In this document: one piece after another, positions 1-64,000 of the stretch
How positions within the stretch are numbered: position 1 is the first letter of the stretch
Layout of the letters: every line of letters starts with the position of its first letter
Origin: Mycobacterium marseillense
GTDB taxonomy: Bacteria; Actinomycetota; Actinomycetes; Mycobacteriales; Mycobacteriaceae
Assembly (NCBI RefSeq): GCF_010731675.1
Contig: NZ_AP022584.1
Coordinates: 5,332,001-5,396,000 of the forward strand
Direction: 5' to 3'
DNA length: 64,000 nt
Notes under the pieces: generated by a model
The model's database searches: none
What the model saw: only the letters and a program-made list of their open reading frames with translations
What the model was told of the DNA's origin: nothing
Translations under genes and position numbers: made by a program

Positions 1-459
1 GCGGTGGTGTTGTTTGCGCGCCATCCCCAGCAATGGCAGAAGTTGCTCGACGACCGCAGCAGGGTACCCGCCGCGGTCGAAGAGGTGCTGCGCTACGAAT
101 CCCCGAACCAATACAATGTGCGCTGTTCGCGCGAAGACGTCACCCTGCACGGCGTCACCATCCCGGCCGGCAAGCCGGTGTTTTTGCTACTGGGCTCGGC
201 CAACCGTGATCCCGACGCGTGGACGAAGCCGGAGGTCTTCGACATCGACCGCGACCGCGCCGAGGCGCAGAACCTCGGGTTCGGCTACGGGATCCACAGC
301 TGCCTCGGCGCGGCGCTGGCACGGATGGAAAGCTCTGTGGCACTGCAGAAGTTGCTCGACTACATGCCACGCTATGAGGTGGACTGGGCGGGCTGTAGCC
401 GCGTCAACATGCAGAACGTCGCGGGGTGGAATAACGTCCCGGTGCGGGTGCTGCCGTAA
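1..459 (+). CDS. Cytochrome P450, C-terminal part (5' end outside window)
   Basis: The reading frame is open from the first base, so this is the last ~152 residues of a P450 that starts upstream. Visible landmarks are the K-helix ExxR in EEVLRYESP and the heme-binding loop FGYGIHSCLGAALARME, whose Cys is the axial iron ligand. P450s of this bacterial soluble class insert one oxygen atom into hydrophobic substrates using electrons from a ferredoxin. The stop codon directly abuts the stop of the convergent SDR gene, leaving no spacer. Substrate is unknown; the surrounding lipid or steroid-type genes suggest a hydrophobic one. Confidence 0.93.
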   Translation, partial: AVVLFARHPQQWQKLLDDRSRVPAAVEEVLRYESPNQYNVRCSREDVTLHGVTIPAGKPVFLLLGSANRDPDAWTKPEVFDIDRDRAEAQNLGFGYGIHSCLGAALARMESSVALQKLLDYMPRYEVDWAGCSRVNMQNVAGWNNVPVRVLP

Positions 460-1302
460 TCAGGCGCCGGCGCGCCCCGAGCGGGAGTTCGTCACCCGTG
501 CGGCGTAGGCCTGCAGAGCGGTGTAGTGCGCGCCCAGCAGCCGGGGCATCGCCGCCATCGCACGCCCGTCGGGGCCGATGAGGATTCTGGCCCGGTTTTT
601 CTCGGCCCCTCGGAGAATGAGGCGAGCGGCCTTCTCGGGTGAGGTGAGCGCCGCGCGTGCGAAGAGCTTCGCCGCCATGTCGGGATCCTCGGTGGCGGCG
701 GCGCGCATATTGGTCCCGAAGTTGGTTCGGACGACACCCGGATGCACGCAGTGCACCGTCACCGGATGGCGTTCGATGATCATTTCCTGGCGAAGCGCCT
801 CGGTGAATCCGCGCACCGCGAACTTCGCCGTGCTGTAGGCGCCCTGGTAGGGCACCGCGATCAGCCCGAAGGCGCTGGACAGGTTGACCAACCGGGCGGG
901 GCGTTGCGAAGAGCCGGACTGGATGAGTTGGGGCAGAAACGCCTTGGTCCCGTTGACGACGCCGCCCACGTTGATCCCGATGAGCCAGTCGAAGTCGGCC
1001 CACGACATGTCCGCAACGCTCGCGAACAGGTCAACTCCGGCATTGTTGAACACCATCGAAGCGGGGCCGAGCTGCCGGTGCACGTCATCGGCGAAGCCCA
1101 GCACCGCGTCCCGGTCCGCCACATCAACCCGGTACGGCGTGACCAGGCCGGGCGGGCACGCTGCTTGCGTGCCGGTGAGGCCCTTGTCGTCGATGTCGGC
1201 GGCCGCGACGTGCGCCCCGTCCTGGGTGAGCGCCTGGGTCAGCGCGCGGCCGATGCCCGAGCCGGCACCCGTGACGACAGCAATACGCCCTTGATGATTC
1301 AT
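460..1302 (-). CDS. Short-chain dehydrogenase/reductase
   Basis: A 280-residue classical SDR. The N-terminal Rossmann glycine motif VTGAGSGIG binds NAD(P), the NNAG motif follows in mid-protein, and the catalytic Tyr and Lys are in YSTAK, preceded by the Ser of LVNLSS. The likely role is interconversion of a hydroxyl and a keto group on a cytosolic intermediate. It is the last gene of the minus-strand operon and its start overlaps the stop of the SRPBCC gene by 4 bases (ATGA), which implies translational coupling. Substrate cannot be deduced from the sequence. Confidence 0.9.
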   Translation of the reverse strand: MNHQGRIAVVTGAGSGIGRALTQALTQDGAHVAAADIDDKGLTGTQAACPPGLVTPYRVDVADRDAVLGFADDVHRQLGPASMVFNNAGVDLFASVADMSWADFDWLIGINVGGVVNGTKAFLPQLIQSGSSQRPARLVNLSSAFGLIAVPYQGAYSTAKFAVRGFTEALRQEMIIERHPVTVHCVHPGVVRTNFGTNMRAAATEDPDMAAKLFARAALTSPEKAARLILRGAEKNRARILIGPDGRAMAAMPRLLGAHYTALQAYAARVTNSRSGRAGA

Positions 1303-1772
1303 GAATTCCCTGCCTCCACTATCGAGCGAATCCGGGCCACCGAAAGATCGAGGTTCTTTTGCAGGTCCTGGCGCCGATCCCGGACGAACAAGAACAGGTG
1401 CTCGAAAACCAGCACGCCGAAAGGCAGTTCAACGCACATCCGGAACTCTTCGGTGAGACGCGCTGTGCCGGGGGCGGAACCGGGTTCGATGAGATATGTC
1501 CACTGGGTCCAATCCCCACCCATGGCCTGAACGACGAAGGAGAAGCTGCGCCCGGGTGTGGCATCGACGACGTTCGCCACGGTCCGCCACCGACCCAGCC
1601 GCCGACGGTTCCAGGCCTGAAAACGATTCGGCGCCAGCCACTGTGCGCGTGTGGTTTCCGGGCTCCATTCCGGGATGCGGGTGACGTCGGAGACGACGGC
1701 GTAGATGCGGTCCGCAGTGGCTCGCACCTCCGTCGATGCCGTCAGCGTCTCGTCCTTGCGAAGCAACGACAT
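1299..1772 (-). CDS. SRPBCC (polyketide cyclase/START-like) family protein
   Basis: A 157-residue protein with the pattern of the SRPBCC ligand-binding fold: an N-terminal strand ending in ATADRIYAVVSDVTRIPEWSP, a central WTYLIEP strand and a long C-terminal helix (LQKNLDLSVARIRSIVEAG). Members bind hydrophobic ligands in a deep cavity and act as cyclases, carriers or stress proteins. The chosen ATG is preceded by GGAAGG on the coding strand. It lies 31 bases downstream of the CoA ligase gene and overlaps the SDR gene. A binding or cyclase role for a pathway intermediate is plausible but unproven. Confidence 0.8.
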   Translation of the reverse strand: MSLLRKDETLTASTEVRATADRIYAVVSDVTRIPEWSPETTRAQWLAPNRFQAWNRRRLGRWRTVANVVDATPGRSFSFVVQAMGGDWTQWTYLIEPGSAPGTARLTEEFRMCVELPFGVLVFEHLFLFVRDRRQDLQKNLDLSVARIRSIVEAGNS

Positions 1773-1803
1773 CAGTTACGCCTTCCCGCACCGGGCTACC
1801 TGG

Positions 1804-3453
1804 TCAGCCGTTCACCGCTTGATCGCGTGCCCACCGGTAGTCGGCCTTACCCGAGGGGCTGCGCTCGATGACCGGGCGAAAGACGATCGCCTTGGGGAGT
1901 TTGTAGCGCGCCAGCGACTGCGCCGCGTGGGTCACCAATTCGTCGACCTCGACGCTGGCGCCCTCGGCAAGCGCGACCACGGCGACGACCTCCTGGCCCC
2001 ACCGTTCGCTCGGCCGGCCGGCCACCACCACGTCGGCCACGGCGGGATGCGACGCGATGGCCGTTTCGACCTCTTCGACGAAGATCTTCTCGCCGCCGGA
2101 GTTGATGGTCACCGAGTCGCGGCCGAGCAATTCCACGGAGCCGTCGGTACCGTGACGCGCGCGGTCGCCGGGTACCGCGTAGCGGATGCCGTCGATGACC
2201 GGAAAGGTCTTGGCCGTCTTGGCCGCATCGCCTTTGTAGCCCAACGGAACATAGCCCCGCTGCGCCAGCCAGCCCATCCCGTCGTGGCCGGGCGCCAGGA
2301 TGGCCGTCAGGTCCTCGGCGGCCACGTAGGTGTCCGGCCCGGCATTGAACGTGCCGGTCGCCACCGCCCCCGAGGTCGACATGTGATGCATCTGCGCGCC
2401 CGTTTCCGACGATCCGACGCCGTCGATGACGACGGCGTTCGGCAGCACTTCGATCAAGCGCTGCTTGACGTACGGGGTCAGCAGGGCGCCGCCGTTGGCG
2501 ACGACCGCCAGCGACGATACGTCGGCGATCCCCTTCTCGATGGCGGCGACCAGCGGGCGCGCCATCGCGTCGCCGACCACCGTAACCACCATGACCTTTT
2601 CCCGCTCGATGGTGCGCACCACGTCGTCGGCGTCCAGATGATCGACGACCGTGGGAAAGACGACCGATTGCCCCGTCGTGATCGCCGTCATCACGCTCCA
2701 CTGGGCCGCTCCGTGGATCAGCGGGGGCAGGATCATCAGCTTGGTTCCAGGCCCCGCGGCGGCGCGCTCGACGATCTCGTCGATGGACGCCGAGGGCTCA
2801 CCCGTCATGAGGTTGCGCCCCCCGAAGGACGTCATGAAGATGTCGTGCTGGCGCCACAGCACGCCCTTCGGCATGCCCGTCGTGCCCCCGGTGTACAGGA
2901 CGTACAGGTCGTCGGCGGAGTGCTGCACCGGTGGCGGTTCCGGCGACACGGACGCCAGGGCGTCCTCGTAATCGATTGCGCCGTCGAGCAAGTCGTTGCC
3001 CGAGGCGTCGGCGATCTGGATCAGCACGCGCAGCTGGGGGAGATCCGGGAGGATCTCGGCCACGCGCGGCGCGAACGCGGCGTGGTAGAGCAGCGCCGTG
3101 GCCCCGGAATCCGCCAGCAGGTACTGCAACTCGCTCTTCACGTAGCGGAAGTTGACGTTGAACGGGGCGACGCGTGCCTGGAAGCTGCCCAGCAGCGCCT
3201 CGACGAATTCGTTCCCGTTGTAGGCGTACAAGCCGAGCAGGTCCTGGCCCACTTCATGGCCGGCCAGCGCGGAGCGCTCGGTGTGGCACCCCAGGCCTTG
3301 GGAGTGCAGGTAGGCGGCGAGCCGGTTCGAGCGGTCGATCACCTGCGCGTAGGTGTAGCGGCGATCCCCCTGGATGATGAGCTCGCGGTCGGGGATTGCG
3401 GCCGCGACGGCCTTCGCGACCGCCGGCACCGTGAATGTTGTTGTGGTGTCCAC
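1804..3453 (-). CDS. Acyl-CoA synthetase (FadD-type AMP-binding ligase)
   Basis: A 549-residue ANL-superfamily ligase, the normal length for a mycobacterial FadD. The phosphate loop YTGGTTGMPKG lies near residue 195, the acceptor region GSSETG follows, the hinge region GRDSVTINSGGEKIF lies near residue 445 and the C-terminal catalytic Lys is in SPSGKADYRW. It would activate a carboxylate as an acyl-adenylate and pass it to CoA. Translation starts at GTG with AAGGAA just upstream. A strong inverted repeat lies between this gene and the upstream thioesterase gene. The substrate is likely one of the acids formed by the oxygenases around it (inference). Confidence 0.9.
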   Translation of the reverse strand: MDTTTTFTVPAVAKAVAAAIPDRELIIQGDRRYTYAQVIDRSNRLAAYLHSQGLGCHTERSALAGHEVGQDLLGLYAYNGNEFVEALLGSFQARVAPFNVNFRYVKSELQYLLADSGATALLYHAAFAPRVAEILPDLPQLRVLIQIADASGNDLLDGAIDYEDALASVSPEPPPVQHSADDLYVLYTGGTTGMPKGVLWRQHDIFMTSFGGRNLMTGEPSASIDEIVERAAAGPGTKLMILPPLIHGAAQWSVMTAITTGQSVVFPTVVDHLDADDVVRTIEREKVMVVTVVGDAMARPLVAAIEKGIADVSSLAVVANGGALLTPYVKQRLIEVLPNAVVIDGVGSSETGAQMHHMSTSGAVATGTFNAGPDTYVAAEDLTAILAPGHDGMGWLAQRGYVPLGYKGDAAKTAKTFPVIDGIRYAVPGDRARHGTDGSVELLGRDSVTINSGGEKIFVEEVETAIASHPAVADVVVAGRPSERWGQEVVAVVALAEGASVEVDELVTHAAQSLARYKLPKAIVFRPVIERSPSGKADYRWARDQAVNG

Positions 3454-3467
3454 TATTTCCTTTCCGC

Positions 3468-3525
3468 CGAGCAGACGCAGAATCGCATGCGTAAGCCTCG
3501 TGCGGTGCGATTCTGCGTCTGCTCG
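3468..3525. promoter_or_regulatory. Perfect 20-bp inverted repeat between thioesterase and FadD genes
   Basis: Arms 3468-3487 and 3506-3525 (CGAGCAGACGCAGAATCGCA and its exact complement) are separated by 18 bases. On the minus transcript the hairpin lies between the thioesterase stop and the FadD ribosome-binding site, only about 4 bases before the latter. It has no U-tract. It may be an internal attenuator, an RNA processing or stability element, or a dispersed intergenic palindrome. Presence of the stem is certain; the function is not. Confidence 0.7.
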
Positions 3526-3541
3526 CCAAACCGGGGTCCGC

Positions 3542-4162
3542 TCACGGCTGGTGGGGTAGCAGGCGGACCATCAGGCCGTTGGCTTCGCTGAGCAACGTGC
3601 CGTCGGCGCCTGTCATAGTAGCGTCAATGAAAACTTTCCGGCCCTCGGCTTTGGTGATGCGTCCCTGGGCGGTCAGCGGTTGGTCGATCGGGGTGATGTT
3701 CCGGTAGTCGACGTGCAGGTAGGCCGTGCGTGTCGGCCGGATGTCCGCGGTCGACACGACCATGCCGAACAGCCAGTCGTAGAACAGCGGGATCATGCCG
3801 CCGTGCACGGCCCGGTTCCCGCCGATGTGCGAGGTGGTGAAATGCCCGGCCATCCGCACGCCGTCGGGACCGGACTCGGTCACCATCCAGGGTGGCAGCA
3901 GGGGATGGGCCAACCCGGGCAGGCTCAGCACCCGGCCGGCCACCGCCTCGACCTCGGGGACCTGGTGGCCGTCCAGCAGCGCGCAGGCGTTCTCCAGGTG
4001 CGCCGTCGCGGCGGCCCACAGCGCGGGGTCCAGCTTGGTGGACACGGTCAGGTCCTGCAGGCGGCGCAGCGCGGCGACGAATGGACCCAGTTCGGCGGGC
4101 GCGTCCTCGACGGGCTTGACGTCGGGGAATCCGCCGCGAATCTCCGGCGCGGTGTCGGTCAT
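3542..4162 (-). CDS. PaaI/4HBT-type hotdog thioesterase
   Basis: A 206-residue protein with a C-terminal hotdog domain of about 120 residues. The typical motif is visible in IGGNRAVHGGMIPLFYDWLFG, where the HGG and the following acidic residue match acyl-CoA thioesterases of the PaaI group. Strands such as TRTAYLHVDYRNITPI follow. It would hydrolyse acyl- or aryl-CoA thioesters. The N-terminal ~70 residues are helical and poorly recognisable. Its start overlaps the stop of the isochorismatase-like gene by 4 bases, and the CoA ligase lies downstream, so it may recycle CoA from dead-end thioesters in the same pathway. Confidence 0.82.
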   Translation of the reverse strand: MTDTAPEIRGGFPDVKPVEDAPAELGPFVAALRRLQDLTVSTKLDPALWAAATAHLENACALLDGHQVPEVEAVAGRVLSLPGLAHPLLPPWMVTESGPDGVRMAGHFTTSHIGGNRAVHGGMIPLFYDWLFGMVVSTADIRPTRTAYLHVDYRNITPIDQPLTAQGRITKAEGRKVFIDATMTGADGTLLSEANGLMVRLLPHQP

Positions 4163-4788
4163 CGCGGTCCCTCGTCCCAGGCGCGGAGCAGATCGTCGGT
4201 ACTGGTGACGGTGGCCAGCAACGACAGCGTGTTGGCGATCATCGCTGCACCATAGTCGGCGGGTATCCCGGCGACGGCGTCACGGGGGAGGACCACCCGG
4301 TAGGCGGCGTTGACGGCGTCCATCACCAGGTTGGGGATCGCGATGTTCAGCGAAACACCCACGACGACGATCGTCGACACCCCGAGATTGCGTAACACCG
4401 CGTCCAGGTCGGTGCCGCCCATCGGGCCGACGCCGTGCCAGCGACGCAGCACCAAATCCGAAGGCTCCGGCCCCAATTCGGGCAACAATTCCGCACCCGG
4501 CGTACCGGGCGTGATGTCCACCTGGTTGCCGCCGCCCATCGCGAAGATCTTCGCGTTGTGGTTGGAGCCGAGACCGTCGGGCCGTCGCTGCACCAGGCAG
4601 TGCACGACGCGCACGCCGGCCGCCCGGGCCGGTGGCAGCAGCCGCGCGATGTTGGGCAGCGCCTCGCGGCGGGCCTCCTCGGCGAGCATGGCCAGTCCGG
4701 CGTCGAGACCCATCACCGCGCCCTGACACTCCTGGGTGACGATCGCGGTGTGCTCGGGTGCGGCCAGTCCGACCAGTCGGTCCCTCAT
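4159..4788 (-). CDS. Isochorismatase-fold protein lacking the catalytic cysteine
   Basis: A 209-residue protein with the cysteine-hydrolase (isochorismatase/nicotinamidase) fold: TAIVTQECQGAVMG at the start, GTDLDAVLRNLGVSTIVVVG in the second half, then the segment where the nucleophilic Cys normally sits. That segment reads GVSLNIAIPNLVMDAVN, with Ala150 at the Cys position. The usual first Asp is Glu20 and the usual Lys appears to be Arg115 or Arg116. All three catalytic positions are therefore changed, so normal amidase chemistry is unlikely. It overlaps both the Rieske gene and the thioesterase gene by 4 bases. A binding or structural role is possible. Confidence 0.75.
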   Translation of the reverse strand: MRDRLVGLAAPEHTAIVTQECQGAVMGLDAGLAMLAEEARREALPNIARLLPPARAAGVRVVHCLVQRRPDGLGSNHNAKIFAMGGGNQVDITPGTPGAELLPELGPEPSDLVLRRWHGVGPMGGTDLDAVLRNLGVSTIVVVGVSLNIAIPNLVMDAVNAAYRVVLPRDAVAGIPADYGAAMIANTLSLLATVTSTDDLLRAWDEGPR

Positions 4789-5792
4789 GCGGGGGCGCCC
4801 ACCGGTGCGACGTCATAGAACTGCGTCGCCCACTTCCTCAGCGCCATATAGCCTTTCGCGTCAGTCTTCGACAGCGCGGGGTGCTCGACGTACTTCTGGT
4901 AGCGCCAGATCTGCAGGTCGTCGAACACGGTGGACAGGAATTGGTTCTCGATGAGATCGCGCAGCTTGCCTTCGGGCACGGGGGAGTCATCGCCGGGGAT
5001 CCGCGGCCACCAGATCGAGTAGAACAGGTCCGAACATTCGTCGTCGACCGGTGTGCAGGTGAAGATCAGCCGATGGTTCTGCGCGCCCTCGAAGACGCTG
5101 ATCGCGCCGCCGAGCCCGAACAGGTGGCTGTGGAACCGCAGCGCGAGGTCTTGCGCGTTGTCGCTGCGCGCGTCCGGCCAGCCCGCGATGAACTGCCACT
5201 CGTGATCGACGATCTTCCAGTCCAGCACCCGGGGTGTCACGGTGGCGTGGTGCACGTACTCGAAATGGGCGCTGTCGGGGGCATTTTCGGCCACGATCTG
5301 CGGATGCACCGGTTCGCGCTCCGCGCGCCGGGAGAACTCGGGATACGCCCGGTAGTACTGCGCAGGATCGGTCTCGAATTGCGGGAACTTCGTGAAGATG
5401 TCCGGCATCTCCCACTGCGGTTCCTTGCCGTCGGGGTGGTGCCAGATGAACACGCAGTCGTACTGCTCCCGGACGGGATACACCTTGAGCCGTAGCCCGC
5501 GGTTGGGCCGGTCCGGCTGGTAGGGAATGTATTTGTTGCAGCCGTCCGGGCCCCAGCGCCAGCCGTGGAACGGGCACTCGACGCAGTCGCCGATGACCTT
5601 GCCGCCGTGGCCGATGTGGGCGCCGAGGTGCTTGCAGTGCGCCTCCAGGACGTGCAGCTCGCCTTGCTCGTCGCGGTAGGCCACCAGGTCCTCGCCGAAA
5701 TAGTGCAACGGCCGGACCTCGCCGGCGGGAAACTCCGGGGACCAGCCGACCATGAACCAGCCGGTTACCTTCCAGGTAAAGGGAACTTTCAC
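4785..5792 (-). CDS. Rieske non-heme iron oxygenase (KshA-like terminal oxygenase)
   Basis: A 335-residue oxygenase. The Rieske [2Fe-2S] centre is CKH...CPFH (CKHLGAHIGHGG and ECPFHGWRWG), near residues 50-75. The mononuclear iron site is ENAPDSAHFEYVHH, giving the Asp-x2-His-x4-His facial arrangement. Overall shape and length resemble 3-ketosteroid 9-alpha-hydroxylase oxygenase components. It is the first gene of the operon that continues through the isochorismatase-like, thioesterase, ligase, SRPBCC and SDR genes. The start is GTG with GGGAGG about 9 bases upstream. No reductase partner is encoded in this window. Confidence 0.9.
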   Translation of the reverse strand: MKVPFTWKVTGWFMVGWSPEFPAGEVRPLHYFGEDLVAYRDEQGELHVLEAHCKHLGAHIGHGGKVIGDCVECPFHGWRWGPDGCNKYIPYQPDRPNRGLRLKVYPVREQYDCVFIWHHPDGKEPQWEMPDIFTKFPQFETDPAQYYRAYPEFSRRAEREPVHPQIVAENAPDSAHFEYVHHATVTPRVLDWKIVDHEWQFIAGWPDARSDNAQDLALRFHSHLFGLGGAISVFEGAQNHRLIFTCTPVDDECSDLFYSIWWPRIPGDDSPVPEGKLRDLIENQFLSTVFDDLQIWRYQKYVEHPALSKTDAKGYMALRKWATQFYDVAPVGAPA

Positions 5793-5824
5793 AGCCGGCG
5801 CCTCCCGCGATCGTTGATACTAAA

Positions 5825-5844
5825 TCCATTACAGTATAGATTTC
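5825..5844 (-). promoter_or_regulatory. Candidate promoter/operator, weak member of the shared AT-rich element
   Basis: In the 85-bp gap between the divergent Rieske and SnoaL-like genes the minus strand reads GAAATCTATACTGTAATGGA. TACTGT fits the mycobacterial -10 pattern TANNNT, and the sequence aligns loosely with the CTAT-N10-WTAG elements elsewhere in the window. A partly overlapping inverted repeat, ATACT-N11-AGTAT, is also present. It would serve the Rieske-to-SDR operon. Confidence 0.45.
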
Positions 5845-5877
5845 AGCAGTCCGGCCCGCGCGCGGCAAGGGAGTGAG

Positions 5878-6336
5878 ATGACGACAGCGGCTGACGAGCT
5901 GGAAGCCATCCGACAGCTCAAGGCGCGCTACTGCCGTTTCCTGGACACCAAAGACCTCGCGTCCTGGCGCGACGTGTTCACCACCGACGTGGTTGTCACC
6001 CTGGATATGGCGGTGTCCACCGCCGGCGCCGACCCCCAAACAGCGCCACCGATCGAGGGCGTCGAGAACTTCGCCCCGATGGTGATGGGCGGCCTCGAGG
6101 GCGTCGCCACCAAGCATCACTGTCACACCCCCGAGATCACGCTCACCTCGGCCACCACCGCGATCGGCATCTGGGCGATGGAGGACCTGCTGATCTTCGG
6201 TGACGGCCGCGAGCTGTACGGGGCCGGGCACTACCACGAGACCTACGAAAAGCGGGACGGTCGCTGGCAGATCAAGACCCTGCACCTCACCCGAACCATC
6301 CTGAAAATGACCGGAGGCGACGATGGCCGACGCTGA
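5878..6336 (+). CDS. SnoaL-like (NTF2-fold) protein
   Basis: A 152-residue cone-shaped NTF2/SnoaL-like domain. It starts AADELEAIRQLKARYCRFLDTKD, followed by WRDVFTTDVVV and a C-terminal GHYHETYEKRDGRWQIKTLHLTR strand pair typical of this fold. Relatives include ketosteroid isomerase and hydratase-like proteins, but the fold alone does not fix the reaction. It opens the plus-strand operon and overlaps the monooxygenase gene by 14 bases. The ATG has GGGAGTG just upstream. A role acting on the oxygenated intermediate is inferred from position. Confidence 0.8.
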   Translation: MTTAADELEAIRQLKARYCRFLDTKDLASWRDVFTTDVVVTLDMAVSTAGADPQTAPPIEGVENFAPMVMGGLEGVATKHHCHTPEITLTSATTAIGIWAMEDLLIFGDGRELYGAGHYHETYEKRDGRWQIKTLHLTRTILKMTGGDDGRR

Positions 6337-7945
6337 TCCCTCGTTCGACGTCCTCGTCATCGGCGCCGGATTCTCCGGGCTGTACATGCTGCACCGACTA
6401 CGCCAACTCGGGCTCCGCACCCGGGTGCTGGAGATGGCCGAAAACGTGGGCGGCACCTGGCTTTTCAACCGATACCCCGGTGCGCGCTGCGACATCGAGA
6501 GCATCGAATACTCCTACAGCTTCTCCGAGGAGATTCAGCAGGAGTGGGTGTGGACCGAGTCGATGCCGGCCCAGCCCGAGATCGAGGCCTACCTGAACTT
6601 CGTGGCCGACCGGCTCGACCTTCGCCGTGACATCCAATTCGGTACCAAGGTCGTCGCGATGACGTTCGACGACGACGCCGCGGTGTGGGCGGTGCGTACC
6701 GAAGCCGGCGAAATCTTGCGGGTGCCGTTCGTCGTCGCCGCCTCCGGCATCCTGTCGGTGCCGCTGGAGCCCGACATCCCCGGGATGGACACGTTCGCCG
6801 GGACGTCGCTGTTCACCAGCCGCTGGCCCGGGGGCGGCGTCGACCTCACCGGCAAGCGCGTCGGCGTCATCGGCACCGGCTCGACCGGCGTCCAGCTCAT
6901 CCCCGTGGTCGCCCGAGATGCCCTGCATCTGTCGGTGTTTCAGCGCTCACCCGCCTACACCCTGCCCTGGCGGGTGCATCGGTTTGAGCCGGGCGAGCTC
7001 GACGAGATGAAGTCCCGTTACGGCGAAATCCGGGCGGCCCAACGCGCCCACCCCATCGGCGCCGCCCGGCTGAGCGCCTTCTCCGTCCTGCTCGACATGC
7101 TCGGCAGGCCCCCGCTGAAATCGGCGACGCGCGAAGAACAACTGCGTGCCGTCGAGGAGAACGGCGTCATGGGCGCCCTGAACTGGGGCGACATCTTCTT
7201 CGACATCGACGCCAACCGGATGGCCGCCCAGCTGTACGGCGAGGCGGTGGCCCGCATCGTCAAGGACCCGGACACCGCCGCCTCGCTCGTGCCGGTGCAT
7301 CCCTTCGCCTGTAAGCGACCGATCATCGACCAGGGCTACTACGAGACGTTCAACCGGGACAACGTCACCCTGGTCGATTTGCGGAAGTCGCCGATCCGCG
7401 AGATCACCCCGGCCGGCATCCGCACCGAGGACCGGTTGCACGAACTCGACGTCATCGTCTATGCCACCGGGTTCGACGCCATGACCGGCGCGCTCAGCCG
7501 GATCGACGTCCGCGGCCGTGGCGGCGTCTCGCTCGGCGAATTCTGGGCCACCGAAGGTCCGCTGTCGTATCTGGGTTTGGCGGTCGCCGGGTTCCCGAAC
7601 CTGTTCACCGTTCAGGGCCCGGGCAGCCCGAGCGCCGCGACCAACTTCGTCGCCGCCCTCGAACAGCACGTGGAGTGGATCGGCGACTGCCTCGCGTATT
7701 TGCGCGCCAACGAGATCCGCACCATCGAGGCGCTGAGCACCGCTCAGCAGGAGTGGATCGACCACGCCACGGCGCTCGTCGCGCCCACGGTTCTGGTCCA
7801 TCCGTCGTGCAACTCCTGGTACAACGGTGGCAACGTGCCCGGCAAGAAACGGATGTATATGGGCTATACCGGCGGAATCCCCGAATACCGGCGGCGCTGC
7901 GACGACATCGCGGCGGGCGGATACACCGGATTCAAACTGGCGTAG
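6323..7945 (+). CDS. FAD-dependent Baeyer-Villiger-type monooxygenase, variant fingerprint
   Basis: A 540-residue class B flavin monooxygenase. The FAD-binding Rossmann motif is GAGFSGLYMLHRL (residues ~12-24) and the NADPH-binding motif is GVIGTGSTGVQLI (~180). The C-terminal SWYNGGNVPGKKR matches the cyclohexanone monooxygenase group. The BVMO fingerprint FxGxxxHxxxWP reads FAGTSLFTSRWP, so the conserved His is Phe164. It would insert oxygen next to a ketone to give an ester, or perform a related oxidation. GGAGG precedes the ATG. The next gene is an alpha/beta hydrolase, which fits ester cleavage. Confidence 0.88.
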   Translation: MADADPSFDVLVIGAGFSGLYMLHRLRQLGLRTRVLEMAENVGGTWLFNRYPGARCDIESIEYSYSFSEEIQQEWVWTESMPAQPEIEAYLNFVADRLDLRRDIQFGTKVVAMTFDDDAAVWAVRTEAGEILRVPFVVAASGILSVPLEPDIPGMDTFAGTSLFTSRWPGGGVDLTGKRVGVIGTGSTGVQLIPVVARDALHLSVFQRSPAYTLPWRVHRFEPGELDEMKSRYGEIRAAQRAHPIGAARLSAFSVLLDMLGRPPLKSATREEQLRAVEENGVMGALNWGDIFFDIDANRMAAQLYGEAVARIVKDPDTAASLVPVHPFACKRPIIDQGYYETFNRDNVTLVDLRKSPIREITPAGIRTEDRLHELDVIVYATGFDAMTGALSRIDVRGRGGVSLGEFWATEGPLSYLGLAVAGFPNLFTVQGPGSPSAATNFVAALEQHVEWIGDCLAYLRANEIRTIEALSTAQQEWIDHATALVAPTVLVHPSCNSWYNGGNVPGKKRMYMGYTGGIPEYRRRCDDIAAGGYTGFKLA

Positions 7946-7963
7946 CTGTTGAAGGTGAGCGAC

Positions 7964-9082
7964 ATGGCGAAGGCGTGGGGCGGGCTGAGCCTGGCCAAGG
8001 ACGTGGCCCGGGAACTCGGAATGCTGGTGCCGCGCACGGTGGCCGGTCTGCAAGAGTCCACCGGGTGGTCGCCGCTGTCGCCCCGCGGGGCGCGCCAGTT
8101 CGGCGAGGTCATGCTCGACGAGCTTGTGCTGAGCGGCTTTTCGCTGCTGGGCGGCAGCCCCGCGGCGGTGCGCCCGCTGGACGCGTGCACCGCGGCCGCC
8201 GAGGAGCTCTCGACGCTCGGCATCGACCGCGCACATGGCGAGCCGAAACCGTTGCGGGCAACCTCGATACGCCGGCGCCGCATCGCAGGCCTGGCGTACG
8301 AACGCGTGACCTTTGAGCACGATCCCGCGTTGCCGCCGGCCCTGGAGGCCGACGGGCTGGGCGGCCCGGCGCGGGCGGTGGTGCACGTGTGCCGGCACCG
8401 CGACGGGCCCAGGCCCTGGCTGGTCTGGGTGCACGGTGCCGGTCAGGGCGGCACCGAAGACCTCTTGATGTCCGGGATCGGCCGGATACACCGCAAGCTG
8501 GGCTTCAACATCGCGATGCCGGTACAGCCCGGCCATGGGTGCCGGCGCGGGCAATGGCCGGCCTACCCCGACATGGATCCGCTCGGCAACGTCGCAGGCA
8601 TGATGCGCGTCGTCTCGGAGGTGCGCGCCGTGGTGCGTTGGGCGCAGGCGCAAGCGACCGCCGTTGTGGTGGCCGGGATTTCGATGGGCAGCCCGGTCGC
8701 CGCGCTGGTGTCGCACCTGGAACAGATCGATGCCGTGGCCCTGTACACGCCCATCCTGGGGCTCAACGCGATGATCGCCCGACACCTGCAGCGCTGGGGG
8801 CCATCGCGCGACGGATTCCGCGAGTTGCTGGAATCGCCCGTGGTCACCCAGCTGACTTCGGTGATCGACCCCCTGTCGGTCACGCCGTCGCCGCCGCCGG
8901 AACGCCGGCTCATCGTCGGGGCGTGGCACGACCGGATGGCGATGCGCGAGCCCACGACTTCACTGCAGGAACGCTGGGGCGGCCAGTTGTACTGGTACGA
9001 CGGCAGCCACGTCGGGCACATCTTCTCCCGGCGCGTGCAGCGCATCACCGACCGATTCCTGCGCGACGCGGTGCCCGGCTGA
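7964..9082 (+). CDS. Alpha/beta hydrolase
   Basis: A 372-residue alpha/beta-hydrolase. The nucleophile elbow is GISMGS, the oxyanion region WVHGAGQGG lies upstream of it, the acid is likely in AWHDRM and the His in YDGSHVGHIF. The ATG at 7964 is preferred over an in-frame TTG 15 bases earlier because AAGGTGAG lies 4-5 bases before it. The N-terminal ~110 residues form an extra helical region. It follows a Baeyer-Villiger-type monooxygenase, so hydrolysis of the ester that enzyme makes is a reasonable inference. Its stop overlaps the next start. Confidence 0.82.
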   Translation: MAKAWGGLSLAKDVARELGMLVPRTVAGLQESTGWSPLSPRGARQFGEVMLDELVLSGFSLLGGSPAAVRPLDACTAAAEELSTLGIDRAHGEPKPLRATSIRRRRIAGLAYERVTFEHDPALPPALEADGLGGPARAVVHVCRHRDGPRPWLVWVHGAGQGGTEDLLMSGIGRIHRKLGFNIAMPVQPGHGCRRGQWPAYPDMDPLGNVAGMMRVVSEVRAVVRWAQAQATAVVVAGISMGSPVAALVSHLEQIDAVALYTPILGLNAMIARHLQRWGPSRDGFRELLESPVVTQLTSVIDPLSVTPSPPPERRLIVGAWHDRMAMREPTTSLQERWGGQLYWYDGSHVGHIFSRRVQRITDRFLRDAVPG

Positions 9083-9462
9083 TGGCACCCACCTGGACGG
9101 CGCGGACGGTGGTCGAACTCTACAACCTCGTCGTGTGGAACGAACGCAACGTCGAGCTGGCCGAGGAGTTGTTGGGCGACACAGTCATTCGGCATGAGGT
9201 CGGTTCCTCGCGCACGCTGACCCACGCCGAAGCGGTCCAGCGGGTCGTCGACATGTGGCAGGCGGCCGAATCGTTGCACTTCGACCTCAATGTCGTCATC
9301 GAGGGCGACGACGGCGAACACGTGGCGATCGTCTACGACTCAACGATCAAAACCAAGGACGGCACCGAAACCAACATCGCCAGCATCGAGGTGTTCCGCG
9401 TGGTCGATGGCAAGATTACCGAGGTTTGGAACTGCGGCTACCAGCAAGGGGTTTGGAATTGA
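9082..9462 (+). CDS. SnoaL-like (NTF2-fold) protein
   Basis: A 126-residue NTF2-like domain: an N-terminal helix VVELYNLVVWNERNVELAEELL, then DTVIRHEVG, and the C-terminal strands IASIEVFRVVDGKITEVWNCG, the hallmark of the SnoaL/ester-cyclase group. The start overlaps the hydrolase stop (TGATG) and the stop overlaps the next gene (TTGA), so it is part of a tightly packed operon. It is the second of three SnoaL-like genes in the window. Exact function is unknown. Confidence 0.82.
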   Translation: MAPTWTARTVVELYNLVVWNERNVELAEELLGDTVIRHEVGSSRTLTHAEAVQRVVDMWQAAESLHFDLNVVIEGDDGEHVAIVYDSTIKTKDGTETNIASIEVFRVVDGKITEVWNCGYQQGVWN

Positions 9463-10496
9463 GTGACCGTACGCTTGATGAATTGGGCTTCTACCTGTTG
9501 GCCGGCGCCGGGGGCGAGGGGCCCGCGACACTGATGGACGAGGCCCGCCGCGGCGAGGAACTCGGCTTCGGCACCGGATTCATCTCCGAGCGCTGGAACG
9601 TCAAAGAAGCCTCGTCGTTGGTCGGGGCGGCGTGCGCGGTGACCACCCGCATGCAAATCGCCACCGCCGCAACCAATCACAACACCCGCCATCCGCTGAT
9701 CACGGGATCGTGGGCGACCACCATGCATCGCCTGTCCGGCGGCCGGTTCACCCTGGGCGTCGGTCGGGGCATCGCCGCGATCTACGGCGCGTTCGGCATC
9801 CCGGCGGTGACGACGGCGCAAATGGAGGACTGGGCCCAGGTCATGCGCCGGCTCTGGCACGGCGAGCTGATCTTCAACCACGACGGCCCGATGGGCAAGT
9901 ACCCCATCCTGTTCCTCGATCCGGACTTCAACGAGGACATCCGGTTGGCCCTGGTGGCGTTCGGACCCAACACGCTCGCGCTGGGCGGGCGCGCCTTCGA
10001 CGACGTCATCCTGCACACCTACTTCACCCCCGAAACCTTGCAGCGCAGCGTCAAAACCGTGAAGTCGGCCGCGGAGAAGGCGGGCCGCGACCCCGACAGC
10101 GTGCGGGTGTGGTCGTGCTTTGCGACCGTCGGTGACCACCTGCCCGAGGAGCTGCGGCTGAAGAAGACCGTCGCGCGGCTGGCCACCTATCTACAGGGCT
10201 ACGGCGACCTGCTCGTCCAAACCAATGACTGGGATCCCGCTGTGCTGCAACGGTTCCGCGAAGACCCCGTCGTCACCTCGATCGCGGGCGGGATCGACCA
10301 CAAGGGCACCGCCGATCAGATCGAGCACATAGCCACGCTGATCCCCGACGAGTGGCTGGAGCCCTCGGCGACCGGGTCGGCGAGTGAGTGCGTGGACCGG
10401 ATCCGCAAGGAGTTCGACTACGGCGCCGACGCGGTCATCATGCACGGCGCCACGCCCGACGAGCTCGAGCCGATCGTCGCGGCCTATCGTTCTTGA
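9459..10496 (+). CDS. LLM-class F420-dependent-type oxidoreductase
   Basis: A 345-residue luciferase-like TIM-barrel protein. It has GAGGEGPATLMDEARRGEELGF at the N-terminus, ISERW, then the SGGRFTLGVGRGI segment typical of F420-dependent mycobacterial members, and a C-terminal CVDRIRKEFDYGAD. Translation probably starts at a TTG overlapping the previous stop, with AGGGG upstream; no ATG or GTG lies at the right place. The family transfers hydride between F420 (or FMN) and alcohols, aldehydes or enones. It ends the monooxygenase operon. Confidence 0.83.
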   Translation: MSDRTLDELGFYLLAGAGGEGPATLMDEARRGEELGFGTGFISERWNVKEASSLVGAACAVTTRMQIATAATNHNTRHPLITGSWATTMHRLSGGRFTLGVGRGIAAIYGAFGIPAVTTAQMEDWAQVMRRLWHGELIFNHDGPMGKYPILFLDPDFNEDIRLALVAFGPNTLALGGRAFDDVILHTYFTPETLQRSVKTVKSAAEKAGRDPDSVRVWSCFATVGDHLPEELRLKKTVARLATYLQGYGDLLVQTNDWDPAVLQRFREDPVVTSIAGGIDHKGTADQIEHIATLIPDEWLEPSATGSASECVDRIRKEFDYGADAVIMHGATPDELEPIVAAYRS

Positions 10497-10497
10497 C

Positions 10498-10558
10498 CGC
10501 GAAAGTGGAACTAGCGACGCGTTTCCCCAGAGGCGCAGTCCGTAGCTGCACTCTCGCG
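10498..10558. terminator. Imperfect hairpin between convergent genes
   Basis: CGCGAAAGTG (10498-10507) pairs with CACTCTCGCG (10549-10558) with one mismatch, and the loop contains further partial pairing around CTAGCGAC / GTCCGTAG. It fills almost the whole 70-bp gap between the stop codons of the LLM oxidoreductase and the carboxyltransferase, as expected of a bidirectional, U-poor mycobacterial terminator. Function is inferred from position. Confidence 0.5.
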
Positions 10559-10566
10559 AGGCGAAC

Positions 10567-12063
10567 TTAGGGCAGGATGACGGTCCGGCTCACGGGTTCG
10601 GCGGCGGCCTGCCTGCTGGACAGTCCGCGCTTGAGCGAAGCGAGCAGGGCGTCGCGCGTCTCCCGGGGATCGATGAGCTCGTCGAAACCCATGTGCTCGG
10701 CCGATCGATAGGACGCCTCCAACTCGGCGTTGCGCAGCTTGGCCGAAAGGTCTTCGGCGGCGTGTGAGGCGCGGCTGAGCGCCGCGGCGCTCATGGCGCC
10801 CATCGTCGCGCCGGGGTAGGCAAAGGTCGCGACCTGATGGTCGAAACCCAACAGCGACATGACCATCGACCCGAACCCGTACGCCTTACGCAGCGTGACG
10901 TGCAGCTTCAACGTGGTGGCGGCCGTCTGCGCGGCGAACATCCGGGCGCCGGCGCGCAGCACGCCGGTGCGCTCGGACCGGCTGCCGGGCAGCATGCCGG
11001 GATTGTCGGCGAGGAACACGATCGGCAGGTGGAAGGAATCCGCCACCATGATGAAGTGGGCCGCCTTGTCCGCGGCGTCGGCGTCGATGGAGCCCGCGAG
11101 CACCTGAGGCTGGTTGGCCACCACCGCGACCGGGTGGCCGCCGAGGTGGGCGAGCGCGCAGACGATCGCCCTGCCGAACTGAGGCTGCACCTCGAACCAG
11201 TCGGCGCTGTCGAAGACCACGTCGAGCACGGCGCGCATGTCGTAAACGCGGCGGTTGTCCCGGGAGACGATGTCGAGCAACTCCGGCGTCGCCCGCGGCT
11301 CACTGGCCTTACCGGCCGGTTGCGGCGACGGGTACGACCACGCGCTCGCCGGGAAGTACGACAGATACCGGCGGACGTCGTCGAGCACCGCTTCGTCGTC
11401 CTCGGCGACATTGTGGACCACGCCGCTGGGCAAAGCGACATCCGGACCGCCCAGGTCCTCCTTCGAAATATCTTCTCCGGTGGACTCTTTGACGACGGGC
11501 GGTCCCGCGGTGAAGATCGCACCCTGCCGGCTCATGATCCGGAAGTCGCAGACCGGGGCCACCAGGGCGCCGTGCCCGGCCGAGGGGCCGAGGATCGCGG
11601 CGACGGTCGGGACGCGCCCCGAGCATTGCGCCTGTGCGAGCAGGTCGGTCGGGGTGCGCCCGTAATGCCCGCCGGTGGGGCGAAAGCCGGCGCCTTCGAG
11701 CAGCATCACCAGCGGGATCTTGTCGCGCAGTGCCAGTTCGGCGATGCGGTACCGCTTGGAATTGCCGCCAGGCCCGATGCTGCCGGCCAGGGTGGTGAAA
11801 TCCTCGGCGCCCAGCATCACCGGTGATCCGTTGATCTCACCGGAGCCGACGACGAGCGCGTCCGCGGCCGTCTCGCCACCCACCAGGGTGCCGAGCTCGC
11901 GGAACGTGCCCGGGTCGAGGAGGTACTCGATGCGCGCGCGGGCGTCGAGCTTGCCCTTGTTGCGGTGCTTGTCGAGCCGTTCCGGCCCGCCCATTTCGAA
12001 CGCGTGCTGACGGCGGCGCTCGAGATCGTCGAGCGTTTCTCCCCAGTCCTGGGCTTTCGGCAT
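10567..12063 (-). CDS. Acyl-CoA carboxylase carboxyltransferase (AccD-type) subunit
   Basis: A 498-residue carboxyltransferase with two crotonase-like halves. The first contains GPSAGHGALVAPVCDF and the oxyanion-type GAGFRPTGG region; the second contains FLADNPGM and RKAYGFGSMVM, the usual acyl-CoA pocket segments. The family transfers CO2 from carboxybiotin to an acyl-CoA. No biotin-carrying alpha subunit lies beside it, so it would need AccA-type partners elsewhere. It stands alone, convergent with the LLM gene and divergent from the P450 at 12254. GAGGTAGGAC precedes the ATG. Confidence 0.87.
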   Translation of the reverse strand: MPKAQDWGETLDDLERRRQHAFEMGGPERLDKHRNKGKLDARARIEYLLDPGTFRELGTLVGGETAADALVVGSGEINGSPVMLGAEDFTTLAGSIGPGGNSKRYRIAELALRDKIPLVMLLEGAGFRPTGGHYGRTPTDLLAQAQCSGRVPTVAAILGPSAGHGALVAPVCDFRIMSRQGAIFTAGPPVVKESTGEDISKEDLGGPDVALPSGVVHNVAEDDEAVLDDVRRYLSYFPASAWSYPSPQPAGKASEPRATPELLDIVSRDNRRVYDMRAVLDVVFDSADWFEVQPQFGRAIVCALAHLGGHPVAVVANQPQVLAGSIDADAADKAAHFIMVADSFHLPIVFLADNPGMLPGSRSERTGVLRAGARMFAAQTAATTLKLHVTLRKAYGFGSMVMSLLGFDHQVATFAYPGATMGAMSAAALSRASHAAEDLSAKLRNAELEASYRSAEHMGFDELIDPRETRDALLASLKRGLSSRQAAAEPVSRTVILP

Positions 12064-12156
12064 GCCTATGTCCTACCTCATGGAGGATCCGTCGCGCGAC
12101 GAATCTCAGGGCGGCAACCCGCGTGCGATCACCATGGATTGCCGGGGTCACATACT

Positions 12157-12178
12157 GGATTGCTTACTGTAAAGTTAC
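12157..12178 (+). promoter_or_regulatory. Candidate promoter for P450 12254, weak member of the shared element
   Basis: GGATTGCTTACTGTAAAGTTAC lies in the gap between the divergent carboxyltransferase and P450 genes. It offers two TANNNT -10 boxes, TACTGT and TAAAGT. The string ACTGTAAAGTTAC closely matches ACTATAAAGTTAG in front of the Rieske gene at 46795. TAAAGT ends 7 bases before the ATG at 12183, a spacing suited to a leaderless transcript. Confidence 0.45.
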
Positions 12179-12182
12179 CCGC

Positions 12183-12257
12183 ATGCCTGACCCGCCCCGC
12201 CGCAAGGTCCGTCTTGGGCCGGCGGGGGCGCCCCGAATCAAGGAGTTTCAGCCGTGA
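12183..12257 (+). CDS. Possible 24-codon leader ORF overlapping the P450 start
   Basis: An ATG-started frame of 24 codons (begins MPDPPRRKVRLG, ends IKEFQP) stops at a TGA that overlaps the GTG of the P450 gene as GTGA. The -10-like TAAAGT just upstream would place the transcript start near the ATG, and leaderless small ORFs are common in mycobacteria. The P450 ribosome-binding site AGGAG lies inside this frame. It could couple translation or could be fortuitous; no family is recognised. Confidence 0.3.
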   Translation: MPDPPRRKVRLGPAGAPRIKEFQP

Positions 12258-13492
12258 GCACAACCACGATGGACGGGTCTGCCAACCTGCTGGCGGATCC
12301 GTTGGCGTACACCGACGAACAGGCGCTGCACGCGGCGCTGACGCACCTGCGCGCCAACGCTCCGGTGTCGTGGGTGGAGGTTCCGAACTACCGGCCGTTC
12401 TGGGCGATCACCAAACACGCCGACATCATGGACATCGAGCGTGAAAACATGCTCTTCACCAACTGGCCGCGCCCGGTGCTGACGACCGCCGAGGGCGACG
12501 AGATGCAGGCCGCCGCCGGTGTGCGCACGCTGATCCACCTGGACGACCCGCAGCACCGGGTGGTGCGGGCGATCGGCTCCGACTGGTTTCGTCCAAAGGC
12601 GATGCGGGCCTTGAAGGTCCGCGTCGATGAACTCGCCGGGATCTACGTCGACAAGATGATGGCGGCCGGTCCCGAATGCGACTTCGTTCAGGAGGTCGCG
12701 GTCAACTACCCGCTCTACGTGATCATGTCGCTGCTGGGCCTGCCAGAGGCCGACTTTCCCCGCATGCTCAAGCTGACCCAGGAACTGTTCGGCAGCGACG
12801 ATTCCGAATTCAAGCGCGGTAGCTCCAACGAGGATCAGCTGCCGGCGTTGTTGGACATGTTCCAATACTTCAATGGGGTGACGGCGTCCCGCCGCGAGCA
12901 CCCGACCGAGGATCTCGCCTCGGCGATCGCCAACGCCCGCGTGGACGGCGAACCGCTGTCGGACATCGACACCGTGTCCTACTACCTCATCGTCGCCACC
13001 GCGGGCCACGACACCACCAGCGCCACCATTTCCGGTGGCCTGCAGGCGCTCATCGAGAATCCCGACCAGCTGCGGCGCCTGCGCGACAACCTCGACCTGA
13101 TGCCGCTGGCCACCGAGGAGATGATCCGCTGGGTCACCCCGGTCAAGGAGTTCATGCGCACCGCCGCCAGCGACACCGTGGTGCGCGGAGTGCCCATCGC
13201 CGCAGGCGAATCGGTGCTGCTGTCCTACGTATCGGCCAACCGCGACGAGGACGTCTTCGACGAGCCGTTCCGCTTCGACGTCGGCCGCGACCCCAACAAG
13301 CATCTGGCCTTCGGCTACGGCGTGCACTTCTGCATGGGCGCGGCGCTGGCCCGCATGGAGGTCAGCAGCTTCTTCTGCGAGCTGCTGCCACGCCTGGAAT
13401 CCATTGAACTGACCGGAGACCCGGAGCTGGTCGCCACGACCTTCGTCGGTGGGCTCAAGCACCTGCCGGTTCGTTACTCACTGCGGCGGTGA
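12254..13492 (+). CDS. Cytochrome P450
   Basis: A complete 412-residue bacterial P450. The oxygen-activating I-helix is IVATAGHDTTSA, the K-helix ExxR is in EEMIRWVTP and the heme loop is FGYGVHFCMGAALARME. GTG start with AGGAG 8 bases upstream. It is followed after 16 bases by an SDR, a common hydroxylase-plus-alcohol-oxidiser arrangement. Cytosolic, and dependent on a ferredoxin and reductase; the only ferredoxin in the window is at 36289. Substrate is not identifiable from sequence. Confidence 0.94.
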   Translation: MSTTTMDGSANLLADPLAYTDEQALHAALTHLRANAPVSWVEVPNYRPFWAITKHADIMDIERENMLFTNWPRPVLTTAEGDEMQAAAGVRTLIHLDDPQHRVVRAIGSDWFRPKAMRALKVRVDELAGIYVDKMMAAGPECDFVQEVAVNYPLYVIMSLLGLPEADFPRMLKLTQELFGSDDSEFKRGSSNEDQLPALLDMFQYFNGVTASRREHPTEDLASAIANARVDGEPLSDIDTVSYYLIVATAGHDTTSATISGGLQALIENPDQLRRLRDNLDLMPLATEEMIRWVTPVKEFMRTAASDTVVRGVPIAAGESVLLSYVSANRDEDVFDEPFRFDVGRDPNKHLAFGYGVHFCMGAALARMEVSSFFCELLPRLESIELTGDPELVATTFVGGLKHLPVRYSLRR

Positions 13493-13508
13493 TCGATACA
13501 CTTCTGCC

Positions 13509-14351
13509 GTGACGTCAAAGACGATCGTCATCACGGGCGCCAGCGACGGCATCGGTGCGGCGGCTGCCCGCCGGATCAGCCGCGGCGGGGACAATGTCGT
13601 GCTGGTCGGGCGGTCGGAGAGCAAGACCGCGGCCATGGCCGCGGAGCTGGGTGCCGACTATTTCCTGGCCGACTTCGCCGACCTGTCCCAGGTTCGGGAG
13701 CTGGCGGACAAGATCCGGTCCGCGTGTCCGCGCATCGACGTGTTGGGCAACAACGCCGGGGGAGTGTTCTCGAAGTCGCAACGAACGGCCGACGGCCATG
13801 AGATCACCTTTCAGGTCAACTACTTGGCACCGTTCTTGCTCACCACGTTGTTGCTGGACGTACTCATCGGCTCGCATGCCACGGTCGTCAACACATCCAG
13901 CTCGTCACAGCGGCTGCTGCGCAATGTCAGGCTGGCCGATTTCGACACGACGGACCGGCGCCGACCCAGCACCGCCTACGCGCTGGCGAAGTTGGCAAAC
14001 ATCTTGTTCACCAGGGAATTACACCGGCGCTACGGCGCCGAGGGGCTCTCGGTCGCGGTGGTGCACCCGGGCTTTGTCAACACCAACATCGGTCACTCCT
14101 CCGGCTCGCGCTTGTTGACGACCGTGCAGCGCACGCCGGTCAGCCGGATCATCGCGACCGCGGACCAGGGCGCCGACCAGCTGGTCTGGCTGGCGACCAG
14201 CTCGCCCGGTGTCGACTGGTCCGCCGGCGCGTACTACGTGAAAGGCAAAGTCGCCAAAGCCAATCGCGTAGCCGACGATCCCGTTCTCGCGCGGGAGTTG
14301 TGGGAGCGCACCATGGCCAAGCTCGTTCAGGGCGCCGCACCCTCGGCGTGA
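13509..14351 (+). CDS. Short-chain dehydrogenase/reductase
   Basis: A 280-residue SDR of the retinol-dehydrogenase-like type. The cofactor motif is ITGASDGIG, the mid-protein motif NNAGG, the catalytic Ser is in VVNTSSSSQ and the Tyr-Lys pair in YALAK. The GTG at 13509 places the Rossmann strand at the expected distance from the N-terminus; an ATG 60 bases upstream would lie inside the P450. It probably oxidises the alcohol made by the adjacent P450 (inference). Confidence 0.88.
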   Translation: MTSKTIVITGASDGIGAAAARRISRGGDNVVLVGRSESKTAAMAAELGADYFLADFADLSQVRELADKIRSACPRIDVLGNNAGGVFSKSQRTADGHEITFQVNYLAPFLLTTLLLDVLIGSHATVVNTSSSSQRLLRNVRLADFDTTDRRRPSTAYALAKLANILFTRELHRRYGAEGLSVAVVHPGFVNTNIGHSSGSRLLTTVQRTPVSRIIATADQGADQLVWLATSSPGVDWSAGAYYVKGKVAKANRVADDPVLARELWERTMAKLVQGAAPSA

Positions 14352-14354
14352 GGG

Positions 14355-15512
14355 TCAGCCGATTCCGAAATCGATGATGCCCCGCACGATTTTGCCGTTG
14401 AGCAGATCGTCGTAGGCGTCGTTGACCTCGTCGAGACGATAGCGCTTGGTGATCATCTCGTCGAGCTGCAACTGACCGGTTTCATAGAGCCTGGCCAACC
14501 TGGCGATGTCCGCCTTCGGGTTACAGGAGCCGAAGATGGTGCCCGCCAACGTCTTATTGGTCAAGATGAAGTCCTGCAAGTCGATCTTGACCGACCGGGT
14601 CAACTGCGACGTCATGCCGGTGAGCACACAGGTGCCGCCCTTGCGGGTGAGCCGCACCGCGTCGCGGACGTCGTCGGCGGTGATCAACGACGGCGAGACC
14701 ACCACCGCGTCGGCCATCACCCCGTACGTCAGACCCCGCACCAAGTCCATCGCCTCATCCGTCGTCGCCACGCTGTGCGTCGCGCCGAATTGCAGAGCCG
14801 ATTTCTGTTTGAAGTCAACAGGATCGACGGCCACGATCTGTGCGGCGCCGTTGATCCGGGCACCCTGGATGGCGCCCGTGCCGATCCCGCCGACGCCGAT
14901 CACCACGACGGTGTCGCCGGCGCGCATGTTGGACCGGTTGGCGACGGAGCCGTATCCGGTCGGGATGGCACAGGACAGCAGCGCGCTCGACGCCAACGGT
15001 AGGTGCTGCTCGATCTTCACCAGTGAATTCGTCGATACCACCGTGTGTTCGGCGAAGGCACCGATCTTGGAGATATGCCCCAACTTCCGGCCGTCAGCGG
15101 TGTGGTGGCGGAACGTGCCGTCGGTCGGCATTCCCGGAACCATAGTGCCGATGCCCTGGTCGCACAGGTACTCGATTCCACTGGCGCACCAACGGCATTG
15201 GCCGCACACGGCGACGAACGACATCACCACGTGGTCGCCCGGCGCCAAGTCGGTGACGCCGGGGCCGACTTCACGCACGATGCCGGCGCCTTCGTGGCCG
15301 CCGATCGTCGGGAACATGGTCGGCAGGCCGAGGGAGCGCATCACCTCGTTGGGCGCCGACATGTCTCCCTTGAGGATGTGGTCGTCGGAGTGGCACAAGC
15401 CGGCCGCGGCCATCTGCACCAGGACCTCACCGGCCTTGGGCGGGTCCAGTTCGAATTCCTCGACCGACCACGGTCCGCCCACGTCGTGCAGGATCGCTGC
15501 GCGGCTTTTCAT
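14355..15512 (-). CDS. Zinc-dependent (NDMA-type) alcohol dehydrogenase
   Basis: A 385-residue medium-chain dehydrogenase. Catalytic zinc ligands are in AGLCHSDDH and GGHEGAGI; structural-zinc cysteines are in CGQCRWCASGIEYLC; the NAD-binding motif is VIGVGGIGTGAIQGA. The pattern resembles mycobacterial NDMA-dependent alcohol dehydrogenases, whose NAD cofactor is tightly bound. Its start overlaps the P450 stop by 4 bases, so it should be co-translated with the P450 and would oxidise the hydroxylated product to an aldehyde or ketone. Confidence 0.9.
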   Translation of the reverse strand: MKSRAAILHDVGGPWSVEEFELDPPKAGEVLVQMAAAGLCHSDDHILKGDMSAPNEVMRSLGLPTMFPTIGGHEGAGIVREVGPGVTDLAPGDHVVMSFVAVCGQCRWCASGIEYLCDQGIGTMVPGMPTDGTFRHHTADGRKLGHISKIGAFAEHTVVSTNSLVKIEQHLPLASSALLSCAIPTGYGSVANRSNMRAGDTVVVIGVGGIGTGAIQGARINGAAQIVAVDPVDFKQKSALQFGATHSVATTDEAMDLVRGLTYGVMADAVVVSPSLITADDVRDAVRLTRKGGTCVLTGMTSQLTRSVKIDLQDFILTNKTLAGTIFGSCNPKADIARLARLYETGQLQLDEMITKRYRLDEVNDAYDDLLNGKIVRGIIDFGIG

Positions 15513-16741
15513 GCGGCGAGCGCAAAGGTGACCGGAAGCTTGTTCGGCGACCGGAAGGTGAGCCCGACGATCTTGGATTCCACGCCGGTGCCGTCGTCGG
15601 ACACGAACGCCAAGTCCTCGACGCGGTCGAACAGGCTGTTCAACATGACCCGCGTTTCCAGTCGCGCCAGATGCATGCCGAGGCACATGTGGATGCCGCC
15701 GGCAAAGGCGATGTGGGCTTGGCGCGGGCGGCGGATGTCGAACGTGTTGGGGTCGGTCCAGCGGCTCTCGTCGCGATTGGCCGAACCCATACACATGTCG
15801 ATCTGAGCGTCGGCCGGGATTGTCTTACCGCCGATTTCGACCTCCTCGGTCGTGGTCCGCATGACCATGGTCAGTGGCGTTTCGAAGCGTAGGCCCTCTT
15901 CGATCGCCATCGGCAGCAATGACCGATCCTGGCGGACCATCGCCAGCTGCTCGGGGTGGGTCAACAGCAGATACAGCAGGTTGCCCGACGAACGGTACGT
16001 GGTTTCCAGCCCGGCGGGAAGCAGCAGTCGCAAGAAGGCGATGATGGCCTCATCGGTGAGCTTCTCGCCGTCGATCTCCGCGGCGACCAGGTCGCCGATG
16101 ATGTCATCGGTGAGCTTGCGCCTGCGCTGCTCGACCTGCTTGAGGAAGTAGTCGTAGAGCTCGGTGGCGGCGTTCAACCCCGCCTCGATGTCGGTCGGGA
16201 TCGAAATGAGGTCCAGCGACAGGCGCCGGAACAAGTCGAGATCTTCGGCGGGCAGACCGAGCAGCGTGGAGATGATCCGTGTCGGGAACTCGAAGGTCAC
16301 CGCCTTTACCAGGTCGGCCTGGCCGTCGTTTTTGATCTCTTCGATGAGCTGATCGCACACGGGCCCGATGACCGAGGGCTCCCACCGGGCCAGCGCCGTG
16401 GCGCGGAAGGCCTTGGCCACCAGGTTGCGATGATCGTGGTGTTCCCTGCCGCCCATCGCCAAAATGGTGTGTCCCATCACCAAGCCGATCGTCTTGTCGT
16501 AGGCGGCCGACGTGAAGACCCGGTCGTCGCGGAAAGCCTGGGAGACACCGTCGTAGTCGAACAGGACCCATTCGTCGTCGGGCCGCAATTCCTCGGGCAG
16601 CTGCCCGGAATCGGCCAGGGAGCCATGCCAAACCGGGTCGGTGCGCCGCATGTGTTCGAAGAACGGATAGGGGCTGGTTTCGCCGGTGAAATCGAGCGGG
16701 GGGACCACGGGCTGACTGTTCGGGTCAGTGCTGAGCGTCAT
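15509..16741 (-). CDS. Cytochrome P450
   Basis: A 410-residue P450. The I-helix reads LLPAGLETTYRS, with Glu in place of the more usual Asp beside the catalytic Thr. The ExxR is in EEGLRFETP and the heme loop is FAGGIHMCLGMHLARLE, with Ala where Gly is common. The chosen ATG has a near-perfect AGGAGG upstream; longer in-frame starts run into the promoter region. Co-operonic with the alcohol dehydrogenase, suggesting hydroxylation followed by alcohol oxidation. Confidence 0.93.
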   Translation of the reverse strand: MTLSTDPNSQPVVPPLDFTGETSPYPFFEHMRRTDPVWHGSLADSGQLPEELRPDDEWVLFDYDGVSQAFRDDRVFTSAAYDKTIGLVMGHTILAMGGREHHDHRNLVAKAFRATALARWEPSVIGPVCDQLIEEIKNDGQADLVKAVTFEFPTRIISTLLGLPAEDLDLFRRLSLDLISIPTDIEAGLNAATELYDYFLKQVEQRRRKLTDDIIGDLVAAEIDGEKLTDEAIIAFLRLLLPAGLETTYRSSGNLLYLLLTHPEQLAMVRQDRSLLPMAIEEGLRFETPLTMVMRTTTEEVEIGGKTIPADAQIDMCMGSANRDESRWTDPNTFDIRRPRQAHIAFAGGIHMCLGMHLARLETRVMLNSLFDRVEDLAFVSDDGTGVESKIVGLTFRSPNKLPVTFALAA

Positions 16742-16839
16742 CAGCGCTTCCTCCTGGAAACAACCGAGTAAGGCCGTTCGCGCGGACCGATTGACGACCG
16801 TGCGCGAGTCCACGGCGGGTTTGTACCGAGCGGAATTTA

Positions 16840-16859
16840 GCTATCATAGTATAAATAGC
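16840..16859. promoter_or_regulatory. Shared element, copy with GCTAT-N10-ATAGC palindrome
   Basis: GCTATCATAGTATAAATAGC on the plus strand lies in the 283-bp gap between the divergent P450 (15509-16741) and alpha/beta hydrolase (17025) genes. The outer 5-bp arms are perfectly palindromic with a 10-base centre. On the minus strand the centre contains TATACTAT, a -10-like sequence for the P450 transcript. Spacing and arms match the copy at 44221-44240. The rest of the gap shows nothing recognisable. Confidence 0.6.
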
Positions 16860-17024
16860 AACGTAGCCCAACGGCCCGGGCGATCGCCGTGGCCCGCCCC
16901 GCCCGCAGCGCCGGCCGGCGACGTTTGGCGCGCCGATACCTACCTCGTCTGCTTCCGGCTAAAAGCGCAGGTCTACCTTGAAGGTGGTTTAGCGTGCATG
17001 ACGAGCCGGAGAAAACGGATAGGT

Positions 17025-17981
17025 ATGACACAGACGAACCTGGCCCGGCCACATGGCCTCACCCGCATCGACCCCGTGCTGCGCGACGCCGCCGTCGAAT
17101 TGGGCGCCTTCGAATTTCGCGCCGAGACGCTGGCCGCCGAGCGGGAGCACGCCGACCTGCTGGCCGCACAGCGCGCCGCGGCGGCCGACCCCAGCGGCGT
17201 CTCCATCGACTCCCGATCCATCGCCGGGCCGGGCGGTCAGCTGGGGCTGCGTTTGTACCGCGGCCGCACCGAATCCGCCGCGCCCCTGGTGGTGTACGCC
17301 CACGGCGGCGGGTTCGTCACCGGGAACCTGGAGACCGACCACGCGCACTGCGTGGAATTGGCCCGTGACGGCGGCTGTCTGGTGGTATCCGTCGACTACC
17401 GGCTGGCGCCGGAGAACCCGTGCCCGGCGGCACTGGACGACGTCGAGGCGGCCTTGCGTTACGCGGTCGACAACAGCGCGGAACTGGACGCCGACGCCAG
17501 CCGTATCGCGGTCATGGGGCGCGACGCCGGCGCGGCCCTCGTCGCGGGCCTGACCCAGCGCATGTTCGACCAGGAAGGGCCGACCATCCTGATGCAGATC
17601 CTGCACCAGCCGATGCTCGACTCCGATGCCACGCCGTCGCGTCGCGAGTTCCAGCGCACCCCTGGCCTCAACGGTCCGGCCGTGAGCCGGGCATGGAATC
17701 ACTACCTCGGCCACGCCAGCGCCACTGGGCAACACGTCCCGGCGCACCGGGCGAACCTCGAGGGGCTGCCACCCACGTTCGTCAGCTGCTCCGAGATCGA
17801 TCCCTGCCGAGACGAGGCAATCGACTACGCCAACCGGCTGCTGCACGCGTACGTCCATACCGAATTGCATGTGATTGCAGCGACCTTCAACGGCTTCGAC
17901 TCGATGGTGCCGGATTGGGTTGTTTCCCAGGAGAACCGGGCGCTGCACGCCCAGGCGGTGCGCCGCGTGTTCGCCATGTAG
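17025..17981 (+). CDS. HSL-type alpha/beta hydrolase lacking catalytic Ser and His
   Basis: A 318-residue protein of the hormone-sensitive-lipase/LipH group. The oxyanion motif HGGG is intact (residues 93-96, in YAHGGGFVTG), as are DYRLAPENPCPAA and the acid in CSEIDPCRDE (Asp259). The nucleophile elbow, normally GDSAG, reads GRDAG, with Asp167 replacing Ser, and the catalytic-His position reads TFNGF, with Asn289 replacing His. Two of three triad residues are gone while the rest of the gene looks healthy, so this is probably a repurposed pseudo-enzyme. The start is chosen for reading-frame content; AGGT lies just before it. Confidence 0.82.
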   Translation: MTQTNLARPHGLTRIDPVLRDAAVELGAFEFRAETLAAEREHADLLAAQRAAAADPSGVSIDSRSIAGPGGQLGLRLYRGRTESAAPLVVYAHGGGFVTGNLETDHAHCVELARDGGCLVVSVDYRLAPENPCPAALDDVEAALRYAVDNSAELDADASRIAVMGRDAGAALVAGLTQRMFDQEGPTILMQILHQPMLDSDATPSRREFQRTPGLNGPAVSRAWNHYLGHASATGQHVPAHRANLEGLPPTFVSCSEIDPCRDEAIDYANRLLHAYVHTELHVIAATFNGFDSMVPDWVVSQENRALHAQAVRRVFAM

Positions 17982-18193
17982 GAACGGCTGACCCGGGCGG
18001 CTTTCGCGATACCCCGAGGCGGACATTCGTCGCCGCATTTACCGACCGAACTCCGGTATCTCTTACCGTATCGCCCGTTGCTAACATCAGAAACGCCAGC
18101 CAACCGAGGACCGATCGGGCGGATGATCAAACACCCAAACCGTTTCCGTTGCACCCGCAGCGATCGAATGTCAAGAAGGATCCCCTCGGCACC

Positions 18194-19341
18194 ATGACCA
18201 CCATCGACTCTCCCGAAAAGGCCCTATTCACCTCGACCACCCAGGCCTTTCTGGACAAGGAGGCGCCGCTACGCCGGGTACGGGAGCTGCATGCCGAGGG
18301 CGCGTCCTTCGACCCCGCGTGGTGGCGGCGCGCCGCGGAACTCGGCTGGACCGGGCTGCTCGTTCCCGAGGAGCTGGGCGGCGGAAGCGTGTCGGAGAGC
18401 GGCTTCGCCGATCTGGCAATGGTCGCCGAGCAACTCGGAAGGACGGTCGCGCCCGGGCCGCTGTATCCGGTCAGCACCGTCCTGGCGGCGCTCGCCGAGT
18501 GCACGAACTCCGACGCGCACACCGACGTCATCGAGGCGCTGATTGCGGGCGAATCGGTGGCGTCGTGGGCGGTGTGCGAGCCCGGCCGGGGCTGGGTGCC
18601 GCTGGATCCCTCGGTGACGGCCACCGAAACCGATTCCGGCTACCGCATCGACGGCGTCAAGGACCGCGTCGAGGCGGGCGCCCAGAGCGCGGCGCTGCTG
18701 GTGGTGGCGCGCCGCGGCCCGAATGACGCTGAGATTCGCCAGTTTCTGGTCCCGACGGACGCGCCGGGCGTCAGCATCGAGCCCCAGCAGTCGGTGGATC
18801 TTGTCAAGCAATACGCGCGCGTGCGCTTCGACGGTGTCGTCGTGCCACGGTCCGCGGCCGTCGGCACCGCCGACGAGACCGCCGCTCTGATCGAGCGACA
18901 AAGCCAGATCGCCCAGGTGTTGCAATGCGCCGAGGTGGTCGGCGTCCTGCAGACGGTGTTCGACTTCACCGCCCAATGGGCGCTGGACCGGCACACATTC
19001 GGTCGCCCGCTGGCGTCGTATCAGGCCCTCAAACACAAGTTCGCCGACATGAAGCTGTGGCTGGAGGCCTGCCGGGCCACCACGTGGGCGGCGGTGGACG
19101 ACGTGGCCGCCCGCGTGCCGCAAGCGGGTTTGTCGGCCAGCATCGCGAGCTCCTACGTGGGGGAGATGGCCGGCCAGATCGTCCAGGCTTGCGTACAGAT
19201 GCACGGCGGCATCGGCGTCACCTGGGAGCATGACCTGCACCTGTATCTTCGCCGGGTTGCGTTGTACCGCGGCATGTTTGGGACGCCCGAGGAACACAAC
19301 CTGCGGGTGTACGAGTTCGAAAAGGCGGGTCGTTCGGACAG

Positions 19342-19345
<4 letters not shown>
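18194..19345 (+). CDS. Acyl-CoA dehydrogenase, probable subunit of a hetero-oligomer
   Basis: A 383-residue ACAD-fold protein. The N-terminal helical region includes WRRAAELGWTGLLVPEELGG, the flavin-domain ARVRFDGVVVP strand follows, and the C-terminal MHGGIGVTWEHDLHLYLRR segment is typical of mycobacterial FadE subunits that work in pairs. ATG with AAGGA about 13 bases upstream. It overlaps the following ACAD by ATGA, so the two are very likely made in equal amounts. The pair would introduce an alpha-beta double bond into a CoA thioester with a bulky side chain (inference from paired FadE systems in steroid catabolism). Confidence 0.88.
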
Positions 19346-22592
<3,247 letters not shown>

Positions 22593-22665
22593 TCAGAGTC
22601 GTAAACCGGGTCAAATGGGCTGACCTATTTTGCACACGTAGTTGTTCAGATTAGCAATGGTATTA

Positions 22666-22680
22666 GTTGCATATCGCAAC
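22666..22680. repeat. Inverted repeat GTTGC-N5-GCAAC
   Basis: GTTGCATATCGCAAC, with perfect 5-bp arms around ATATC, lies about 115 bp upstream of the PP2C regulator start. It could be an operator; no regulator is assigned. Confidence 0.4.
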
Positions 22681-22710
22681 GGTTTGATACCGGAGTGTTA
22701 TATCGCCGAA

Positions 22711-22744
22711 TTTTGCGGCAGGAGAAATTGACGTTGCCGCAAAA
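22711..22744. repeat. Perfect 9-bp inverted repeat TTTTGCGGC / GCCGCAAAA
   Basis: Arms 22711-22719 and 22736-22744 are separated by 16 bases containing AGGAGAAATTG. In minus orientation this could be a hairpin between the amidohydrolase end and the PP2C promoter region. Only the sequence symmetry is certain. Confidence 0.5.
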
Positions 22745-22956
22745 CGAGATAGCAGTCGACGGTGGGGCGCGAGTGCGGAAACGGGTTGCGCGAGTGCACC
22801 ATCGGCAGCGTCACGCGCATCCGTCACGTCACGGCCACAGGTGTGCGCCGGCGGACCCGCCCCGCCCTACCGGCGAGCGAGTTCGCGATGGCTTCGCCCA
22901 AACCCTTGGGCGCACACCATGTTTCGGCCGTACAGCGGACGGCGTCCGGCACGCGA

Positions 22957-24165
22957 TCAGGCCGAGACGGGCTTCTTCGAAGCCGGCGCGGACACCTTCA
23001 TCAGCTTCATCAGATTGCCGCCCATGATCTTTGCCTTGTCCTCGTCGCTGAAGTCGGCCAGCTCGTCGACGAAGGTGATCGGATCTTTGAGGCCCTCGGG
23101 GTGCGGCCAGTCGGATCCGAAGACCACCCGGTCGGTGCCCACCATGTTGACGATCTCGGTGAACCGGTCCTCCCAGAACGGGCTGACGTAGACGCACCGC
23201 TTGAACGTGTCGATCGGGTCCTCGGCGAACGCCTGCGGCATCTTCTTGTAGACGCCCTTGAGGCCGCGGAACAGGGTCGGCACCCAGTCGGCGCCGTTCT
23301 CGATCGACAGTATCCGCAGGTCAGGGTTGCGGGTCAGCGCGCCGTGGCAGATCAGGGCGCCAAACGCATCCTCGATGGGGCGATGGCCCATGGCCAGGCT
23401 GCGGAAGGCGGTCGGCTTGAACGGCAGGAACTCGTCGCCGGGCTCCCAGATGTTGAGCAATTCGGAGTAGCCGCTGTCTGAAGCGTGCATCGAAACGGGG
23501 ATCTCGGCACGCACGCAGGCCTGCCAGAACGGATCGAACTCTTCGAGCCCGAACGAGCGGCTGCCGCGGTAGCCGGGCACCGGCGCCGGACGGACCAGCA
23601 CGGTGCGGGCGCCGCGTTCCAGGCACCACTCCAACTCCTCGAGCGCCCGGTCCACGATCGGCAGCGTGATCACCGGGGTGGCGAAGATGCGGTCCTGGTA
23701 GTTGAACGACCACTGCTCGTACATCCACTCGTTGAGCGCGTGGATGACGTCATGGGTCATCTCCGGGTCGTCCTTCATGCGCTCCTCGACCAGGCTGGCC
23801 AGTGTCGGGAACATCAGCGCGAAGTCGATGCCGAGCTCGTCCATGACCTCCAGGCGCGCGCCCGGTTCGCGGAAGGCCGGGATGGCTTTCATTGGCTCGC
23901 CGAGGATTTCGCGGTAGCTCTTGCCCTGCGAGCCGTTGCGGAAGTAGTCCTCCTGGGCGCCCGGGCGGGCCACCACCTCGAACGTCGGGTTGGGGATGTA
24001 TTCGCTGATGTGGCCGCGCACCACGATCTTGGTGCGGCCGCGGACCTGGACGTAGTCGATGACGTTCTTGCGCTTGTCCGGGAGGAACTTGGTCAGCGCC
24101 TCCTGCGGTTCGTACATGTGGTTGTCCGCGTCGAAAACGGGGAAGGGAAGCTCGCGAGAGGGCAT
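22957..24165 (-). CDS. Amidohydrolase-2 family metal-dependent hydrolase
   Basis: A 402-residue TIM-barrel amidohydrolase. The N-terminal metal motif is FDADNHMYE, a His is in VSMHASDSG, a second conserved region is HGALTRNPDLRIL, and the C-terminal metal Asp is in FGSDWPHPEG. Family members perform hydrolysis, decarboxylation or retro-aldol type reactions on ring-derived acids. The ATG at 24165 is chosen because AAGGAGATCGCC precedes it directly; an in-frame start 33 bases earlier has no such site. A 17-bp palindrome lies about 40 bases upstream, so regulation by the adjacent TetR-type gene is likely. Confidence 0.88.
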   Translation of the reverse strand: MPSRELPFPVFDADNHMYEPQEALTKFLPDKRKNVIDYVQVRGRTKIVVRGHISEYIPNPTFEVVARPGAQEDYFRNGSQGKSYREILGEPMKAIPAFREPGARLEVMDELGIDFALMFPTLASLVEERMKDDPEMTHDVIHALNEWMYEQWSFNYQDRIFATPVITLPIVDRALEELEWCLERGARTVLVRPAPVPGYRGSRSFGLEEFDPFWQACVRAEIPVSMHASDSGYSELLNIWEPGDEFLPFKPTAFRSLAMGHRPIEDAFGALICHGALTRNPDLRILSIENGADWVPTLFRGLKGVYKKMPQAFAEDPIDTFKRCVYVSPFWEDRFTEIVNMVGTDRVVFGSDWPHPEGLKDPITFVDELADFSDEDKAKIMGGNLMKLMKVSAPASKKPVSA

Positions 24166-24202
24166 GGCGATCTCCTTGTAAAAGGCCGAAATTCTCACTG
24201 CG

Positions 24203-24219
24203 TGGTAACGACGTTACCA
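24203..24219. promoter_or_regulatory. 17-bp palindrome, candidate TetR operator
   Basis: TGGTAACGACGTTACCA has perfect 8-bp arms around a single central base. It lies between the end of the TetR-hotdog gene and the start of the amidohydrolase, both on the minus strand, 38 bases before the amidohydrolase ATG. A partial match GGTTACC occurs at 25336-25342 in front of the TetR gene itself, consistent with autoregulation. Confidence 0.65.
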
Positions 24220-24245
24220 CCGTTGGGCGACGAGGTGTACCGGCG

Positions 24246-25289
24246 CTACCCGTCCGTTCGCGGCCCGATCGTCGGCGTCGCGCCGTTGATGATGGCGAAG
24301 TTCACGGTGGCCGTGGCGAGGAGTTCGTCCTCGTCGTCGCCGTCGCCGTCGCCGAAGATGTCGACCTGCATCACCATCGCCCGTCGTCCGGATCGCAACA
24401 CCTTGGGCACCGCGAACGCCGAGCCCTGCCGGACGGGCCGCAGGTAGCGGACGAACAGATCCGAGGTCGTCATCGTGGTGCCCGGCTGCAGATAATCCAG
24501 TCCGAATTGGCCGCCCGCCACATCCACCAGCGTCGCGATCAAACCGCCCTGCAGGGCGCCGGACGTGTTGACCACCTGCGGGCTGACGGGCATGGTCATC
24601 GCGAATTCGCCGTTGCGGCTGCCCGGGCGCATGCCGATCTGTGCGAACAGCTCGGCCAGCGACGGGCCCGGCGACCCTTGATCGGTCTCGCGGATGCCGA
24701 GCGCGCGGCTGCAGAAGTCGTAGAGCTGGCCGGTGTCGACGGGTGCGCCGTTCAATTCCGAACCCAGCCAATGCAATCGCTGCGCACCCATCACCGTTTG
24801 CATGACGATGGCCGCGGCTGCGCCGACGTCCAATCCGGGGTTGAAGACCCCCTCGGTGATCCCCTGCCCGACGATGTCGCGAATCAGTCGGTGCAGCGGT
24901 GAGAGCACCCGGGCGTAGTCGAGGGGGCGGGTCTCGGCCAAGTGCTGGTTGTAGAGGGTCAGGGCCCGGTTCAGGCTGTCCTGGGTGCTCGATTCCGCTT
25001 GCTGGCTGAGTCGGTCGATCAGCAATTTCAGTGCCGAGGTGCTGTCCAGCGTCATGGTTTCGGCGCGCCACGCCTGCACCGATTGGGCGATGGTTCTGTC
25101 GAACAGCGCCAGCAGCAATTCGTCCTTGCTGCTGAAGTGTTGGTAGAAGGCGCGCAGCGACGTCTTGGAGCGGGCGACGACCTCCTGCACGGTGAAGTCG
25201 GTGCGTCCCGTTTCCCCCAGAATGGCGACGGCGGTCTTGATGAAGCGGTCGCCGCGCGTCACTTCGGCTTCGTCGTTGAGGGCGGTCAT
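24246..25289 (-). CDS. TetR-type DNA-binding domain fused to a PaaI-like hotdog domain
   Basis: A 347-residue single chain. Residues ~10-60 form a TetR helix-turn-helix (FTVQEVVARSKTSLRAFYQHF), followed by a helical region to ~200 such as a TetR ligand-binding domain has. Residues ~225-335 then read as a hotdog thioesterase domain: NTSGALQGGLIATLVDVAGG, then TTMTTSDLFVRYLRPVRQG and a final ATATVNFAII strand. The usual His of the HGG motif is Gln247, while Asp256 is kept. TetR proteins average ~200 residues, so the fusion is real and in one uninterrupted frame. An acyl-CoA or acyl-chain sensor is a plausible role (inference). Confidence 0.85.
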   Translation of the reverse strand: MTALNDEAEVTRGDRFIKTAVAILGETGRTDFTVQEVVARSKTSLRAFYQHFSSKDELLLALFDRTIAQSVQAWRAETMTLDSTSALKLLIDRLSQQAESSTQDSLNRALTLYNQHLAETRPLDYARVLSPLHRLIRDIVGQGITEGVFNPGLDVGAAAAIVMQTVMGAQRLHWLGSELNGAPVDTGQLYDFCSRALGIRETDQGSPGPSLAELFAQIGMRPGSRNGEFAMTMPVSPQVVNTSGALQGGLIATLVDVAGGQFGLDYLQPGTTMTTSDLFVRYLRPVRQGSAFAVPKVLRSGRRAMVMQVDIFGDGDGDDEDELLATATVNFAIINGATPTIGPRTDG

Positions 25290-25415
25290 CGGCGCTGTTC
25301 CCTTCCGTGGCGCAATCCTTGCGCTCCGAGAATGAGGTTACCGCGCCGGGCGGCGTGTCCGCGAAGCCAGATTTTCTGGTCATCTCGCCGGGGGCGCGGA
25401 CGGCAGACGCGGCGC

Positions 25416-26933
25416 TCAGCCGCCCCGGGCCTCGATCATCGCCGAGCGATTGACCTTGGTGGCCGCGGTGCGCGGTATCGCGTCGACGAACTCCACCGTC
25501 TTGGGCGCCTTGTAGGGCGCCAGGCGGCCCTTCGCGTAGTCGATCACGCCCTGCTCGGTGAGCGGCTCGGCGCCGTCGCGATCGGCGCGCTGGATCACCG
25601 CGTGCACGCGGCGCCCCCACTGCGGATCGGCAAGCCCGATCACGACGACATCCGCGATCTCGGGATGGCCGGCGAGCGCCGACTCGACCTCGGCCGGAAA
25701 GACATTGGCGCCCCCACTGACGATCATGTCCACCCGGCGGTCCACGATGTAGAGAAAGCCGTCCTCGTCGAGATGGCCCATGTCCCCGGCGGAGCGGAAG
25801 CCGTCTTCGGTCGATGGCAATGGCGGTGCCCCGCCCAGGTAGCGGTACCCCGCGCTCATCGGGGCCCGCAGATACACGTCCCCGTCCTCGCCGGGGCCCA
25901 ATGGCCGCTTCTCGGCGTCCAGAATCCGGATCTCGGTGTCCCGGAAACCGCGACCCACGCTGCCCGGGTGAGCGAGCCACTCGTCGCCGCGCAGCGCGGT
26001 CAGGCCTAGGTTTTCGGTCATGCCGTACGCCGTCACGATCTGCTCCGGGCTGAGCAGTTCGAACCAGGTGTGCAGCAGCGAGGGCGGCATCACCGCGGCG
26101 CCCTGCAGGATGAAGACGATGCTGGACAGGTCGCGCTGCCGGACGTCGGGCCGGGCCGCGATGCGCGCCAGCATGGTGGGCGTCGCCGTGAAGTTGGTGA
26201 CCCGGAATCGCTCGATCACATCGAGAGCCAGTGCGGCGTCGAACTTTTCGAGTATCACCAGCTGGTCGCCCGCCAGCAGCATGAGGAAGGTGGCGAAGCC
26301 GTTGGTGTGATACATCGGCGCGGGCACCATGATGGTCTGCGGCTGGGAAACCGGTGTCCAGTTCGACAGGAACGGCTCCCCCTGCTGGGGGATCCACAGC
26401 GACGGCGCCAGGTTCAGGATCACCTTGGGCACGCCGGTCGAACCGCTGCTGCAGATCCCGTTGGCGGTGGGGGAGACGGCCACCGGCAGCGGACCGTCCG
26501 ACTCGCCGGCCGCGCGGGCGTCGAGCTCCCAGCGGCTCGTTTCGTCGACGACGACGGCGGGATCGATCACCTCGCGTACCCGGTCGCGCTCCCACTCGGG
26601 AAGGTCCCAGTGCATGGGCACCGGAACCGCGCCGATCTTCCAGCAGCCCAGCGTCGCCAGCACCAGATGCTGGGAATTCGGAATAGCAAGCGCCACAAGG
26701 GATCCAGTTCCGGCGCCGCTGGCGGCAAGGGCGCGGCCCCACTGGTTGGCGCGGGCGTCGAGCTCACCGAACGTCAGCGTCTGCGCGGTGCCGTCGAGCG
26801 CCACGACCGTGACGCCAGTATCGTCCCGGCGTTGTTCGGCGAGCTCGTGCAGCTTGGTTCCGAACGGAACTCCGTCCGCGAACGGGTTTGCCACCGCTTC
26901 AGCCGCGACGGGTTCGGTACTCAATTGAGCCAC
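25416..26933 (-). CDS. Acyl-CoA synthetase (AMP-binding ligase)
   Basis: A 505-residue ANL-type ligase. The phosphate loop is CSSGSTGVPKVIL, the acceptor region YGMTENLG, the hinge DRRVDMIVSGGANVFPAEVE and the C-terminal catalytic Lys is in RTAATKVNRSAM. It would form an acyl-CoA from a free acid in the cytosol. It is the last gene of an operon with four acyl-CoA dehydrogenases and follows the nearest one by 18 bases, so it presumably feeds those dehydrogenases with substrate. Confidence 0.9.
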   Translation of the reverse strand: MAQLSTEPVAAEAVANPFADGVPFGTKLHELAEQRRDDTGVTVVALDGTAQTLTFGELDARANQWGRALAASGAGTGSLVALAIPNSQHLVLATLGCWKIGAVPVPMHWDLPEWERDRVREVIDPAVVVDETSRWELDARAAGESDGPLPVAVSPTANGICSSGSTGVPKVILNLAPSLWIPQQGEPFLSNWTPVSQPQTIMVPAPMYHTNGFATFLMLLAGDQLVILEKFDAALALDVIERFRVTNFTATPTMLARIAARPDVRQRDLSSIVFILQGAAVMPPSLLHTWFELLSPEQIVTAYGMTENLGLTALRGDEWLAHPGSVGRGFRDTEIRILDAEKRPLGPGEDGDVYLRAPMSAGYRYLGGAPPLPSTEDGFRSAGDMGHLDEDGFLYIVDRRVDMIVSGGANVFPAEVESALAGHPEIADVVVIGLADPQWGRRVHAVIQRADRDGAEPLTEQGVIDYAKGRLAPYKAPKTVEFVDAIPRTAATKVNRSAMIEARGG

Positions 26934-26951
26934 TCCTCAATGTTCGTGCGG

Positions 26952-27887
26952 CTAGGCGGATACCGGGTCGCTGAACAGGGTTTCCAGCGACCCGTCCGAC
27001 ACGCTGGGCATTAGGCGCAGTGCGAGTTCGTCGGTGCCCAGCGGCAACCGGACCAGCGGCTGGGTGTGCCGGTCGAGCACGCTGACGTCGGACTCGTCGC
27101 AGAAACCCAGGGCCCCGAGTAACTGGTGCGACGTGCGCATCACCTGCCGCGCGGTGTCGGCGGCCTTGAGCCGCAGCACCAGGGCGTCCGCCGAATGGAT
27201 CTGCGCCGGCAACGATTCGGGTCGACAAATCGTGTACTTCGCGAGTTCGTGCAGCCCCCGGACCGCGACGGCGGCGTCCGCGACGGCAAACCTGACGGCC
27301 TGAAAGTCCGCGAGCGGCTTCCCGAACTGAACCCGGGCGCGCACGTGCTCGGTGACAATCTGCAACGACTGCTGCACCGATCCCAGAATCCGCCATGATC
27401 CCAGCACGAGATGAAGGTTAACGTCGGCGGCCGGGACGCTGCCCTCGGGTGCGCCCACCGTGGCCGGAACCAAGAACGGCCCCAGCTTGGCGCCGGTGCG
27501 CGCCGCCGGCTGCGGCCGGTACCGATTGCCGTCCAGGTCCGCGGCGATCCAGTCGCCGGCCAGATCGCCGTGATCGATGCGCGGGGCTTTCGGATTCACC
27601 AGGGCCAGGCGCGCGCCGTCGATCGACAGCAGCTCCTCCACCAGGGGATAGGGCAGCACGGTGGCGCCGGCGGCCTGGCACAGCACCGCGGCGGCCAGCA
27701 GATCGTCGGGGGCCGAGCGCACGTCGAGGTCGAATGCGCCCACTTCGTTCAAGGCGGCGCGCGCCGCGTCACGGACGGAGTCGTCGGTCTCGGCGCGCAG
27801 CGCGGCCGGCGGTCCGCCCAACCGGGTGAGCCGCTTGCCGACGACGGCGGCGAAATCGCTGATGTCCTGTGGCAGATCGGTTTTCAC
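26952..27887 (-). CDS. Short acyl-CoA dehydrogenase-like subunit
   Basis: A 311-residue ACAD-fold protein, shorter than a full-length enzyme (~380). It has RVQFGKPLADFQAVRF in the C-terminal helical domain, then MRTSHQLLGALGFCDESDVSVLDRH in place of the usual WEHDLHLY segment. The GTG start overlaps the previous stop and has GGGAGGAAG upstream. Such short subunits typically pair with a full-length ACAD; its neighbour 27884-29041 is the natural partner. Confidence 0.82.
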   Translation of the reverse strand: MKTDLPQDISDFAAVVGKRLTRLGGPPAALRAETDDSVRDAARAALNEVGAFDLDVRSAPDDLLAAAVLCQAAGATVLPYPLVEELLSIDGARLALVNPKAPRIDHGDLAGDWIAADLDGNRYRPQPAARTGAKLGPFLVPATVGAPEGSVPAADVNLHLVLGSWRILGSVQQSLQIVTEHVRARVQFGKPLADFQAVRFAVADAAVAVRGLHELAKYTICRPESLPAQIHSADALVLRLKAADTARQVMRTSHQLLGALGFCDESDVSVLDRHTQPLVRLPLGTDELALRLMPSVSDGSLETLFSDPVSA

Positions 27888-29041
27888 CGGCTTCCTCCCA
27901 ACACGTCTCGTGCCACCAGCATCTTCTGCACTTCGATGGTGCCCGATGCGACGGTGGCCGCCTGTGCGTAACGCCAATGGTCTTCAATCGCCCCGTGCAG
28001 CGGTGCGGAACTGCCGCTGTCCAGCGCCGTGGCACCCAGCACGTCGAACAGCAGCTCGGCCACCTGCTGATCGAGGGTTGTCGTGACGATGCGAGCGGCG
28101 CTGGCGGCCGCACCGGCCGCCGGGTCGTCCTGCAGTGACACGGCGCGATAGGCCAGCAGCCGGGCGACCCTCAGGTCGACCAGCGCCCGCACCCATCGGG
28201 TACGGATCGTCTCGGGCAGCTCATCCCACTCGTCACCGAGCTGGCTGCGCATCCGTTCGAGCAGCGACTCGCACCGCGCGTACCGGGCGATGCCCACCCG
28301 CTCGAAGGCCAGCGCCTCGCGCATCACCCGCCATCCGTCGCCGACCTCGCCGAGTACGTCGCCGGGAAACGCCTGCACGTCGTCCAGGAACATCTCGTTG
28401 AGGTGGTGCGGCCCCAGCATCGACGGGATCGGCCGGACGGTGAAACCGGGGCGGTCCATCGGGATCAGAAACAGGGTGAGCCGCTTGTGTTTTGGGGCGT
28501 CGGGGTCGGTGCACGCCGCCAGCACGCACCACGACGCCATCAGGGCGTACGACGTCCACACCTTCTGCCCGGTGATGCGCCATCCGTCACCGTCGGCGAC
28601 GGCGCGGGTACGCAACGACACCAGGTCCGTTCCCGCCTCCGGCTCCGAAAATCCCTGGCACCAGATCACATCCCCCGCGGCGATGGCCGCCAGGTGCTTG
28701 GCCTTCTGTTCCTCGGTCCCGTAGCGCATCAGCGCCGGCCCGACCCAGTTGATCCCCATGTACTGCGGGCCGCGCGGCTCGTGTTGGGCCCACATCTCTT
28801 CGCGCAGCACCGTCTGCTGCCAGACCGAACCCCCGCCGCCGCCATGCTCTTTCGGCCATGCCAGCGCCAGCAGCCCCTCGGTGGCCAGCAGCTTGCAGAA
28901 CGTCTCGGTAGTGGCGAGGTCCTGCGGGTTTTCGGTGCAGGCGCCGAGGAAGTCGGCCGGGATGTGGTTGGCCACCAGCTCACGCAGGTGGCTTCGCAGT
29001 TGTCCGGCGTCGTCGCCGAGGTCGTAATCCATCGTGCTCAT
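27884..29041 (-). CDS. Acyl-CoA dehydrogenase, full-length subunit
   Basis: A 385-residue ACAD with WCQGFSEPEAGTDLVSLRTRA, GQKVWTSYALMASWCVLAA and the C-terminal ATVASGTIEVQKMLVARDVLG. The last motif has Ser where ordinary ACADs carry the catalytic Glu. The ATG at 29041 is chosen since it overlaps the previous stop as ATGA; longer frames extend into the upstream ACAD in a nonsense composition. It is the third of four ACAD genes in the operon. Confidence 0.88.
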   Translation of the reverse strand: MSTMDYDLGDDAGQLRSHLRELVANHIPADFLGACTENPQDLATTETFCKLLATEGLLALAWPKEHGGGGGSVWQQTVLREEMWAQHEPRGPQYMGINWVGPALMRYGTEEQKAKHLAAIAAGDVIWCQGFSEPEAGTDLVSLRTRAVADGDGWRITGQKVWTSYALMASWCVLAACTDPDAPKHKRLTLFLIPMDRPGFTVRPIPSMLGPHHLNEMFLDDVQAFPGDVLGEVGDGWRVMREALAFERVGIARYARCESLLERMRSQLGDEWDELPETIRTRWVRALVDLRVARLLAYRAVSLQDDPAAGAAASAARIVTTTLDQQVAELLFDVLGATALDSGSSAPLHGAIEDHWRYAQAATVASGTIEVQKMLVARDVLGGSR

Positions 29042-30144
29042 CCCTTCGGCAGTCCGAGCAGCCGCTCGGCGATGATGTTGCGCTGCACCTCCGACGTGCC
29101 GCCGTAGATGGTCGAGGCCAGCGCGTCCTGACGTTCGAACAGAAGATCCGGATCCGCGGCCGACTCCGGGCCCGCCGCGGCCGCACCGAGTTCCCAAACA
29201 CGCTGCAACGTCAGCGATCCGAGCAGCTTCATGGTGTCGGCTTCCGGGCTGGGCCGCCCCGCCAGCTCGTTGCCCAGCGCGCGGTATCCGGTGGCCCGCA
29301 ACGCTTCGGCGTCGGCGAGCAGCGAGCCGAGCTCGGTGTAGACGTCGTCTCCCGAGACGCCGGCGCCGGCGGCACGCACCGCGTCGAGTCCGCGTTTGAT
29401 CTCGACCCAGTTCATGATCCAGATCATCTGGCGTTCATGCTGCAGCGACGACAAGGCGACATTCCAGCCGCCGTTGAGCGGCCCCAGCAGGTTGTCGGCC
29501 GGCACCTCGACGTCGTCGAGGAAGACCTCGCAGAACGTCTCGTCGGAGATCGACGCCATGCGGATGGGCTCGATCCTGACCCCGGGCGCGTGCAGATCCA
29601 GAATCAGGCACGAGATGCCGCGGTGTTTCGGCGCATCGGGATTCGTGCGGGCGTACAGGGTGCACCATCGTGACTCGTGGGCCTGGGTGGTCCAGATCTT
29701 GTGGCCGTTGACCCGGAACACATCCCCATCGCGTTCGGCGCGCGTGCGCAGCCCCGCGAAATCGGACCCGGCTTCGGGTTCGGACATCCCCAGCGCCCAC
29801 CACTCGTCACCGCGGAGCAGTGGAACGAGCAGGCGCTCTATTTGGGCGGCGGTGCCGAACTGACGAATGCCCGGCGCGGCGACGTTGGGGCCGGCGATAT
29901 TGGGCAGCTTGGGCGCCGAGCGCAACGCGGCCTCGAGCCGGACCTCCATGGCGTCGCGCAAACCCAGGGACCGGCCGCCGTGCTCGCGGGGCCAGGTCGG
30001 CTGGATCCACCCGGCCTCGAAGGCGGCCCGCTGGTAGTCGCGCCGCAGGCCCAGGTCCCATCGGTACTGCCGATTCTTCTCGTAGTAGTCGTCGGGCAGA
30101 AACTCCGCCAACCACGTCCCGAATTCGTCAACAACTGCGCTCAC
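29038..30144 (-). CDS. Acyl-CoA dehydrogenase, full-length subunit
   Basis: A 368-residue ACAD. Signatures are GMSEPEAGSDFAGLRTRA, GHKIWTTQAHESRWCTLYARTN and the C-terminal ASTIYGGTSEVQRNIIAERLLG, again with Gly at the usual catalytic Glu position. GTG start 51 bases after the first ACAD of the operon. The pattern matches the larger flavin-binding subunit of paired FadE enzymes. Likely partner: the ACAD at 30196-31275. Confidence 0.9.
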   Translation of the reverse strand: MSAVVDEFGTWLAEFLPDDYYEKNRQYRWDLGLRRDYQRAAFEAGWIQPTWPREHGGRSLGLRDAMEVRLEAALRSAPKLPNIAGPNVAAPGIRQFGTAAQIERLLVPLLRGDEWWALGMSEPEAGSDFAGLRTRAERDGDVFRVNGHKIWTTQAHESRWCTLYARTNPDAPKHRGISCLILDLHAPGVRIEPIRMASISDETFCEVFLDDVEVPADNLLGPLNGGWNVALSSLQHERQMIWIMNWVEIKRGLDAVRAAGAGVSGDDVYTELGSLLADAEALRATGYRALGNELAGRPSPEADTMKLLGSLTLQRVWELGAAAAGPESAADPDLLFERQDALASTIYGGTSEVQRNIIAERLLGLPKG

Positions 30145-30195
30145 CGGCGCCGCACCTCCTCATCGCTGCGCGCTCTGCATCGTCGTCGGTGCGGC

Positions 30196-31275
30196 TCACG
30201 CTGCGCCCCCGCAGAATCGGCGGCCGACCTCGTGATAGAGCGCGCGACTGTCGCCCAGCAGTGCGGCGCCCTGCCAGGCGCGCCGGACGTAGAGGTGGAC
30301 GTCGTGCTCCCAGGTCTGTCCGAGCGCGCCGTGCACCTGGACCGCGGTGCGCGCACAACCGGCGGCCGCGTCACCGGCCGCCGCCTTGGCGAGCGCGGCG
30401 GCGGTCCACGCCTTGCCGGGCGTCGCGGCCGGATCGGTGAGTCGGGCCGCGGCCGCATAGGTGAGACTGCGGGCGCGTTCCAGGCCGACGTAGTTGTCGG
30501 CCAGCGCGTGCTTGATCCCCTGGAATGCGCCGATCGGTTGGCCGAACTGGCGCCGCGACTTCGCGTGCTCGACCGAGCGGCGCAACGCGGCGCCCGCGAC
30601 GCCGATCAGGTCGGCGGCGCAGGCCACCCACGGCACCGTCAGCGCCGCCTCGACGTCGACGCTCGCGACGGCCGCGGGCTCGGCGTCGACGTCGGCCGTC
30701 GCCAACGGCTGGGCGGGGTCGGTGGCTTCAGCCGCGGGCACCACGGTGACGCCGTCGCCGCATCGCACGACCGCCGCCACGGTGTCACCGGTGTCGTCGC
30801 GGGCGAGCGTGACGACCAGCTCGGCGCGCGCCAGGTGGGGGACGGCGACCGCGCGGCCGCGCAGCCGCCCGTCACGCAGGGTCATCGGCGCACCGGGCAG
30901 GCGCGACCCGGGTGCGTGGACGGCCAGGGTGGCCACGGTGCCACCGGCGATGTCGGCCAGGATCGAATCGAGCGCGGCGTCGCGCAGCACGCCGGCGGCC
31001 AGACCGACGCTGCTCAGCAAGGGGATCGGCGCGAGGGCGGCACCACATTCCTCCAGAACCACGGCGAGCTCGACCGGCCCGTAGTCGCCCGCCCCTTCCC
31101 CCGAGGGGGCGGCGAGCTCGGTCCACCCCAGGTCCACGACCGTCTTCCACAGGGCGCGCCAGCGCTCCGGATCCGTGATCGCTTGACGGGCGGCCTCAGG
31201 CGGGCACTCCGTACGTAAGATGTCGCGAACGGTGTCGCGCAGCGACAACTGTTCCGAGTTCAGCCCTACTTCCAT
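30196..31275 (-). CDS. Acyl-CoA dehydrogenase-like subunit, first gene of operon
   Basis: A 359-residue ACAD with an Ala-rich, divergent middle domain. The C-terminal domain has SRRQFGQPIGAFQGIKHALAD and VQVHGALGQTWEHDVHLYVRR, as in the smaller subunits of paired FadE proteins. The ATG at 31275 has AGAGG upstream; an extension of 17 codons would run through the promoter element at 31282-31301. Together with the next gene it should form one heteromeric dehydrogenase. Confidence 0.87.
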   Translation of the reverse strand: MEVGLNSEQLSLRDTVRDILRTECPPEAARQAITDPERWRALWKTVVDLGWTELAAPSGEGAGDYGPVELAVVLEECGAALAPIPLLSSVGLAAGVLRDAALDSILADIAGGTVATLAVHAPGSRLPGAPMTLRDGRLRGRAVAVPHLARAELVVTLARDDTGDTVAAVVRCGDGVTVVPAAEATDPAQPLATADVDAEPAAVASVDVEAALTVPWVACAADLIGVAGAALRRSVEHAKSRRQFGQPIGAFQGIKHALADNYVGLERARSLTYAAAARLTDPAATPGKAWTAAALAKAAAGDAAAGCARTAVQVHGALGQTWEHDVHLYVRRAWQGAALLGDSRALYHEVGRRFCGGAA

Positions 31276-31281
31276 AAGACC

Positions 31282-31301
31282 TCTAACATAGTAAAGATAA
31301 T
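31282..31301 (-). promoter_or_regulatory. Shared element copy in front of the four-ACAD operon
   Basis: Minus strand ATTATCTTTACTATGTTAGA, i.e. TTAT-N10-TTAG with a central TACTAT that fits TANNNT. It ends only 6 bases before the ATG of the first ACAD, so if TACTAT is the -10 box the transcript has a very short leader. The divergent LLM gene starts 49 bases to the right. Confidence 0.6.
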
Positions 31302-31349
31302 AATCTAGCCCTGCCGTCAATCGCACGGGGCCGGACGCATAGGTGGCGC

Positions 31350-32210
31350 ATGACCGAGTGGTATCTGTTCCTGCCGCAGGTGAGGTTGTCGGCGGTCGAC
31401 ATCGCCGAGCGCGCGCGCCGCGCCGAGGCCAGCGGCTTCGACGGGATCGCCTTCATCGACCACCTCGAGGCGCCCGGCCTGCCCGACGAAAGCATCTGGG
31501 AGGCAATGGGGATTGCCACCTGGGTGGCCGCCAAGACCGAGCGGCTACGGATCGGGCATCTTGTGCTCTGCGACGCCTTCCGGCATCCCGCGGTGCTGGC
31601 CAAACAGGCTGTCACCCTCTCGGAGGCGTCCGGCGGCCGGTTCGAGCTGGGTCTTGGGGCGGGGTCCTGGCCCGCGGAATTCGCCAGATTCGATGTCGGC
31701 CAGCAGGATCCGAGAGCCCGGGTCGAACAGCTCGACCGCCACCTCAAGCTGCTCAGGCAGTACTGGGGGGATGCGACGGGGGAGGCCGGGCCGGAGCCGC
31801 AGGCCCCGCGACCGTCGTACCCGATACCGCTGGTCCTGGGTGGCAGCGGGCCCCGGATGATGGAACTCGTTCGCAGATACGCGGATTGGTGGAATCTGCC
31901 GGCGCATCAGCTCGACAGGCTCCCGACGCTGGCCCCGGCCGCGGGAACCGCCCGACTGTCGATCCAGCAGATGGTGGGCTTTGTTCGGTCGGGCAGCGAT
32001 CCCGACGCCGTGCGCGAGGTGAGCACCCGGCGATTCGGCAACCTGGGATCCGGACTGATCTGCGGGGATGCCGACGAGCTGATCGGGCACTTCACCGGAC
32101 TGGCCGGCCAGGGGGTGCAGCGGTTCTACGTCTGGTTCGCCGACTTCGCCGCGCCGGACTCCCTGCACGAGTTCGGCGAATCGGTGATCAAGCCGTTCCG
32201 GGCGTCGTAA
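31350..32210 (+). CDS. LLM-class flavin/F420-type oxidoreductase
   Basis: A 286-residue luciferase-like barrel protein: FDGIAFIDHLEAPGLPDE near the N-terminus, ASGGRFELGLGAGSWPAEFARF in the middle and LVLGGSGPRMMELVRRYADWWN after it, all standard for the family. ATG preceded by AGGTGG. It stands alone, divergent from the ACAD operon and convergent with the SDR at 32214 with only 3 bases between stops. A hydride-transfer role on a pathway intermediate is likely; the substrate is unknown. Confidence 0.85.
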   Translation: MTEWYLFLPQVRLSAVDIAERARRAEASGFDGIAFIDHLEAPGLPDESIWEAMGIATWVAAKTERLRIGHLVLCDAFRHPAVLAKQAVTLSEASGGRFELGLGAGSWPAEFARFDVGQQDPRARVEQLDRHLKLLRQYWGDATGEAGPEPQAPRPSYPIPLVLGGSGPRMMELVRRYADWWNLPAHQLDRLPTLAPAAGTARLSIQQMVGFVRSGSDPDAVREVSTRRFGNLGSGLICGDADELIGHFTGLAGQGVQRFYVWFADFAAPDSLHEFGESVIKPFRAS

Positions 32211-32213
32211 GCG

Positions 32214-32930
32214 TCAACCTCGTTGCGCACGGCGGCGGGCCTCGGTGGGCACGACCGGCGGCCGCGCGTAAGGGCCGCGCTCCACCGCGGACAGGCGGAT
32301 CTCCGGCAAATCGACCGACGGGTCAACGGTATCCAGCCACACGACCGCCTCGGCGACGTCGGAGACCGCGATCGCGTACATCTCGAACGGAACGTCCTGC
32401 AGCATCTCGGTAGCCACTGGGCCGGGCGTGACGATATGCACGCTGATGCCGTCGCGATCGACTTCGAGCGCCAGGGCCCGCGCGAACGCGTTCATGCCGG
32501 CTTTCGAGGCCGAGTACGCGGTGCGGGCCGGCATCGGCTCGTGTGCCGCCGACGACGAGATGAACACCAGCCGGGAGCCCGCCTTCATCCTGGGCAGTAC
32601 CGCGGACGTCACCACGAAACACGAATCCAGGTTGGCCGACATGATGGACTGCCACTGCTCGAAGGTCTGCTTGCGCGCGTAGGTTCCGCCGAGCGCCCCC
32701 GCCGCATGGACTACGAGGTCGATTTCCTCCAATGCGCTTATCGCAGCGGGGAATCCGATTGGATCGGAAGCGTCGGCCACCAGATGGCGCGCACCGATCT
32801 CCTCGGCGGCGGCGCGCAACGGTTCTTCCCGGCGCGCCGCGAGCACCACATCGTAGCCACGCTCAACCAGCTTGCGGGCGCACCCTTTTCCGATCCCGCC
32901 GCTACCGCCGGTGACCAATGCGGTTCGCAT
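32214..32930 (-). CDS. Short-chain dehydrogenase/reductase
   Basis: A 238-residue SDR. The glycine motif is VTGGSGGIG, the NNAG position reads HAAGALGG, the catalytic Ser is in VFISSSAAH and the Tyr-Lys pair in YSASK. The ATG at 32930 places the Rossmann strand at residue 5, as is usual. It follows the GntR regulator by 19 bases on the same strand and is probably controlled by it. Confidence 0.88.
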   Translation of the reverse strand: MRTALVTGGSGGIGKGCARKLVERGYDVVLAARREEPLRAAAEEIGARHLVADASDPIGFPAAISALEEIDLVVHAAGALGGTYARKQTFEQWQSIMSANLDSCFVVTSAVLPRMKAGSRLVFISSSAAHEPMPARTAYSASKAGMNAFARALALEVDRDGISVHIVTPGPVATEMLQDVPFEMYAIAVSDVAEAVVWLDTVDPSVDLPEIRLSAVERGPYARPPVVPTEARRRAQRG

Positions 32931-32949
32931 GACCGTTGCAGGCCGCCCT

Positions 32950-33771
32950 TCAGGAGTGCCGAATATCCCGCGACCGCGACAGGGCCTGCGGGGACAGGGC
33001 ATAGATGCGTTGATCGTGCTGACCGGACAGTACGTAGGTCTGGGTGTCGGCGAGGTGGCGTCCGGCGATCCGACGGGCCCGGTCGACGTTGCCTTCCGCG
33101 ATCGTCTCGGTCAGCTTGATGTGGGTGTTGAGCACCGCGCGGCGCTGAGCCAGCGACGGGTAGGTGCCCCGCGACGCGCTCTCGTCGGCCCACTGCCGTT
33201 CGTGACTGGTCCACAGCGTCTCCAGGCTGCCCACGACCGCGATGATCGTGTGGTTGCCGCAGCCGCGGACGACGAGATCATGGAATTCACGGCCGATTTC
33301 GGTGAACCGGCGACCGTCTTCGAGGTGCTCGGCCATCGACTCGTTGATTCGGGTGAGTTCGGGCACCAGGGTCTCGGCGCGGTCCGGACGGCGGGCGGCC
33401 AGCGCCGCGCAGGCGGGCTCGAGTTCTTGCAACGCCATGCCGAGGTCGGCCACCTCCACGGACTCGCTCTGTAGCAACAGGCCGAGCATGTAGGCGGCAC
33501 TGGTCTTCGCCGGGGCGTGCACGACGGCACCGCCGCGGTTGCCCCGCCGCACCGACACCAGTCCCTCGGTTTCCAGGATCCGCAAGGCCTCGCGCAGCGA
33601 CACCAAGCTGACGTTGAACTGTTCGACGAGCACCTCTTGGCGTGGCAGGAGATCGCCGTCGGCAAGGTCACCGTCGATGATCTGACGACGCAACTCATCG
33701 GCTACGATTTCGGCGATCCGCGGCGCCGACAACCGGCGCCGGGCGTCGGGGCCAATTCCCAAGGCGGTCAT
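32950..33771 (-). CDS. GntR-family regulator with FCD ligand-binding domain
   Basis: A 273-residue regulator. A winged helix lies in residues ~15-85 (LPRQEVLVEQFNVSLVSLREALRILETEGLV is the recognition region, here quoted in part: LPRQEVLVEQFNV), followed by an all-helical FCD domain with acid/His metal-ligand positions in EFHDLVVRGCGNH and the terminal HIKLTETIAEGN. FCD proteins bind organic acids or acyl-CoAs. ATG 33771 has CGAGGATCG upstream. A 31-bp palindrome sits 33 bases before the start, so autoregulation and control of the divergent CoA-transferase gene are likely. Confidence 0.88.
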   Translation of the reverse strand: MTALGIGPDARRRLSAPRIAEIVADELRRQIIDGDLADGDLLPRQEVLVEQFNVSLVSLREALRILETEGLVSVRRGNRGGAVVHAPAKTSAAYMLGLLLQSESVEVADLGMALQELEPACAALAARRPDRAETLVPELTRINESMAEHLEDGRRFTEIGREFHDLVVRGCGNHTIIAVVGSLETLWTSHERQWADESASRGTYPSLAQRRAVLNTHIKLTETIAEGNVDRARRIAGRHLADTQTYVLSGQHDQRIYALSPQALSRSRDIRHS

Positions 33772-33803
33772 CCGATCCTCGAAACAAAGCAACTCGCTGG
33801 CTT

Positions 33804-33834
33804 AGCTATTTTAGCAGTAATGATATAAATAGCT
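33804..33834. promoter_or_regulatory. 31-bp palindrome between GntR and CoA-transferase genes
   Basis: Perfect 8-bp arms AGCTATTT (33804-33811) and AAATAGCT (33827-33834) flank a 15-base centre TAGCAGTAATGATAT. The arms contain the GCTAT/ATAGC half-sites also seen at 16840-16859 and 44221-44240, but 9 bases further apart. It is the best candidate operator for the GntR protein. Confidence 0.65.
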
Positions 33835-33864
33835 TCTCTGGTCGCGCGTCGATCGGAAGGGCGG

Positions 33865-36270
33865 GTGCAATTGAGCGAGCGGTCCGACAGCCGGCCGACA
33901 CCGCTACACGATTTGCGTGTCGTCGAGATCAGTGACCGGATAGCGGGCAGCTACTGCGGGAAGCTGTTGCTCGACGCGGGTGCGCAGGTCTGCAAAATCG
34001 AACCGCCGCAAGGGGATTGGCTGCGGCGGTACACCGCCAGCGGTGCGCCCCTCCCCGAGGACGCCACCGCGCCGCTTTTCAGCTACCTCAACGCGGGCAA
34101 GCGCAGCATGACGTTCGCCCCCGGCTCCGAGGATTCGGCGCGCTTCCGCGCCGCGCTGGCCGCCGCCGATGTCGTCGTCGTCACCGCGGGCCCGGTGCGG
34201 GCCGCGGCGATGGGCATCGATCCGCGGCAACTGCTGGAACACGCGCCACGCTCCGTCATCGTCACGATCTCCGATTTCGGCTGGACCGGGCCCTATGCGG
34301 ACCGCGCCGCCAGCGAGTTCACCTTGCAGGCGTGGTCGGGCTCACCCGGCTTCCGCGGCGATCCGGCCGGGCCCCCGATTTCCATCGGCGGCGATCTGGG
34401 GGAGTACATGGGCGGTGTGTTCGCGGCGTTCGGCGCGCTGGCCGTGCGCCGCCGCGTGGAGCGCGGCGGGCCCGGCGAGCACCTCGACCTATCCATGCTG
34501 GAAGCGCTGACCACGATGCAGAGCAGTGAATGGCTGCACTCGCAGCTGCTGCGCGTCCCGCCGATCCGCCGCACCACCGAAGTGCCCTCGATCGAACCGG
34601 CCAAGGACGGCTACGTCGGGATCACCATGGTCACCGGGCAGCAGTGGCTCGACTTCGCCGCGATGGTCGAATGCCCGCAACTGGAGGAGATCGAGCAGCT
34701 CCGGTTTCAGATCGGCCGGTGGCAGTACCGCGACCTGATCCGCGAACAGATCCATCCCTGGCTGGCCGAACGGAGCGTCGCCGAAATCGTCGAGCTCGGA
34801 CAGCTGTTCCGGCTGCCCATCGCCGCGCTCGGCAACGGCTCCACCATCCGGGATCTGGACTACGTGCGCCAGCGCGGGGCCTTCACCCCCAACCCCGCCG
34901 GTTTTCACCAGCCCCGCCCACCGTGGCTGATGTCGGCCTGCGCGCCCTCCCGCGTGGGCGCCACGCCCCCGGTTGGTGAGGCTGACGACGAATCACCTTG
35001 GGGCCGTGCCGAATCCGAATCCGACCCGGCCCTGGACGGGTTGCCGCTGGCCGGTGTTCGCATCGTCGACCTGACCGCGTTCTGGGCCGGGCCCGCCGCG
35101 ACCCACCTGCTGGCCGCGTTCGGCGCCGACGTCGTCAAGATCGAGTCGATCCAGCGGCCCGACGGCATCCGCTACTCGGGCGGAATGCGTAACGACGTGG
35201 ACGACTGGTGGGAGTACGGCTGGGTGTTCCACGCGATGAACACCAACAAACGTTCCGTGACACTGGATTTGGGATCCGAGGAGGGGCGCCGCCTTTTCAC
35301 CGAACTGGTTGCCGGCGCCGACGTCGTGATCGAGAACTTCTCGCCGCGGGTAATGGAGCACTTCGGGCTCACCGCCGAGGTGCTGCTCGGCGTCAATCCC
35401 AAACTCGTGTTCGCCCGGATGCCCGCGTTCGGCGTCGAGGGCCCGTGGCGAGATCGGGTCGGCTTCGCCCCCACCATGGAGCAGATCGCCGGCCTGGCCT
35501 GGGTGACGGGGCTGCCGGAGGCCCCGCCGGTGACCCCGCGCGGGGCCTGCGACCCGCTGGCCGGTGTGCACGCCGCGTTCGCCGTGCTCGCCGCGCTGAG
35601 CTTCGCCGAGCGCACCGGATCGGGCCAGCTGGTCGAGTTGCCGATGCTCGAAACCGTGCTCAACGCCACCGCGATCCAGGCGATCGAGTCCGAGGTCTTC
35701 GGTGTCACGCTGTGCCGTCGGGGCAACCGCGGTCACGGCACGGCGATCCAGAACATCTACCGCTGCGCCGGCGACAAGGACGATTGGATCGCGGTGACCG
35801 TTCGCGACGACGCGCAGTGGCGCGCGCTGGTTGACGCGATGGACCGGCCGGCGTGGTGTGACGACGAGGCCCTGTCCACCGTTGCCGGGCGCGTGGAGCG
35901 AGCCGACGACATCGATGCCCGGCTGGCGCACTGGTTCGCCGGCCAGTCGCTTGAACCGACGGTGGAACGCTTGGCGGGCGCGGGAATTCCCGCCGCGCCG
36001 GTGGTGTCGCCGTCGCTGGTCACCGACAATCCGCAGCTGCGCGAGCGCGGGTTCTTCGAAGCGCTGCATCATGGCAGCACCGGACTCGGCCTGTACCCGT
36101 GCCCGCCGTTCGCGCTGCTCGACGGCCAGGACCGCTGGCTGCTGCGGCCGCCGCCGAAGCTGGGCGAGCACAATGAAGAGATCCTGCGCGATCGGTGCGG
36201 GCTGACCGACGAAGAACTGACCCGCCTTGCGACCAGCGGGGTGATCGGGACCCGGCCCAAGGGTCTCTAG
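33865..36270 (+). CDS. Double-domain CaiB/BaiF-type (class III) CoA-transferase
   Basis: An 801-residue tandem fusion of two family III CoA-transferase units, each normally ~400 residues. Unit 1 (~10-370) carries the catalytic-type Asp177 in ISIGGDLGEYMGG; unit 2 (~390-790) carries Asp563 in RGACDPLAGVHAAFAVLAAL and starts with LPLAGVRIVDLTAFWAGPAA. Class III enzymes move CoA between carboxylic acids through an Asp-bound intermediate, usually as interlocked dimers; here the dimer may be built into one chain. GTG start with GGAAGG upstream. A ferredoxin gene follows. Confidence 0.9.
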   Translation: MQLSERSDSRPTPLHDLRVVEISDRIAGSYCGKLLLDAGAQVCKIEPPQGDWLRRYTASGAPLPEDATAPLFSYLNAGKRSMTFAPGSEDSARFRAALAAADVVVVTAGPVRAAAMGIDPRQLLEHAPRSVIVTISDFGWTGPYADRAASEFTLQAWSGSPGFRGDPAGPPISIGGDLGEYMGGVFAAFGALAVRRRVERGGPGEHLDLSMLEALTTMQSSEWLHSQLLRVPPIRRTTEVPSIEPAKDGYVGITMVTGQQWLDFAAMVECPQLEEIEQLRFQIGRWQYRDLIREQIHPWLAERSVAEIVELGQLFRLPIAALGNGSTIRDLDYVRQRGAFTPNPAGFHQPRPPWLMSACAPSRVGATPPVGEADDESPWGRAESESDPALDGLPLAGVRIVDLTAFWAGPAATHLLAAFGADVVKIESIQRPDGIRYSGGMRNDVDDWWEYGWVFHAMNTNKRSVTLDLGSEEGRRLFTELVAGADVVIENFSPRVMEHFGLTAEVLLGVNPKLVFARMPAFGVEGPWRDRVGFAPTMEQIAGLAWVTGLPEAPPVTPRGACDPLAGVHAAFAVLAALSFAERTGSGQLVELPMLETVLNATAIQAIESEVFGVTLCRRGNRGHGTAIQNIYRCAGDKDDWIAVTVRDDAQWRALVDAMDRPAWCDDEALSTVAGRVERADDIDARLAHWFAGQSLEPTVERLAGAGIPAAPVVSPSLVTDNPQLRERGFFEALHHGSTGLGLYPCPPFALLDGQDRWLLRPPPKLGEHNEEILRDRCGLTDEELTRLATSGVIGTRPKGL

Positions 36271-36288
36271 AGAAGTGGAGGGCATGTG

Positions 36289-36483
36289 ATGCGCGTGACG
36301 GTGGACGAAAACTTGTGTGAGGCCAACGGCTTTTGCGAATCGCTTGCGCCGGACGTGTTTGAGCTAGGGGACGCCGACGTGGTACAGATCGCGGACGGCC
36401 CCGTGCCGGCGCGGCTGGAAATCGACGTGCGCGCGGCGGTGGATCAGTGCCCCAAGGCCGCGCTGCGGCTGGTCGAGGACTGA
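36289..36483 (+). CDS. Small P450-type 3Fe-4S ferredoxin
   Basis: A 64-residue ferredoxin with three cysteines: Cys in DENLCEANGFCES (a Cx5C pair) and Cys in DQCPKAAL. Absence of the fourth ligand, with Asn at the variable place of CxxNxxC, fits the mycobacterial 3Fe-4S ferredoxins that donate electrons to P450s. ATG is preferred to the GTG one codon earlier because GGAGG sits 7 bases upstream. It is encoded 18 bases after the CoA-transferase and is convergent with the P450 at 36500, its likely client. No ferredoxin reductase is present nearby. Confidence 0.9.
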   Translation: MRVTVDENLCEANGFCESLAPDVFELGDADVVQIADGPVPARLEIDVRAAVDQCPKAALRLVED

Positions 36484-36499
36484 TCCAGTGGTGGCTGAC

Positions 36500-37750
36500 T
36501 CAGCGCCGCTCGCGTAGCGCTATCGGCATTTCGTCGTAGATCGACATGTTGGTGGTCAGATTGGGGTGGGCGACTTTGGCCGGGCCGATCTCGATGCCCT
36601 CGCAGCGCAGCAGCAGTTCGTCGAAGACCGCGCGCAGCTCCGCGCGGGCCAGCATGGCACCCAGACAGTGATGCGGCCCTCCGCCCCCGAAGGCCACATG
36701 GGGGTTGGGCTGGCGGCCGATGTCGAACGCGAACGGTGATTCGAAGACCTCCTCGTCGCGGTTGGCCGAGCGAAGGGTCGACACCACGCGTTCGCCCTTG
36801 GCGATGTGCTGGCCGTCCATCTCGACGTCGACCTTCGCGGTGCGCGTCCAGTACGCCACCGGCGACGCCCAGCGCAGCACCTCCTCGATGGCGCCGGGCC
36901 GCAACGCTTCCTGCGCCCGATACCGCTCGATCTGCTGCGGGTTGCGCAGGAACGCCTGCAGCCCGATGGCCAGTGCGTTCTTGGTGGTGTCGCTGCCGGC
37001 GAACGCCAGCACGAAGAAGAAGAACTCGAGTTCGTTTTCGGGCAGGCTGAACTGCTCGCCGTCCTCGCCGGTGATCACCGCCGTCGCGAGCGTGCTCCAA
37101 ATGTCGTCGGTGGGATCGCGCCGCTTTTCGGCGGTGAGCTCCATCGCGTATTCGAAGACCGAGCCAAAGAGCCCGAGTTCCGCCTGACCGCTCGGGCCCG
37201 CCTCGGGCGCAAGCGCCTTCAAGATGCGGTCGAAGATGTCGAATATTCGCGGCCGGTCCTCCTCCGGTATGCCGATGATGTCGCCTATGACCGACATCGG
37301 CAACGCGTCGGCGACGTCATCGATCCAGTCCCCTTCACCCCGCGCGAGCAGGCCGTCGATCATCCGCGCCGCACGCGCCCGGATGCCGTTCTCCAGCTTG
37401 GCGATCGCGCGCGGATTGAAGGCGTTCGAGATCAGTTTTCGGCGCTTGTTCAGCTCGGGTGGGTCCAACGTGATGATCGTCGGGAACGACGAGAACATGG
37501 CGACCGGCTGAATGAGTGGGCCGTCGGCCGCGGTGAACGACTCGGTATCGCGGTGCAGGCGGATCGCGTGGCGATGCTTGGTGGCCACCCAGAATTCGCG
37601 CGGCGTACCGCCGGAAAACAGCGCCGCGACGCCCGGGGTCAGGTCGTGCCGGAACAGGGGTTGGCCGCGTCGCAGCTCGGCGAACAGGTCGTCGGGAAAG
37701 CCGTTGCACCACAAAGACAGATCGGACAGATCGACCGCTGCAGCCGTCAT
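36500..37750 (-). CDS. Cytochrome P450
   Basis: A 416-residue P450. The I-helix is FVLAFAGSDTTKNAL, ExxR is in EEVLRWASP and the heme loop is FGGGGPHHCLGAMLARAE. The FGGGGxHxCLGAxLAR loop resembles mycobacterial steroid and methyl-branched lipid hydroxylases such as CYP124/CYP125, a family-level resemblance only. GTG and ATG start codons are adjacent; ATG is given. It is divergent from the Rieske operon and converges on the ferredoxin gene. Confidence 0.93.
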   Translation of the reverse strand: MTAAAVDLSDLSLWCNGFPDDLFAELRRGQPLFRHDLTPGVAALFSGGTPREFWVATKHRHAIRLHRDTESFTAADGPLIQPVAMFSSFPTIITLDPPELNKRRKLISNAFNPRAIAKLENGIRARAARMIDGLLARGEGDWIDDVADALPMSVIGDIIGIPEEDRPRIFDIFDRILKALAPEAGPSGQAELGLFGSVFEYAMELTAEKRRDPTDDIWSTLATAVITGEDGEQFSLPENELEFFFFVLAFAGSDTTKNALAIGLQAFLRNPQQIERYRAQEALRPGAIEEVLRWASPVAYWTRTAKVDVEMDGQHIAKGERVVSTLRSANRDEEVFESPFAFDIGRQPNPHVAFGGGGPHHCLGAMLARAELRAVFDELLLRCEGIEIGPAKVAHPNLTTNMSIYDEMPIALRERR

Positions 37751-37812
37751 CACCGAGCCCCGTTCTGCGGCGACGCACCGTGGCCCGGTGAGCGCCGCGT
37801 TGACGTTCTATG

Positions 37813-37832
37813 CCTAAGATAGTAAAAATAGA
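37813..37832. promoter_or_regulatory. Shared element copy between P450 and Rieske operon
   Basis: Plus strand CCTAAGATAGTAAAAATAGA; minus strand TCTATTTTTACTATCTTAGG, i.e. CTAT-N10-TTAG. TACTAT on the minus strand could be the -10 of the P450 gene, and TAAGAT on the plus strand the -10 of the Rieske operon. One site could therefore control both directions. Confidence 0.6.
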
Positions 37833-37857
37833 GCTAGTCGTCGAACTTGGAGTGCTC

Positions 37858-38985
37858 GTGACGCATACAGTTTCGGACTCGGCCTTCGAGTCGGCCGAGG
37901 ACCCGTCCGAACGAGAGTTCGGGCAGGCCGGCATCGCCTTGTCGACCTACCGTTTCCCGACGGGTTGGTTCATCGTCGCCTTCGGCTCCGACCTGGCTCC
38001 CGGTCAGGTCAAGCGTGCGCACTACTTCGGTGAGGAGTTGGTGCTCTTCCGCACCGAGTCGGGCCAGGTCCACGTGATGGACGCCTACTGCCAGCACCTC
38101 GGCGCCAACCTTGCCGTCGGCGGCACCGTGGAGGGCGAGAACATCGTCTGCCCTTGGCACGGTTGGCAATGGCGCGGTGACGGCAGCAACGCGCTGATCC
38201 CCTACAGCAAGATCGGCTGCAAGAACAACGTGCGCATCCGGACCTATCCGAGCATGGAGTGGTACGGCTTCGTCCTGGCCTGGCACGAGCGACACGGGCG
38301 GGCGCCGTACTGGCAGCCGCCGGTGCTACCCGAGCTGGAGACCGACGAGTATTACCCCCTGCACCCGCACACCCAGATGGTCAACCGGGTCAAGGTGCAC
38401 CCGCAGATGATCATCGAGAACGCCGCCGACCCGTACCACGTTCAGTACGTGCACAAGGCCGCCAATCCGGCCACCACCGCGTCGTTCGAGGTGGCCGGCT
38501 ACCACCTGCACGCCACTGTCAACGCGCACTTCGGTGGGGGCCGGGCGCAGACGTGGCTGACCCCGAACGGGCCGGTCGACGCCAAGATCATCTACGACAA
38601 CTACTCGCTGGGGCTGGGCGTGGTGCGATTCCCCAGCGAGCTGGTGGCCACCGTTCAGGTCACCGGCCAGACGCCGGTCGACGAGGACTACACGGACTAC
38701 TTCTACACACAGGCTTCCGTTCGTGAACCGGGCGACACCGGCGACGTGCCCACCGGACGCGCCGGCCGGTTCCTCGCGCTGCAGCAAGAAGTCATCAAGC
38801 AGGACTTCTTCACCTGGGAGAACATGAAGTACCTGGAGAAGCCGAACCTGGCTCCCGAAGAGGCGCACGATTACGCGGCCCTTCGCCGCTGGGCGCACCG
38901 CTTCTATCCGGGAACCCAACCGTCGCCGTCCGACTTCGGCTACACCGCCGACGGCGAGCCCGACCCGGCGGCTTCCCAAGCCTGA
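37858..38985 (+). CDS. Rieske non-heme iron oxygenase (KshA-like)
   Basis: A 375-residue terminal oxygenase. Rieske ligands are in DAYCQHLGANLAVGG and CPWHGWQWRG; the mononuclear iron site is ENAADPYHVQYVHKAA. Architecture matches the KshA group of steroid-type hydroxylases. The GTG at 37858 is chosen because TTGGAG lies 5 bases upstream, whereas the earlier ATG at 37810 precedes the promoter element. It opens a six-gene operon with a ligase, SnoaL-like, two MaoC-like and a DinB-like gene. A reductase partner is not encoded here. Confidence 0.9.
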   Translation: MTHTVSDSAFESAEDPSEREFGQAGIALSTYRFPTGWFIVAFGSDLAPGQVKRAHYFGEELVLFRTESGQVHVMDAYCQHLGANLAVGGTVEGENIVCPWHGWQWRGDGSNALIPYSKIGCKNNVRIRTYPSMEWYGFVLAWHERHGRAPYWQPPVLPELETDEYYPLHPHTQMVNRVKVHPQMIIENAADPYHVQYVHKAANPATTASFEVAGYHLHATVNAHFGGGRAQTWLTPNGPVDAKIIYDNYSLGLGVVRFPSELVATVQVTGQTPVDEDYTDYFYTQASVREPGDTGDVPTGRAGRFLALQQEVIKQDFFTWENMKYLEKPNLAPEEAHDYAALRRWAHRFYPGTQPSPSDFGYTADGEPDPAASQA

Positions 38986-38995
38986 TGACACCCTG

Positions 38996-40561
38996 ATGCC
39001 CGGCCCCGCCGATTTCGGTGTCGATAGTTTCACCGTGCCGGCCGTCCTGGATCGACGCGCCGAGCAGCATCCCGACCGGGTGATGATGTCGATCGCCGGG
39101 GTGGACGTGACCTTCGAGCAGTTGCGGCGGCGGTCCCGGGCGGCGGCAAACATGCTGTCCGGCTTGGGTGTCGGCCGTGGCGACTGCGTGGCGTTGTTCA
39201 CCGCCACCTGCCCGGAATGGGTCTACTTCTGGCTGGGGGCCGCGCGTATCGGCGCGGTCAGCGCGGCCGTCAATGCCGCGACCAAGGGCGACTTTCTGCT
39301 GCACACGCTCCGCCTGTCACACGCCAAGGTGATCCTCACCGATGCCGAGCGGCGGCCCCGCGTCGACGACGTCGCGGACGGACTGGATGCGTCGACCGAC
39401 GTTGTGGTGCTCGATGATTCGGTCACCCGGGCGTTGAGCAGCACGCCGGTTCACCCGGTGGGCGACAGCCCCGGAGGCGAGGCGGACGTGGGGGTGCTGT
39501 TCTACACCTCGGGCACGACGGGACCCTCGAAAGCGGTCGCCACGACGTGGCATTACCTGTTCTCGGTGGCCGCGACCGCCGCCGCGGCGTGGGAGTTCGG
39601 CGCGGGGGAGGTGCTGTGGACGGCGATGCCGCTCTTCCATCTGAGTGCGGCGCCCAGCGTGCTGGCGCCGATGCTGGTCGGCGGAACCACCGTGTTGGCC
39701 AAGGCCTTTCACCCCGCGAAGGTGTGGGATGAGATACGCGCCCACGGCGCGGTCGGTTTCGCCGGCGCCGGCGCGATGGTCTCGATGCTGCAAAACCTGC
39801 CCGCGGATACCCGGGACGCGCAGCTGCCGCTGCGGTTCATCTCCGCCGCGCCCATCGACGCGACCTCCTACCGCGACATCGAAAAGCGTTACGACTGCCG
39901 CATCGTGACGATGTACGGATTGACCGAGGCATTCCCGATCGCCCTCAAGGCCGTGGCCGACGAGGGCGTGCCCGGGACCTCGGGCCGGCCCAACCCCGAT
40001 TTCGACGTACGCATCATCGACGAGCGCGGTGTTCCGCTGCCGCCCGGCGCCGTCGGGGAGATCGCGTGCCGCCCCAAACGGGGCCACGTGATGAGCGAAG
40101 GCTATGTGGGCCAGGGGGGCAGGGTGGACCCGCACCCGGAGTGGTTTCGCACCGGTGATCTGGGGCGCCTCGATGTCGACCAGAACCTGACCTATGTGGA
40201 TCGCGTCAAAGATTCGTTGCGCCGGCGCGGCGAGAACGTCTCCTCGGTCGAAGTGGAGACCGTCGTCATGCGCCACCCCGCCGTGGCCGAAGCCGCGGCC
40301 GTCGGAGTTCCCAGCGAGCTGGGCGAAGACGACATCCTGGTGGTGGTGACGTTGCGTCCCGGGGCCACGCTGGAGTGCGCCGAGTTGCTCGACTTCTGCG
40401 CGGCCCGGATGCCGTACTTCTGCGTGCCGCGGTACGTGGAGGCGGTGGATGAACTGCCGAAGAACGTCATTGGACGCATCCGCAAAGACGTCCTGCGCAA
40501 AACGGGTGTGAATCCGGGCGCATGGGATCGTGAGAAAGAGGGGTATATCGTTGCCCGATAA
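38996..40561 (+). CDS. CaiC-like acyl-CoA ligase with Arg at the C-terminal Lys position
   Basis: A 521-residue ANL ligase. The phosphate loop is FYTSGTTGPSKAV, the acceptor region YGLTEAFP, the aspartate motif WFRTGDLGRLD and the hinge DRVKDSLRRRGENVSS. The C-terminal segment that normally reads TGKIQK reads VIGRIRKDVLRK, so the adenylation Lys appears to be Arg, or is taken over by the following Lys. It starts 10 bases after the Rieske gene. It would activate the acid substrate of the operon. Confidence 0.88.
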   Translation: MPGPADFGVDSFTVPAVLDRRAEQHPDRVMMSIAGVDVTFEQLRRRSRAAANMLSGLGVGRGDCVALFTATCPEWVYFWLGAARIGAVSAAVNAATKGDFLLHTLRLSHAKVILTDAERRPRVDDVADGLDASTDVVVLDDSVTRALSSTPVHPVGDSPGGEADVGVLFYTSGTTGPSKAVATTWHYLFSVAATAAAAWEFGAGEVLWTAMPLFHLSAAPSVLAPMLVGGTTVLAKAFHPAKVWDEIRAHGAVGFAGAGAMVSMLQNLPADTRDAQLPLRFISAAPIDATSYRDIEKRYDCRIVTMYGLTEAFPIALKAVADEGVPGTSGRPNPDFDVRIIDERGVPLPPGAVGEIACRPKRGHVMSEGYVGQGGRVDPHPEWFRTGDLGRLDVDQNLTYVDRVKDSLRRRGENVSSVEVETVVMRHPAVAEAAAVGVPSELGEDDILVVVTLRPGATLECAELLDFCAARMPYFCVPRYVEAVDELPKNVIGRIRKDVLRKTGVNPGAWDREKEGYIVAR

Positions 40562-40597
40562 CGTTGCCCGTCACTGTGAGAGAGGCTGCGAAGCACA

Positions 40598-41023
40598 ATG
40601 ACTATGACCTATCAGGAACAGCAGCTGCTCCACGCCGCCACGGGCCGAGCTGCCATCCTCAACCTGGACGCCCGGCACAATCGCGCCTATTCGGACGGTG
40701 ACCGCGACCGCTGGATCGCCACCTTCCGCCACTCCGGCGCCAGCTATGCCCGTGACGGTGAGGCGTTCACCGATCTGCGCGCGGCCTTCGACGGCGGCGA
40801 CGGGCAGCGGTTGATCACGCTCGACCACGAGATCACCGTCGACGGGGTCAACGCCGACCAACATTGTGTCGCCGTGCTTTTCGCCACGATGTTCGAGGAC
40901 ACCACGCTGCGGGCCACCGGGATCTTCCGCGACACACTGGTTTACGAGCGCGGCGGCTGGTACTTCACCTCCCGCACATTGCAGTGGGATTCGGTCCCGA
41001 GCCGGCATCCGCTCGTCATGTGA
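40598..41023 (+). CDS. SnoaL-like (NTF2-fold) protein
   Basis: A 141-residue protein. It has HNRAYSDGDRDRWIATFRHSG near the N-terminus, then YARDGEAFTDLRAAF, and C-terminal strands GIFRDTLVYERGGWYFTSRTLQW, as in SnoaL_4-type proteins associated with ring hydroxylation and dehydratase steps. ATG preceded by GAGAGAGG at some distance. Third gene of the Rieske operon. Function is unknown; the fold suggests action on a small hydrophobic intermediate. Confidence 0.78.
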   Translation: MTMTYQEQQLLHAATGRAAILNLDARHNRAYSDGDRDRWIATFRHSGASYARDGEAFTDLRAAFDGGDGQRLITLDHEITVDGVNADQHCVAVLFATMFEDTTLRATGIFRDTLVYERGGWYFTSRTLQWDSVPSRHPLVM

Positions 41024-41036
41024 GCGGCATCGATTC

Positions 41037-41567
41037 GTGGACCAGGATTTCAGTCAGCGGCTGGCCTTCGGCACCTACGAGGATGCGTTGCAGATGGTCG
41101 GTGCGAAAAGCGAACCCCGCACCGCGGCCACGGCGGTCAGCGCCGCGCGCATCCAGTTGTTCGCCGCGATGGTCCGGGACGGCAATCGGTCCTATTGGGA
41201 TCCCGAGTTCGCGCACCTGCACTGGGGAGGTCTGCTCGCGCCGCCCGCTCTGCTGATGGGGTGGTTGATCGCACCGCCCTGGCAGCCCGGCGGGAGGCGC
41301 TCCGATTCATTGATCGCCCTGCGGGTGCCGCTGCCGGGCACCACATTCATCAACGCCGCCAACGAGGTTGAGTTCCCCCAGCCGATCATCGAGGGCGACG
41401 TGCTGACCGTCGTCGACGAGCTGGTGTCGGTGTCGCCGGAAAAGCGGACCAGGCTCGGGGTCGGTCATTTCGTCGAGACGCTGGAGACCTATCGCCGCCA
41501 GGACGGCACCGTGGTCGCCACCTCCCGTAACACGTTGTTCCGCTTCACCCCCGGCGGCTCCTCGTGA
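41037..41567 (+). CDS. MaoC-like dehydratase subunit (N-terminal/FAS1-DH type)
   Basis: A 176-residue hotdog protein. It shows SAARIQLFAAMVRDGNRSYWDPEFA, WGGLLAPPALLMGWLI, and the strand EVEFPQPIIEGDVLTVVDELVSVSPEKRTR, as in the N-terminal MaoC-like halves of two-part dehydratases. The GTG at 41037 is the best available start. The catalytic Asp/His pair is better seen in the next gene, with which it overlaps by GTGA. The two probably form a heteromeric enoyl-CoA hydratase like ChsH1/ChsH2 (inference). Confidence 0.78.
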   Translation: MDQDFSQRLAFGTYEDALQMVGAKSEPRTAATAVSAARIQLFAAMVRDGNRSYWDPEFAHLHWGGLLAPPALLMGWLIAPPWQPGGRRSDSLIALRVPLPGTTFINAANEVEFPQPIIEGDVLTVVDELVSVSPEKRTRLGVGHFVETLETYRRQDGTVVATSRNTLFRFTPGGSS

Positions 41568-42025
41568 CCGGCGACGGCCTGGACTTCGAGCGGATCACCA
41601 TTCCGGCCGAGCTGCCCGAGGTGGTTGACCACATCAGCTACCAGCGCGTGGTGGAGAACACCGGGGCGACGTGGGACTACTTCCCCGGTCATTTCGACCC
41701 GGATTACGCCCGAGCTCAAGGCAATCCGACGATCTACGTCAACACGATGCACCTCGCCGGCTTCGCCGACCGGGTCGCGACCGAGTGGGCGGGACCGCGC
41801 AGCCGCGTGGTGCGCCGCTCCATGCGGCTGACCGGGTCGGTGTACGCAGGCGACACCATGACCGGCCGCGGACTGGCGCTGGCCAAACGGCGGGACACCT
41901 CGGTGGACCCGCCGCGCTGCCTGGTCGACATCGAAATCCAGGTCACCAATCAGCATGGCGCGCTGTGCTGTCCGGTCGAGCTGACGTTGCAGGTGCCCGA
42001 CGGCGCGCATCGCGGCGATGGATGA
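41564..42025 (+). CDS. MaoC-like enoyl-CoA hydratase subunit
   Basis: A 153-residue hotdog-fold hydratase. The hydratase-type catalytic segment is WDYFPGHFDPDYARAQGNP, with the Asp-x5-His arrangement, followed by YVNTMHLAGFADR and RSMRLTGSVYAGDTMTGRG. It would add water across an alpha-beta double bond of an acyl-CoA. It is translationally coupled on both sides (GTGA upstream, 8-base overlap downstream). Confidence 0.82.
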   Translation: MTGDGLDFERITIPAELPEVVDHISYQRVVENTGATWDYFPGHFDPDYARAQGNPTIYVNTMHLAGFADRVATEWAGPRSRVVRRSMRLTGSVYAGDTMTGRGLALAKRRDTSVDPPRCLVDIEIQVTNQHGALCCPVELTLQVPDGAHRGDG

Positions 42026-42542
42026 GGGAGCTGAGCTGCACCTCGCGGTGTGCCGCCGGTTCGGTGAGGCGGTTGCCGCGGCGGACGGCAACTGGGACCG
42101 TCCGTCCCCGTGCGAAGCCTGGGATGCCCGGGGAGTGCTCGAGCACGTCATCGGATTTCATGACGTACTCCTGTTGCGTCCCTTGGGACTCAAGCCCGAC
42201 CGGCCGCGCGAAGATCCACACGCCCGATGGCAATTGACGTACCGCTCGCTGAAGGACGCCCTCGCCTCAGGCGGCGTGACCCAGCTCGATGCGTACAGGC
42301 TGATGCCGAATCTGACCCGCGATGTCTTGGTGCATACGTGGGACCTGGCGCGCGCGGTGCGGGCCGACGACACTTTGGACACGGAGTGGTGTGAACTGTT
42401 TTGCGCCGGCTTACCCGGGGATCATCAGACGTCGGCGGGAATGTTCAAGGCTCCGCTAGTCGTACCCGGCGAAAGCGGTGCGCAGGCAAGGCTTCTCGCG
42501 CGCCTCGGCCGCGACCCCTCATGGCGACCGAGGTCTTCATAG
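42018..42542 (+). CDS. DinB/maleylpyruvate isomerase-like metal-binding protein (TIGR03086 type)
   Basis: A 174-residue four-helix protein. Likely metal histidines are in VLEHVIGFHD and VLVHTWDLARAVR, with the PCEAWDARGVLEHV helix typical of the actinobacterial TIGR03086 family. Such proteins include thiol-dependent isomerases and glutathione- or mycothiol-using enzymes, but most are uncharacterised. It ends the Rieske operon and overlaps the hydratase gene by 8 bases. The 157 bp after it contain nothing recognisable. Confidence 0.72.
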   Translation: MDEGAELHLAVCRRFGEAVAAADGNWDRPSPCEAWDARGVLEHVIGFHDVLLLRPLGLKPDRPREDPHARWQLTYRSLKDALASGGVTQLDAYRLMPNLTRDVLVHTWDLARAVRADDTLDTEWCELFCAGLPGDHQTSAGMFKAPLVVPGESGAQARLLARLGRDPSWRPRSS

Positions 42543-42699
42543 CTTTGTTACGCCGGCCACGCAGGCACCAGGAGAGCCGGGCATGTCGTGGTGGCGAACT
42601 TGATAGCGCATGTGATATCGCGTTGAAAATCGCTGTTCAAGCCCCGCGGGGGCGCACGTGACTGATGTGACTACGCGGTGATCGTGCGCATCTGAGCCC

Positions 42700-44166
42700 T
42701 CATAGGGGCGGCAGCTGTCCTTTGCTTATCAGCGTCTGCAGCTCGACATACTCGTGCAGGCCCTCGGGGCCGAACTCGCGCCCGATGCCGGATTGCTTGA
42801 ATCCGCCGAACGGAGCGCCGATGTCGAGGGTGTACATGTTGATGCCGTAGGTCCCCGTGCGCACGGCGGCGGCGACCTCCAGGCCGTGCCCGATGTCGGA
42901 TGTCCACACCGAGCCGGCCAGACCGTAGTCGGTCTCGTTGGCGATGCGGATCGCGTCGTCCTCGTCGCGGTAGCGCAGCACCGTCAGCACCGGCCCGAAA
43001 ATCTCCTCCCGGGCGATGCGCATGTCGTTGGTGGCGTCGGCGAACAGCGTCGGCTGCACGTACCAGCCGCGGTCGGACGGGCTCTGGTCGCCACCCAGGA
43101 CGATGCGGGCGCCTTCGCTGCGGCCGGACTGGATGTAGTCCTGGACGCGGTGCTGTTGTCGTTGGGCGACAAGCGGTCCGATGTCGGTCGCCTCGTCGGC
43201 GGGGTCACCGACATTGAGCGCTGACATCATGCCCGCCAGGGCGTCGACGACCTCGTCGTGCTTGCGGTCGCTGACCAGGATGCGGGTCTGGGCGACGCAG
43301 GCCTGACCGTTGTTCATCAGGCCGGCGCTCTTCAACCCGGCCACCGTCTTGTCGATGTCGGCGTCGTCGAGGATGATCGCCGCCGACTTGCCGCCCAACT
43401 CCAGGCTCACGCGTTTCAACTGTTCCCCACACAGGGCGGCGATCCGGCGCCCGACGGCGCTCGAGCCGGTGAACGCGATCTTGTCCACCCCCGGGTGGCG
43501 TACCAGCGCCTCGCCGACGTCGGTGCCCCCCGGCAGGACGGAGACCACGCCTTCGGGCAGGTCCAGCTGCTCGATCATCTCGGCCAACCACAAAGCGTCC
43601 AAAGGCGTTTCGGGCGCGGGCTTGACGATCACCGTGCAGCCCGCGATGAGGGCGGGGATCAGCTTGGGCATGATCAGAAACTGGGGCACGTTCCAGGGCA
43701 CGATCGCCCCGACCACCCCGACCGGGGCCCGGCGCAGATGCACCTCGCCGAGCACCCCCTGGCGGCGTTCGGTCCACGGAAAGTCGCGGGCGGCGGCCAG
43801 CGAGAGGTGGATGAGCGATGCGGCGGCCGCCCCCTGACCCATCCGGCTGAAACTGCGCGGAGATCCCATCTCGTCGGTGATCAGGTCGGCCATGTCGTCG
43901 CTGTGGCGGGCGTAGATCGCGGCGAGCTGTTCGACTTTGGCCATTCGATCGGCGTGGCTCATCCGTGGCCACGGCCCGTGGTCGAAGGCGCGCCGCGCGG
44001 CGGCGACAGCGGCGTCGACGTCCTCCGGGCCGGCCGCCTGGACGTGACCGACCGGCTCCTCGGAGTGCGGCGAGATCACGTCGAGCTGTTGGGGATTGGC
44101 GGGCTTGCGCCACTGCCCTCCGATGAACACTTCGTCGTAAGAACGATGGTCGGAATTCTTCGTCAT
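42700..44166 (-). CDS. Aldehyde dehydrogenase
   Basis: A 488-residue NAD(P)-dependent ALDH of normal length. Visible landmarks are [13 protein letters not shown], the NAD-binding [11 protein letters not shown], the catalytic Glu256 in SLELGGK and the catalytic Cys290 in [18 protein letters not shown] and the C-terminal [13 protein letters not shown] complete the family pattern. It oxidises an aldehyde, perhaps one made by a P450 or alcohol dehydrogenase of this region, to the acid that a ligase can then activate. It is transcribed alone from a promoter region with a strong palindrome at 44218-44243. Confidence 0.94.
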
Positions 44167-44217
44167 CGGGGTGCCTCCTCGAGGCAGCGGTGGGTGCAGT
44201 CAAGACCGTGACCGTAA

Positions 44218-44243
44218 TTCGCTATTGACGCTAACATAGCGAA
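44218..44243. promoter_or_regulatory. 26-bp palindrome with GCTAT-N10-ATAGC core
   Basis: TTCGCTAT (44218-44225) and ATAGCGAA (44236-44243) are perfect 8-bp arms around a 10-base centre. The inner arms and spacing equal those at 16840-16859. It sits in the 139-bp gap between the divergent ALDH and AttH-like genes, 52 bases before the ALDH ATG. The centre contains TTGACG and TAACAT on the plus strand, the latter fitting a -10 box. Confidence 0.65.
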
Positions 44244-44305
44244 GAAAGCGCGAGGCGGGAAGCCGCGGGCGGATCATCAGCGACGATGTCGAGGCGAGGC
44301 GCGAT

Positions 44306-45661
44306 ATGACGAGCGACTGGTGCAGTTACCCATTTCAGTTGGTGCCCGGTGACGGCCAGCTCGAATTTCCCGCCGCCGAAGGCGAACACCCCGACCAGGA
44401 GTCGGACACCTGGTTCATCGCGGGTCAGCTGGACGCCGCCGAAACCGACCGCTCCTTTGCCTTCCTGACCATCTTCAACAAGAACCGGCCCGGCGGGACG
44501 ATCGTCGCCGACTTCTACACGATGGCGCTCTTCGACCTCGACACCGGCGATTACGGCACCTACACGGATTACGATATGCCGCCGGCCAACCTCGAACCGG
44601 GGGCGATGCGCAAGCTGGAACTGGCCACGGGCCACCTCGACATCAGCTACGCCAGCGGTGCGGGCACCGCGTCCTGGACCACGTGCCGTAACGGCGACGG
44701 AGGTTTACTGCCCTACACCTACCGCGTCAGCCTGGTGGGGGAGGACCATACCGGCCGGCGCATGCGGTTGGACCTGGCCGTAACCCCTACGCGCGCACCG
44801 ACTCCGGTGGGCGCATCGACCTACAACGGCAAGATCGTCTGCTTCGGCCAAGACGACACCTACTCCTACTTCCAGACCGGTATGGCGATGACCGGTACCT
44901 TGCGCTGGGGCGAGGAGATCCACCAGGTCTCCGGCAGCAGTGGCCACGTCGATCGGCAGTGGTTCCCGAAATACGCCGGCGGCGGGGGATCCGCGGGAGA
45001 TCCGCGGGCCAGGTCGCACGAATGGCGCACGATCAATTTCGACAACGGCGTCGACCTGAGCATCTGGCGACAGTTCGACCGCACGAACGACAATGTCCTG
45101 CAGCCCTTCACCGGTGTCACCGCGAGCTACCCCGATCCCGCCACGTCGCCGCAATGCGCCGAAGACATCGAGGTGACGATCAGCAGCTACGTGCGGTGGC
45201 CGGAGACGATGCGACCCCTGGTGCGACCGCTCGCCCCCGCCCGCTACATGCCCGATCGCCACCGGATCACTTGTCCCACACTGGGACTCGACATTGTCGG
45301 CGAGCCGGTTGTCGCGGCGCCCGCACATGGCCTGCCGATCGAATACATGGAAGGCCCCTACCGCTACCGCGGGACGCTGGGCGGTCAGCCGGTGACCGCG
45401 TTCGCCTTCAACGAGCGGTCCCTCGCGTTGTATCGGGATTGGGAGCTGGTCGAGGTGCTCACCACCACCGTCACGAACACCGAACCGTCCGACCCAGACC
45501 TGCGGACCACCGTGGATCGGCTGGGCCCATTGGTGGCCGCCGGGCGCCGGCGCGACGCGGTTGAACTTCTCGCAGCGGTACGCCCTGGCCAAACCGGTGT
45601 GCTGGCAACGCTACTGGACGACCTGGTCGCGGTGCTGTCGGTGGACGACTCAGCGCGCTGA
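44306..45661 (+). CDS. AttH/CrtC-like lipocalin-type protein
   Basis: A 451-residue protein whose N-terminal part matches the AttH/carotenoid-hydratase-like lipocalin pattern: EHPDQESDTWFIAGQL, RSFAFLTIFNKNRP, and later SGSSGHVDRQWFPKY, which fits the family's GxxWxDxQWG-type motif. No signal peptide or membrane segment is seen, so it should be cytosolic. Proteins of this fold bind or hydrate hydrophobic terpenoid or steroid-like molecules. Its last 12 bases overlap the convergent Rieske gene. Function is inferred from fold only. Confidence 0.7.
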   Translation: MTSDWCSYPFQLVPGDGQLEFPAAEGEHPDQESDTWFIAGQLDAAETDRSFAFLTIFNKNRPGGTIVADFYTMALFDLDTGDYGTYTDYDMPPANLEPGAMRKLELATGHLDISYASGAGTASWTTCRNGDGGLLPYTYRVSLVGEDHTGRRMRLDLAVTPTRAPTPVGASTYNGKIVCFGQDDTYSYFQTGMAMTGTLRWGEEIHQVSGSSGHVDRQWFPKYAGGGGSAGDPRARSHEWRTINFDNGVDLSIWRQFDRTNDNVLQPFTGVTASYPDPATSPQCAEDIEVTISSYVRWPETMRPLVRPLAPARYMPDRHRITCPTLGLDIVGEPVVAAPAHGLPIEYMEGPYRYRGTLGGQPVTAFAFNERSLALYRDWELVEVLTTTVTNTEPSDPDLRTTVDRLGPLVAAGRRRDAVELLAAVRPGQTGVLATLLDDLVAVLSVDDSAR

Positions 45662-46795
45662 GCCCGCCAGCGCCTCGGTCCACGTGATGTGGCGGTGCTG
45701 CAATCCCGGCTCGTTGCGACCGAACACCAGATGGTCGCGGACGCCTGACTCGAGGTTGGCCTGCAGTCCCTGCACCAGGCGGTAGTCCTCGTCACGCACG
45801 GTGGCGTGTGCGTATTCGAAGACGGCCTGAGCGCCGGCGGCGACGGATTCGTCGGACAGATCCTGCGGTGTGGCGTTCTGGTGGACGGTGATCGACCTGC
45901 CGGGCTGAGCACCCGGGTAGACGCGAAACAGTTCGCCGTTGGCGATCGTCACCGACAGCACGATGTTGGGGAACAGCGCGTAGATCACCACCATGTTGTG
46001 GAACGGATTCCACTGTTCCTCGGGCAGCTCGTCGAGATCCAGGATGGTGTTGAGCGGAAAGATCAGCCGGTGGTGCGGGCCGAAGGAATCGAACACCGTG
46101 CAGTTGCTGCGCGCGATGGTGGCGAACGTCTGCTGATGGACGGTGGCGAAATGGTAGTTCTCGGCGAAGGTGTCGATGGCCAATTTCCAGTTGATCGGGG
46201 TGTCGAGCACCTTCTCGCCCAACGGCGACCAGCGCCCGATACCCCAGGAATCGAGTTCGTCGGCGAGCGGTCCCAAGTGCGCGGCCACGTCCAGCGTCGT
46301 ACCGGGATCCAGTGAGACCCAGAGGAATCCGGCGAATTCTGTGGCCGGGAGTTCGGCTAGGCCGTCGGAGCGCAGTGTTACGTCCGGGAAACCCTCACGG
46401 CCCGGCAATCCCACCAACCGCCCGGTGTTGTCGTATGTCCACGCGTGGTAGGGACAGGTGAACCGCTTGGCGGTGCCGCATCCCGTGACCACCTGCGACT
46501 GCCGATGCAGGCACACGTTGTCGAACGCCTTCACCGATCCGTCGGAGGTTCGGGTCAACAGGATCGACCGTCCCATCACCGTCTTGGTGCAATACGCCCC
46601 CGGGGCGGGAAGTTCGGACACGTAGCCGACCAATTGCGGGCTGGCCAGCAGCATGTCCCGGTCGAGGTCGTGGCGTTCGGGACTGGTGTAGTCCCGCGCG
46701 TCGACCCGGTGCTCACTCGGTGCGAGGTCGGTTGTCTTGTCGCGCGCCAACTTCAGGGCGCGGCGGGTCAGGTCAATGAGCTGGTCGCGTTCCAT
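45650..46795 (-). CDS. Rieske-type aromatic ring-hydroxylating oxygenase
   Basis: A 381-residue Rieske oxygenase of the phthalate/carnitine-oxygenase-like group, distinct from the two KshA-like ones. The cluster ligands are in VCLHRQSQVV and TCPYHAWTYD; the iron site is FAENYHFATVHQQT. The Arg-Gly usually following CxHR is Gln-Ser here. The ATG at 46795 is preceded by CGGAGTTCAG; longer frames run through the promoter. It lies just downstream of an XRE regulator on the same strand but has its own promoter-like sequence. Confidence 0.88.
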   Translation of the reverse strand: MERDQLIDLTRRALKLARDKTTDLAPSEHRVDARDYTSPERHDLDRDMLLASPQLVGYVSELPAPGAYCTKTVMGRSILLTRTSDGSVKAFDNVCLHRQSQVVTGCGTAKRFTCPYHAWTYDNTGRLVGLPGREGFPDVTLRSDGLAELPATEFAGFLWVSLDPGTTLDVAAHLGPLADELDSWGIGRWSPLGEKVLDTPINWKLAIDTFAENYHFATVHQQTFATIARSNCTVFDSFGPHHRLIFPLNTILDLDELPEEQWNPFHNMVVIYALFPNIVLSVTIANGELFRVYPGAQPGRSITVHQNATPQDLSDESVAAGAQAVFEYAHATVRDEDYRLVQGLQANLESGVRDHLVFGRNEPGLQHRHITWTEALAGSAR

Positions 46796-46832
46796 CTGAA
46801 CTCCGGTTGCAGTTGCGCTCGCGGTAACTCTG

Positions 46833-46854
46833 CTAACTTTATAGTGATAATAAA
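46833..46854 (-). promoter_or_regulatory. Candidate promoter for Rieske gene 46795, relative of the shared element
   Basis: Minus strand TTTATTATCACTATAAAGTT followed by AG. It carries TATAAA/TATAAAGT as possible -10 and shares ACTATAAAGTTAG with the P450 promoter region at 12157-12178. It fills the 73-bp gap after the XRE gene. Confidence 0.45.
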
Positions 46855-46868
46855 TTAAGGTCCACGCG

Positions 46869-47714
46869 CTAGCGAGAACCGATGTAGGCAAGCAACTGCG
46901 GGTGCTGCTGCGCGATCGCGCGCAGCCGCAGATCGCTGTCGAGACCGTGCAGGTAGTCGGCGGTGCCCGGGTCCGCGGGAAAGAACGACTCGATGATGAG
47001 GCTTTCCACGGAGATGTCGAGCGGACTGCCAAAGGTTGCGATGGTGCTGACGAATCGGAGCTCGGCGTCGTCCAGCGTGAGCATCCGAAACGGCACGTAT
47101 AGCTCGCCGGTCGCCTCGCCGCGGTCGGCTCCCGCGGGCGCCGGATAACTCGAGAGTTCCTCGTAAAGACGGCGGATGTCGGGTGCCGCGGTGCCCTGCG
47201 CGTGCCGGCGGACCCGGCCCAGGATGGCCGCGTGCACCTCGGCCCGGTTGAGCAATCGCTGCGCCAGTCCCCGCGGGTGCAGACACAATTTCATGACGTT
47301 GATCGGCGGGCGCAGCAGCTCCGGGTCGACCCCTTCGGCGAGCACGACGCACCCCACGTTCCCCGCTATCAGGTTCCAGCAGGCATCGGTGACGATGGCC
47401 GGGTACGGGGCGTGGCCGGCCAATACCGAGTCGACGGCCGCCTTTACCGGCCGCATGCTTTCGGCATCCAAGGTGTGCTCGCCGAACATGGGCGCGTAGC
47501 CGCCGTCGAGCAGCAGTCGGTTGCGCGCGGCCAGTGGGAGATCGAGGGACTCGCCGATGCGCAGCAACAGCGCACGGCTGGGGTTGGCTCTGCCGGTCTC
47601 GACAAAACTGAGATGGCGGGGCGAGACATCCACCCGATGGGCGAGTTCCATCTGGCTCAATCGCCGACGGGTGCGCCACTCGCGCACCGCCGTTCCCGCT
47701 ATGTCCCCAGGCAT
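46869..47714 (-). CDS. XRE-family regulator with MmyB-like ligand-binding domain
   Basis: A 281-residue regulator. Residues ~8-62 form a helix-turn-helix (RRRLSQMELAHRVDVSPRHL is its core). Residues ~95-270 match the MmyB-like PAS-type domain (VLAGHAPYPAIVTDACWNLI, then PPINVMKLCLHPRGLAQR), which in relatives binds fatty-acid-like ligands. It precedes the Rieske gene on the same strand and is divergent from a small membrane-protein gene. The shared upstream region contains an array of ACCTA/TAGGT half-sites, which suggests autoregulation. Confidence 0.88.
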   Translation of the reverse strand: MPGDIAGTAVREWRTRRRLSQMELAHRVDVSPRHLSFVETGRANPSRALLLRIGESLDLPLAARNRLLLDGGYAPMFGEHTLDAESMRPVKAAVDSVLAGHAPYPAIVTDACWNLIAGNVGCVVLAEGVDPELLRPPINVMKLCLHPRGLAQRLLNRAEVHAAILGRVRRHAQGTAAPDIRRLYEELSSYPAPAGADRGEATGELYVPFRMLTLDDAELRFVSTIATFGSPLDISVESLIIESFFPADPGTADYLHGLDSDLRLRAIAQQHPQLLAYIGSR

Positions 47715-47721
47715 CTTCGGA

Positions 47722-47780
47722 ACCTAACGCCGTTGCGTAGACCTAAACCACTACCTGGAAGGTAATCGACGTACTTACCT
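47722..47780. promoter_or_regulatory. Array of ACCTA/TAGGT-type half-sites upstream of the XRE gene
   Basis: Within 59 bp there are ACCTAA (47722-47727), ACCTAA (47741-47746), TACCT (47752-47756), AGGTAA (47760-47765) and TTACCT (47775-47780). They form TACCT-N3-AGGTA and AGGTAA-N9-TTACCT inverted repeats. They lie between the divergent XRE and membrane-protein genes and are the obvious operator for the XRE protein. Confidence 0.6.
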
Positions 47781-47800
47781 GGGCGGCGAAGACTGCAATC

Positions 47801-48241
47801 ATGACCATCACATCGAAACCAGCCTCACCGCCGCAGCCCGCGGGCCTGCGCCGCGCATTCGCCGCGGCCGCCGTCGGCCGGATCCTGTTGGGCGCCACCG
47901 CGTTTGCCTACCCGGCATCCCAGACCCGCATGAACGGGGTCCCAGACCACCTGCTGTCCACCGAGCTCAAGTACTTGATCCGCATTTTCGGTGCGCGCGC
48001 CCTGGCCCTGGGCGTGGGTTATCTCAGCAGTGACGAGCCCAACCGCCGGCGGTGGCAATACATCGGCCTGATGGTCGACACGCTGGACAACGTCAACGCC
48101 CTGATGGAGCTGAGACGTCTCCGGCGCGGCGATCCCAGGGTGCGCTCCCTGCTGAGCCTCATGGCGGTCACCGGCCCGTATGCGGTGTTGGGTGCCGCGG
48201 GCGCGCTGCAGCGCCGATGTGGCACTGTGACACACCTGTGA
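47801..48241 (+). CDS. Small membrane protein (DUF4267-like)
   Basis: A 146-residue protein with three or four hydrophobic stretches: FAAAAVGRILLGATAFAYPA, IFGARALALGVGYLS, possibly WQYIGLMVDTLDNVNAL, and LLSLMAVTGPYAVLGAAGAL. It probably spans the inner membrane. The arrangement resembles DUF4267-type proteins; no enzymatic motif is visible. ATG at 47801 lies 20 bases after the TTACCT half-site, so it may share control with the XRE gene. Confidence 0.72.
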   Translation: MTITSKPASPPQPAGLRRAFAAAAVGRILLGATAFAYPASQTRMNGVPDHLLSTELKYLIRIFGARALALGVGYLSSDEPNRRRWQYIGLMVDTLDNVNALMELRRLRRGDPRVRSLLSLMAVTGPYAVLGAAGALQRRCGTVTHL

Positions 48242-48290
48242 CCAGTGTGATCAATGTGTCATATGGGGTTTGTGTCGTACCCTGTGGCTT

Positions 48291-49010
48291 GTGTCATCGG
48301 TTTCGCGGCGCGACCTGTTCAAATACGCGGTGGCGCCGGCCCTCGTGGGTCTGGGCGTTGCGGGTACGTCGTTGCGCGCCGCGCCGGCCTCGGCGTCACT
48401 AGGCACCCTGCTCGACTATGCGGCCGGGGTCATTCCGGCCAGCCAGATCCGGGCCGCGGGCGCCGTGGGATCGATCCGGTACGTCTCGGACCGGCGGCCC
48501 GGCGGCAAGTGGATGCTGGGCAAGCCGATCCAGGTCGCCGAGGCGCGCGACCTCCACAGCAACGGACTCAAGATCGTCTCCTGCTACCAGTACGGCAAGG
48601 GGAACACCGCGGACTGGCTCGGTGGCGCCAACGCCGGCCTGCAGCACGCGCAGCGCGGCATGCAGCTCCACGCCGCGGCCGGCGGCCCCGCCGCCGCGCC
48701 CATCTATGCGTCGATCGACGACGACCCCTCCTACGAGCAGTACAAGAGCCAGATAGCGCCGTACCTGCGGTCGTGGGAGTCCGTCATCGGTCATCAGCGC
48801 ACAGGCGTGTACGCCAATTCGAAGACCATCGACTGGGCGCTGCACGACGGTTTGGGCTCCTACTTCTGGCAGCACAACTGGGGCTCACCCAAGGGATACG
48901 CGCATCCGGCCGCCAACTTGCACCAGGTTGAAATCGACAAACGCAGCGTCGGCGGGGTCGGCGTGGACATCAACGAGATCCTCAAACCCCAATTCGGGCA
49001 GTGGGCCTAG
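48291..49010 (+). CDS. Tat-exported DUF1906 glycoside-hydrolase-like protein (Rv2525c-like)
   Basis: A 239-residue protein starting at GTG, with a twin-arginine signal SRRDLFKYAVAPALVGLGVA and an Ala-x-Ala cleavage region APASAS. The mature part is the DUF1906 barrel: GTLLDYAAGVIPASQIRAAG, GLKIVSCYQYGKGNTADWLGG and the conserved acidic IYASIDDDPSYEQY. It closely matches M. tuberculosis Rv2525c, a Tat substrate linked to the cell envelope and encoded next to fas. It lies 550 bp upstream of fas in the same orientation, as in M. tuberculosis. Confidence 0.93.
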   Translation: MSSVSRRDLFKYAVAPALVGLGVAGTSLRAAPASASLGTLLDYAAGVIPASQIRAAGAVGSIRYVSDRRPGGKWMLGKPIQVAEARDLHSNGLKIVSCYQYGKGNTADWLGGANAGLQHAQRGMQLHAAAGGPAAAPIYASIDDDPSYEQYKSQIAPYLRSWESVIGHQRTGVYANSKTIDWALHDGLGSYFWQHNWGSPKGYAHPAANLHQVEIDKRSVGGVGVDINEILKPQFGQWA

Positions 49011-49560
49011 CGGCCCACTTCGCCGTCCCGCCTGACCGGGCGCCGGACTCTTAGAAAGCCCAGCAAACACTCGTTCGCTCATTTCCGGGCCGGGCGGACG
49101 CGCGTACTCGGCGGACGGTGTCGCTTAAGTCGCCCGGACGGCGCTGCACGACCCAAAATTTTTATGTAACGATTCGATAACAAAACTGCTTTGATCTGCG
49201 CAGTTATAGCTACTCGACCGTAACCACCTGCATGCAGCAGGTTTGTGAATCGCGTGCGCGCCGCCGGTCAAACCGCGTGTTACCCACGACACGGTTACCC
49301 ATGCGTAGAACTCGCCAGTAACCGATCACCTCGCAAAACGGGGGTCGAATCTTATGACACTCTTAGTACAGCCGATGAAGTCCGTCGCACCGCCCAGCGC
49401 CATCCGGGCGGTCCGCCGACAACGCACCGGCCGCCGTTTCCCGGCTGTGATTCGACGCTGAACCACGCCGCATCGAGGAGCCCGGCGAGTGCCCACCCTC
49501 TGGTGGTGACCGCCCACACGAACCGATACGTAAAGACGCATACCAGGGGAGACAGAGAAG
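49011..49560. promoter_or_regulatory. 550-bp fas upstream region with GTAACC/GGTTAC half-sites
   Basis: No gene is seen. The left half holds an AT-rich stretch (~49150-49215). GTAACC-type half-sites occur at 49220-49225, 49279-49284 (as GTTACC), 49292-49298 and 49318-49324. The last two form an exact inverted repeat CGGTTAC-N19-GTAACCG. CTGCATGCAG (49228-49237) is a 10-bp palindrome. In mycobacteria fas is controlled by the TetR-type activator FasR binding upstream inverted repeats, so these are candidate FasR sites. A GGGAGACAGAGAAG ribosome-binding region precedes the GTG start. Confidence 0.55.
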
Positions 49561-52500
49561 GTGACGATTCACGAGCATGACCGGGTGTCCGCCGAGCGCG
49601 ACGGGCAGGGCCCGCAAGGGGGCAAGCACCAAGCCGACACCCATGCTCTTGTCGACCGCCTGACGGCCGGTGAGCCCTACGCCGTGGCCTTCGGTGGCCA
49701 GGGCAGCGCCTGGTTGGAGACGCTCGAAGAACTGGTTTCGTCGGCCGGCATCGAATCGGATCTGTCCGCACTGGTCGGTGAGGTGGAACTCCTCCTCGAG
49801 CCGGTGGCGAAAGAGCTGGTCGTGGTCCGTCCCATCGGCTTCGAGCCGCTGACGTGGGTCCGCGCGCTGGCCGCTGAGGACCCGATCCCCTCGAACAAGC
49901 ACCTGACCTCGGCCGCGGTCTCGATCCCGGGCGTGCTGCTCACCCAGATCGCGGCCGTGCGCGCGCTGGCGCGCCAGGGCATGGATCTGAGCGCGACGCC
50001 GCCGGTGGCCGTCGCCGGGCATTCCCAGGGCGTGCTCGCCGTCGAGGCGCTCAAGGGCGGAAGCGCCCGTGACGTCGAGCTGCTGGCGTTGGCCCAGCTG
50101 ATCGGTGCGGCCGGGACGCTGGTGGCTCGTCGGCGCGGAATCTCCGTGCTCGGCGACCGGCCGCCGATGGTGTCGGTCACCAACGCCGACCCCGAGCGCA
50201 TCAGCCAGCTGCTCGACGAGTTCGCCCAGGACGTGCGGACCGTGCTGCCGCCCGTGCTGTCCATCCGCAACGGCCGCCGGTCGGTCGTCATCACCGGCAC
50301 CCCCGAGCAGCTGTCCCGCTTCGAGCTGTATTGCCAGCAGATCTCGGAGAAGGAAGAGGCCGACCGGAAGAACAAGCTGCGCGGCGGCGACGTATTCTCG
50401 CCGGTGTTCGACCCGGTGCAGGTCGAGGTGGGCTTCCATACCCCCCGGCTGGCCGACGGCATCGACATCGTCGGCAACTGGGCCGAGAAGGTGGGCCTGG
50501 ACGTGGCCCTGGCCCGCGAACTGACCGAATCCATTCTGGTGCGCCCGGTCGACTGGGTGCAGGAAATCACCCGCGTCAACGACGCCGGCGCCCGGTGGAT
50601 CCTCGATCTGGGCCCCGGCGACATCCTGACCCGGCTGACCGCGCCGGTGATCCGCGGCCTGGGGGTGGGCATCGTGCCCGCCGCGACCCGCGGCGGCCAG
50701 CGCAACCTCTTCACCGTCGGCGCCGTCCCCGAGGTGGCGCGGGCGTGGTCGAGCTACGCCCCGACGCTGGTGCGCCTGCCCGACGGCCGGGTCAAGCTGT
50801 CGACGAAGTTCACCCGCCTGACCGGCCGCTCGCCGATCCTGCTCGCGGGCATGACCCCGACCACGGTCGACGCCAAGATCGTGGCCGCTGCCGCCAACGC
50901 CGGCCACTGGGCCGAGCTGGCCGGCGGCGGGCAGGTCACCGAGGAGATCTTCGCCGATCGGATCGAGGAGCTCTCCGGGCTGCTCGAGGACGGTCGCACC
51001 TACCAGTTCAACGCGCTATTCCTGGACCCCTACCTGTGGAAGCTGCAGGTCGGCGGCAAGCGGTTGGTGCAAAAGGCGCGCCAGTCCGGCGCGGCCATCG
51101 ACGGTCTGGTCATCAGCGCCGGCATCCCCGAGCTGGAGGAAGCCGTCGAGCTGATCGAGGAGCTGGGCGACGTCGGCATCAGCCACGTCGTCTTCAAGCC
51201 CGGCACCGTCGAGCAGATCCGCTCGGTCATCCGCATCGCCACCGAGGTGTCCACCAAACCGGTGATCGCGCACATCGAGGGCGGCCGCGCCGGCGGCCAC
51301 CACTCCTGGGAAGACCTCGACGACCTGCTGCTGGCGACCTACTCGGAACTGCGGTCGCGCTCCAACATCACCGTCTGCGTCGGCGGCGGTATCGGCACGC
51401 CCGAGCGGGCGGCCGACTACCTGTCCGGGCGCTGGGCGCAGGCCTACGGTTTCCCGCTGATGCCGATCGACGGCATCCTGGTCGGCACGGCGGCCATGGC
51501 GGCCAAGGAGGCCACCACCTCGCCGTCGGTCAAGCGGATGCTCGTCGAAACGCAGGGCACCGACCAGTGGATCGGCGCCGGAAAAGCCTCCGGTGGCATG
51601 GCATCCAGCCGCAGCCAGCTCGGTGCGGACATCCACGAGATCGACAACAGCGCGTCGCGCTGCGGACGGCTGCTCGACGAGGTCGCCGGTGACGCCGACG
51701 CCGTCGCCGAACGCCGCGACGAGATCATCGCGGCGATGGCCACCACCGCCAAGCCGTACTTCGGCGACGCCGGCGAGATGACCTACCTGCAGTGGCTGCG
51801 GCGCTACGTCGAGCTGGCCATCGGCGACGGCGACTCCACCGCCGACACCGCCGCCCCGGGCAGCCCCTGGCTGGCCGACACGTGGCGCGACCGGTTCCAG
51901 CAGATGCTGCAGCGAGCCGAAGCGCGTTTGCACCCACAGGATTTCGGCCCCATCGAGACGCTCTACAACGACGAGGGCCTGCTGGAGAACCCCGAGGCGG
52001 CGATCGATCTGCTGCTCGACCGCTACCCCGACGCCGAGACCGTCCAACTGCACCCGGCCGACGTGCCGTTCTTCGTCACCCTGTGCAAGATGGTGGGCAA
52101 GCCGGTCAACTTCGTGCCGGTCATCGACAAGGATGTGCGGCGCTGGTGGCGCAGTGACTCGCTGTGGCAGGCTCACGACGCCCGCTACGACGCCGACCAG
52201 GTGTGCATCATCCCGGGCACCGCGGCCGTCGCGGGGATCACCCGAATGGACGAACCCGTCGGCGAACTGCTGGACCGCTTCGAGCAGGCCGCCGTCGACG
52301 AGGCGCTGGCCGCAGGAATCGAGCCGACGGCCGTCACGTCGCGCCGCACCGGCCGCGCGGATGTATCCGGACCGCTGGCCGTGGTGCTGGACGCCCCCGA
52401 CGTGCAGTGGGCCGGCCGCACCGCGATCAACCCCGTCCATCGGATCGCCGACCCCTCCGAGTGGCTGGTGCACGGAGACTCTGATGGACCCGAGAGCCGC

Positions 52501-55500
52501 CGCGCCACGCATTCGTCCACCGGCGCGCGCCTTCAGGTCGAGGACGACCGGGTTGTGCTGAGCGTCCCGGTGTCGGGGGTCTGGGTCGAGATCCCATTCA
52601 CCTTGCCGCCCAACACCGTTGACGGCGCGACGCCCGTGGTCTCCACCGACGACGCCGCCACGGCCATGCGTGCGGTGCTGGCGATCGCCGCCGGCGTCGA
52701 CGGACCGGAATTCATGCCCCCGGTCACCGATGGGACAGCCACCGTCACGGTGGACTGGGACCCCGAGCGCGTCGCCGACCACACGGGGGTCACGGCCACC
52801 TTCGGGGAACCGTTGGCGCCCAGCCTCACCACCGTGCCCGACGCGCTGGTCGGCCCGTGCTGGCCCGCGGTCTTTTCCGCGATCGGCTCGGCGGTCACCG
52901 ACGCCGGCGTCCCGGTCGTGGAGGGCCTGCTGAGCCTGGTGCATCTCGACCACGCCGCGCACATGGTTGGCGAGCTGCCGAAGGACCCGGCCCAATTGAC
53001 CATCACCGCAACGGCTTTGGCGGCCGACGACACCGATATGGGGCGTGTCGTTCCCGTCACGGTCACCATCGCCGGCGCCGACGGTGAGGCGATCGCGACC
53101 CTCGACGAGCGCTTTGCGATCCTCGGGCGCACCGGCGCGGCCGAGCTGACCGACCCGGTGCGTGCCGGCGGCGCGGTCTCCGAAAACGCCACCGACACTC
53201 CGCGTCGGCGCCGCCGTGACGTCACGATCACCGCGCCCGTCGACATGCGCCCGTTCGCGGTGGTGTCCGGCGATCACAACCCCATCCACACCGACCGGGC
53301 CGCCGCCCTGCTGGCCGGCCTGGAATCGCCCATCGTGCACGGCATGTGGCTGTCGGCCGCTGCCCAGCACGCGGTGACCGCCACCGACGGTCAGGCCCGC
53401 CCGCCGGCGCGGCTGATCGGCTGGACCGCCCGCTTCCTGGGCATGGTGCGTCCCGGCGACGAGGTCTCCTTCCGCGTCGACCGCGTCGGGATCGACCAGG
53501 GTGCAGAGGTTTTGGAAGTCGCAGCCCGCATCGGATCGGATCTGGTGATGTCGGCGACCGCGCGCCTGGCCTCCCCGCACACCGTCTATGCGTTCCCCGG
53601 CCAGGGTATTCAGCACAAGGGCATGGGCATGGACGTCCGGGCCCGGTCCAAGGCCGCCCGCAAGGTGTGGGACAAGGCGGACAAGTTCACCCGCGACACG
53701 CTGGGCTTCTCGGTGCTGCACGTGGTGCGCGACAACCCGACAAGCATCATCGCCAGCGGTGTGCCCTACAACCACCCCGAGGGCGTGCTGTACCTGACGC
53801 AGTTCACCCAGGTCGCGATGGCCACCGTGGCGGCGGCGCAGGTCGCCGAGATGCGCGAGCAGGGCGCCTTCGTCGAAGACGCGATCGCCTGCGGGCACTC
53901 CGTCGGCGAGTACACCGCGCTGGCCTGCGTGACGGGCATCTACGAGCTGGAAGCGTTGCTGGAGACGGTGTTCCACCGCGGATCGAAGATGCACGACATC
54001 GTGCCCCGCGACGAGCTGGGCCGGTCCAACTACCGGCTGGCGGCGATTCGGCCGTCGCAGATCGACCTCCCGGATGACGAGGTCCCGGGGTTCGTTGCCG
54101 ATATTGCGGCGAATACAGGTGAGTTCCTTGAGATCGTCAACTTCAACCTGCGCGGGTCGCAGTATGCGATCGCCGGCACCGTCCGCGGACTCGAGGCGCT
54201 GGAAGCCGAGGTGGAGCGGCGTCGCGAGATCACCGGCGGCAAGCGCTCGTTCATCCTGGTGCCGGGCATCGACGTGCCCTTCCACTCGCGGGTGCTGCGG
54301 GTGGGTGTCGCGGAGTTCCGGCGCTCGCTCGACCGGGTCATGCCGCGCGACAAGGATCCCGACGTCATCATCGGGCGCTACATCCCCAACCTGGTGCCCC
54401 GCCCGTTCACCCTGGACCGCGACTTCATCCAGGAGATCCGCGACCTGGTGCCGGCCGAGCCGCTCGACCCGATCCTCGCCGACTACGACACCTGGCTTGC
54501 CGAGCGTCGCATCGAGATGGCGCGCACCGTCTTGATCGAGCTGCTGGCCTGGCAGTTCGCCAGCCCGGTGCGCTGGATCGAGACCCAGGATCTGCTGTTC
54601 ACCGAGGAGGCCGCCGGCGGTCTGGGTGTGGAGCGGTTCGTCGAGATCGGTGTGAAGTCCGCGCCGACGGTGGCGGGGCTGGCGACCAATACGCTCAAGC
54701 TGCCCGAATATGCCCACAGCACAGTCGAAGTGCTCAACGCCGAGCGCGACGCCGCGGTGCTGTTCGCGACCGACACCGATCCCGAGCCGGAGCCCGAGGT
54801 TGAAGAACCGGTCGAAGCGCCGGAGGCATCCGGCGCGCCGGTGGAGGCCGCCCCGGCCGCCCCCGCGCCGGCAGCCGCCCCGTCAGGCCCGCGCCCCGAC
54901 GACATCGGATTCGACGCGGCCGACGCGACGTTGGCGTTGATCGCGCTGTCGGCCAAGATGCGCATCGACCAGATCGAGGAGCTGGATTCCATCGAATCCA
55001 TCACCGACGGCGCGTCGTCGCGACGCAACCAGCTGCTGGTGGACCTGGGTTCGGAGTTGAACCTCGGCGCCATCGACGGCGCCGCCGAAGCCGACCTGGC
55101 CGGCTTGCGCGCCCAGGTGACCAAGCTGGCACGCACCTACAAGCCTTACGGCCCAGTGCTTTCCGACGCGATCAACGACCAGCTGCGCACGGTGCTGGGG
55201 CCGTCGGGCAAGCGGCCCGCCGCCATCGCCGACCGGGTCAAGAAGACCTGGGAGCTGGGCGAGGGTTGGGCCAAACACGTCACGGTCGAGGTCGCGCTGG
55301 GCACCCGCGAGGGCACCAGTGTTCGTGGCGGTGCCATGGGGCACCTGCACGAGGGCGCCTTGGCCGACGCCGCCGCCGTCGACAAAGCCATCGATGCCGC
55401 CGTCGCTTCCGTCGCCGCGCGCCGCGGCATCGCGGTGGCGCTGCCGTCTTCGGGTGGCGGCAGCGGAGGTGCCACCATCGACGCGGCCGCGTTGGGCGAA

Positions 55501-58500
55501 TTCACCGCCCAGATCACCGGCCGCGACGGCGTGCTGGCATCGGCGGCCCGCCTGGTGCTGAACCAGCTGGGCCTCGACGACCCGGTCAGCGCCTCGCCCG
55601 CGGCCACCGACGCCGAGCTCATCGATCTGGTGACGACCGAACTCGGCGCGGACTGGCCACGTCTGGTCGCGCCGGTGTTCGAGCCGAAGAAGGCCGTGCT
55701 GTTCGACGACCGCTGGGCCAGCGCCCGCGAAGACCTGGTCAAGCTGTGGCTGACCGACGAGGGCGACATCGACGCCCGGTGGGTGAGCCTGTCCGAAAGG
55801 TTCGAGGGCGCAGGCCATGTCGTGGCCACCCAGGCCACCTGGTGGCAGGGCAAGTCCCTGTCCGCGGGCCGCCAGATCCACGCATCGCTGTTCGGCCGGA
55901 TCGCGGCCGGCGCCGAGAATCCGGACCCAGGCCCCTACGCAAACGAGGTCGCCGTGGTGACGGGTGCCTCCAAGGGCTCGATCGCGGCATCGGTGGTCGC
56001 GCGGCTGCTCGACGGCGGCGCCACCGTCATCGCGACGACGTCGAAGCTCGACGACGAGCGGCTGGCGTTCTACCGCGGCCTGTATCGCGACCACGCTCGT
56101 TACGGCGCCGCACTGTGGGTGGTCGCGGCCAACATGGCGTCTTACTCCGACATCGACGCCCTGGTCGAGTGGGTCGGCACCGAGCAGACCGAAAGCCTTG
56201 GGCCGCAGTCGATTCACATCAAGGATGCGCAGACCCCGACGTTGCTGTTCCCGTTCGCCGCACCGCGCGTCGTCGGTGACCTGTCGGAGGCCGGCTCCCG
56301 CTCCGAGATGGAGATGAAGGTGCTGCTGTGGGCCGTGCAGCGGTTGATCGGCGGGCTGTCGAAGATCGGCGCCGAGCGTGACATCGCGTCGCGGCTGCAC
56401 GTCGTGCTGCCCGGCTCGCCTAACCGTGGAATGTTCGGCGGTGACGGCGCCTACGGTGAAGCCAAGTCGGCGCTGGACGCGTTGGTGAGCCGTTGGCACG
56501 CCGAATCCTCCTGGGCGACAAGGGTCAGCCTGGCGCACGCGCTGATCGGCTGGACCCGCGGCACCGGGCTGATGGGCCACAACGACGCCATCGTCGACGC
56601 GGTCGAGGAGGCCGGTGTCACCACCTACTCGACCGACGAGATGGCGGCAATGCTGTTGGCGCTGTGCGACATCGAGTCGAAGGTGGCGGCCGCCGGTGCG
56701 CCGATCAAGGCCGACCTGACCGGTGGGCTCGGTGAGGCCAACCTCGACATGGCCGAGCTGGCCGCCAAGGCCCGCGAGCAATCCGCCTCGGCTGAGGACG
56801 ACGACCCCGACGCGCTCGAGGCCGAGGGCAGCATCGCCGCGCTGCCGTCGCCGCCGCGCGGCTTCAGCCCGGCACCGGCCCCCGACTGGGCCGATCTCGA
56901 CGTCGACCTGAACGACCTGGTGGTGATCGTCGGCGGCGCCGAGCTCGGGCCGTACGGTTCGTCGCGGACCCGCTTCGAGATGGAGGTGGCCGGGGAGCTG
57001 TCGGCGGCCGGAGTGCTCGAGCTGGCCTGGACCACCGGACTGGTCAAGTGGGAAGACGATCCCCAACCCGGTTGGTACGACACCGAATCCGGCGACCTGG
57101 TCGACGAATCGGAGCTGGTCGACCGCTACCACGACGCCGTGGTCGAGCGGTGCGGTATCCGCGAATTCGTCGACGACGGTGCGATCGATCCCGATCACGC
57201 CTCACCGCTGCTCGTCAGCGTGTTCCTCGACAAGGACTTCTCGTTCGTGGTGTCCAGCGAGGCCGACGCGCGTGCGTTCGTCGAGTTCGATCCCGAGCAC
57301 ACCGTGGCCCGGCCGGTGCCGGACTCCAGCGACTGGGAGGTGATCCGCAAGGCGGGCACCGAGATCCGGGTTCCGCGGAAGACCAAGCTGTCCCGGACCG
57401 TCGGCGCGCAGATCCCCACCGGGTTCGATCCGACGGTGTGGGGCATCACCCCGGACATGGCCAATTCCATTGACCGGGTGGCGCTGTGGAACATCGTGGC
57501 GACCGTGGATGCGTTCCTGTCCTCGGGCTTCACCCCGACCGAGCTCCTGCGCTGGGTGCACCCGAGCCTGGTGGCCTCCACGCAGGGCACCGGCATGGGC
57601 GGCATGACATCGATGCAGACCATGTATCACGGCAACCTGCTGGGCCGGGCCAAGCCGAACGACATCCTGCAGGAGGTGCTGCCGAATGTTGTTGCGGCCC
57701 ATGTCATGCAGTCCTATGTCGGCGGCTACGGCGCGATGGTGCATCCGGTCGCGGCCTGTGCGACGGTCGCTGTGTCGGTCGAGGAGGGCGTGGACAAGAT
57801 CCGGCTCGGCAAGGCCGAATTCGTGGTCGCCGGCGGGTTCGACGACCTGACCCTGGAGGCCATCATCGGCTTCGGTGACATGGCGGCCACCGCCGACACC
57901 GAGATGATGCGGGCCAAGGGCATCAGCGATGCGAAGTTCTCGCGCGCCAACGACCGGCGTCGCCTCGGGTTCCTGGAAGCCCAGGGCGGCGGCACCATCC
58001 TGCTGGCCAATGGTGCGCTGGCGGCCAAGATGGGCCTGCCGGTGCTGGCCGTGGTCGGCTACGCGCAGAGCTTCGCCGACGGTATGCACACCTCGATCCC
58101 GGCGCCCGGTCTCGGTGGCCTCGGCGCCGGCCGCGGTGGCAGGGACTCGCAGCTGGCCCGCTCGCTGGCCAAGCTGGGTGTGGGGGCCGACGACATCGCG
58201 GTCGTGTCCAAGCACGACACCTCGACGCTGGCCAACGACCCCAACGAGACCGAGCTGCACGAGCGGCTGGCCGACTCGATGGGCCGATCGCCCGGCAACC
58301 CGCTGTTCGTGGTGAGCCAGAAGACCCTCACCGGTCACAGCAAGGGCGGCGCGGCGGCGTTCCAGCTGATGGGCCTGTGCCAGATGCTGCGTGACGGCGT
58401 CATCCCGCCCAACCGCAGCCTGGATTGCGTCGACGACGAGCTGGCCACCGCCGGTCACTTCGTCTGGGTGCGTGAGCCTTTGGACCTGCGCGGCAAGTTC

Positions 58501-58809
58501 CCGCTCAAGGCCGGCCTGGTGACCAGCCTCGGCTTCGGACACGTGTCGGGCCTGATCGCGCTGGTGCACCCGGAGGCGTTCATCGCCGCGCTGGACCCGG
58601 CCGATCGGGACGGCTACCGCCAGCGGGCCGAGCAGCGCATGCTGGCCGGTCAGCGCCGGTTGGCGTCCGCGATCGCCGGTGGGCGTCCGATGTACGAGAA
58701 GCCGGCCGACCGGCGGTTCAACCACGACGAGCCGGAGAAGCGTCAGGAGGCGGCGATGTTGCTCAACGCCGACGCCCGCCTCGGCGAAGACGATCTTTAC
58801 GTCGGCTAG
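49561..58809 (+). CDS. fas: Type I multifunctional fatty acid synthase
   Basis: A 3082-residue FAS I, the expected size for mycobacteria. Domain order is visible. Acyltransferase: Ser155 in AGHSQGV. Enoyl reductase: LLAGMTPTTVDAKI near 427. MaoC-type dehydratase: SGDHNPIH, with His1239. Malonyl/palmitoyl transferase: FPGQGIQHKG, with Ser1447 in CGHSVGE. Acyl carrier protein: likely phosphopantetheine Ser1819 in TDGASSRRNQ. Ketoreductase: VVTGASKGSIAA near 2130. Ketosynthase: Cys2733 in HPVAACATVAVS, with His2885 and His2926. It makes C16-C26 acyl-CoAs de novo in the cytosol, the primers for mycolic acids. No built-in phosphopantetheinyl transferase; acpS follows. GTG start. Confidence 0.98.
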   Translation: MTIHEHDRVSAERDGQGPQGGKHQADTHALVDRLTAGEPYAVAFGGQGSAWLETLEELVSSAGIESDLSALVGEVELLLEPVAKELVVVRPIGFEPLTWVRALAAEDPIPSNKHLTSAAVSIPGVLLTQIAAVRALARQGMDLSATPPVAVAGHSQGVLAVEALKGGSARDVELLALAQLIGAAGTLVARRRGISVLGDRPPMVSVTNADPERISQLLDEFAQDVRTVLPPVLSIRNGRRSVVITGTPEQLSRFELYCQQISEKEEADRKNKLRGGDVFSPVFDPVQVEVGFHTPRLADGIDIVGNWAEKVGLDVALARELTESILVRPVDWVQEITRVNDAGARWILDLGPGDILTRLTAPVIRGLGVGIVPAATRGGQRNLFTVGAVPEVARAWSSYAPTLVRLPDGRVKLSTKFTRLTGRSPILLAGMTPTTVDAKIVAAAANAGHWAELAGGGQVTEEIFADRIEELSGLLEDGRTYQFNALFLDPYLWKLQVGGKRLVQKARQSGAAIDGLVISAGIPELEEAVELIEELGDVGISHVVFKPGTVEQIRSVIRIATEVSTKPVIAHIEGGRAGGHHSWEDLDDLLLATYSELRSRSNITVCVGGGIGTPERAADYLSGRWAQAYGFPLMPIDGILVGTAAMAAKEATTSPSVKRMLVETQGTDQWIGAGKASGGMASSRSQLGADIHEIDNSASRCGRLLDEVAGDADAVAERRDEIIAAMATTAKPYFGDAGEMTYLQWLRRYVELAIGDGDSTADTAAPGSPWLADTWRDRFQQMLQRAEARLHPQDFGPIETLYNDEGLLENPEAAIDLLLDRYPDAETVQLHPADVPFFVTLCKMVGKPVNFVPVIDKDVRRWWRSDSLWQAHDARYDADQVCIIPGTAAVAGITRMDEPVGELLDRFEQAAVDEALAAGIEPTAVTSRRTGRADVSGPLAVVLDAPDVQWAGRTAINPVHRIADPSEWLVHGDSDGPESRRATHSSTGARLQVEDDRVVLSVPVSGVWVEIPFTLPPNTVDGATPVVSTDDAATAMRAVLAIAAGVDGPEFMPPVTDGTATVTVDWDPERVADHTGVTATFGEPLAPSLTTVPDALVGPCWPAVFSAIGSAVTDAGVPVVEGLLSLVHLDHAAHMVGELPKDPAQLTITATALAADDTDMGRVVPVTVTIAGADGEAIATLDERFAILGRTGAAELTDPVRAGGAVSENATDTPRRRRRDVTITAPVDMRPFAVVSGDHNPIHTDRAAALLAGLESPIVHGMWLSAAAQHAVTATDGQARPPARLIGWTARFLGMVRPGDEVSFRVDRVGIDQGAEVLEVAARIGSDLVMSATARLASPHTVYAFPGQGIQHKGMGMDVRARSKAARKVWDKADKFTRDTLGFSVLHVVRDNPTSIIASGVPYNHPEGVLYLTQFTQVAMATVAAAQVAEMREQGAFVEDAIACGHSVGEYTALACVTGIYELEALLETVFHRGSKMHDIVPRDELGRSNYRLAAIRPSQIDLPDDEVPGFVADIAANTGEFLEIVNFNLRGSQYAIAGTVRGLEALEAEVERRREITGGKRSFILVPGIDVPFHSRVLRVGVAEFRRSLDRVMPRDKDPDVIIGRYIPNLVPRPFTLDRDFIQEIRDLVPAEPLDPILADYDTWLAERRIEMARTVLIELLAWQFASPVRWIETQDLLFTEEAAGGLGVERFVEIGVKSAPTVAGLATNTLKLPEYAHSTVEVLNAERDAAVLFATDTDPEPEPEVEEPVEAPEASGAPVEAAPAAPAPAAAPSGPRPDDIGFDAADATLALIALSAKMRIDQIEELDSIESITDGASSRRNQLLVDLGSELNLGAIDGAAEADLAGLRAQVTKLARTYKPYGPVLSDAINDQLRTVLGPSGKRPAAIADRVKKTWELGEGWAKHVTVEVALGTREGTSVRGGAMGHLHEGALADAAAVDKAIDAAVASVAARRGIAVALPSSGGGSGGATIDAAALGEFTAQITGRDGVLASAARLVLNQLGLDDPVSASPAATDAELIDLVTTELGADWPRLVAPVFEPKKAVLFDDRWASAREDLVKLWLTDEGDIDARWVSLSERFEGAGHVVATQATWWQGKSLSAGRQIHASLFGRIAAGAENPDPGPYANEVAVVTGASKGSIAASVVARLLDGGATVIATTSKLDDERLAFYRGLYRDHARYGAALWVVAANMASYSDIDALVEWVGTEQTESLGPQSIHIKDAQTPTLLFPFAAPRVVGDLSEAGSRSEMEMKVLLWAVQRLIGGLSKIGAERDIASRLHVVLPGSPNRGMFGGDGAYGEAKSALDALVSRWHAESSWATRVSLAHALIGWTRGTGLMGHNDAIVDAVEEAGVTTYSTDEMAAMLLALCDIESKVAAAGAPIKADLTGGLGEANLDMAELAAKAREQSASAEDDDPDALEAEGSIAALPSPPRGFSPAPAPDWADLDVDLNDLVVIVGGAELGPYGSSRTRFEMEVAGELSAAGVLELAWTTGLVKWEDDPQPGWYDTESGDLVDESELVDRYHDAVVERCGIREFVDDGAIDPDHASPLLVSVFLDKDFSFVVSSEADARAFVEFDPEHTVARPVPDSSDWEVIRKAGTEIRVPRKTKLSRTVGAQIPTGFDPTVWGITPDMANSIDRVALWNIVATVDAFLSSGFTPTELLRWVHPSLVASTQGTGMGGMTSMQTMYHGNLLGRAKPNDILQEVLPNVVAAHVMQSYVGGYGAMVHPVAACATVAVSVEEGVDKIRLGKAEFVVAGGFDDLTLEAIIGFGDMAATADTEMMRAKGISDAKFSRANDRRRLGFLEAQGGGTILLANGALAAKMGLPVLAVVGYAQSFADGMHTSIPAPGLGGLGAGRGGRDSQLARSLAKLGVGADDIAVVSKHDTSTLANDPNETELHERLADSMGRSPGNPLFVVSQKTLTGHSKGGAAAFQLMGLCQMLRDGVIPPNRSLDCVDDELATAGHFVWVREPLDLRGKFPLKAGLVTSLGFGHVSGLIALVHPEAFIAALDPADRDGYRQRAEQRMLAGQRRLASAIAGGRPMYEKPADRRFNHDEPEKRQEAAMLLNADARLGEDDLYVG

Positions 58810-58818
58810 GGTCGGTGC

Positions 58819-59211
58819 GTGGCGATCGTCGGAGTAGGCATCGATCTCGTCTCCATTCCTGATTTCGCCGAGCAGGTCGACCAGCCGGGAACTGTCTTCG
58901 CCGAGACCTTCACCCCGGGTGAGCGTCGCGACGCCTCGGACAAGAGTTCGTCGGCGGCGCGTCACCTGGCAGCCCGCTGGGCGGCCAAGGAGGCGGTGAT
59001 CAAGGCCTGGTCGGGGTCTCGGTTCGCGCAGCGGCCCGTGCTGCCCGAGGACATCCACCGCGACATCGAGGTGGTCACCGACATGTGGGGGCGGCCCCGG
59101 GTGCGGTTGAGCGGCGACATCGCCAAACACCTGGCCGACGTGATCATCCACGTGTCGCTGACGCACGAGGCGGACACCGCCGCCGCGGTGGCGATCCTGG
59201 AGACTCTTTGA
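58819..59211 (+). CDS. acpS: Holo-[acyl-carrier-protein] synthase
   Basis: A 130-residue AcpS-type phosphopantetheinyl transferase. The Mg-binding segment is VGIDLVSI and the second signature is RWAAKEAVIKAW. It transfers 4'-phosphopantetheine from CoA to the carrier Ser of Fas and of type II carrier proteins. GTG start, 9 bases after the fas stop, so it is in the same transcription unit, as in other mycobacteria (Rv2523c). Length agrees with the family. Confidence 0.97.
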   Translation: MAIVGVGIDLVSIPDFAEQVDQPGTVFAETFTPGERRDASDKSSSAARHLAARWAAKEAVIKAWSGSRFAQRPVLPEDIHRDIEVVTDMWGRPRVRLSGDIAKHLADVIIHVSLTHEADTAAAVAILETL

Positions 59212-59277
59212 CCGCGAGCACATCGCCCACCGCGACGCCAGCGTGACGTTCGGTGTGAGGCGATTAGCCTCGATCCC

Positions 59278-60612
59278 ATGAGCGATCTCGTTGAGCGCGT
59301 CCGCGCGGTGCTGCCGTCGGTGCGGCGCGACCTGGAAGACCTGGTGCGCATCGAATCGGTGTGGGCCGATCCCGGCCGTCGTCCCGAGGTGCACCGCAGC
59401 GCCCAGACCGTCGCGGATCTGTTGTCGCAGGCCGGTTTCGGCGACGTGCAGATCGTCAGCGAAGGGGGAGCGCCCGCGGTCATCGCGCGCCACCCCGCGC
59501 CCCCCGGCGCGCCGACCGTGCTGCTGTATGCCCACCACGACGTGCAGCCCGAGGGCGACCGCGCCCAGTGGGCGTCGCCGCCGTTCGAGCCCACCGAACG
59601 TGACGGGCGGCTCTACGGGCGCGGCAGTGCCGACGACAAGGCCGGTATCGCAACACATTTGGCGGCCTTTCGCGCGCACGGCGGCATGCCGCCCGTCGGC
59701 GTGACGGTGTTCGTCGAGGGCGAAGAGGAATCCGGTTCGCCCTCGCTCGCCGCAGTGCTTGCGGCACACCGCGACACGCTGTCCGCCGACGTGATCGTCA
59801 TCGCCGACTCGGACAACTGGAGTGCCGACACCCCCGCGCTGACCGTGTCGCTGCGCGGACTGGTCGATTGCGTGGTCGAGGTCGCCACCCTCGACCACGG
59901 GCTGCACTCCGGCCTGTGGGGCGGGGCGGTGCCCGACGCGCTCACCGCGCTGGTGCGCCTGCTGGCCAGCCTGCACGACGACGACGGCAACGTGGCCGTG
60001 GCCAGCCTGCACGAAACCGACATCGCCGCGCTGAACTACCCCGACTACCCGCCCGAGCGGGCCCGCACCGACTCCGGTCTGCTCGACGGCGTGTCCGAGA
60101 TCGGCTCGGGCTCCGTGCCGCAGCGGCTGTGGGCCAAGCCCGCCATCACGGTGATCGGCATCGACACCACCCCCATCGACAAGGCGTCGAACACGCTGAT
60201 CCCGCGGGCGCGGGCCAAGGTCAGCATGCGCGTGGCCCCCGGCGGGGACGCCGCCGCGCATCTGGACGCCCTGACCGCCCACCTGCGGAGCCACGCCCCC
60301 TGGGGCGCGCACGTCAGCGTCACTCGCGGCGACATCGGCGAGCCCTACGCCATCGAGGCCAGTGGCGACGTCTACGACGCGGCCCGCGCGGCGTTCCGGC
60401 GGGCGTGGGACGCCGAGCCCATCGACATGGGCATGGGTGGCTCGATCCCGTTCATCGCCGAATTCGCCGCCGCCTTTCCGCAGGCGAAAATCCTGGTCAC
60501 CGGCGTGGAGGACCCGGGGACCCAGGCACACAGCATCAACGAGAGCCTGCACCTGGGGGTGCTCGAGCGCGCGGCCATCGGCGAGGCGCTGCTGCTGGCC
60601 AACCTGGGCTAG
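59278..60612 (+). CDS. M20-family metallopeptidase (Rv2522c-like)
   Basis: A 444-residue M20 dipeptidase. Metal-binding motifs are LLYAHHDVQPEG, GRGSADDKAG and EGEEESGSPS; a later His is in VATLDHGLHSGLWGG and the last in PGTQAHSINESLHLG. It would cleave small peptides or N-acyl amino acids in the cytosol. It follows acpS by 66 bases, matching the Rv2525c-fas-acpS-Rv2522c order of M. tuberculosis. Its last 4 bases overlap the convergent F420-type gene. Confidence 0.93.
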   Translation: MSDLVERVRAVLPSVRRDLEDLVRIESVWADPGRRPEVHRSAQTVADLLSQAGFGDVQIVSEGGAPAVIARHPAPPGAPTVLLYAHHDVQPEGDRAQWASPPFEPTERDGRLYGRGSADDKAGIATHLAAFRAHGGMPPVGVTVFVEGEEESGSPSLAAVLAAHRDTLSADVIVIADSDNWSADTPALTVSLRGLVDCVVEVATLDHGLHSGLWGGAVPDALTALVRLLASLHDDDGNVAVASLHETDIAALNYPDYPPERARTDSGLLDGVSEIGSGSVPQRLWAKPAITVIGIDTTPIDKASNTLIPRARAKVSMRVAPGGDAAAHLDALTAHLRSHAPWGAHVSVTRGDIGEPYAIEASGDVYDAARAAFRRAWDAEPIDMGMGGSIPFIAEFAAAFPQAKILVTGVEDPGTQAHSINESLHLGVLERAAIGEALLLANLG

Positions 60613-61049
60613 CGGTCGGGCGTCAGCACCACGACGGGAATCGGGCGCGACGTCTGCTCCTGGTACCTGGCGTACTGGCCCTTGTTGACCTTGTTGACGA
60701 TCTTCCATAGCCGATCGTATTCGGTGTCGCCAGGCAGGACGGGACGCGCTGTGGCGCCGAAACGCCGTGGGCCGACGTTGATTTCCACCGCGGGGCGCGC
60801 CTTCACGTTGTGGTACCAGCCTGGCGAGCGCGCGGCGCCGCCGTTGGACGCGGTCACCAGGTAGTCCTCGCCGTCGCGGCCATAGGCCAGCGCGGCCGTG
60901 CGTGGCGCGCCTGTTTTCGCGCCAACCGTGTGCAGCAACAGGCTGGGAATCCACATCATCCGGTGCCCGATCCAGCCGTGAGTTCCCCGATACACGCGAT
61001 CGTGGAACCGGATGAACCCGGCGAGCGCTTTCTCGGCGAGGGAACTCAT
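60609..61049 (-). CDS. Ddn-like F420-dependent nitroreductase-family protein
   Basis: A 146-residue split-barrel protein of the deazaflavin-dependent nitroreductase (FDOR-A) group. The signature is LLLHTVGAKTGAPRTAALAY followed by YLVTASNGGAARSPGWYHN and VKARPAVEINVG. Members use F420H2 to reduce quinones, enones or nitro compounds, often at the membrane surface. The N-terminal helix (LAEKALAGFIRFHDRVYRG) is typical. As I recall, this gene is not part of the M. tuberculosis fas neighbourhood, so it may be an insertion together with the next P450. Confidence 0.88.
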   Translation of the reverse strand: MSSLAEKALAGFIRFHDRVYRGTHGWIGHRMMWIPSLLLHTVGAKTGAPRTAALAYGRDGEDYLVTASNGGAARSPGWYHNVKARPAVEINVGPRRFGATARPVLPGDTEYDRLWKIVNKVNKGQYARYQEQTSRPIPVVVLTPDR

Positions 61050-61116
61050 GGCGGTCAGTATCGCCTAGTGGACAAGATCTCTGCCAGATGAGCCGACAAG
61101 CCGCCAGAATGCTTAA

Positions 61117-61133
61117 CGAGACCGGCAGTCTCG
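61117..61133. promoter_or_regulatory. Inverted repeat CGAGAC-N5-GTCTCG upstream of P450 61182
   Basis: Perfect 6-bp arms CGAGAC (61117-61122) and GTCTCG (61128-61133) around CGGCA, 49 bases before the P450 GTG. TATACG just downstream could be part of the promoter. A TetR-like operator is possible; no regulator gene is adjacent. Confidence 0.45.
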
Positions 61134-61181
61134 CTGCATACTGCTTCTATACGCAGCCACTCGTCCGCAGGAGAGGCCACT

Positions 61182-62534
61182 GTGAGTACGGAAAGCGTCA
61201 GCAAGACCCACCGTTACCACTTCGATCGCCACACCCCCGAGTACCGCGAGCGGTTCACCGCGATCACCGAGGAGATGCACGCCAGGTGCCCGCTGGCGTG
61301 GACCGACACCTATGACGGGCACTGGGTGGCCGCGGGCAACCGGGAGGTCTTCGAGCTCGCCCGCTGCCCGCACGTGTCCAACGATCACGACGTCACTGGC
61401 GAGGGCACCGGCTACAAGGGCATCACCATTCCCACGCTGCCGCAGGCCACCGGCGTCCGCGGCGGCATGCTCGAGATGGATGAACCCGAGCACTCCGCCT
61501 ACCGCGGCGTCCTCAACCCCTACATGTCGCCGGCGGCCATCAAGCGCTGGAAGCCCTTTGTCGACGAGATCGTGCGGGCGAGCATCGACGAGAAGATCGA
61601 AGACGGGCGGATCGACTTCGTCGACGATCTCGCGAACGTCGTGCCCGCCGTCCTGACACTGGCCATGATGGGCGTTCCGCTGAAGAAGTGGCAACTGTAT
61701 TGCGAGCCGGCCCACGCCAACGTCTACACCCCCGTCGATTCCCCGGACGCCCCAAGGGTTTTGGAGCAGACGATGGCGATGGGGGCGGACCTGTTCAACC
61801 ACCTCCTCGAGATCCGGGAGAACCCGCGCCCCGGCATTGTGGACGCGTTGGCGAGGCTGAAGATCGACGGCGAACCCGCGCCCGACGCCGAACTGCTCGG
61901 AATGCTGGGCCTGATCATCGGCGGAGGTTTCGACACGACGACGGCGCTGACGGCGCATGCACTCGAATGGCTGGGCGAAAATCCCGAGCAGCGCGAGCTG
62001 CTGAGGCGGGAGTCGGACACGCTGCTGGATTCGGCGACCGAAGAATTCCTGCGTTACTTCACGCCCGCTCCCGGCGACGGACGCACGATCGCCGCCGATC
62101 TCGAAATCGCGGGCACACGGTTCAAGGAGGGCGATCGCCTGTGGTTGTCCTGGGCGATGGCCAACCGCGATCCCGCGGTGTTCCCCGATCCGCATCGACT
62201 CGACCTGAACCGAAAGAACAACCGGCACTTCAGCTTTGGGCTCGGCGTCCACCGCTGCATCGGCTCCAATGTCGCGCGGATCGTGTTCAAGTCGATGCTC
62301 ACGGCGGTGCTCGAGCGGATGCCCGACTACCGCTGCGACCCCGACGGCACCGTGCACTATCCGACGATCGGCGTAATCCAGGGCATGCAGCACCTTCCGG
62401 CGACGTTCACCCCCGGCCGGCGGCTTGGCCCGGGAATCGACGAGACGCTGGAGAAGCTGCAGCGGGTGTGCGACGAGCAGGGGGTCGCGCGGCCGATCAC
62501 CGAGTACACGGAGGCCGCCGTCATCGGCGACTGA
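61182..62534 (+). CDS. Cytochrome P450
   Basis: A 450-residue P450. The I-helix is IIGGGFDTTTALTA, ExxR is in EEFLRYFTP and the heme loop is FGLGVHRCIGSNVARI. GTG start with AGGAGAGG upstream. About 40 residues after the last core strand (LEKLQRVCDEQGVARPITEY) make it longer than the other P450s here. It lies between the M20/Ddn-like genes and bcp, outside the main island, and is divergent from the Ddn-like gene. Confidence 0.94.
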   Translation: MSTESVSKTHRYHFDRHTPEYRERFTAITEEMHARCPLAWTDTYDGHWVAAGNREVFELARCPHVSNDHDVTGEGTGYKGITIPTLPQATGVRGGMLEMDEPEHSAYRGVLNPYMSPAAIKRWKPFVDEIVRASIDEKIEDGRIDFVDDLANVVPAVLTLAMMGVPLKKWQLYCEPAHANVYTPVDSPDAPRVLEQTMAMGADLFNHLLEIRENPRPGIVDALARLKIDGEPAPDAELLGMLGLIIGGGFDTTTALTAHALEWLGENPEQRELLRRESDTLLDSATEEFLRYFTPAPGDGRTIAADLEIAGTRFKEGDRLWLSWAMANRDPAVFPDPHRLDLNRKNNRHFSFGLGVHRCIGSNVARIVFKSMLTAVLERMPDYRCDPDGTVHYPTIGVIQGMQHLPATFTPGRRLGPGIDETLEKLQRVCDEQGVARPITEYTEAAVIGD

Positions 62535-62646
62535 CTAGACCGGAGAGTGTCGACCCGCTGCGCCCGGCTTCGCCGCGCTTGCGATCGCCACTAGACCGGA
62601 TGGTGGCGACCCGCTGCGCCCGGCTTCGCCGCGCTTGCGATCGCCA
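62535..62646. repeat. Two tandem 56-bp direct repeats
   Basis: Units 62535-62590 and 62591-62646 both begin CTAGACCGGA and share an identical stretch of about 40 bases (CGACCCGCTGCGCCCGGCTT onward). They differ at only a few positions near the start. A third partial copy (CTACACGGA) begins at the bcp stop. It fills the whole convergent gap between the P450 and bcp. It is GC-rich and able to fold, so a terminator function is possible. Confidence 0.8.
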
Positions 62647-63120
62647 CTACACGGACAGGTCGCGGCGCAGCTTGGCGACGTGTCCGGTCGCCTTGACGTT
62701 GTACTGCGCGACGGCGATCTTGCCCTTCTCGTCGACCACGAACGTGGAGCGGATGACGCCCGTGACGGTCTTGCCGTACATCTGCTTTTCGCCGTAGGCG
62801 CCGTACGCCGTCAAGACCTTGCGGTCGGGGTCGGACAGCAGCGGGAACGTCAGCCCCTCGGCATCACGGAATTTGGCGAGCTTCTCGGGCTTGTCGGGGG
62901 AGATGCCGACGACGTCGAGGCCGGCGCCGTTGAGCTCGGCCAGGTTGTCGCGAAAGTCGCACGCCTGCTTGGTGCATCCCGGTGTCGAGGCGGCCGGATA
63001 GAAGTAGACGACGACCCGGCGACCCTTATAGTCGGCCAGCGACACCTTGTTGCCGTCGGCGTCGGGCAGGCTGAAGGAGGGCGCTTTGTCGCCCGGTGCA
63101 AGCCGCGTGGTCTCGGTCAA
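62647..63120 (-). CDS. bcp: Thioredoxin-dependent peroxiredoxin (Bcp/PrxQ)
   Basis: A 157-residue PrxQ-type peroxiredoxin. The peroxidatic Cys is in STPGCTKQACDFRDN, with the resolving Cys five residues later. It reduces peroxides in the cytosol with electrons from thioredoxin. The TTG start at 63120 is chosen because AGAAAGGGA lies upstream and the resulting length equals that of M. tuberculosis Rv2521 as I recall it; a GTG 21 bases earlier lacks a ribosome-binding site. Divergent from the DUF3618 gene, as in M. tuberculosis. Confidence 0.93.
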   Translation of the reverse strand: MTETTRLAPGDKAPSFSLPDADGNKVSLADYKGRRVVVYFYPAASTPGCTKQACDFRDNLAELNGAGLDVVGISPDKPEKLAKFRDAEGLTFPLLSDPDRKVLTAYGAYGEKQMYGKTVTGVIRSTFVVDEKGKIAVAQYNVKATGHVAKLRRDLSV

Positions 63121-63224
63121 GGTGGGTCCCTTTCTGTTCACCGGAGCGTCGGGGTTACCGCCAGCTGATCTAGGGTAGTTCGGGCAGGTGCATGAGCCGG
63201 ATAGTGGGCGACTTGGAGGACACA

Positions 63225-63452
63225 GTGGCGGACCGCGACCCCGAAGCCATCAAGCGAGACATCGACGTCGCCCGTGACCAGCTGGCGGCCACCGTCGACT
63301 CCCTGGCCGAGCGGGCGAACCCGCGTCGCCTCGCCGACGACCTCAAAGCCCGGGTGATCGGGTTCGTGCAGAAACCTGTGGTGCTGGCGTCGCTGGCCGG
63401 TGTCGGGGCGCTGGTCGTGGTGGTGACGGTGCACCGCGTCAGGAACCGCTGA
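63225..63452 (+). CDS. DUF3618 single-pass membrane protein (Rv2520c-like)
   Basis: A 75-residue protein. A charged N-terminal part RDPEAIKRDIDVARDQLAAT and SLAERANPRRLADDL precede one membrane segment (VVLASLAGVGALVVVVTV) and a short basic tail HRVRNR. The GTG at 63225 has GGAGG 7 bases upstream and gives the length of Rv2520c; earlier in-frame ATGs are not needed. Function is unknown. Its end overlaps the convergent gene by 14 bases. Confidence 0.9.
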   Translation: MADRDPEAIKRDIDVARDQLAATVDSLAERANPRRLADDLKARVIGFVQKPVVLASLAGVGALVVVVTVHRVRNR

Positions 63453-64000
63453 CGCGGTCGCTCTGGACGTAGACCGGAATGTCGTCGGCCCAGGGCTGAT
63501 TCACGACCATGTCGGCGACGTCGCAGTAGCCCCGTTCGAATTCCCCGGTCGCCGCGTCGACCAGCCGGTACTCCTGTCGCTGCCGGTGGATGGGCTGGGC
63601 GTCGAGGATCACGACCCGCACCTCGCCGGGTTCGAATCCGCACCGCTGCTGCAGCGCCTCGATGAGGCACTCGTTGTGCATGTGCCCGTCGCCGAAATTC
63701 CAGCCGAGAACCATCGAGCACAGGACTTCGCCCTCGCACAGGTTGTAGTCGTCCTCGTCGTAGTCGGCCATGGCGCGGTGCGCGAGGGTAAGCAGCGCGC
63801 GTCCGTGGGTGTTCATGCCCCGGAACGCGAGCGCGAGGTGCAGCGGGACCAGGGTTTCCTCTTTGCTGCCGTACAACCGCTCGAGCTGCAGGTGCTGCAT
63901 CGGGCCGAGCGCGCGGGAGCCGATGCGGAACTTCTCGTCGGCCGACGGGCGGACGCACCACAGGGTGGTGTCCCAGTTGCCGGCGTAGTAACGCATGCCG
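63439..64000 (-). CDS. C-terminal part of a DUF3556-like protein (5' end outside window)
   Basis: At least 185 residues are visible and the frame stays open to the window edge. The sequence RYYAGNWDTTLWCVRPSADE and MVLGWNFGDGHMHNECLIEA resemble the soluble C-terminal part of large DUF3556 membrane proteins, which would place the true start upstream of the window. An ATG at 63996 could in principle be a start but nothing supports it. Role unknown. Confidence 0.65.
   Translation of the reverse strand, partial: GMRYYAGNWDTTLWCVRPSADEKFRIGSRALGPMQHLQLERLYGSKEETLVPLHLALAFRGMNTHGRALLTLAHRAMADYDEDDYNLCEGEVLCSMVLGWNFGDGHMHNECLIEALQQRCGFEPGEVRVVILDAQPIHRQRQEYRLVDAATGEFERGYCDVADMVVNQPWADDIPVYVQSDRVSGS

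Follow-up and report, generated by a model that had tools for sequence, protein, structure and literature searches.

Organization of the locus

On the minus strand at 24246–25289 lies a gene that opens with an ATG and encodes a single uninterrupted chain of 347 amino acids, in which a TetR-like regulator is joined through a linker to a hotdog domain. Positions are those of the window, by which we mean the whole 64-kb stretch of DNA analysed. The fusion gene and the features around it are as follows.

22957–24165, minus strand: gene for an amidohydrolase-fold enzyme (PF04909), the apparent target; ATG behind an AAGGAG (start in the open reading frame list, GTG 24198)
24203–24219, minus strand: putative operator, TGGTAACG-T-CGTTACCA in the minus-strand reading, in the amidohydrolase promoter region; recognized by conservation across loci
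24246–25289, minus strand: TetR–hotdog fusion gene, 347 amino acids (TetR ~1–200, linker ~199–211, hotdog ~212–334); from the reading frame and profiles
25327–25343, minus strand: operator-like sequence CGGTAACCTCATTCTCG, half-degenerate, ahead of the fusion gene; a 16-base pattern is conserved
25416–26933, minus strand: FadD-like acyl-CoA ligase gene, the upstream neighbour; from profile annotation and locus comparison
26952–31326, minus strand: four FadE-like acyl-CoA dehydrogenase genes, upstream of fadD; from profile annotation

Among solved structures, the closest relatives of the amidohydrolase-fold protein are the putative hydrolase 4dzi and, at E 4.6e-21, PtmU3. The available part of the report on PtmU3 describes a diiron monooxygenase whose substrates are diterpenoid-CoA intermediates (PMC10127204); given this relative, the label ‘amidohydrolase’ for 22957–24165 may be misleading. 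The fadD gene lies upstream in five of ten fusion loci examined, so that the link to a pathway is loose apart from the amidohydrolase. The predicted gene content points to catabolism via CoA esters, with a ring compound possibly being the class of substrate.

Within the FadE cluster, the protein encoded at 26952–27977 (minus strand) matches only C-terminal acyl-CoA dehydrogenase models in Pfam and adjoins three-domain FadE genes. Beyond the amidohydrolase gene, at 20583–22550 (minus strand), PAS, SpoIIE phosphatase, HATPase and STAS domains are united in one protein (Pfam), apparently a whole anti-sigma-type switch in a single chain. In a second cluster of the same genome (L189; G000:C1:157000–172000), a TetR regulator, an amidohydrolase, acyl-CoA dehydrogenases (FadE) and a hotdog with a QGG motif are encoded by separate genes, all distant relatives of the window's parts.

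A TetR regulator and a hotdog domain in one chain

The N-terminal part of the fusion matches Pfam TetR_N (PF00440, residues 17–62, E 9.9e-10) and the C-terminal part Pfam 4HBT (PF03061, residues 245–316, E 6.4e-11), both above the gathering score, with the NCBIfam hotdog thioesterase model TIGR00369 covering residues 226–314 (E 7.1e-15, above its cut-off). The preliminary description of this DNA, made from the letters alone, had placed a TetR protein and a hotdog domain in one uninterrupted frame, and the 347-residue reading frame and these matches bear it out. From the sequence profiles we infer a hotdog fold for the C-terminal domain, whose nearest solved structures by sequence are PaaI-type thioesterases.

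Nearest to the N-terminal half by sequence are structures of TetR proteins, FadR and KstR2 among them; several uncharacterized TetR proteins outscore these two, and gamma-butyrolactone receptors score slightly lower. On the same half, ScbR exceeds FadR in NCBIfam score with both far under their cut-offs, and the Pfam TetR_C models stay below theirs.

Distribution and origin of the fusion

Full-length fusions are present in 80 of 248 sampled Mycobacterium genomes, the genome studied here included, at 70–100% identity. A domain search for how widely the fusion is conserved, proposed in the preliminary description, is answered by this count, and a frame error or split gene is ruled out by it. Within the aligned part, a TAG is present in five of these 80 rows (G026, G029, G056, G073 and G157); in the first four it sits at the extreme C-terminal end and is the gene's own stop, the basis for G026, G056 and G073 being that residues ~216–336 are free of stops. 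The collection comprises 98 distinct fusion proteins, and named carriers among the best 80 of 285 relatives are M. colombiense, M. scrofulaceum, M. gordonae, M. asiaticum, M. gastri, M. persicum, M. triplex, M. bohemicum and others. The best match is a TetR in the range of the hotdog-less relatives in 106 of the 248 genomes, a count that takes best E-values of 1e-58 to 1e-77 as its sole measure, and it is weaker in the remaining 62.

No fusion was detected outside the genus at E ≤ 1e-30 among 301 family-level or 348 order-level genomes, or at E ≤ 1e-28 among 396 phylum-level genomes; these draws overlap and include the genus itself, the best 5–7 candidates were scored per genome, and unrelated TetR–hotdog fusions would be missed by such searches. 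A single TetR relative without a hotdog turned up in a different family in the order-level sample, and public plasmids gave no match to the fusion at E ≤ 1e-10. Homologues split into two genes, which would have told against a genuine fusion, were not seen either: no hotdog gene was found in the 12–13 kb surrounding any of the seven hotdog-less regulators at L040–L046.

Trees of the hotdog and TetR parts were each built with 21 of the 98 distinct fusions. In the hotdog tree the 21 fused rows lie on one side of a branch with support 90/88, beside a clade of 16 stand-alone hotdogs, a grouping most simply explained by a single fusion event. Fused rows likewise occupy one side of a branch in the TetR tree (support 64/93), which has very long outgroups and a weak root and does not settle the direction between fused and hotdog-less forms. 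The stand-alone hotdogs of the sister clade measure 127–131 residues and begin near the start of the fused domain (MTAPQSIRELF... versus ...PSLAELF...), as expected for a fusion of whole genes. L183 (genome G114), where no more than a broken piece of the fusion's hotdog part was seen, was left out of the hotdog tree.

Around four stand-alone loci (L073–L076) there is no related TetR or amidohydrolase gene nearby; in L073–L075 the hotdog neighbours are what we take to be manA or ahcY. Across 118 genomes, the fusion occurs in 39 and a stand-alone relative (bit score about 95 or more) in 25, with both in none where about eight would be expected if they were independent, an exclusivity confounded by the relatedness of the species. 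At least two of the 25 stand-alone genomes (G048 and G095) fall outside the sister clade.

The hotdog active site

Nine residues of the hotdog domain are invariant in all 98 fusions: N241, G244, Q247, G248, G249, D256, T274, T275 and D277. In an alignment with THEM2 (chain 4ord), N241, G248, D256 and T275 fall on its N, G, D and S; the THEM2 active site consists of Asn50, Gly57, Asp65 and Ser83, according to the available part of the source (PMC13114782). The catalytic Asn/Gly/Asp/Ser-Thr set is thus complete in 98/98 fusions.

The histidine of the HGG motif is replaced by Gln247 in every fusion, and the preliminary description had correctly reported Gln247 and the retained Asp256 for the protein studied here. 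To take the glutamine as a particular loss of this protein does not hold: QGG is also the motif of every one of the 24 intact stand-alone relatives from mycobacteria that were read (the broken 25th, L183, has RGG), and the position is outside the THEM2 list. The histidine is doubtful as a family-defining feature because it does not belong to the active site listed for THEM2 in what is available of that source (PMC13114782). An impairment of catalysis by its absence was considered and is ruled out by the QGG of the stand-alone proteins, the invariant N/G/D/T and the THEM2 list.

Across about 1500 pairs, the hotdog has a median dN/dS of 0.14 and the TetR part one of 0.11, against 0.44 in the linker; at these values both halves are judged to be under purifying selection. 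The hotdog therefore looks CATALYTICALLY competent, and because its active site is intact we infer that it may hydrolyse acyl-CoA.

TetR proteins normally bind their ligand in the C-terminal region. The TetR half of the fusion keeps its own such region, which can be aligned along its length with that of the hotdog-less relatives, and this argues against a reading in which the hotdog would have given up catalysis, bind the acyl-CoA effector and signal to the TetR half as a pure sensor. Precedent for a hotdog as the effector domain of a repressor exists in FapR, as the accessible text on that protein has it (PMC3536700, PMC516016). FapR lost catalysis, again by the portion of the text available (PMC516016), whereas the catalytic set here is invariant in 98/98 fusions, and we hold a pure sensor of this kind to be distinctly unlikely.

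A conserved operator before the amidohydrolase gene

Between the fusion gene and its amidohydrolase neighbour is the 17-mer TGGTAACGACGTTACCA (24203–24219), consisting of two perfect 8-base arms around one central base; an additional outer pair (24202/24220) extends the palindrome to 19 bp. It lies 26 bases beyond the stop of the fusion and 37 bases ahead of the likely amidohydrolase ATG (24165), agreeing with the perfect 17-bp palindrome noted earlier between the two genes. The window contains 18 perfect palindromes with arms of 8 bases (gaps 0–4, nested ones counted) against 10–17 in five mononucleotide shuffles of it, and palindromicity itself was dropped as evidence for an operator, being at chance frequency.

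The site is set apart by its conservation. Downstream of the regulator, a site within two mismatches of TGGTAAYGNCRTTACCA is found in 97 of the 98 distinct fusion loci, and the amidohydrolase adjoins the fusion in 97 of 98; the sole locus without the operator, L156 (M. intermedium), is also the sole one without the amidohydrolase. The mean best mismatch over the 98 loci is 0.23, compared with 6.14 for palindromes with shuffled arms (lowest 1.04; up to 200 palindromes, scored on every fourth locus). In the aligned fusion loci, core columns 1–15 are 97–100% identical save one at 86%, and the flanks are mostly 32–75% identical, the exceptions being the preceding base (98%) and the GAGA of columns 23–26 (91–95%). 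From the end of the operator to the amidohydrolase ATG the distance is 28–53 bases, and 33–38 in 88 of 97 loci.

In the genome studied here the operator is present once. No further exact copy that would define a regulon occurs in it, and at three mismatches there are three other places, a number not above that of a reversed control pattern. We regard the 17-bp site as a real operator because it is conserved and has no second copy in the genome, not because it is palindromic. Little is left for an artefact, in which a frame error or chance read-through would have joined two genes beside a palindrome of chance origin: palindromes of this size do occur at chance frequency in the window, and one-frame chains of full length in 80/248 genomes, selection on both halves and the conserved operator have already refuted this explanation, whose probability we put at next to nothing.

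Mycobacterial –10 hexamers follow the consensus TANNNT. Such a hexamer, TAACGT (24211–24216), lies inside the operator and may be the –10 element of the amidohydrolase promoter; since the operator contains it, the most natural interpretation is that the repressor acts by covering the promoter. Five bases past the operator is a TGAGAA element (24192–24197, minus strand), kept in many fusion loci and absent in fusions L038, L039, L047 and L055 and in most hotdog-less loci seen.

A second site upstream of the fusion gene

Ahead of the fusion gene is a half-degenerate relative of the operator. Its 16-base pattern CGGTAAYCTCRTTCTC occurs exactly upstream of the regulator in all 98 distinct fusion loci (search over the 200 bases ahead of the expected start), keeping one operator half and a –10-like hexamer. 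In many fusions its right half is TTCTCA, the reverse complement of TGAGAA. Some hotdog-less relatives have more palindromic or fully palindromic versions at this position. Autoregulation through the upstream site is likely on this pattern, perhaps weaker than the control of the amidohydrolase target; that the site is half-degenerate in 98/98 fusions counts against the repressor model preferred below. As is usual for a TetR protein, there are sites beside the regulator's own gene and its neighbour: the half-degenerate one upstream in 98/98 loci and the conserved palindrome downstream in 97/98.

Most hotdog-less relatives keep the operator and its apparent target

Other members of Mycobacterium have related TetR regulators (57–65% identity) that have no hotdog. 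In 15 hotdog-less loci examined, the operator is found downstream within one mismatch in 14 and the amidohydrolase in 13, both being present jointly in 13. Operator and amidohydrolase are both missing from L077, which comes from another family. At L044, also hotdog-less, acyl-CoA dehydrogenase genes replace the amidohydrolase behind the operator, and a second operator-like copy adjoins.

The helix-turn-helix region (residues 12–65) has a common consensus at 41 of 54 positions between 40 fusions and 14 hotdog-less regulators, and in the stretch GRTDFTV-EVV-RSKTSLR-FYQHF the two groups differ only at the three hyphen positions. From the shared consensus and operator it follows that the DNA target belongs to the TetR half. 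The hotdog was probably added to an already working regulator, since operator and target are unchanged in most of the examined relatives that lack it. With the same operator and gene in 13/15 of these loci, regulation there would have no need of a hotdog, and the loci count partly against the hotdog being the sensor.

The hotdog-less loci also lend weight to the main rival of a coupled protein, a Rosetta-stone fusion in which the repressor and the thioesterase are tethered yet independent, serve the same pathway, and the hotdog, acting as an ordinary enzyme of that pathway, has no effect on DNA binding. Pure tethering would fit the joint presence of operator and target in 13/15 loci, the fast-evolving linker (median dN/dS 0.44) and the mutual exclusion of fusion (39) and stand-alone hotdog (25) in 118 genomes, where about eight co-occurrences were expected; several hotdog fusions of once-adjacent genes have moreover been described, going by the available part of the source (PMC516016). 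Set against it are the stand-alone hotdogs of L073–L076, which have no related TetR gene nearby, the confounding of exclusivity by phylogeny, with at least two of the 25 genomes (G048 and G095) outside the sister clade, and the oddity, as it would seem, of placing a pathway enzyme on a low-copy DNA-binding protein. We consider independence of the two halves possible, if on the whole improbable.

A model for the fusion protein

We prefer to see the fusion as a TetR repressor and a still-competent PaaI-type thioesterase brought together by one whole-gene fusion within Mycobacterium, released by acyl-CoA and with a hotdog that hydrolyses molecules of the inducer class, a model to which we give about an even chance. 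An acyl-CoA-responsive repressor with a working thioesterase is what the protein most likely is, as judged by sequence comparison. In this model a dimer would occupy the 17-bp site over the –10-like element and block the amidohydrolase promoter, whose repression by the TetR half is a well-supported prediction. The repressor would be released by a CoA thioester from the pathway encoded nearby (FadD, FadE and an amidohydrolase-fold enzyme with a relative that acts on CoA-linked substrate), a step proposed because of the gene content and, weakly, the TetR relatives; the thioester would probably act in the pocket of the TetR half, the way it does in FadR and KstR2. Ligands of this class could also be bound by the hotdog. 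Cleavage of acyl-CoA by the hotdog, the least certain step, would remove molecules of the inducer class and switch the repressor back off.

A stronger form of the model, tentative at best, is a self-extinguishing sensor: acyl-CoA would free the chain from the operator, the chain would hydrolyse that same acyl-CoA, induction would become a timed pulse, and the fusion would have arisen once and been kept. Hydrolysis of the inducer itself by the hotdog is the boldest step here, plausible though we would sooner doubt it. As the relatives would regulate at the operator without a hotdog, coupling between the two halves is no more than a possibility.

Comparison with known systems

FadR and KstR2 respond to acyl-CoA and, to our knowledge, have no hotdog domain. 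They are among the matches of the TetR half, although not the best, and the neighbouring genes here are those of acyl-CoA metabolism. The fused hotdog resembles the PaaI, THEM2 and TIGR00369 thioesterases in its domain match and its N/G/D/T catalytic positions, and differs from them in having Q for H in HGG and in being joined to a repressor. Unlike the fusion, the hotdog-less TetR regulators of Mycobacterium reach the common operator and amidohydrolase without any such domain.

The closest functional analogue, of a different family, is FapR, the malonyl-CoA repressor of Firmicutes (PMC516016, PMC3536700). According to the available portions of these sources, FapR likewise combines an N-terminal DNA-binding part with a C-terminal hotdog in a repressor tied to acyl-CoA metabolism, but has a DeoR-like helix-turn-helix and a hotdog for malonyl-CoA described as non-catalytic (PMC516016, PMC3536700). 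The fusion instead has a TetR half of normal length and a hotdog with its catalytic residues kept, and comes from a different phylum. Among the matches listed from the open-licence literature, no title or abstract concerned a TetR–hotdog or TetR–thioesterase fusion, and nothing relevant was listed for DitZ.

Bacterial one-component regulators normally bind their ligand passively. If the model is right, a repressor with an intact catalytic site for its probable class of ligand would represent a different design of control, in which a single chain may detect a type of signal molecule and also clear it. Within a single genus, the same operator and target are available with and without the enzyme half, a natural control through which the contribution of an enzyme domain to a repressor becomes directly testable.
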